Shown here: positions 1-25,662 of the stretch, in pieces
Layout of the letters: every line of letters starts with the position of its first letter
Position numbering within the stretch: the stretch's first letter is position 1
IMG/VR virus record: IMGVR_UViG_3300032304_002833
Span: 1 to 25,662 of that record
DNA from: a virus
DNA: 25,662 bases
Reading direction: 5' to 3' (one strand)
The notes under the pieces: generated by a model
Database searches by the model: none
The model's input: the letters and a program-made list of their open reading frames with translations, nothing else
What the model was told of the DNA's origin: nothing
Program-made: the position numbers and the translations under genes

Positions 1-294
1 AGAGGTGAACGCAATCGACTCATACTCAGCATGAGCTGGGCGTTCCGTGATGTATGGGAAAGTTTATACAGCCCAATCAATGTGTTGTTCATTGATGAGG
101 TAGTGGATTCGGGCATGGACACACAGGGTGTTGAAAATTCATTAGCATTGCTGAAAAAAATGAGCAGAGAACGCAACAAATCAATCTGGCTTGTGAGCCA
201 CAGAGACGAATTGGCTGGTCGTGTGGAAAACATACTGCGTGTGGTCAAAGAGGGAGGATTTACTTCCTACAACAACGATGTAGATATCACATAA
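1..294 (+). CDS. 46: gp46-like recombination endonuclease subunit, C-terminal part
   Basis: This is the C-terminal end of an SbcC/Rad50-type ATPase, the large subunit of the T4 gp46/gp47 nuclease that processes DNA ends for recombination-dependent replication. The reading frame is open to the left edge, so the N-terminus and most of the coiled coil are outside the window. Visible motifs are a Rad50-like signature stretch (GERNRLILSMSWAFRD), a Walker B strand VLFIDE followed by a D-loop-like segment, and an H-loop motif WLVSHRDE. The ATG at codon 11 is internal to the signature, so it is not the true start. The stop codon TAA forms part of the TAAATA element that precedes the next gene. The family call is firm; the gp46 name follows from the T4-like context. 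Confidence 0.88.
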   Translation, partial: RGERNRLILSMSWAFRDVWESLYSPINVLFIDEVVDSGMDTQGVENSLALLKKMSRERNKSIWLVSHRDELAGRVENILRVVKEGGFTSYNNDVDIT

Positions 295-297
295 ATA
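290..297 (+). promoter_or_regulatory. late-promoter-like element CATAAATA
   Basis: Seven of eight bases match the T4 late promoter TATAAATA, and the element overlaps the gp46 stop codon. It lies about 20 bases before the ATG at 319, leaving room for a short leader. If active, it would drive the oxygenase/radical SAM block late in infection. It is read from sequence only. Confidence 0.5.
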
Positions 298-318
298 TTC
301 GGAAATCAAGAAAATGCT

Positions 319-972
319 ATGATACCGACCATGTCAATCCCTGATTTTTTGACTGCGCAAGAAGTTGAGTTGTTATTAGATCACTTTGACCGTTGTCCCT
401 ATGCTGTAGAAAACACAACACAACATCAAAATAAAACAATCATATACAATCGTCATAAAAACAGCGATTATAATCTTGAGGGTAGTTTGGTCAGAGAAAT
501 TATATATCCTAAACTAGAAAAAATAATAGGCCCTCACATGATGGACAATGGCTCCTTACTAGAGAGCCATTATCCCTATCCCATCCATGTTGACTCGCAT
601 CAAGACTCAGCAAAAAATAATTTTTATTGTCATTCTGATACCTATCAAAATCAGGCAGTGTTAATAAGTCTCAACGAGGACCCTTGTTTTAGAACCGTTA
701 TGTTTGAATATTTCGCGGATCTACTGGATTACAGTACAGCGCCCACCGGCGACGGCACGATCACTGATACCATACAGGACCCCAGGTACGATGATCTGGA
801 TCTCAGTCATCTGTCAGACAGTAATATCGAATTTATAAAGAATATCAAAATTGCCTCTGTGTATCATTGGAAAATTGGTTCTGCGCTGCTATGGCCAAGG
901 AACCAGTTGCACATGTCGACCAACTTTTATCATTCTGCCAAACAAAAAAAAGCCGTAGTAATCTTTTGTTAG
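319..972 (+). CDS. putative 2OG-Fe(II) oxygenase-like protein
   Basis: A 217-residue protein that looks like a 2-oxoglutarate/Fe(II) dioxygenase-fold enzyme. H90-x-D92 (in PIHVDSHQ) and H198 (in LLWPRNQLHMSTNF) are arranged as an HxD...H iron-binding triad, and basic residues near 210-211 could bind the co-substrate carboxylate. Several further histidines around 84-105 make the exact ligand set uncertain. The substrate cannot be read; relatives hydroxylate proteins, sugars, nucleobases or small metabolites. There is no signal peptide or membrane segment, so it should be cytoplasmic. The Shine-Dalgarno sequence is weak, and a second ATG at 331 is an alternative start. The next gene begins 10 bases after the stop, which suggests co-expression with the radical SAM enzymes. 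Confidence 0.6.
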   Translation: MIPTMSIPDFLTAQEVELLLDHFDRCPYAVENTTQHQNKTIIYNRHKNSDYNLEGSLVREIIYPKLEKIIGPHMMDNGSLLESHYPYPIHVDSHQDSAKNNFYCHSDTYQNQAVLISLNEDPCFRTVMFEYFADLLDYSTAPTGDGTITDTIQDPRYDDLDLSHLSDSNIEFIKNIKIASVYHWKIGSALLWPRNQLHMSTNFYHSAKQKKAVVIFC

Positions 973-982
973 AGACCTCGTC

Positions 983-2527
983 ATGCCCGATCTTTTGATT
1001 GCCACTGTGCCATTTACATATACCTTTGGCCCGTCATTGGCTCCGGCCTTGTTGAAATCCTGTGCACAGCAGGAAGGGCTGACTGCACAGGCCTGGGACT
1101 TGTCCGCTGAATTCAATGCAAGTTTCAAAAATCACCCGCACTACAGAGATATCACGACATGGTTAGGTGCCCCAGAGTTATCTCTTGATCCGGCTGCTGC
1201 GCAATTTTACTTTGCAGTGGTTAAACAATTTGCGGATCGTATCATAGCAATCAATCCAAGGTACTTGGCCTTAAGCATCTTGACACAGAACAGTCTGATG
1301 TTTGCCGAAGATCTGTGTTATCATGTCACTGTGCAAAACCCAGATATAAAGATAGTACTGGGTGGGTCTGGGCTAGATATCTTGCAACAGGATTTCAATG
1401 CCAGATGGTATGATCTCATGCTGGATTCTGGTTTGGCCGACACAGTGATCATAGGTGAAGGCGAAAAATCACTGGCACGGGTAATAAAAAACAATGTGTC
1501 GGGTGTGGTCAACGTGCCTCAACTCACTTCTCAGGATCTGGATTCTGTGCCATTCCCTGACTATAGCGACTATGATTTTTCTTTTTACCATACAGAAGCA
1601 GAAACTTATTGGCTGCTAAGAGAAAAAGTGAGGCAAGGGAATGAACACATTTTTTTAATCACTGCCAGCAAAGGCTGTGTCAAGGACTGTTCATTTTGTG
1701 ACGTTGGTAGAATCTGGAGCAAATTCCGATTTCGCAGCGGTGAAAGAGTAGCTGAAGAGATATTGTATCTGCATCAAAGATATGGAGCAAAATATTTTTC
1801 CTTCACCGACAGTCTCATGAATGGCGCGCTTAAACCTTATGCAATTATGAATGAGATCTTGGCAGAGCGATTACCAAATACTGTGAAATACGATGGACAA
1901 ATTATTTGCCGAAGCCAGAGAGAAATGCCGGAAAGATACTTTGAATTCATGTCTCGTGCAGGCTGTCATTTTGTTAGCATAGGCATGGAAAGTGGCAGCG
2001 AACAAGTGCGCATGCACATGGGGAAAGGTAGTAGGCAAGAGGATGTCCATTACACAACAGGCATGTTGATCAAACATGGCATACGACAAGGATGGAATAT
2101 CATTGCTGGATATCCCACAGAAACCGATCTCGATTGGCAACAAACTATGGATCTGATCAAGTATTGGTTACCAAGATCAAATGGTCTTATACAGATACAG
2201 CCCATTGATACGTTCCAGATGCTGGCCGGAACGCCCATGACAGAAACTGACCTTTTTCATGATCTAGATATCAAGACTGAGATAATCAATAACTACTCAT
2301 CGTTTGCGTGGACCACCGGATCCAATGCGGGGAACACACCTGAAACACGTGCAAGGCGCTTTATAGAACTCTGTGATTATCTGTTGACCTTTGATCCAGT
2401 GTTTTATCACTCTGTCAAGAACAAAATCGATCGGGTCAATCGGCGACTGTCATGGTACAAAGATGCAAAATCACACAAAAAAATCTTCCATATATCTCAA
2501 GCTCAAAATCAAACGCACGCCGACTAA
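983..2527 (+). CDS. B12-binding-type radical SAM enzyme
   Basis: A 514-residue enzyme of the cobalamin-dependent radical SAM type. Residues 1 to about 190 resemble a B12-binding Rossmann domain, with strands such as IVLGGSG (124-130) and IIGEGE (156-161); the classical DxHxxG cobalamin-ligand motif is not visible, as in many members of this class. The radical SAM core follows with C232-x3-C236-x2-C239, which should bind a 4Fe-4S cluster, and a later SAM-barrel strand VSIGMESGSE (331-340). The C-terminal part, with TFQMLAGTPM near 410-419, is typical of the class. Known relatives perform methylations, ring formations or other radical changes on unactivated carbon. The product here is unknown. 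The 3' end overlaps the next gene. Confidence 0.85.
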   Translation: MPDLLIATVPFTYTFGPSLAPALLKSCAQQEGLTAQAWDLSAEFNASFKNHPHYRDITTWLGAPELSLDPAAAQFYFAVVKQFADRIIAINPRYLALSILTQNSLMFAEDLCYHVTVQNPDIKIVLGGSGLDILQQDFNARWYDLMLDSGLADTVIIGEGEKSLARVIKNNVSGVVNVPQLTSQDLDSVPFPDYSDYDFSFYHTEAETYWLLREKVRQGNEHIFLITASKGCVKDCSFCDVGRIWSKFRFRSGERVAEEILYLHQRYGAKYFSFTDSLMNGALKPYAIMNEILAERLPNTVKYDGQIICRSQREMPERYFEFMSRAGCHFVSIGMESGSEQVRMHMGKGSRQEDVHYTTGMLIKHGIRQGWNIIAGYPTETDLDWQQTMDLIKYWLPRSNGLIQIQPIDTFQMLAGTPMTETDLFHDLDIKTEIINNYSSFAWTTGSNAGNTPETRARRFIELCDYLLTFDPVFYHSVKNKIDRVNRRLSWYKDAKSHKKIFHISQAQNQTHAD

Positions 2528-2906
2528 GACGCCAGATTTCATCGTGAAATTCAACGGTGTTGAACAGTCTTATGCCAGCGCACTTGATATGACTTATTGC
2601 TACCACATGGATGCAGAGTTTGGATCAAATTGCCTCACTGTTGAATTTGTGAACAAAGAGCCCGGCGACACAGAGATTGATGCAGCGGGTAATATCATCC
2701 ATGATCTCGCAGTGGAATTGGATGAATTATACATCGATAAATTTCCTGTGACTTCGTACCTTAAAGAGCAAGCAATTTATGTTTCTCACAACGGCACACG
2801 AGAGTACACCCATGGTTTCATGCACATGAACGGTGTGTTGACTCTGAATTTTTTATGTCCTGGTTTTTATTACATCAAAAAACATAAGATAATGGCGAAT
2901 CACTGA
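2463..2906 (+). CDS. beta-rich protein of unknown function, possible carbohydrate-binding-like fold
   Basis: I do not recognise this 147-residue protein firmly. It is rich in alternating hydrophobic strands (for example IYLKLKIKRTP, DFIVKFNG, GVLTLNFLCPGFYYIKK), which suggests a single beta-sandwich. A stretch reading DTEIDAAGNIIHDLAVELDE resembles small binding-module proteins of phages, but that is an impression. The start is uncertain: ATG 2463 overlaps the radical SAM gene by 65 bases, an earlier ATG at 2391 would overlap far more, and a GTG at 2544 just after the upstream stop would remove the first strands. It sits between two radical SAM genes in the same direction, so it may be a substrate-binding or accessory partner. 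Confidence 0.6.
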   Translation: MQNHTKKSSIYLKLKIKRTPTKTPDFIVKFNGVEQSYASALDMTYCYHMDAEFGSNCLTVEFVNKEPGDTEIDAAGNIIHDLAVELDELYIDKFPVTSYLKEQAIYVSHNGTREYTHGFMHMNGVLTLNFLCPGFYYIKKHKIMANH

Positions 2907-2917
2907 TTTGCATCGCA

Positions 2918-4072
2918 ATGGCAAAAGAGAGTAAAATTATCATGAAATTTGACTACTCAACTATCGACGAGTATCAAATTGAACTTACTTCTTACTGCAA
3001 TGCTGCCTGTCCCCAGTGTCCAAGGAATGATCTAGGCACAGGTATCAATCCCTACATGCCACTCACTCATCTTTCTAGATCTGTCATTGACTCTGCTTTT
3101 ACCACGGAACTTTGTCAGCGTTTACGACAGATATTTTTCTGCGGAAGTTACGGCGATCCTATCATGCATCCTGATTTCCGAAGCATACTGCGAGATTTTC
3201 GAAGAAAAAATCCCACATTGTGGCTTTATTTTCATACCAATGGAGGTGTACATGAAACAGATTATTGGCAAGAAATTGCAGAGATATTAGGAGGTCATGG
3301 TCAGATAGATTTTGGAATCGACGGGCTAGATGATACTCTACATCTCTATAGAAGAAATGTAAAGTTTGACAAAGTAATATCCAATGCACAGGCTTTTATC
3401 AATGCTGGCGGTCGAGCACAATGGAACTATATAGTGTTCCAACACAATCAACATCAGGTCGAAAAAGCAAAAGCGTTGAGCCGAGAAATGAAGTTTTTTA
3501 ATTTTTTGCCAAGACGAACTGGTAGATTTTTTCATCACGGACGAGAAGAAGAATTATCAAATTGGCCTGTTTACGATCGTCGGCAAGAAAAGCCCGTGTA
3601 CTTTTTAGAACCTCCCAGTGATCCGGAGTGGCGAAATGCTAGTACTAGTCGATTACCTCTGCTCAAGAATCAATATAAAGATCTTGCTGAGTATTTTGAT
3701 ACCACCTTGATTCAATGCGACGCACTGGTGGGTAAAAAAGTAGCCATCAACGCCGAAGGATTAGTATTACCCTGCAACTTTTTCAATCACAATCTTTATG
3801 ATGCTAGATTCTATCAAGATCTACTTCCAGGATCAAATCGGCTGCATTCTGTCAATGGTAACAATCAAGTAAGAATGTTCTTGGAAAAATATGGATTAGA
3901 AAACATCAATCTTCATCAAAAATCATTAGAACAAATATTCGAGTGTAAAATGTGGGAGGATCTTGTCCATAGTTGGAATCACAATCGAGAACAAGGTCGT
4001 TTGTTTGAATGTGCTATGACTTGCGGAGAGAAATTTACCAAAGTTTGGGATCAAGGAGGAAGTATAAAATGA
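2918..4072 (+). CDS. radical SAM enzyme with extra C-terminal cysteines (SPASM-like)
   Basis: A 384-residue radical SAM protein. The cluster motif is very close to the N-terminus: C27-x3-C31-x2-C34 (ELTSYCNAACPQCPR). GSYGDP near 77-81 matches the glycine-rich SAM-binding strand. C-terminal cysteines at 267, 286, 343, 365 and 369 are spaced like a SPASM/Twitch domain that holds auxiliary iron-sulfur clusters. SPASM enzymes modify peptides, aminoglycosides and other substrates, so the substrate is open. The start may instead be ATG 2942, which has a better purine-rich leader and retains the whole core. The stop overlaps the next ATG as ATGA, a sign of translational coupling to the dehydrogenase. 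Confidence 0.82.
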   Translation: MAKESKIIMKFDYSTIDEYQIELTSYCNAACPQCPRNDLGTGINPYMPLTHLSRSVIDSAFTTELCQRLRQIFFCGSYGDPIMHPDFRSILRDFRRKNPTLWLYFHTNGGVHETDYWQEIAEILGGHGQIDFGIDGLDDTLHLYRRNVKFDKVISNAQAFINAGGRAQWNYIVFQHNQHQVEKAKALSREMKFFNFLPRRTGRFFHHGREEELSNWPVYDRRQEKPVYFLEPPSDPEWRNASTSRLPLLKNQYKDLAEYFDTTLIQCDALVGKKVAINAEGLVLPCNFFNHNLYDARFYQDLLPGSNRLHSVNGNNQVRMFLEKYGLENINLHQKSLEQIFECKMWEDLVHSWNHNREQGRLFECAMTCGEKFTKVWDQGGSIK

Positions 4073-4662
4073 AAATGCTAGTAACTGGCGGTAATAGAGG
4101 TCTGGGTTTATTTTTATGCCAACATTTTGGGGCCGAGAGTATAAGTCGCGCCACAGGATTCGACATCACCAGAGAGGAAGATCAAAAACGCATCGCAGAT
4201 CTGAGTCAGGAATATGATGTGTTTGTCAACAATGCATTTGATGGGCCGTTCCAGGAAAGTTGGGCAAATTTTGGTCAGACCAATCTATTGTGGAGCGTAG
4301 CCGATGCGTGGCGACAACAAAACAAAAAAGGTTATATCATTAATATTGGCAGTGTGGGCAGCGAATCAGTCACTTCGCCGGATCCCCATTGGGAAACCTA
4401 TAGGATCAGCAAGTGCGCACTCAAAGCTCATAGTCGGCAATGGACCAAAGCATTCAAAGAAAATCAAGTCCTGTTCCGTACCAGTTTGCTTACCCTAGAC
4501 AGATTAGACACAGAACTCAGTCGGGGTCGTCCAAACTGGACAGGCAATGGTATAGAACTCATTGATGTGGCAAGATATATAGAAATGTTGCTTGACCTTA
4601 AATCTAATACCTGCATTGAAGAAATCATAAGCTGGGTAAACTTTGATCATAAACAACAATGA
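4069..4662 (+). CDS. short-chain dehydrogenase/reductase (SDR), short form
   Basis: A 197-residue NAD(P)-dependent oxidoreductase of the SDR family. TGGNRGLG at 6-13 is the nucleotide-binding TGxxxGxG motif, VFVNNAFDG at 51-59 corresponds to the NNAG strand, INIGSVGS at 91-98 carries the catalytic serine, and Y111-x3-K115 is the catalytic pair. It is shorter than the usual 240-260 residues, mainly in the C-terminal substrate-binding part. The ATG at 4069 has a strong AAGGAGGA upstream (4053-4060) and overlaps the preceding stop by four bases; ATG 4075 is a minor alternative. Its role is probably to reduce or oxidise a hydroxyl or keto group on the product of the neighbouring enzymes. That link is inferred from gene order. 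Confidence 0.85.
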   Translation: MKMLVTGGNRGLGLFLCQHFGAESISRATGFDITREEDQKRIADLSQEYDVFVNNAFDGPFQESWANFGQTNLLWSVADAWRQQNKKGYIINIGSVGSESVTSPDPHWETYRISKCALKAHSRQWTKAFKENQVLFRTSLLTLDRLDTELSRGRPNWTGNGIELIDVARYIEMLLDLKSNTCIEEIISWVNFDHKQQ

Positions 4663-5103
4663 ATGACTTGGCTTTACGAATCACAGGAAATCTCAGAGAT
4701 ACCCGAAGAATATGCTGGTTTTGTTTATCTCATAACCAATAAACAGACCGGTAGGATGTACATTGGCAAGAAACTCAGCAAATTTAAAAAAACCACATAC
4801 AAGACAATAAAACTCAAAAACGGCAAGAAGAAACGCAAGAAGATACGCGGTACCATAGATTCAGATTGGCAGACATATTACGGCAGTTCTCCGGAGTTAT
4901 CTCGAGATGTTGAACTGCTAGGCACAGAAAATTTCACACGCGAAATATTATACTACTGCAGGAGCAAAGCTGAATGCAGTTATATAGAGGCTCGCGAACA
5001 ATTCTCCCGCAGGGTACTTGAATCAGACGAATACTACAATGGTCACATACAGGTTCGGGTACATGGCTCACACATCAAAGGCAAACTAGGTATCAACGGC
5101 TAG
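4663..5103 (+). CDS. GIY-YIG-type nuclease-like protein
   Basis: A 146-residue protein with a GIY-YIG nuclease-like core: GFVYLITN at 19-26 and RMYIGKK at 31-37 form the two halves of the motif, and E109 in YIEAREQF is a candidate metal-binding glutamate. A very basic segment at 38-62 (many Lys) probably contacts DNA. In T4-like phages such stand-alone proteins include Seg homing endonucleases and uncharacterised relatives; which of these applies cannot be decided here. The start directly follows the dehydrogenase stop with no gap, so it is translated from the same message. It ends the rightward block and is followed by a gene-free stretch, a setting that would fit a mobile endonuclease gene. 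Confidence 0.7.
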   Translation: MTWLYESQEISEIPEEYAGFVYLITNKQTGRMYIGKKLSKFKKTTYKTIKLKNGKKKRKKIRGTIDSDWQTYYGSSPELSRDVELLGTENFTREILYYCRSKAECSYIEAREQFSRRVLESDEYYNGHIQVRVHGSHIKGKLGING

Positions 5104-5421
5104 CACAGGCCAACATCGTGTGCTCTAGATCTGGATCTCTGATCACAGCGACGGAAGTCCCATCGTACCCATGGGCACTCAACCACTACCCGCGAGGATG
5201 ATGATCACTTGTAAGCCCTGTGATTTGGTTGTTGGAAAAAGATTAAAAGGCAAAAAGAGGGGAGAAAAACCCCAGGCACCCAATCTGTGATAGCGTACAG
5301 ATCGTGTGTTGCCGTTGTGATAAGACGGAGTGAGCAGGTACCGGACAACCGCCTGCGTGGAACAAGTCTGTTCTGTAGCTCTAACGCTGTGTGACTGCGC
5401 CACTCGGATGATGCAGATATT

Positions 5422-5443
5422 CTTGGCCCGGCAACGGGCTAAG
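5422..5443. ncRNA. 9-bp hairpin with GNRA tetraloop, structured RNA candidate
   Basis: CTTGGCCCG pairs with CGGGCTAAG around a GCAA loop, with a single G-T wobble. This is a very stable hairpin with the GNRA loop typical of functional RNAs when read on the plus strand. No T-run follows it, so it is not an ordinary terminator. Whether it is transcribed is unknown. Confidence 0.3.
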
Positions 5444-5523
5444 TGTGACCACTTGATCTGGATGATAACGAATCTTTCGCTTCGCTCAGAAAAGAAACAG
5501 TTGATGAGTGAAACGAAATCAAC

Positions 5524-5542
5524 AGACTTGCGGAGCAAGTCT
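5524..5542 (-). terminator. hairpin just past the gp51 stop, probable leftward terminator
   Basis: AGACTTGC and GCAAGTCT form a perfect 8-bp stem with a 3-base loop, starting two bases beyond the leftward gp51-like stop codon. The downstream sequence on the minus strand is moderately T-rich but interrupted, so the terminator is plausible rather than classical. Confidence 0.45.
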
Positions 5543-5543
5543 C

Positions 5544-5729
5544 TTAAAAGAAAGGCAGTCCGCTCTTCTTGGTCGTCTCGAGATTGTCTTTGATGATCTT
5601 GGAAACGATTTCTCGTTCCCCATGACTGAGATTCATGGCTTCGGTGTAGGTAAGACCGCCGCGCATGTACCAAATCATTTTCAGTGCTTCTTCTCTTATG
5701 GTGTTAGACTCCTGATCCATGCCGTCCAC
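5544..5729 (-). CDS. 51: gp51-like baseplate hub assembly protein
   Basis: A 61-residue protein resembling T4-like gp51, which helps assemble the baseplate hub without being part of the virion. The core REEALKMIWYMRGG, the downstream LSHGEREIVSKIIKDNLETTK and the end SGLPFF are the recognisable parts. The start drawn is a GTG at 5729; an ATG at 5720 would lose only three residues. The frame stays open upstream into the end of the gp26-like gene (reading SDSDRISTL before the GTG), so a longer form starting at a rare codon is possible. It follows the gp26-like gene closely in the same direction, as expected for two hub genes in one message, and a hairpin lies just past its stop. Confidence 0.72.
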   Translation of the reverse strand: MDGMDQESNTIREEALKMIWYMRGGLTYTEAMNLSHGEREIVSKIIKDNLETTKKSGLPFF

Positions 5730-5758
5730 GAGAGTGGAAATGCGGTCAGAATCCGAGA

Positions 5759-6601
5759 TCAGGAGCCGGACGCGAAAAAACGCGCCATATCCATGGTGAA
5801 TGCTTGTTCGTATTCATTCAGGCATGCGGCACATTTCATTTTCAGTGGCTGCAGTTCGCTGGCTTCTCTGAGAGCCACAGCGTGATCTTTGATACGATTG
5901 AAGATCGTCCGATCGCAGTTGGTCATGAATTCCAAAATTTGATCGGATTCTTGCACTACCGCAGTGGGCGTGCGTATTTCACTGATGCTCTGGCTGAGCA
6001 CTACCACAGTGGCCTCGACCATGGTCTTCATCACCCTGTTGAGTTGGGCCACTTTGGCTTCTTCGGGTGCGTCAGCGTCGCTCATGATCTGCATGGTCTT
6101 CTGCTGTTCAAACTGTACCAAGCTGTTGGCTGTGATCTCGCGATAGTTCAATGGTCTGAACGCTATGTTGAGATCTCCCAACACTAGGTTCTTGCTGTAA
6201 TCGCCAGAACGGATTTTGTCAATCACGGATCTTAGATCAAGTCCAAATGCTGCTTCGGTTGAGCACTTAGGGCAAGTGGTATCTATGTCCATGCTGTGTC
6301 CATAACTGGCTATCCGTATGGCCACTAAAATAGAGTCAAGATCGGTGCTGGGCACGGCCCAGGCATCTAGGATGTTGGGCACACAGCTCTGTATCACTGA
6401 CACTGTGCTCTCACCGTTGAACAAGGCATCTGGAGTGCGATAGGTTATCTCGTCGATGGCAGTCATGGGATACACCGGCAATTCTCCGTTGCTGGGCATG
6501 TCTAGACTGCCTGCAGGCCAGCCGCGACCGCCACTGGGCAACTTGATGTAGATGGCCGGCTGCCGGAAAAACTGGCTAAGAGGGTTGGTATTTTTGGACA
6601 T
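5759..6601 (-). CDS. 26: gp26-like baseplate hub subunit
   Basis: A 280-residue protein of the T4 gp26 baseplate hub family. The N-terminal part (FFRQPAIYIKLPSGG, then LPVYPMTAIDEITYRTPDAL) is the typical conserved segment of the T4-like hub subunit. Two CxxC pairs, C110-x2-C113 and C257-x2-C260, probably bind one zinc ion. The hub sits at the centre of the baseplate around the tail tube. It is transcribed leftward from a TATAAGTA element at 6626-6633, against the direction of nearly all neighbours, and gp51 follows it. The ribosome-binding site is weak (CAGG about 9 bases ahead of the ATG). No truncation is visible. Confidence 0.87.
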   Translation of the reverse strand: MSKNTNPLSQFFRQPAIYIKLPSGGRGWPAGSLDMPSNGELPVYPMTAIDEITYRTPDALFNGESTVSVIQSCVPNILDAWAVPSTDLDSILVAIRIASYGHSMDIDTTCPKCSTEAAFGLDLRSVIDKIRSGDYSKNLVLGDLNIAFRPLNYREITANSLVQFEQQKTMQIMSDADAPEEAKVAQLNRVMKTMVEATVVVLSQSISEIRTPTAVVQESDQILEFMTNCDRTIFNRIKDHAVALREASELQPLKMKCAACLNEYEQAFTMDMARFFASGS

Positions 6602-6610
6602 TTTGAACCT

Positions 6611-6618
6611 GGTAAATA
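6611..6618 (+). promoter_or_regulatory. late-promoter-like element GGTAAATA
   Basis: It precedes the tail tape-measure-like gene by about 42 bases. It lies just left of the leftward element at 6626-6633, so the two promoters would face each other. Confidence 0.5.
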
Positions 6619-6625
6619 GATAACT

Positions 6626-6633
6626 TACTTATA
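6626..6633 (-). promoter_or_regulatory. leftward late-promoter-like element TATAAGTA
   Basis: Seven of eight bases match TATAAATA on the minus strand, about 25 bases before the gp26-like start. It is the only such element I found for a leftward gene and fits the reversed gp26/gp51 unit. Confidence 0.5.
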
Positions 6634-6660
6634 GGCCAAGTTTTCCCCTGATCAAAAAGC

Positions 6661-8793
6661 ATGGACGAGCGCGAACTACAACAACTATTTGAAAAACTCC
6701 AGTCTGGTGTGCAACTCACCGACGAGGAGATGCGCAAACTTGCCCGCGACACTTCAGCCGTGGATCGAGCCATGCAGACCATGGCCAAGAGTTTTGCTTT
6801 CCTTGGCAAGCAAGCCCTGGATGTGGGCAAAAAGCTCTATCAAGGCGAGCAAGGTGCGTCAGTCTACAATGACGCCATTACCAACTCTGCTGATGCGCTG
6901 GGCAATTTTCTCAGTGTTCTGGGACCTTTGGGCAAGGTCATGGGGTTCTTGGTCAAGGCCTTTGGTGGCTATGTTGCTGAAACTAACAAACTATCAGATC
7001 GACTCTACAAGAGTTACCAAGGCCTAAGCAAAGTAGGTGTCACTGCCGCTGACGGCATGATTGGCTTGGCAGAATCTGCCCAGAGGTTAGGCTATGGTCT
7101 AGACGATGCTGGCATAGAAAATTTTGGCAAGTTGATGAAAGCATCGGCACAGGACCTGGCCTTGCTGTCGGGCTCCGCAGTCAAAGGTCGCCAGGATTTC
7201 ACTGAATTTGCTGGAGAAATAACCAGAGGACCCACAGGCCGGGCCCTGATGAACATGGGCATGTCCGTGGAGGACATCAACGAAGGTCTTGCATCCTATA
7301 TAGGCTTGCAGGCTCGTGCTGGTACAGCACAGAACAAGACACAGGCACAACTGCAGGCTGGTGCTGCTGCCTATCTCAAAGAGATGGATGCTTTGACCAA
7401 ACTCACTGGTCTCCAGAAAGCCGAACTAGAAGAAGGTATCAACAAGGCCCGGGCTATTGAAGCCTTCCGGGCCAAAGTCGAAGATCTGCGAGCCCAGGGT
7501 CGAGAAAAAGAAGCCGATGAGATGGAGAAATATTTTGCTGTGCTCCAGAAACAGGCTCCTACTTTGGCCCAGGGTTTTGCTGAAGCAGCATCAGGGCTCA
7601 TAGTCAGCGACGCAGGCCGGCAATACTTTCAAGCCATTGATTCTGGTGCCGGCATAATAGACAAACTCAGCACCGGTGCTATCAATGCCACTGGTGCTCT
7701 GCAGGCCACTTATCAACAAAGCAAGCTCAGTGAGGAACAGTTCCGTAATTTGGCCATGGCCATGGGATCGAGCAATGTTGTTGGCAGTTATACAGAGCTA
7801 GCGGATCTAGCCAAGCGTGCCGGTGTTGACATGGAAACCGCGGCGCAGTTTGTGAAAGAGCAGCAAGATGCACAGGCCAAAGGGCCCGGGGGTGTAGCCG
7901 CACAGACTGACATGCGCCGTGCCCAGATGGATTCTAGAGACAGCCTGCAAAATCTCGTCAAGGCCGGAGTAGTGCCTGCAACTAATGCCATGAGCGGATT
8001 AGCCAGTGTCACAAGCAAAGTAGTGACTGCTTTGGGTGGCAAGGTCGCAGGCGGTTTTGGCGGAGGTGGAGGCGCAGCAGCCGGTGGCGCTGGAGGTGGC
8101 GGCGCAGCAGCAGGTGGAGGCGCACCTCCTACTACACGAGTTGGTGGCGTTGTTGGTGCCATCCGCGACTTCTTCACTGGTGGTGGCGGCGGGCCCGATG
8201 TAGCCGGTTGGGAAGATTACATCAAGTTCACTGGCGGCACTGGATCTTTAGAACATTTCAAAAAACTTGAACCCAGAGTGCAAGAAGCATTTGCCAACAT
8301 GGCCCAAGAGTATTGGAACATGACTGGACAAAAACTCCAGGTCAATTCAGCATTCCGCAGTCCCGAAGAGCAGGCGGCTGTGCAATCAGGTTCCAACCCC
8401 AAAGCAGCCCCGGGCATGAGCCTGCACAATCAAGGTCGCGCCTTGGACATACAATCTGCACAGGCAGAATATCTCTTGGGCCAAGGTATGCTTGACAAGT
8501 ATGGCTTCAAGTCAGGCACGACCTTCAATGATCCACCGCACATCTACATGCGGGACGGTGGTATAGCAGCCGGCCCAAAATCTGGATACGCAGCCACCTT
8601 GCACGGCACAGAAGCCGTGGTTCCTTTGCCCGATGGCAAGACCATACCCGTGACCATGCCTGGCTATTCTGACAGCATGGGTGAGCAATTGGGTGTCATG
8701 GGTGCCCAATTGGCAGCATTAGAAAGCATTGTTGCTGCCATGCGCGATCAGAACACCATAAGCAACAAGATCCTTCAAGCAACCAACGCCTAG
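6661..8793 (+). CDS. tail tape-measure-like protein with M15 peptidase domain
   Basis: A 710-residue tail protein. Residues 1 to about 460 are helical and Ala/Leu/Gln-rich with hydrophobic stretches (for example LGNFLSVLGPLGKVMGFLVK), as in tape-measure proteins. A Gly/Ala-rich linker follows at about 464-490. The next region is an M15-type (D-Ala-D-Ala carboxypeptidase/VanY-like) domain: NSAFRSPEEQ, then H589-x6-D596 in SLHNQGRALDI and H627 in PPHIY supply the three zinc ligands. The C-terminus contains HGTEAVVPLPDGKTIPV, a motif often seen at tape-measure ends. The peptidase would cut cell-wall peptides during DNA entry. No Shine-Dalgarno is obvious before the ATG. A dedicated tail lysin rather than a length ruler is the alternative reading. 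Confidence 0.78.
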   Translation: MDERELQQLFEKLQSGVQLTDEEMRKLARDTSAVDRAMQTMAKSFAFLGKQALDVGKKLYQGEQGASVYNDAITNSADALGNFLSVLGPLGKVMGFLVKAFGGYVAETNKLSDRLYKSYQGLSKVGVTAADGMIGLAESAQRLGYGLDDAGIENFGKLMKASAQDLALLSGSAVKGRQDFTEFAGEITRGPTGRALMNMGMSVEDINEGLASYIGLQARAGTAQNKTQAQLQAGAAAYLKEMDALTKLTGLQKAELEEGINKARAIEAFRAKVEDLRAQGREKEADEMEKYFAVLQKQAPTLAQGFAEAASGLIVSDAGRQYFQAIDSGAGIIDKLSTGAINATGALQATYQQSKLSEEQFRNLAMAMGSSNVVGSYTELADLAKRAGVDMETAAQFVKEQQDAQAKGPGGVAAQTDMRRAQMDSRDSLQNLVKAGVVPATNAMSGLASVTSKVVTALGGKVAGGFGGGGGAAAGGAGGGGAAAGGGAPPTTRVGGVVGAIRDFFTGGGGGPDVAGWEDYIKFTGGTGSLEHFKKLEPRVQEAFANMAQEYWNMTGQKLQVNSAFRSPEEQAAVQSGSNPKAAPGMSLHNQGRALDIQSAQAEYLLGQGMLDKYGFKSGTTFNDPPHIYMRDGGIAAGPKSGYAATLHGTEAVVPLPDGKTIPVTMPGYSDSMGEQLGVMGAQLAALESIVAAMRDQNTISNKILQATNA
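8062..8121 (+). repeat. two 30-bp tandem copies coding a Gly/Ala linker
   Basis: Two copies of a 30-base unit, nearly identical over the first 27 bases, lie end to end in the linker between the helical part and the M15 domain. The linker is likely to vary in length among relatives by slippage. Confidence 0.6.
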
Positions 8794-8794
8794 C

Positions 8795-8802
8795 GGTAAA
8801 TA
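8795..8802 (+). promoter_or_regulatory. late-promoter-like element GGTAAATA before the portal gene
   Basis: The element begins a 16-base segment (8797-8812) that is repeated exactly before the acidic core gene at 10956-10971. A purine-rich ribosome-binding site (GAGGA, 8810-8815) follows and the portal ATG is at 8821. Confidence 0.55.
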
Positions 8803-8820
8803 TCCTACAGAGGATCTCTC

Positions 8821-10647
8821 ATGGCTGAAGAACAAAAAGGTTGGAAAAAATATTTCAAAGTCTCGAATCTAAGTGGACAGATGAGCCCACTCAGCGGATA
8901 TGCTTCAGATGGGCTACCGGGCTATGGACGCAACGACGGTCGCGATACACCACCGGGCAGCAACAACCCTCTGGCAGGGCATGCAGACATCGTCTACCGC
9001 AACTATGCCAGCCGGTTGCCCGAAGTTTACATCGGCCATCCCAACAGAATCGAGCGGTACAATCAATACGAAGCCATGGACATGGATTCGGAAATCAATG
9101 CCTGTTTAGACATCATTTCAGAGTTTTCCACACAGCCCACACCCAACGAAAATGTGCCTTTTTCAATCCAATATGCAGAGACTCCCACTGACAACGAAGT
9201 AGAGATCATCCGCAAACAACTGCAACAATGGGTGAAATTAAACAAATTAGATCAGCGCATTTTTAAGATTTTCCGCAACACCATCAAGTACGGTGATCAA
9301 GTCTTTGTGCGCGACCCTGAAACATTTGAGATGTACTGGGTGGACATGACCAAGGTTGCAAGAGTCATAGTCAACGAAAGCGAAGGCAAGCGCCCTGAGC
9401 AGTATGTGATCCGTGACATAAATCCCAACTTCCAGAATCTCACTGTGGCCAGCAAAACTACCACAGATTTCAATGTGAACCCGCCATCGGGCGCTTATCT
9501 CGCACCTTACAACTACACCCTGCCCAATTCTGGATCGCAAGGTGCAGGTCTCAGCAGATTTGCCGCGGCCATGAACGAGTCCGTGATCGATGCCAAGCAC
9601 GTGGTTCATCTCAGCCTCACAGAAGGTTTGGATTTCTATTGGCCTTTTGGGCAGAGCATCCTGGAAGTGATATTCCGTGTGTTCAAGCAGAAAGAACTGC
9701 TGGAAGATTCGGTGCTGATCTATCGTGTGGCCCGGGCACCAGAACGGCGCATGTTCAAGATCGATGTGGGTAACATGCCCAGCCACATGGCCATGAGTTT
9801 TGTTGAACGAGTAAAAAACGAGATACATCAGCGTCGCATACCCAGCCACAACGGTGGGGGATCTGGACAAGGGCATCACATCATGGATGCCAGTTACAAT
9901 CCACTCAGCATCAACGAAGATTACTTTTTTCCGCAGACCGCAGACGGTCGAGGATCATCAGTAGAAGTCTTGCCCGGCGGTTCAAATCTTGGCGAGATAG
10001 ACGACTTAAAATACTTCAACAACAAGATGTGCCGTGGACTGCGTGTGCCTAGTTCCTATCTGCCCACCGGGCCCGATGATTCAGATCGCCCCATGAGTGA
10101 TGGGCGTGTGGGCACAGCTTTGATACAAGAATACCGTTTCAACCAGTATTGCGAGCGCCTGCAGCGGCTGATCATCGAAAAACTTGACGATGAGTTTAAG
10201 ATGTTCCTGCGCTGGCGCGGTTTCAACATCGATGCTGGCCTTTTCAACATTACCTTTAACCCACCGCAGAATTTCGCCAGTTATCGTGAAGCCGAACTAG
10301 ACACCACAAGGGTCAGTACTTTCACTGCTCTAGAACAAGTTCCCTATCTCAGCAAGAGATTCCTGCTGGCACGATATCTAGGACTCACAGAAGACGAGAT
10401 CGCAGAAAACGAAAAACTCTGGCACGAAGAACGCAGCAAAGCCGAACCTCCGGCTGCCACGGGGCAGGACCTTCGCGGAGTAGGCATCAGTCCAGCAGGC
10501 ATAGAGACAGACATCACCACTGGCGAAGAGATGGCAGACTTTACTGCTGCGGCACCCCCTCCGGAAGTGACTACCACTGCACCAGCTGCTGGATCTCAAC
10601 CGGGGGCTGCTGTGGTCTCCCAGCCTGTGACACCACCGCCCGCATAA
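8821..10647 (+). CDS. 20: portal vertex protein (gp20-like)
   Basis: A 608-residue protein of the T4 gp20 portal family, which forms the dodecameric ring at the head vertex, starts head assembly and carries DNA in and out. Recognisable segments are the early ADIVYRNYASRLPEVYIG, the acidic EINACLDIISEFSTQP, the central YRVARAPERRMFKIDVGNMP and the later LPGGSNLGEIDDLKYFNNKM with GLRVPSSYLP. It is longer than T4 gp20 (about 520 residues); the extra length is mainly a Pro/Ala/Thr-rich C-terminal tail after about residue 550. It is followed after eight bases by the small head gene, and its TAA stop is part of a TAAATA element. The identification is secure. Confidence 0.95.
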   Translation: MAEEQKGWKKYFKVSNLSGQMSPLSGYASDGLPGYGRNDGRDTPPGSNNPLAGHADIVYRNYASRLPEVYIGHPNRIERYNQYEAMDMDSEINACLDIISEFSTQPTPNENVPFSIQYAETPTDNEVEIIRKQLQQWVKLNKLDQRIFKIFRNTIKYGDQVFVRDPETFEMYWVDMTKVARVIVNESEGKRPEQYVIRDINPNFQNLTVASKTTTDFNVNPPSGAYLAPYNYTLPNSGSQGAGLSRFAAAMNESVIDAKHVVHLSLTEGLDFYWPFGQSILEVIFRVFKQKELLEDSVLIYRVARAPERRMFKIDVGNMPSHMAMSFVERVKNEIHQRRIPSHNGGGSGQGHHIMDASYNPLSINEDYFFPQTADGRGSSVEVLPGGSNLGEIDDLKYFNNKMCRGLRVPSSYLPTGPDDSDRPMSDGRVGTALIQEYRFNQYCERLQRLIIEKLDDEFKMFLRWRGFNIDAGLFNITFNPPQNFASYREAELDTTRVSTFTALEQVPYLSKRFLLARYLGLTEDEIAENEKLWHEERSKAEPPAATGQDLRGVGISPAGIETDITTGEEMADFTAAAPPPEVTTTAPAAGSQPGAAVVSQPVTPPPA

Positions 10648-10650
10648 ATA
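10643..10650 (+). promoter_or_regulatory. late-promoter-like element CATAAATA abutting a start codon
   Basis: The element overlaps the portal stop codon and ends only five bases before the ATG at 10656. A transcript started here would have almost no leader, so it either serves as a leaderless promoter or is a chance match at a TAA stop. Confidence 0.35.
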
Positions 10651-10655
10651 TCAGC

Positions 10656-10874
10656 ATGATCTTTAACGAACTTTTTGAAGATGCCCGCACCCCTTATCAG
10701 GACTTGTCGCAAGATAACAGCCAGCCCAGACTGGGTGATCTGCGCAAGACCAAACTGACTCTGCGGCAGATAAACAAACTGCGCCGGATGCAGGATGTAC
10801 GGGCCTTTGAATTTAAAGAAAAAATCAAACGAGTACAACAACAGTACGCACCACCAGCACAGCCCGTGATATAG
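10656..10874 (+). CDS. small conserved head protein in the gp67/gp68 position
   Basis: A 72-residue basic protein lying between portal and prohead protease genes, where T4-like phages keep small prohead core genes (gp67/gp68). It begins MIFNELFEDA and has a helical, Arg/Lys-rich middle (RQINKLRRMQDVRAFEFKEK) that may bind DNA or the acidic core protein. The family role is inferred from position and from resemblance to small proteins found here in other T4-like phages; no catalytic motif is present. No Shine-Dalgarno sequence precedes the ATG, so translation may depend on the upstream gene or on a very short leader. Confidence 0.68.
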   Translation: MIFNELFEDARTPYQDLSQDNSQPRLGDLRKTKLTLRQINKLRRMQDVRAFEFKEKIKRVQQQYAPPAQPVI

Positions 10875-10953
10875 TTTTTGATTAGTCAAATAGTCAAAAA
10901 ACTGTCATTTCTGCCATTTTCTACCCTGTAAACCCCCAGTTTTATCTATAGAT

Positions 10954-10961
10954 ATTAAATA
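10954..10961 (+). promoter_or_regulatory. late-promoter-like element ATTAAATA before the acidic core gene
   Basis: It lies about 30 bases before the ATG at 10992. The 16 bases starting at its TAAATA (10956-10971) are identical to 8797-8812 before the portal gene, which supports a shared control element. Confidence 0.55.
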
Positions 10962-10991
10962 TCCTACAGAGCCATTACTTTGGAGGGTCTC

Positions 10992-11831
10992 ATGAACAAA
11001 TTTGAACAACTGATCGAATATGTGATCAATGATGAAACAGCCAAGGCGCGTGAGCTGTTCCACGACATCGTTGTGGAGAAAAGCCGCCAAATCTACGAAG
11101 AGATGATGGATGAAGAAGATATCGCTGAAGAGTCCACTCACGACGAAGATGAGAAAGCCGAGAAAGCCGGCGAGAAAGTAACCAAAGACATCGAGTACGA
11201 TGACAAAAAAGACAAGATGGACGAAGGCATGCACGACATGGGTATGGAAGAAACCATGGGCGGTGATCAGGCCGACGACCTGATTGATGACATCGAAGTC
11301 GAAGAAGAAGGCATGGCTGTAGAAGGCGAAGGCGAAGAAATGGCCGACGCTGAACTAGAAGACCGTGTAGTTGATCTTGAAGACAAGTTAGACGAACTCA
11401 TGGCTGAATTTGAAGCACTCATGGGAGATGACGGTGCAGGCGACGAAGAAGTTGATACAGAAGTTGCTATGGACCTGGATACTCCTGACATGGACGCTGA
11501 AGAAGTAGTGGATGACGAAATGGAAACAGAAGGCATGATGGAAGCAGTAAATCTCAAAGCCGCCCCTGCTCCTGTCAAAAGCGAAGAAGCCGGAATAAAC
11601 AAAAAATCCACAGTGGCCGCTAACAGTGGTGCTGTAGGCGCTGCTGCCAAACCTGTCAATGTAGATGCAGGCGGCGAAGAAAAAGGTCGCACTGCTCCCC
11701 AAGCCAAAGACATGGTTGGCCGGGTGCAGAACACACCTGCACAAGGTTCGGTAAAAATGGACAGCGCACCCAAGCCCGTGACAGCACAGGCCTCCGGTGT
11801 CAACACCCGTACACCGTTTCCTAAAGCCTAA
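10992..11831 (+). CDS. acidic prohead core protein (gp67/gp68-like position)
   Basis: A 279-residue protein dominated by Glu and Asp between about residues 35 and 185, with an N-terminal helical part (MNKFEQLIEYVINDETAKARELFHD split over two helices) and a neutral Ala/Pro/Lys tail. Acidic core proteins of this kind fill the T4-like prohead and are cut up by gp21 before packaging; the position before gp21 and gp22 supports that role. A heptad-like helix (residues 119-142, beginning LEDRVVDLEDKLDEL) could form a coiled coil. The ATG at 10992 is chosen because GGAGGG lies at 10982-10987; a TTG at 10980 would include the ribosome-binding site. The match to a specific T4 gene number is uncertain. 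Confidence 0.72.
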   Translation: MNKFEQLIEYVINDETAKARELFHDIVVEKSRQIYEEMMDEEDIAEESTHDEDEKAEKAGEKVTKDIEYDDKKDKMDEGMHDMGMEETMGGDQADDLIDDIEVEEEGMAVEGEGEEMADAELEDRVVDLEDKLDELMAEFEALMGDDGAGDEEVDTEVAMDLDTPDMDAEEVVDDEMETEGMMEAVNLKAAPAPVKSEEAGINKKSTVAANSGAVGAAAKPVNVDAGGEEKGRTAPQAKDMVGRVQNTPAQGSVKMDSAPKPVTAQASGVNTRTPFPKA

Positions 11832-11844
11832 GGATCGCTGGTAA

Positions 11845-12471
11845 ATGGCTCTTTACCTCAGAGAAAATCTTACTTTCGACGCTGCCCGCATTGTTGTAGA
11901 AGGCAGCGACGAGGGTAAGAACCTCTATATGAAGGGCATCTGCATCCAAGGCGGTGTGAAAAACGCCAACGAGCGTGTGTATCCTGTGAACGAAATTGAG
12001 CGTGCAGTGAAAACACTGAACGAGCAAATCGTGTCCGGATATTCAGTTCTAGGGGAAGTAGATCACCCTGATGATTTAAAAGTTAATCTAGACCGTGTGA
12101 GCCACATGATCACAGAAATGTGGATGGATGGCCCCAACGGTTTTGGTAAACTCAAGATTCTACCCACACCCATGGGCCAACTGGTCAAGACCATGTTAGA
12201 GTCCGGTGTGAAACTAGGAGTTTCGAGCCGCGGTAGCGGAAACGTTAACGAGGCCAACGGACATGTCAGTGACTTTGAAATCGTCACTGTCGATGTTGTT
12301 GCCCAACCCAGCGCACCCAACGCATACCCCAAAGCTATCTATGAAGGTCTGATGAACATGCCTTATGGTCATCGCGCCTTGGAGATTGCACGCGAAGCTG
12401 GCACGGACAACAAGGTACAGAGATACTTGAAAGAGGAAGTAAAACGCCTTATCAAGGATCTCAAAATCTAG
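11845..12471 (+). CDS. 21: prohead core protease (gp21-like)
   Basis: A 208-residue serine protease of the T4 gp21 prohead protease family. It cuts the scaffold and the N-terminus of the capsid protein during head maturation. Candidate catalytic residues are H74 (in LGEVDHPDD) and S127 or S128 (in GVSSRGSG); the FEIVTVDVVAQPSAPNA segment that follows is typical of this fold. The length is close to that of T4 gp21. It is flanked by the acidic core gene and gp22, the usual order. AAGGA at 11830-11834 provides a ribosome-binding site, and the scaffold gene begins 9 bases after the stop. The call is secure. Confidence 0.92.
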   Translation: MALYLRENLTFDAARIVVEGSDEGKNLYMKGICIQGGVKNANERVYPVNEIERAVKTLNEQIVSGYSVLGEVDHPDDLKVNLDRVSHMITEMWMDGPNGFGKLKILPTPMGQLVKTMLESGVKLGVSSRGSGNVNEANGHVSDFEIVTVDVVAQPSAPNAYPKAIYEGLMNMPYGHRALEIAREAGTDNKVQRYLKEEVKRLIKDLKI

Positions 12472-12480
12472 GAGAAACGC

Positions 12481-13572
12481 ATGTTAGATGCATTGAAACC
12501 CTTACTAGATAGCGATCTTATCAACGAAGACACCCGTCAAGAGATCTCTGAAGCTTGGGAAGCCAAGTTGAACGAGGCTCGTGAACAGGTGCGTGCAGAA
12601 CTCCGCGAGGAATTCGCACAACGCTATGAGCATGACAAAACAGTAATGGTGGAAGCCCTGGACAAGATGGTAACAGAAGGTCTGCAAAGCGAGATCCAAG
12701 CCGTGGCTGCTGAAAAAGCCGCTCTGGTTGAAGATCGCGTCCGATTCCAAAGCAAGATGAAAGAATCAGCCACGAAGTTCAACGACTTCATGGTTTCCAA
12801 ACTTGCTGAAGAAATTGGTGAGCTGCGCAAAGACCGCAAGAGCCACAACGAAGGACTCGAGAAATTAGAGAAATTTGTTGTCCGCGCACTTGCAGAAGAA
12901 ATCACAGAATTCGCACAAGACAAACAAGACGTGGTGGAAACCAAGGTCCGTTTGGTGCGCGAAGCCCGTGAGACTCTGGAGAACTTGAAAGCACGATTCG
13001 TAAAAGAATCCGCTGCCAAGATGACCCAGGCTGTGAGCCATCATCTCAAGGCTGAACTCAGCCAGTTGCAAGAAGACATCAAGATTGCTCGTGAGAACAA
13101 TTTTGGTCGCAAGATTTTTGAAGCCTACGCCGCAGAATTTGGTGCCACTCATCTCAATGAGAACGCCGAAGTACGCAACCTCCGCAAGGAACTGCAGGGC
13201 AAAGATCAGCAACTAGCCGAAGCCACCCGCTCCGCCGAAGATGCCAAAGTCATCGTCGAGAGCAAAGAGCGTGAGATCCGCATGATCAAAGAATCCAACC
13301 AGCGTGAAAGCGCCATGGAAGAATTGCTGTCTCCTCTCAACGAAGAGAAGCGTGCGATCATGAAGAATCTCTTAGAAAACGTCCAGACAGCTCGTCTGAA
13401 GGGCGCTTTTGAGAAGTATCTACCGGCAGTGCTGGCAGAAGGCAAGGCAGCGAAAGCTAAAACGGTAATCGCTGAAAGCCATGTCGCAGTAACTGGTGAT
13501 AAAAATGTCAAGGTGATTGAAGAAGAGGATCGTTCCAACGTGATCGACATCAAACGCCTGGCAGGACTGTAA
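12481..13572 (+). CDS. 22: scaffold core protein (gp22-like)
   Basis: A 363-residue, highly charged, almost wholly alpha-helical protein. Long Glu/Lys/Gln/Ala stretches from about 30 to 310 predict coiled coil, as expected for the T4-like major prohead scaffold gp22. The segment MEELLSPLNEEKRAIMKNLL near 280-299 is a characteristic C-terminal feature. It forms the inner core around which gp23 assembles and is degraded by gp21. It is longer than T4 gp22 (269 residues). AGGAG overlaps the end of gp21 and lies 7 bases before the ATG, so translation is probably coupled. The order gp21-gp22-gp23 is the standard one. Confidence 0.9.
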   Translation: MLDALKPLLDSDLINEDTRQEISEAWEAKLNEAREQVRAELREEFAQRYEHDKTVMVEALDKMVTEGLQSEIQAVAAEKAALVEDRVRFQSKMKESATKFNDFMVSKLAEEIGELRKDRKSHNEGLEKLEKFVVRALAEEITEFAQDKQDVVETKVRLVREARETLENLKARFVKESAAKMTQAVSHHLKAELSQLQEDIKIARENNFGRKIFEAYAAEFGATHLNENAEVRNLRKELQGKDQQLAEATRSAEDAKVIVESKEREIRMIKESNQRESAMEELLSPLNEEKRAIMKNLLENVQTARLKGAFEKYLPAVLAEGKAAKAKTVIAESHVAVTGDKNVKVIEEEDRSNVIDIKRLAGL

Positions 13573-13594
13573 TAGTTAGATAAAGGAGACTTAG

Positions 13595-14806
13595 ATGTCA
13601 CAAGAACTATTAGAAAGCCGTTGGGACGAGACCAAAGAAGCCCTCATGGAAGGCCTCAAAGGTTCGCGTCGCAACACAATGGGTGTGATCCTCGAGAACA
13701 CACGCAAGTACCTGAAAGAGAATGCTTCTGCAGGTTCAACAGTTTCCGGCAATATCGCTACGCTTAATCGCGTGATCCTGCCGGTGATTCGACGGGTTAT
13801 GCCCACTGTTATCGCCAACGAACTCGTTGGTGTACAGCCTATGACCGGTCCCGTTGGCCAGATCCACACGTTGCGTGTGCGTTATGCCAACACCATGACA
13901 GACCAATCTGCAGCCGCAACATCCACTGTTGCTGGTGAAGAGGCACTGTCACCGTTCAAGATCGCTACTGCTTACTCTTCAGCAAGCACAGTATCAGCTG
14001 GAACAGTTGGTGCAACACAGACCACATACACGGGCAGCAACACAGCAACGCTAGAAGGCTCCGGCGGTCGTCAGATCTCCGTGCAGATCCTCAAGCAGGC
14101 TGTTGAAGCTAAAACTCGTAAACTCCAGGCTCGCTGGACATTTGAAGCAGCTCAAGACGCACAAGCCATGCACGGTATTGACGTTGAGGCTGAAATCATG
14201 GCAGCACTGGCCCAAGAGATCACCGCTGAAATCGATCAAGAGATCCTCTTGTCGTTGCGCTCTTTGGCACAGACCGAGTTCACATACAACCAAGCTACCG
14301 TTTCTGGTACAGCCACATTCGTTGGTGACGAGCATGCCGCTTTGGCAGTTCTAATCAACCGTGTTGCTAACCTGATCGCACAGCGCACACGTCGCGGTGC
14401 TGGTAACTGGGCAGTTGTTTCGCCTGCTTCGTTGACTGTACTCCAGTCTGCAACAACTTCTGCTTTCGCTCGTACCACAGAAGGTACTTTCGAAGCACCT
14501 ACCAACACCAAGTTCGTTGGAACATTGAACGGCGCTATGCGTGTGTTCGTTGACTCCTACGCTAGTGACAGCACACCTGTGCTGGTTGGCTACAAAGGTT
14601 CGTCTGAGGCAGACGCAGCAGCGTTCTACTGCCCATACATTCCTTTGATGAGTTCTGGTGTTGTTCTGGATCCAACGACGTTCGAGCCAGTAGTCAGCTT
14701 TATGACTCGCTATGGGTACATCGAACTCACGAACACGGCCTCCTCATTCGGGAATGCCGGCGACTACGTGGGCGAAATTGCCGTAAGCAATTTGTCTTTC
14801 TCGTAA
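13595..14806 (+). CDS. 23: major capsid protein (gp23-like)
   Basis: A 403-residue HK97-fold major capsid protein of the T4 gp23 family. N-terminal residues up to about 42 form the leader cut off by gp21; LKE at 40-42 and ILE at 32-34 both fit the (L/I)xE cleavage rule. NRVILPVIRRVMPTVIANEL at 58-77 is the conserved segment after the cleavage region, and PVVSFMTRYGY near the C-terminus is also typical. It is clearly shorter than T4 gp23 (521 residues), so the insertion domain is probably reduced or absent. AAAGGAG lies upstream of the ATG, and a strong terminator follows the stop, marking the end of the head operon. Confidence 0.95.
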   Translation: MSQELLESRWDETKEALMEGLKGSRRNTMGVILENTRKYLKENASAGSTVSGNIATLNRVILPVIRRVMPTVIANELVGVQPMTGPVGQIHTLRVRYANTMTDQSAAATSTVAGEEALSPFKIATAYSSASTVSAGTVGATQTTYTGSNTATLEGSGGRQISVQILKQAVEAKTRKLQARWTFEAAQDAQAMHGIDVEAEIMAALAQEITAEIDQEILLSLRSLAQTEFTYNQATVSGTATFVGDEHAALAVLINRVANLIAQRTRRGAGNWAVVSPASLTVLQSATTSAFARTTEGTFEAPTNTKFVGTLNGAMRVFVDSYASDSTPVLVGYKGSSEADAAAFYCPYIPLMSSGVVLDPTTFEPVVSFMTRYGYIELTNTASSFGNAGDYVGEIAVSNLSFS

Positions 14807-14842
14807 TCCAGTCTTACAACTACCCAGGGATGGGAAGTTCAG

Positions 14843-14866
14843 AAAAGCACCTTCGGGTGCTTTTTT
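14843..14866 (+). terminator. strong rho-independent terminator after gp23
   Basis: AAAAGCACC and GGTGCTTTT pair around a TTCG loop closed by C-G, one of the most stable RNA hairpins, and run into six T residues. It should stop transcripts of the head genes. Confidence 0.9.
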
Positions 14867-14911
14867 GTTGGCAATTTTGCCAAAAAAATCAACGGCCACC
14901 CCGGGCAAGGC

Positions 14912-14919
14912 GTTAAATA
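14912..14919 (+). promoter_or_regulatory. late-promoter-like element GTTAAATA for the Lys/Ala-rich gene
   Basis: It stands between the gp23 terminator and the ATG at 14973. A 9-bp hairpin in the leader (14925-14947) begins just downstream, near the predicted transcript start. Confidence 0.5.
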
Positions 14920-14924
14920 TATAC

Positions 14925-14947
14925 ACACGGAGCGATTTGCTCTGTGT
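14925..14947 (+). promoter_or_regulatory. leader hairpin of the Lys/Ala-rich gene
   Basis: ACACGGAGC pairs with GCTCTGTGT across a GATTT loop, with one G-T pair. It would form at the very 5' end of the message and could protect it from decay. The ribosome-binding site AGGAGA (14963-14968) stays free. Confidence 0.5.
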
Positions 14948-14972
14948 AGATTTCGTACCTATAGGAGATATC

Positions 14973-15170
14973 ATGAAATCAATCGCAACTTTAATCGCCG
15001 CAATGTTTGCCGCTTCTGTGGCCGTTGCCCAGGCACCTGCTGCACCGGCTAAGAAAGAAGAAGCCAAACCTGCTGCTGCTCCTGCTAAGAAAGAGGAAAA
15101 GAAAGAAGCAAAGAAAGAAGAGAAGAAACCTGAAGCAAAAAAGGACGAGAAAAAGGACGCCAAGAAGTAA
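14973..15170 (+). CDS. small secreted Lys/Ala/Glu-rich protein
   Basis: A 65-residue protein with a clear Sec signal peptide: MKSIATLIAAMFAASVAVA, with predicted cleavage AVA-QA after residue 19. The mature 46 residues are almost only Lys, Glu, Ala, Pro and Asp and should be disordered. Such short periplasmic proteins are common in Betaproteobacteria, so it may be a host-derived gene; that is a family impression, not a search result. The ATG has AGGAGA at ideal distance; longer upstream starts would run through the gp23 terminator. It is a single-gene unit with its own promoter-like element and terminators on both sides. Possible roles are envelope binding, superinfection control or stabilising the periplasm at lysis; none can be proven here. 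Confidence 0.75.
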   Translation: MKSIATLIAAMFAASVAVAQAPAAPAKKEEAKPAAAPAKKEEKKEAKKEEKKPEAKKDEKKDAKK

Positions 15171-15198
15171 TCCTGGCGCACCGGATTTTTATCCGACA

Positions 15199-15226
15199 GA
15201 ACCGCCCTTGAGGCGGTTTTGTTTTG
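15199..15226 (+). terminator. rho-independent terminator after the Lys/Ala-rich gene
   Basis: AACCGCC and GGCGGTT form a 7-bp stem with a 5-base loop, followed by TTTGTTTT. It isolates the small secreted protein gene from the tail genes. Confidence 0.85.
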
Positions 15227-15234
15227 ATTAAATA
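15227..15234 (+). promoter_or_regulatory. late-promoter-like element ATTAAATA abutting a start codon
   Basis: It lies directly after the terminator and ends four bases before the ATG at 15239, with no ribosome-binding site in between. A transcript from it would be leaderless; otherwise the gene depends on readthrough. Confidence 0.35.
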
Positions 15235-15238
15235 CATC

Positions 15239-15844
15239 ATGCCCACATTCATCACTCCTTACTCTGGTACTGCAGAACTTACGGCCAGCAACGGACTCAC
15301 AGTCTCTGAACAAGGGCTATGGAGATTCAGCCAGCCAGGATACAACGACGGTGCCACTTTTGGACTGAGTCTTACCCATCCCAGTCCGCTGACAGGCGGC
15401 ACGCTGAGCCTTGCTGGGCAAGGATGGACCATCGCTGTCATAGGTAACACACTGACATCATACACTGATCCTGACACATCAATCACTTATCCTGCCAGCC
15501 AGTGCCGTATCACTGTGACAGGTCAGTGGGTGGTCGTGAGACAGCAAAACTCTAACAGCTTCAATGGACAAGGTATCACCTATGGTGGTCAGACTACCAC
15601 TGATCAAGGCGGCCGCAGCCAAGGACCTTATCTGCTGACCTACCAATCGGCCTTGGCCACATATGTGATCCAAGGATCGGCAGTCACGGGCGGAGCGCAA
15701 GACACATTCACCAATCACGAATTTACCGTGACCTGTACCGAGACTGCGACATCTGATAACTCAAACCGAGAGTTCCAGAGCAACACCATCATCCGACCCT
15801 CTTGGAATTATACCTACGCCAAGTCCTGGCAAACAGCACCTTGA
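15239..15844 (+). CDS. hypothetical protein, probably virion-associated
   Basis: A 201-residue protein rich in Thr, Ser, Gly and Gln, with little charge and many predicted short strands (for example GQWVVVRQQN, ATYVIQGSAV), like small tail or head-decoration proteins. I do not recognise a family. It contains no signal peptide or membrane segment. The ATG at 15239 is chosen because the TTG at 15224 lies in the T-run of the upstream terminator. No Shine-Dalgarno sequence is visible. Its place after the capsid block and before other virion genes, and the perfect TATAAATA that overlaps its stop, suggest late expression as a structural protein. Confidence 0.65.
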   Translation: MPTFITPYSGTAELTASNGLTVSEQGLWRFSQPGYNDGATFGLSLTHPSPLTGGTLSLAGQGWTIAVIGNTLTSYTDPDTSITYPASQCRITVTGQWVVVRQQNSNSFNGQGITYGGQTTTDQGGRSQGPYLLTYQSALATYVIQGSAVTGGAQDTFTNHEFTVTCTETATSDNSNREFQSNTIIRPSWNYTYAKSWQTAP

Positions 15845-15852
15845 TATAAATA
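15845..15852 (+). promoter_or_regulatory. perfect late promoter element TATAAATA
   Basis: All eight bases match the T4 late promoter. It starts right at the end of the preceding stop codon and lies about 90 bases before the ATG at 15943. The long leader contains two hairpins, AACGCA/TGCGTT at 15859-15874 and a CCGC/GCGG stem near 15894-15904. Confidence 0.7.
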
Positions 15853-15942
15853 CTTGTCAACGCAATCCTGCGTTTTATGCGGCGATTAAACCCACCGCGT
15901 AGCGGCTAGAACCCGCATCGGACTTCTTTAAGGAGAAAACAA

Positions 15943-16638
15943 ATGGGACGTCCTCTCAAGATTAAAAAAACAACAACCGTAGACATTGGTTTCAACAACC
16001 TTGGCAGCTTAGAAGTACCAGTGTATCCTGATACGCTGAATACTGCCCAGTTCCTGGGCGTAGTCGGTGGTGCCAACGCTATCGGTGGTGGATCAGTGGC
16101 AACCAGCGCCTATCCTGTGATCCGGGTGCAGGTATACCTGCCCACAGGTGGGCCTGGTAACGACGAAGCCGCGGGTTTCATCATTACGCAGAAGGGTAGC
16201 AAACAGTATCTCGTGGCCGACCAGACCGTGGTGGCTGATGAAGACCTAGTGGTTGGCCGTTCATATATCATTAACTCAGTGGGCACTACCAACTGGACAG
16301 CATGTGGCGCTAGTAAAGCCAATCCTGCTGCTGGAGACATCTTCCAGGCCGGTGCTGTGGGTTCTGGTACTGGTACCGCTTTTGAAGTTGGTGTTTGCAC
16401 CTTAGCCAACGAGGCTACAAATTCGTTGACTGCGGGCAACATGAACATTGCTATATTCAACGGTGACAGCACGGACATCCTGGTTCAAAGATTGACCAAC
16501 AAGTATGCGCTGACTTTTGCTAACCCTCCAGTGAAATTCCTCTTGAACTTCTTCACAGACGAAGGCACAGAGATCATTTCTGGTACACAAGGCAACGATA
16601 CTTACAACTTGGCCATTGTCGAGAACTATACTTCGTAA
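15943..16638 (+). CDS. virion structural protein with an inserted GTTxW-type module
   Basis: A 231-residue protein beginning MGRPLKIKK, a start shared by virion proteins of several T4-like aquatic phages. Residues about 99-152 (from DEDLVVGRSYIINSVG through GSGTGTAFEVG) look like a small beta module that recurs inside many unrelated phage tail proteins; here it splits an otherwise continuous beta-rich protein. The outer parts, with IRVQVYLPTGGP and VKFLLNFFTDEGTEI, look like structural strands. AAGGAG precedes the ATG, and a perfect late promoter lies upstream. A strong terminator follows. The exact place in the virion is unknown, and no enzyme motif is present. Confidence 0.72.
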   Translation: MGRPLKIKKTTTVDIGFNNLGSLEVPVYPDTLNTAQFLGVVGGANAIGGGSVATSAYPVIRVQVYLPTGGPGNDEAAGFIITQKGSKQYLVADQTVVADEDLVVGRSYIINSVGTTNWTACGASKANPAAGDIFQAGAVGSGTGTAFEVGVCTLANEATNSLTAGNMNIAIFNGDSTDILVQRLTNKYALTFANPPVKFLLNFFTDEGTEIISGTQGNDTYNLAIVENYTS

Positions 16639-16660
16639 TATCAATTTGCTGGCAACCCCG

Positions 16661-16692
16661 ATCCTCCCTGCTACATACAGGGAGGATTTTTT
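16661..16692 (+). terminator. terminator whose stem contains the next gene's ribosome-binding site
   Basis: ATCCTCCCTG pairs with CAGGGAGGAT (10 bp, 7-base loop) and is followed by a T-run ending directly at the ATG 16693. The GGAGG that should recruit ribosomes lies in the 3' arm at 16681-16685, so stem formation would hide it as well as end transcription. Confidence 0.85.
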
Positions 16693-17277
16693 ATGGCCGC
16701 ATTTGTGTTGGGGAATGGTTTAAGCCGAGCAGGCATCGATGTCAACGAACTGGCAAAGGCTGGAGGGGTCTACGGGTGCAACGCCTTGTACCGGACCCAC
16801 AGTCCCACTGCCTTGGTGGCCACAGATCGACCTATCGCCGAAGAGATACAGAATTCTGGATACGCAAAATCTAACAAATTTTATACCCGCAGGCCCTTGC
16901 CTGGATCAGGAGCTCAACCTGTGCCCAAGGCCTATTTTGGCTACAGTTCCGGTCCCATCGCCATAGCCTTGGCGGCTATAGATGGGCAACAGCCAATATA
17001 TTTGCTGGGATTTGATCTTGGCCCAGGGTTGGATGGTCGTTTCAACAATCTCTATGCCGACACCCAGCACTACAAGCGCCTGGGCAGCCAGCCCACATTT
17101 ACTGGAAACTGGATCAAACAAGCCACCCGTGTGATGCGTGATTTTCCAAATCAGCGATTCATCCGTGTGTATGGAGATACCACCCATGAAATAGGGGAAT
17201 TCGGCCGGCTACACAACTACGAACGCATGGCTTTAAAGCAGTTCCAAGACACGCTAAATAAGCCAAAGGAATCGTAA
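16693..17277 (+). CDS. Rossmann-like protein, possibly glycosyltransferase-related
   Basis: A 194-residue protein with an N-terminal VLGNGLSRAGID motif, then VYGCNALYR and ALVATDR, and later a strand-helix-strand reading LAAIDGQQPIYLLGFDLG. This order resembles DUF115/Maf- and GT42 sialyltransferase-type Rossmann proteins, in which GNG contacts a sugar nucleotide. The protein is shorter than most such enzymes (about 250-300 residues or more), so activity is not certain. It is distantly related to the product of the gene at 24118, which lacks the GNG motif. A terminator stem covers its ribosome-binding site. The next gene starts right after its TAA stop. It may modify fibre or host surface sugars, but that is inference. 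Confidence 0.6.
   Translation: MAAFVLGNGLSRAGIDVNELAKAGGVYGCNALYRTHSPTALVATDRPIAEEIQNSGYAKSNKFYTRRPLPGSGAQPVPKAYFGYSSGPIAIALAAIDGQQPIYLLGFDLGPGLDGRFNNLYADTQHYKRLGSQPTFTGNWIKQATRVMRDFPNQRFIRVYGDTTHEIGEFGRLHNYERMALKQFQDTLNKPKES
17253..17260 (+). promoter_or_regulatory. late-promoter-like element GCTAAATA inside a gene end
   Basis: It lies in the last codons of the Rossmann-like gene, 17 bases before the ATG 17278, with AAAGGA between. The same octamer precedes the gene at 22508. Confidence 0.4.
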
Positions 17278-17964
17278 ATGGCTACATCTCAGAAGACCTT
17301 CAGCGGTGATTACCAGATAAATCTCGGTCCGTATAACAGCGCGACACAGGGCAACATCGGTGTAGGCCGAGGATATCTCATAGTCAATGGTAACTTGCTG
17401 GTACAAGGTACATCCATAGCCAGCAACACCACGATATTAGAAACCACAGCACCATTCATCTTAGCCGGTGAAAACAATCTTGGTCCGGGCAATCCCTTGG
17501 GATATGGAAATCTTGGCCTGATCGTGCAGACCGGCGGTGGCAATGTGTTGCCTACCTATGCAGCCATACAGTTCAATGGCAATGCCAACGCATGGCAGGT
17601 AAGTTCTAACACCGCATCGGGCAACAGCGGTGCCACAGGAACCTATGCCAATATCTTGCTTGAAGGTGCCAATGTTGTAGCTACGCCAGCAGGAAGCAAC
17701 ACCCAGATACAGTTTAATAATGCCAGCGCCCTAGGAGCCTCAGCAGCTTTTACTTTTAACACAGTGGGTAACGCACTGGGTCTCAATGGACGCATCACTC
17801 TTGCCCATCTTGCCTCGACTCCGGCCAATGTGGCCAGCAGCACCGTGGTCTATGCCAACACAGCAGGGTCGGGCGGAACCGGACTGTACTTCGTGGACAG
17901 CAACAACACCCAGGACGAGTTGGTCAGCAAAAGCAAGGCCATAGTTTTTGGTATCATATTTTAA
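17278..17964 (+). CDS. tail-fibre/adhesin-like protein
   Basis: A 228-residue Gly/Asn/Thr/Ala-rich protein with many short strands, typical of T4-like fibre or adhesin genes. The early segment LIVNGNLLVQGTSIASNTTI with a following LAGENNLGPG matches the N-terminal layout of the larger protein at 19986 (LTVQGNLDVQGTTTTIDTYN, then LLLAKDQSG), so the two share an ancestor. The middle SGNSGATGTYANILLEGANV and IQFNNASALGASAAF resemble repeat units of other fibres here. It starts immediately after the preceding stop with AAAGGA upstream. There is no signal peptide and no enzyme motif. Its job is probably assembly of a host-contact fibre. Confidence 0.68.
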   Translation: MATSQKTFSGDYQINLGPYNSATQGNIGVGRGYLIVNGNLLVQGTSIASNTTILETTAPFILAGENNLGPGNPLGYGNLGLIVQTGGGNVLPTYAAIQFNGNANAWQVSSNTASGNSGATGTYANILLEGANVVATPAGSNTQIQFNNASALGASAAFTFNTVGNALGLNGRITLAHLASTPANVASSTVVYANTAGSGGTGLYFVDSNNTQDELVSKSKAIVFGIIF

Positions 17965-17973
17965 GGATCTCAA

Positions 17974-18282
17974 ATGTCAATAAGGACTAGCGCAATCACT
18001 TCCAGCACAGCAAACATCTATGCCAGTGCGTCAAGCACGGCCATTACTTGGTTGTCTTTGACCAATTATGACAGCGGCAACGTGCTGGCCAATGTATTTG
18101 TGGTGCCATCGGGTGGTTCGGCCAACACGCAAAATATCATCCTAGCAAACATCTTGATCACCGGAGGTGATACCTACCAACTTTACCAGGCTGGAGAGAA
18201 ACTGTTGCTTGATACTGGCGACACAGTGCGAGCTAACTGCAGTGCTAATTTAGCAGCAGTGGTCAGCTACACCACTATCTAA
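17974..18282 (+). CDS. small virion protein of unknown function
   Basis: A 102-residue protein with a Ser/Thr/Ala/Asn-rich, strand-forming sequence (ITWLSLTNYDSGNVLANVFV, then TYQLYQAGEKLLLDTGDTVR). Short proteins with this layout, a beta-sandwich of roughly 100 residues, are common among phage tail genes and often decorate fibres or tubes; I cannot name the family. AAGGA lies in front of the ATG, nine bases after the previous stop, and the next gene starts eight bases past its end. It therefore belongs to the fibre operon. No motif suggests enzyme activity. Confidence 0.65.
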   Translation: MSIRTSAITSSTANIYASASSTAITWLSLTNYDSGNVLANVFVVPSGGSANTQNIILANILITGGDTYQLYQAGEKLLLDTGDTVRANCSANLAAVVSYTTI

Positions 18283-18290
18283 GGTGGTGC

Positions 18291-19898
18291 ATGGGAAACT
18301 TTGTAAAGAATCGCCGCATACCCAGTGGCAGCACTGGTGCTGTGCTACCTGGTGGCGATTCGGCAGTACGCCCTGAGTTTCCTGAATCGGGATTAATACG
18401 ATACAACAGTGACACCACAGCCATCGAGTACTTTGATGGCACGCAGTTTGTCACCCTGGCAGGTGGTGCTACCTATAGCAATGCCAACGTGGCGGCCTAT
18501 CTTCCAATCTACAGCGGCAACATAGGCAACGCAGGCAGTTACGCAGGCAATTTTTTCGCAGATGTGTTCCAGGGCAATCTGGCTAATGTCACTGATCTAC
18601 GCATTGGCAGCGCCACAGCCAATGGCATACTGTTTGCCAATGCCGCCAGTTATGCCATCACTGACACTGATCTCACCTGGGATGGTACGGTACTGACTGT
18701 CACAGGTAATCTTTCTGCGGGCAACATCCTATCCAACAACTATCTCTATGCCAATGGATCTCCCATCGATTTCCAGCAACCTGCAGGTTCCACAGGGCAG
18801 ATCCAATACAACGACAACGGTAATTTTGGCGCCAGCTCAAACTTCACATTTGATTCGGCCAATGTGATCTTATCTGTAGGCACAGCCGGCAACGGCAATG
18901 TCACCACTGGTACTGTCACTGCTGGTGCTGGTAATATCACCACCCTGACCGTGAACAATATATCTTCATTGTCCAACGCCTATGTGTACTTCCAGGACGG
19001 CGTTACAGCCACCGGCAACATTGAAACCCAGGCCAACGCTGTGATTGGAAACACCCAGATCTTGGGTGCGGGCAACATCATATTAAACACGGTCAACATC
19101 AATGGACTGGCAACCCCGGTGGTCTCTTCAGATGCAGCGACCAAAGGCTATGTTGACGGAGAGATTTCCAACACCCAGGCCCTGCTGGGCAACATAGAAA
19201 TAGCCAACACCACCATCACCACAGATGGTACTTTCGCCAACATCACCATAACTCCTACCATCGCAGCCAGCGGCATGCTGGTGATCAATGCCGTGACCGG
19301 ACTGGTCCTGCCCACTGGAAATACTGCCCAGCGGCCGGGCAATGCCACGGCTGGAACCATTAGATTCAACTCTGCCACAGAAATCACCGAAGTCTACACA
19401 GGGACAGATTGGATCTCAGTGGGCAACACTTTTGGCTCTATCACCACCCAGGTCATAGATGGCAACAGCGTGGCCAATGTGTTTACTTTAGATCAAAACG
19501 CCACGGCCAACAGCATCATCGTGGTCAACAACGGCGTAGTACAACAGCCTGGAGTAGCATATGCTGTCACGGGCAACACGATCACTTTTGCTGAACCACC
19601 GGCTGTGGCAGATACAGTGACAGTGCGCTTTATTTCTCCGGTGATCACCATCAATGAGATAACCAACGACAGTGGTGCAAATGCCATCTCCGTGGACGAG
19701 TCTGGGGTGGGCAATCTATCCACCACGCAGAGCGTGCAATTGCCCAGTTACACAGTGGCACAGACCACGGGATTGGGCAATGCTGCCGCCGGACAGATAA
19801 TCTATGTCACTAACGGCGACAGCGGCAATGCTTGCTTGGCGGTATACAGCGGCGGTGCTTGGAAACGGGTAGCGTTGGGCGCCACGATCAGCACCTAA
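18291..19898 (+). CDS. modular tail-fibre protein with repeated domains
   Basis: A 535-residue fibre-like protein built of modules. Residues 10-59 (VRPEFPESGLIRYNSD...) form an RP-type block; a second copy at about 329-378 (AQRPGNATAGTIRFNSATEI) is followed by a strand-rich block with ANVFTLDQNATANSIIVVNN. The pair recurs in the protein at 19986. A VTGNLSAGN repeat lies at about 137-145 and DAATKGYVD, a motif of fibre coiled-coil joints, at about 281-289. The rest is Gly/Asn/Thr-rich and probably beta-helical. The start has GGTG upstream and lies eight bases past the preceding gene. Trimerisation and host contact are likely; the receptor is unknown. Confidence 0.75.
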   Translation: MGNFVKNRRIPSGSTGAVLPGGDSAVRPEFPESGLIRYNSDTTAIEYFDGTQFVTLAGGATYSNANVAAYLPIYSGNIGNAGSYAGNFFADVFQGNLANVTDLRIGSATANGILFANAASYAITDTDLTWDGTVLTVTGNLSAGNILSNNYLYANGSPIDFQQPAGSTGQIQYNDNGNFGASSNFTFDSANVILSVGTAGNGNVTTGTVTAGAGNITTLTVNNISSLSNAYVYFQDGVTATGNIETQANAVIGNTQILGAGNIILNTVNINGLATPVVSSDAATKGYVDGEISNTQALLGNIEIANTTITTDGTFANITITPTIAASGMLVINAVTGLVLPTGNTAQRPGNATAGTIRFNSATEITEVYTGTDWISVGNTFGSITTQVIDGNSVANVFTLDQNATANSIIVVNNGVVQQPGVAYAVTGNTITFAEPPAVADTVTVRFISPVITINEITNDSGANAISVDESGVGNLSTTQSVQLPSYTVAQTTGLGNAAAGQIIYVTNGDSGNACLAVYSGGAWKRVALGATIST

Positions 19899-19927
19899 AA
19901 ATACACTGATTTTCTCCTAACACAATC

Positions 19928-19954
19928 CCGATCTTTTGCTCAGATCGGTAAATA
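19928..19954 (+). promoter_or_regulatory. hairpin fused to late-promoter-like element GGTAAATA
   Basis: CCGATC and GATCGG form a 6-bp stem with a 9-base loop, and the 3' arm runs directly into GGTAAATA (19947-19954). There is no T-run after the stem. The ATG it serves is at 19986. Confidence 0.45.
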
Positions 19955-19985
19955 ACTTTGATAGCCCTTATGGCCGGAGAAAACC

Positions 19986-22433
19986 ATGGCATTGACACGA
20001 ATTCTAAACAATCAGGTAACTGATTCCTCAGCAGGTAATACCTATCTAGGTATCAACGCTGGTTCAAAAGTACAGGATTATTCTGTAACCGCAGGCAAAC
20101 TGGCCAACAATCTTACCTATGCCAGTAACTTGACTGTGCAAGGTAACCTTGATGTGCAAGGTACCACTACCACTATCGACACCTACAACGTGGTCATTGA
20201 AGATCCGTTGCTCCTACTTGCTAAAGATCAATCTGGTTCTCCCACATTTGACATAGGTTACATCGGAGAGCGTGGCACATCTGAAAATATTGCTTTTGCT
20301 TGGATCGAAAGCGCTGACGAATTTGCAACGATATTCACCAATACCGCAGTAAGTAACACCACGGTCAACGTGGTCAGCTATGCCAACTTCCATACATTCG
20401 ACGCCAACGTCACTGGTAATTTGACTGTGATAGGAACGACAAATATTGCTAATATTTCAGTGGGCAACATATCTGCCACTGGTATAATCACAGCCACAGG
20501 TAACATCACAGGCGGCAATCTAGTCACTGGTGGCCAGGTCAATGCCACTGGTAATGTCAATGGTGCTATCGTCAATACTGCACAGGTAGCCAGCACCGGT
20601 GGTATCACCATCACCAGCGGTGGCTCATCAGATATCTCTCTGAGCGCAGCGGGCAATATCAATGCTGGAACCAACTATATCAACAACGTCATCAATCCTG
20701 TGCAGAACCAAGATGCGGCGACCAAACTCTACGTTGACAACCTGGTTACAACTGCTATTGCATACCATGAAGCTGTGTCTGTAGCCACCATAGCTAATTT
20801 GGCTGTCACGACCGGCGGTACCATCACTTATGCACAGCCCAACGGAGCAGGCAACGGTGTAGGTGCTACCATCACCACCACTGGTGCGTTCAATCTCATT
20901 GACACGGGCAACGTCCAAACCATCGGTACCAGGATCTTGGTCAAGGACGAAGGCAATGCTGCACTCAATGGTATATACGTATGGTCCAATGCCACGGTCA
21001 TTACCAGATCCAGCGACGCTGACACCTACGGCCCGGCCAATGCCAACACATTCTCGATCAACGACTACTTCTTTGTATCATCGGGCAATGTCAACAAAGG
21101 TTCGGCCTACATCGTTGACGCACCATCTGGTACGATCACGTTTGGTACCAGCAACATCCAGTTTGCACAGTTTAGCCAGAGCCAGATTTACTCTGCCAAT
21201 ACCTCCGCAGGTATAAACCTTGTAGGCACGGTATTTTCAGCCAAGGTGGACGACAATACCACGGCCTTTGACGGCGGTGGCAACATCATCGTCAAGGCCG
21301 GTGCCAACTTGACCACACCCAACATTGGTGCTGCTACTGGTACCAGTTTGAATGTAACAGGAAACATATCAGGAGGCAATCTCAACAGCAATGGTGTGCT
21401 GACAGTGACCAGTACAGGTACTCTGGGCAATCTTCAAGTTTCTGGCACAGGTAATATCGTAGGCAAGACTATCATTGGCAACGCTTTGATAAACAGCGCC
21501 AATACTGCCAACGCTGCCTTGGCAGTGGGTGCTACTACATCAGTGTTGATTGCGGTTGGTAACACATCTCAGCGTCCAAGCACTGGCGTCACTGGTATGC
21601 TCCGCTTTAATACATCATTGGATTCGCTAGAGTATTACGATAACGATTCATGGACATCGGCCGGTACAACTTTTACTATAGTCACGGCAGACAGTTTTGT
21701 TGGCAACGGCGTAGCAAATACCTTCACGCTGAGCACGAATTCTACTACAGCAGCTACTATCGTGTCAATCAACGGTATCGTGCAGATCCCAACCACGGCC
21801 TACTCAGTGTCAGGCAATGCACTGACATTTACAGAAGCACCCGAAGTCAGCGATGTGATAGATGCAAGAATCCTGGTTACTACACAAACAGTGACCAATA
21901 TCACTAATGCATCAGGCAATGCTGTCATTGAAGCACTGGATTCCTCAAATACCATACAGATCACAGGCAACTTCTTGCCTATTGCCAATGCCACGGCCAA
22001 TCTTGGTAGTTCTTCTAACCAGTTCAACACTGTATTTGCCAAAGCCACATCGGCACAGTACGCTGACTTGGCAGAGATGTACGAAGCCGATCAGATCATC
22101 GAGCCCGGTACCGTGGTCTGTTTTGGCGGAGCCAAAGAAGTCACTACCTGCAGTACAGATGCATGCCGCAGGATAGCAGGTGTGGTTTCTACCAATCCCA
22201 GTTATATCATGAACGCTGGACTGTCCGGAGATCATGTGGTGGCAGTGGCCTTGACGGGTCGCGTGCCGACTCGTGTCACAGGAACCATACGCAAAGGCGA
22301 CATGCTAGTGGCCACAGGAGACGGCCGTGCCCGCGCTGAAACCAACCCAGTGACAGGTTCTATCATCGGCAAGGCTCTGGCAGATTTTGAAGGAGCCGAC
22401 GGAGTGATCGAAGTGGTTGTGGGTCGTCTGTAA
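19986..22433 (+). CDS. large modular tail-fibre protein
   Basis: The longest fibre candidate, 815 residues. The N-terminal LTVQGNLDVQGTTTTIDTYN resembles the protein at 17278. Glycine-rich TGNITGGNL repeats lie at about 171-192 and 456-470, DAATKLYVD at 243-251, and a module with TRILVKDEGNAALNGIYVW near 313-331 is shared with the gene at 22508. The RP block and ANTFTL block around 520-630 duplicate those of the gene at 18291. From about 692 the C-terminal domain (YADLAEMYEAD, VVCFGG, GRVPTRVTG, IGKALADFEG, ending VVVGRL) is the same as most of the protein at 23558. GGAGA precedes the ATG and a perfect palindromic terminator follows. It is probably a trimeric receptor-binding fibre. Confidence 0.78.
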   Translation: MALTRILNNQVTDSSAGNTYLGINAGSKVQDYSVTAGKLANNLTYASNLTVQGNLDVQGTTTTIDTYNVVIEDPLLLLAKDQSGSPTFDIGYIGERGTSENIAFAWIESADEFATIFTNTAVSNTTVNVVSYANFHTFDANVTGNLTVIGTTNIANISVGNISATGIITATGNITGGNLVTGGQVNATGNVNGAIVNTAQVASTGGITITSGGSSDISLSAAGNINAGTNYINNVINPVQNQDAATKLYVDNLVTTAIAYHEAVSVATIANLAVTTGGTITYAQPNGAGNGVGATITTTGAFNLIDTGNVQTIGTRILVKDEGNAALNGIYVWSNATVITRSSDADTYGPANANTFSINDYFFVSSGNVNKGSAYIVDAPSGTITFGTSNIQFAQFSQSQIYSANTSAGINLVGTVFSAKVDDNTTAFDGGGNIIVKAGANLTTPNIGAATGTSLNVTGNISGGNLNSNGVLTVTSTGTLGNLQVSGTGNIVGKTIIGNALINSANTANAALAVGATTSVLIAVGNTSQRPSTGVTGMLRFNTSLDSLEYYDNDSWTSAGTTFTIVTADSFVGNGVANTFTLSTNSTTAATIVSINGIVQIPTTAYSVSGNALTFTEAPEVSDVIDARILVTTQTVTNITNASGNAVIEALDSSNTIQITGNFLPIANATANLGSSSNQFNTVFAKATSAQYADLAEMYEADQIIEPGTVVCFGGAKEVTTCSTDACRRIAGVVSTNPSYIMNAGLSGDHVVAVALTGRVPTRVTGTIRKGDMLVATGDGRARAETNPVTGSIIGKALADFEGADGVIEVVVGRL

Positions 22434-22450
22434 GCGATCAAGCACAAGGA

Positions 22451-22477
22451 TAGGGCACCATGGTGCCCTATTTTTTT
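22451..22477 (+). terminator. palindromic rho-independent terminator
   Basis: TAGGGCAC and GTGCCCTA pair around a CATG loop within a perfect 20-base palindrome, then seven T residues. As a DNA palindrome it reads the same on both strands, but only the rightward side has the T-run. Confidence 0.9.
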
Positions 22478-22478
22478 G

Positions 22479-22486
22479 GCTAAATA
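22479..22486 (+). promoter_or_regulatory. late-promoter-like element GCTAAATA
   Basis: It begins two bases after the T-run of the terminator and restarts transcription for the gene at 22508; AAGG is at 22497-22500. Confidence 0.55.
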
Positions 22487-22507
22487 TTGAACAAATAAGG
22501 TAATCAC

Positions 22508-23533
22508 ATGGGCTTAACCAGAATCCGCGCAGAACAGATCAGTGATATAGACTACAAACAAGCGGTCCGTGTGATCACCTTGAGTAATATCACGCTGAGC
22601 GGCGGTGCTCCTGCCACTGTGGACGGAGTAAACCTTGTAGCCGAAGATCGGGTGCTGGTAGCCGGGCAAAGCACCGGCAGCCAAAACGGTTTGTATCTTG
22701 TCCAAACCGTGGGTGCAGGATCAAATGGCACATGGGTGAGATCCACCGACGGCAACGAAACCGGGGAAATCCAGGCCGGCATGATCGTCATGGTCACTGA
22801 AGGCGACAGCTATAAAGACACCCAGTGGAAGCTCACCACCAACAATCCCATAGTCATTGGTACCACGGCCTTGGTGTTTGAACAAAACTCAGCTTTTGCT
22901 TTTGGAAATATCTATGCCAACGGCACAGCAGTACTGGCCGAAGTCGTTGGCGATACGGTGACATTTACTGCCGGTAATAATGTGATAGTCACTGGTAATG
23001 CTACCTCAGATACCATCACCTTTGCCTTCAGTGAGAGCCCTAGTTTCACAGGCACATTGGCGGTAACCGGAAATATCACCGGCGGTAATCTAACCACAAC
23101 TAATTTTGTCACTGCTGGCAATGTCAATTTGAATAACCGAGGCATAGTATATCTCTACGATACAGACAACAGCAACTACACTGGATTCCGTGCTCCGGGA
23201 ACATTGGCTGGAAATTATATCTATGTGCTACCCACCAGCTACGGCAACAACACACAGGTCCTAACTACCAATGGTGCCGGGGGACTGACCTGGGAAGATG
23301 CTGGCTCTGGCGGCGGACAAGGTGCCACCTCTTATCCCAACTCAACTGTTCAGCCGGTTCCAGGTGCCACCGGAAACTTTGATCTCAGTTACAACTTTGC
23401 ACAGACTGTGCAAGAAGTTCCGTTTGAAGCAGCAGGTACCGATGCGTTTGGGGTCAACCTAGGCGAAGTCTACAGCATGATGGATCCCACTGGAGAAATC
23501 TTGGATCCAGTGGATCTTGGAGTATTGACCTAA
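22508..23533 (+). CDS. modular tail-fibre protein
   Basis: A 341-residue fibre-like protein. The N-terminal module (about 1-125: MGLTRIRAEQISDIDYKQAV, then VDGVNLVAEDRVLVAGQ, then QNGLYLVQTVG) is a common insertion module of phage fibre proteins and is related to part of the protein at 19986. A VTGNITGGNL repeat lies at about 186-195, and YDTDNSNYTGFRAPGTLAG and LTTNGAGGLTWEDAG are typical of fibre trunk strands near 215-265. The C-terminal 75 residues look low-complexity, with a cluster of acidic residues at the end. It has its own promoter-like element and sits after a terminator. It ends in a TAA TAA stop that merges with the next TAAATA element. Confidence 0.72.
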   Translation: MGLTRIRAEQISDIDYKQAVRVITLSNITLSGGAPATVDGVNLVAEDRVLVAGQSTGSQNGLYLVQTVGAGSNGTWVRSTDGNETGEIQAGMIVMVTEGDSYKDTQWKLTTNNPIVIGTTALVFEQNSAFAFGNIYANGTAVLAEVVGDTVTFTAGNNVIVTGNATSDTITFAFSESPSFTGTLAVTGNITGGNLTTTNFVTAGNVNLNNRGIVYLYDTDNSNYTGFRAPGTLAGNYIYVLPTSYGNNTQVLTTNGAGGLTWEDAGSGGGQGATSYPNSTVQPVPGATGNFDLSYNFAQTVQEVPFEAAGTDAFGVNLGEVYSMMDPTGEILDPVDLGVLT

Positions 23534-23539
23534 TAAATA
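23532..23539 (+). promoter_or_regulatory. late-promoter-like element AATAAATA
   Basis: It overlaps the double stop of the preceding fibre gene and lies about 18 bases before the ATG 23558; the ribosome-binding site AGGAGAACAGG lies between. Confidence 0.5.
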
Positions 23540-23557
23540 ACCAGACAGGAGAACAGG

Positions 23558-24121
23558 ATGCCTACCGTATTACAATTCCGCCGTGGAACCACTGCCCAGA
23601 ACAACTCATTTGTTGGTGCCTCGGGTGAACTCAGTATTGATACCCAAACTGATTCCATAAGGGTACACGACGGTTCTACAGCAGGTGGGTTTTTGACCAA
23701 TGCCAAGGAAGCAAAGTATGCGGACGTGGCAGAAAGATATCATGCTGATGCTGTGTATGGAGCAGGTACTGTGGTCTGCTTTGGCGGCGAGCGAGAAATC
23801 ACACAATCCGTATCCGACTGCGATGTCCGGGTCATGGGTGTAATTTCAACTGATCCATACTGTGTGATGAACAGTCCACATCGGCGTCCAGATCTTACCA
23901 ACGAATGGCATCCACCTATCGCTTTGTTGGGGCGTGTTCCTACCAAGGTCGTAGGCATCGTGCGCAAAGGCGACCGCATGGTTGCAAGTGCTACTCCAGG
24001 CCATGCCCGAGCATGGATTGAAAACGATGATCCACCAACCAGCGCTGTGATTGGCAAAGCAGTAGGAGATCACAATGCCAGTGGTGCAGGCATGATAGAA
24101 GTGTTAGTAGGACGGCTGTGA
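23558..24121 (+). CDS. short fibre protein sharing the C-terminal domain of the large fibre
   Basis: A 187-residue protein. The N-terminal MPTVLQFRRGTTAQNNSFVG with GELSIDTQTDSIRVHDG is the well-known start of phage fibre and tropism-type proteins. From residue 54 (YADVAERYHAD, then VVCFGGEREIT, GRVPTKVVG, VIGKAVGD, and MIEVLVGRL at the end) it aligns along its length with the last ~125 residues of the large fibre at 19986, apart from an insertion near NSPHRRPDLTNEW. It may be a separate receptor-binding tip or a stand-alone maturation domain. AGGAG lies upstream. Its stop TGA overlaps the GTG of the next gene by four bases, so those two are translated together. Confidence 0.72.
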   Translation: MPTVLQFRRGTTAQNNSFVGASGELSIDTQTDSIRVHDGSTAGGFLTNAKEAKYADVAERYHADAVYGAGTVVCFGGEREITQSVSDCDVRVMGVISTDPYCVMNSPHRRPDLTNEWHPPIALLGRVPTKVVGIVRKGDRMVASATPGHARAWIENDDPPTSAVIGKAVGDHNASGAGMIEVLVGRL

Positions 24122-24783
24122 CACTACCGTGCTATCGCCGCGACTACAGCGGCGAGTTTTTAGTCACAGAAACCCGCTGGTCCGGTGGTACCAAACAACA
24201 GAGCCGCGAGTGGATCCCTAACCCTATTGAAAATCATCATATCTCTGGCCGTGCCGCGGTCATCGTCAGTGATACCGATAGAGAGTTGTTTGATTATGCC
24301 AGACTACAGCGGCATCGCGGCGGACTGCTTGGAAAAAAGCGATTACAGACCTATGCTACCGGTGGTATTTGGCGAGACATGATCTTGGACTTTTGTGTAG
24401 GCAAAGAACGCAGCGAAATTGACGGCATGGTCGCAAAAAAATACGATGAAAGATGCACTGTTTACACCACACCTCGTATTGTATTGACCTATCCTGGGCG
24501 ACTGTATCTTATCCCATTGGCACCATTGATGGACAGCCAGGCCACGGCAGTATATCTAGCGGCTTTTGATGGACACAAAGAAATTTTCTTATTAGGTGCA
24601 AATAAACACACTCCTTGGCTGAGCACCAGCACCATCGCTAACATCGGCAGCATAATGGCTGCTTATGATACCACCCAGTTCATAGTAGTGGGTGTTGAAA
24701 GCCAAGTTCCTGCCGAATGGAGGCAATGCCGGAATGTGACTTGCCAAGACTACAGGTCCTGGATCAGTTACTGCGATGTCTGA
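24118..24783 (+). CDS. divergent Rossmann-like protein, relative of the gene at 16693
   Basis: A 221-residue protein of unknown function, starting at a GTG that overlaps the preceding stop. The second half carries YLIPLAPL, then AVYLAAFDGHKEIFLLGANK, the same strand-helix-strand as LAAIDGQQPIYLLGFD in the protein at 16693, and later FIVVGVES parallels FIRVYGDT. The nucleotide-contact GNG of that protein is missing here (the matching region reads AAVIVSDTDRELFDYARL), so it may be non-catalytic or bind something else. Its 3' end overlaps the convergent Nudix gene by 16 bases, without a terminator between. A role in fibre or sugar modification is inferred from the neighbours. Confidence 0.58.
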   Translation: MTLPCYRRDYSGEFLVTETRWSGGTKQQSREWIPNPIENHHISGRAAVIVSDTDRELFDYARLQRHRGGLLGKKRLQTYATGGIWRDMILDFCVGKERSEIDGMVAKKYDERCTVYTTPRIVLTYPGRLYLIPLAPLMDSQATAVYLAAFDGHKEIFLLGANKHTPWLSTSTIANIGSIMAAYDTTQFIVVGVESQVPAEWRQCRNVTCQDYRSWISYCDV

Positions 24784-25214
24784 TCGCGCATGCTCTGGGT
24801 GATAGATTTTATCTTAGACTGTACTGCATCAAAATTTACCGTAGACCAAAGTCCAGGATGCAAAGGCCTGGGCCAATTGTCGCTGTTAATCCAGGCGTAG
24901 CCCAGATGTTCGTGGTTCAGTGTGGGGATAAACTCTTGATCGACTCCGCAGAAAAAAGTGTGATATCGGAATTTTCCATCTTCGCTGGTGAACATTTCTA
25001 AGGGTATGAGTTTGACGAATTCCGGAAAACCGCCGATCTCTTCCTCGCATTCGCGCTTCATGGCAACAAGTAAACTTTCGCCGGCCTCGGCCTTGCCGCC
25101 AGGCAGCCCCCAGGACCCGGGGTGTTTGGCGTCATCCCTCATGAGATAGAGATATCGGTCAGTGGCCGCGGAATAAAACCAAACTCCCACGGCGTTCACA
25201 GAACCAGGCTCCAT
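24768..25214 (-). CDS. Nudix hydrolase
   Basis: A 148-residue Nudix enzyme. The Nudix box runs from GGKAEAGESLLVAMK to RECEEEIGG (about 42-64), with all key residues G, E, RE, EE and G in place, so it should bind magnesium and hydrolyse a nucleoside diphosphate linked to another group. T4-like phages carry NudE, which acts on Ap3A, FAD and ADP-ribose; substrate cannot be read here. WFYSAATDRYLYLMRDD before the box and LIPLEMFTSEDGKFRYHTFF after it belong to the usual fold. The ATG lies inside the end of the upstream leftward gene (19-base overlap), so it is translated with that gene, and its own end overlaps the rightward gene at 24118. Confidence 0.88.
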   Translation of the reverse strand: MEPGSVNAVGVWFYSAATDRYLYLMRDDAKHPGSWGLPGGKAEAGESLLVAMKRECEEEIGGFPEFVKLIPLEMFTSEDGKFRYHTFFCGVDQEFIPTLNHEHLGYAWINSDNWPRPLHPGLWSTVNFDAVQSKIKSITQSMRDQTSQ

Positions 25215-25662
25215 TCACCTGGAGGATATAATCCTTCATAACTCTTGACCCACTCTGTGCCTGTCCAACGATACTGCAAGCTGGTAGTGATGTTGGTGAC
25301 GAACTCTGGGTTAGTAGTCTGTGCTGCAGATTCAAAGGCCACGAACCAAAAGTCTCCATCATATTCGATGATGTCGTTGGCTCGGGCACCAGCGAATGAA
25401 TCCCAGGCAGCAGTGTCGCCGCCCATGTCTTCCAAGATGAGATATCGTTGGCCCGCGGCTGCTGCGGGCAGACCTTCTCCGGGCCCAGCGGTCAAGGGGT
25501 TGATCACGGCATCCACCGGCTCTAGTGTGTTCTGCGGAAGCGTGTCTTCGTCTATGCTGATCAACAGGAATCGATCATCAGTGGGATCATAACTCACAGT
25601 ACCAATGACCTGGGTATCATCGCCCCACTGGTTATCAAATCGTATCTGGCTAATGCCTGGTC
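25196..25662 (-). CDS. probable virion protein, N-terminus outside the window
   Basis: The reading frame is open to the right edge, giving at least 154 residues. The GTG at 25597 is therefore not needed as a start; before it the frame reads RFDNQWGDDTQVIGT. Segments such as ANDIIEYDGDFWFVAFES and LQYRWTGTEWVKSYEGLYPP are rich in aromatic residues and look like the beta-rich neck or tail proteins of T4-like phages. I have an impression of a neck-protein family but will not give a gene number. It runs leftward and its end overlaps the Nudix start, so these two form the end of a leftward unit that continues beyond the window. Confidence 0.55.
   Translation of the reverse strand, partial: PGISQIRFDNQWGDDTQVIGTVSYDPTDDRFLLISIDEDTLPQNTLEPVDAVINPLTAGPGEGLPAAAAGQRYLILEDMGGDTAAWDSFAGARANDIIEYDGDFWFVAFESAAQTTNPEFVTNITTSLQYRWTGTEWVKSYEGLYPPGEWSLVL

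Follow-up and report, generated by a model that had tools for sequence, protein, structure and literature searches.

Phages rich in radical SAM enzymes have been known since 2010 without an established function for these proteins. The stretch of phage DNA analyzed here (the window, a 25.7-kb virus record) carries two radical SAM genes within a run of six, and it raises the question of whether such a run encodes one pathway and, if not, what its parts are and what they may act on. The preliminary description had read all six genes as a single short biosynthetic or modification pathway, with a small beta-rich protein as a carrier or binding partner.

Layout of the locus and its phage

The six open reading frames (g1–g6) all lie head to tail on the + strand, at the positions and in the order originally described; the first five fill a variable slot with the following borders and neighbors:

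1..294, + strand: gp46 3′ end (SbcC-like recombination subunit; phrog_77, E = 1.5e-20), left border of the variable slot
319..972, + strand: g1, oxygenase-like protein (H90xD92...H198; motif in three sequences), optional slot gene
983..2527, + strand: g2, B12-type radical SAM enzyme (PF04055, E = 2e-20), first half of the optional module
2463..2906, + strand: g3, CBM60-like small beta protein (AlphaFold/Foldseek; PF16841 in relatives), second half of the optional module
2942..4072, + strand: g4, core radical SAM enzyme with a twitch-like auxiliary-cluster domain (PF04055, E = 3e-9)
4069..4662, + strand: g5, core SDR oxidoreductase (PF00106, E = 1e-8)
4663..5103, + strand: g6, SegE-like GIY-YIG protein (PF19835, E = 7e-33), right slot border
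5544..5729, − strand: 61-aa conserved phage protein, its position kept across relatives
5759..6601, − strand: T4 gp26-like baseplate hub (PF12322, E = 6.6e-14)

Most of the close spacing first reported is borne out: g1 and g2 are separated by 10 bases, g3 starts at an ATG that lies within g2 and overlaps it by 65 bases, the end of g4 and the start of g5 share an ATGA overlap, and g6 abuts g5 exactly. The exception is the junction between g3 and g4, where the ATG at 2942 leaves a gap of 35 bases. Nearly all g4 relatives start near the residue equal to this ATG, and the alternative start at 2918 appears less likely. The cassette is AT-richer (GC 39–44%) than the structural genes (GC 51–54%).

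The assignment to a T4-like phage also stands. T4-type gp46, the gp26 hub, and the portal are all present, with tail and portal genes lying beyond the gp26-like hub. The closest isolates to the portal are the jumbo T4-superfamily phages Atu_ph07, PA5oct, CBB, GAP32, and Phosso, and contigs related to the window phage reach 364 kb. By gene content and portal similarity, we assign the window phage to this jumbo T4-superfamily group.

g6 was correctly recognized as GIY-YIG-type; it scores as a SegE-type protein with 113.9 bits against a PF19835 cut-off of 25, and the PHROG label “NAD synthetase” was rejected in favor of this family. It is kept where the radical SAM–SDR pair or the SDR is gone (L002, L156, and L209), and its relatives, present in 454 phage records, occur with other neighbors in hundreds of T4-like phages. 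A role as a pathway enzyme was rejected on these grounds, and g6 looks like part of the phage backbone. At the other end, g1 is called oxygenase-like from its HxD...H motif, which in Fe(II)/2OG oxygenases sits in a double-stranded beta helix. H90-x-D92 and H198 are conserved across an alignment of three sequences; family-profile searches returned no family or profile match, and the AlphaFold model has a pLDDT of 38. A search for further g1 relatives found none beyond three lineages, making it a rare extra gene in the slot.

Two separate modules in one slot

We compared 80 slots, each a distinct locus (with distinct core proteins) between gp46 and the GIY-YIG gene in IMG/VR relatives, which are large phages from water without cultured representatives; gp46 forms the left border in all complete related slots. 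This one fixed slot holds two separate modules, a core pair (g4–g5) and an optional pair (g2–g3). Genes for a B12-type radical SAM enzyme, beta protein, core radical SAM enzyme, and SDR fill 28 of the 80 slots, while 13 contain two radical SAM genes plus an SDR and 9 contain a radical SAM gene and an SDR alone. Among the rarer versions is that of the window with its oxygenase-like gene (3/80, one a near-identical copy of the window). Counted across all versions, the radical SAM–SDR pair occurs without the B12-type enzyme and beta protein in 27 of the 80 distinct slots, and the B12-type enzyme and beta protein occur without the radical SAM–SDR pair in L002 and L209.

L002 shows one exchange. 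It matches the window over positions 4–2909 and 4617–5526, and a second pair of beta protein and B12-type radical SAM genes stands in place of g4–g5; the scars of the replacement are a degraded beginning of g4 (CNAASPQY) and the final SDR codons. Elsewhere, g2-type genes follow the SDR (L060 and L015) or lie on the opposite strand (L075 and L081).

Pairwise protein distances separate the modules in the same manner. Across 41 loci in which each gene is single-copy, distances for the B12-type enzyme and the beta protein correlate at 0.93, those for the B12-type and core radical SAM enzymes at 0.06, and those for the core radical SAM enzyme and gp46 at 0.60. The core therefore follows the evolution of its phage, and the two genes of the B12 module are exchanged together. 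A single six-gene pathway is rejected, as the modules occur independently and their distances are uncorrelated. The genes are thus not conserved as a set: their place stays the same, but their partners vary.

Such traffic could also arise if the site beside the SegE-like GIY-YIG gene were a recombination hot spot collecting separate cargo, with each pair acting alone. The scarred cassette exchange in L002 and the independent movement of the B12 module both fit this explanation, which accounts for the co-location of the modules but not for pairs that are without exception and partly fused; we consider it rather unlikely.

The core and optional pairs

g4 is a radical SAM superfamily member, as first described, with invariant cysteines C27, C31, and C34. 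Its further description as SPASM-like does not extend to a full SPASM protein: g4 has no match to PF13186 (SPASM), and of the seven cysteines invariant in 24 sequences from phages and bacteria, exactly four (C267, C286, C365, and C369) lie in the C-terminal part. A full SPASM enzyme, which would have a seven-Cys, two-cluster C-terminal domain, was rejected on this basis, and the four cysteines therefore point to one auxiliary cluster in a “twitch”-like domain. In BtrN-type twitch dehydrogenases the radical SAM barrel is followed by a domain with a single auxiliary cluster, an arrangement that g4 appears to share, although sequence similarity between them is negligible (PDB 4m7t, E = 0.07). The closest PDB sequence match to g4 is the peptide-modifying enzyme SkfB, and its scores against named cofactor-enzyme families all fall far below the NCBIfam cut-offs. 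The SDR assignment of g5 is upheld by a PF00106 score of 35.4 bits against a cut-off of 26.6 and by complete motifs (TGGNRGLG, NNA within NNAFDG, and YRISK).

An SDR follows the radical SAM gene in 81 of 81 loci selected by the radical SAM protein, and in five contigs (L185, L186, and L203–L205) the two are joined in a single protein of 568 or 573 aa, whose halves are 57–62% identical to g4 and 48–60% identical to g5. Viral relatives of g4 comprise at least 152 matches, of which 80 were kept at 65–71% identity, apart from one 100% copy. Among isolate phages, g4 relatives are only 25–28% identical, no g5 relatives were found, and a search for close relatives of g4, g5, and g2 found none. Radical SAM–SDR neighbors recur in six Bdellovibrionota genomes in total: L084 encodes relatives of g4 and g5 (43% and 42%) close together, and in five further genomes (L149–L153) an SDR adjoins the g4-like gene. 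Some bacterial g4 relatives adjoin glycosyltransferases, and the surroundings of several of the Bdellovibrionota pairs include non-sugar genes (beta-eliminating lyase, AdoHcy hydrolase, and FAA hydrolase).

In the optional pair, g2 proves to be a radical SAM enzyme as originally proposed, with an invariant CxxxCxxC motif (C232, C236, and C239). The match to the B12-binding family PF02310 (E = 6.5e-6) scores 26.4 bits, below the cut-off of 32.1; a GGxG motif is conserved among g2 relatives, and the family profile matches AprD4, CysS, and OxsB in the PDB. The best NCBIfam match is to RiPP C-methyltransferases, far below the cut-off. In domain order and profile similarity g2 resembles the class B (cobalamin) radical SAM methyltransferases GenD1/GenK and CysS, although all scores against these families also lie far below their cut-offs. 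We know of no dedicated lectin-like partner for that class. Relative to L002, dN/dS values are 0.11 for g1 and g2 and 0.15 for g3, and all three genes are under purifying selection.

g3 is the constant partner of g2. Both proteins are encoded in 53 of the 80 slots and neither in the other 27, so that all 53 slots with either one contain both, a co-occurrence whose significance is inflated by relatedness among the loci and in which the B12-module share is raised by loci fetched with a single beta-protein query. The pairing itself is independent of that inflated share because, within the loci selected by the radical SAM protein alone, the beta gene directly follows the B12-type gene in 47 of 50 cases. 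One further B12-type gene is directly preceded by a beta gene (L002), and the remaining two encode 690-aa proteins with a C-terminal extension (L034 and L035). Comparison of this extension with the beta family (hhalign E = 0.039) is only suggestive of a fused beta domain, and these proteins are therefore not counted as fusions. A binding-partner role for the beta-rich protein, as first proposed, is supported for only one radical SAM enzyme, g2.

The AlphaFold model of g3 (pLDDT 86.6) matches a sole PDB structure with E < 0.001 in Foldseek, 2xhh (E = 3e-4, probability 1.00, TM 0.45/0.54), which we take to be a calcium-dependent carbohydrate-binding module of the CBM60/CBM36 type. PF16841 (CBM60) is the commonest Pfam match among g3 relatives (3/22, best E 0.0013), a PDB sequence search with these relatives returned no match, and g3 groups with c7 (hhalign 96% probability) and c39 (88%), small beta proteins from related phages. 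These comparisons argue with moderate strength for a CBM60-like beta-sandwich in g3. CBM60/CBM36 modules, whose fold g3 would share, reside within polysaccharide-degrading enzymes, whereas g3 is encoded on its own in a phage and is paired with a radical SAM enzyme.

Possible functions of the modules

The tailoring-type function suggested at the outset is supported once it is detached from a single six-gene pathway. We propose as the most likely function, with middling confidence, that the slot of this jumbo T4-superfamily phage is a modular locus for sugar tailoring. g4 would generate a 5′-deoxyadenosyl radical and abstract a hydrogen at a carbinol carbon in a sugar or cyclitol; with the help of its one auxiliary [4Fe-4S] cluster it would then bring this carbon to a ketone (or dehydrate it). 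g5 would act on that position with NAD(P)H, reducing or oxidizing it for a net epimerization or deoxygenation. g2 may methylate or otherwise edit a carbon of a glycan bound by its dedicated CBM60-like partner g3. The product could alter a glycan on the host surface, on the virion, or linked to DNA, the most plausible purpose being to block competing phages or host defenses. The separate-cargo explanation is compatible with sugar tailoring by each pair.

Counted toward the sugar-tailoring proposal were the radical SAM–SDR pair and its fusions, the Bdellovibrionota neighbors, the pairing of the B12-type enzyme with the beta protein and the distance correlations, the CBM60-like fold of g3, the bacterial glycosyltransferase neighbors, the sugar-type genes of a 364-kb contig, and the analogues in phages Mosig and CP220. 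Counted against it were the mixed Bdellovibrionota neighborhoods, the SkfB likeness of g4, and the RiPP C-methyltransferase likeness of g2. No glycosyltransferase was recognized in the slot itself.

Epimerization or deoxygenation by g4–g5 would follow the radical-plus-reductase chemistry of AprD4/AprD3, in which a radical SAM enzyme and an NADPH-dependent reductase act on a sugar in the C3′ deoxygenation of apramycin (PMC5461906). The likeness is confined to this logic: AprD4 resembles the class of g2 rather than g4, g4 profiles do not match AprD4, and g4–g5 was rejected as a deoxygenation pair of the AprD4/AprD3 type.

A more specific version for the optional pair, possible though doubtful, is that cobalamin radical SAM enzymes with a separate, co-evolving CBM60-type lectin subunit recruit polysaccharide in order to C-methylate an intact surface or virion glycan or to edit it by radical chemistry, the pairs being swapped as serotype-like modules. 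B12-radical enzymes with a binding subunit, if this is true, would be new enzymology. The locus offers two minimal testable units, the radical SAM–SDR pair with its natural fusions and the B12-type radical SAM enzyme with its lectin-like partner, and module exchange in one slot opens a route to learning what the phages alter, be it a glycan or another target.

That g2 and g3 pair one to one and co-evolve would also be expected if the substrate were a peptide, with g2 C-methylating g3 in a RiPP-like manner or a phage structural protein being modified, and the best NCBIfam match of g2 and the closest PDB sequence of g4 point the same way. g3-type proteins, however, are predicted CBM60-like folded domains of 139–190 aa without a leader/core layout, only K65, D81, and G124 are invariant in them, and family-profile searches matched no leader-peptide-binding domain in g2 or g4. 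The SDR also speaks against a peptide substrate, as SDRs are, to our knowledge, not typical of RiPP-like systems. We regard peptide modification as unlikely.

Abundant radical SAM genes are a wider property of this phage group. Five related contigs of 364 to 135 kb contain 16, 13, 11, 11, and 7 PF04055 matches, the first four being close relatives with shared content, and 13 further related fragments have 2–9 matches each. The virulent Campylobacter phages CP220/CPt10 likewise encode 11–12 radical SAM proteins, five of them in an interchangeable cluster (Timms et al. 2010, PMC2853527). In CP220 the five accompany two nucleotide-sugar transferase-like genes, and an amidinotransferase gene is also found there. 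These phages differ from the window group in that their proteins share only ~24–28% identity with g4 and with the second radical SAM protein of the slot, no SDR or CBM60-like partner is annotated there, and the cluster lies at another genome site. Auxiliary metabolism, in which the genes would support a cofactor or low-oxygen reaction in the infected host, was proposed for the Campylobacter phages (Timms et al. 2010, PMC2853527). For the window phage we judge it improbable: the g4 family lies far from every named cofactor enzyme, g2 has a lectin-like partner, and the exchange of genes at one fixed site resembles diversifying selection more than housekeeping.

Pelagimyophages carry radical SAM cassettes in a host-recognition cluster (PMC7029224). 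They and Pelagibacter phage Mosig resemble the window phage in being aquatic and T4-like with exchangeable radical SAM cassettes, and differ in location, the window slot lying between gp46 and the GIY-YIG gene. In Mosig, three MoaA-like genes stand alongside genes for a UDP-Ara4N-type aminotransferase and a carbamoyltransferase. Both precedents, the Campylobacter phages and the pelagimyophages, have sugar-related genes near their radical SAM genes. Sugar-transfer genes near the radical SAM cluster of isolate analogues, together with the jumbo T4-superfamily context and the position beside gp46, would suit enzymes that make a modified sugar or base for phage DNA against restriction. This explanation seems distinctly unlikely, since family-profile searches recognized no nucleotide- or base-modifying enzyme in the slot of the window and the optional genes are not constant among the phages, whereas the core of a DNA-modification system is usually retained.

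Returning to sugar tailoring, one cluster of the 364-kb contig with 16 radical SAM domains combines five radical SAM genes with genes for a carbamoyltransferase, an AMP-binding enzyme, and GDSL-like proteins; a further radical SAM pair of this contig lies by an NAD-dependent (nucleotide-sugar-type) epimerase/dehydratase.

Module arrangement, and an alternative filling of the gp46 slot

In the related loci L194-L197, two adjacent B12-rSAM/beta modules, each comprising a B12-type radical SAM gene and a gene for a small beta protein, are arranged in the mirrored order B12-beta-beta-B12, which suggests that modules can stack. An alternative three-gene filling (c32-c33-c34, of unknown families) separates gp46 from the core rSAM and SDR genes in L029, L032, L033, and L074.

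Radical SAM proteins in other contexts

The entire 364-kb contig G377, that of the relative L056, contains 16 matches to the radical SAM domain PF04055. One 9-kb stretch of this contig (L221, 6497-15070) carries five radical SAM genes, neighbored by genes for AMP-binding, GDSL-like, and carbamoyltransferase proteins. Elsewhere on this contig, an NAD-dependent epimerase/dehydratase gene lies close to two additional radical SAM genes (L223, 1568-7695). Microcoleus-type cyanobacteria (L094-L108 and L110) encode a single protein of ~527 aa in which a radical SAM domain resembling that of g4, the core rSAM enzyme, is combined with TPR repeats, L103 being the only one in which the repeats were checked.

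Annotation and other proteins

Two proteins of non-structural appearance (window 16693-17277 and 24118-24783) are encoded amid tail-fibre-like genes and yielded no match in an NCBIfam comparison. By eye, a phage ORF at L026 1-1641 appears to harbor an intein-like insert. The SegE-like GIY-YIG family of g6 (window 4663-5103, + strand) is labeled “NAD synthetase” in phrog_447 and many phage records, which looks like a propagated misannotation.
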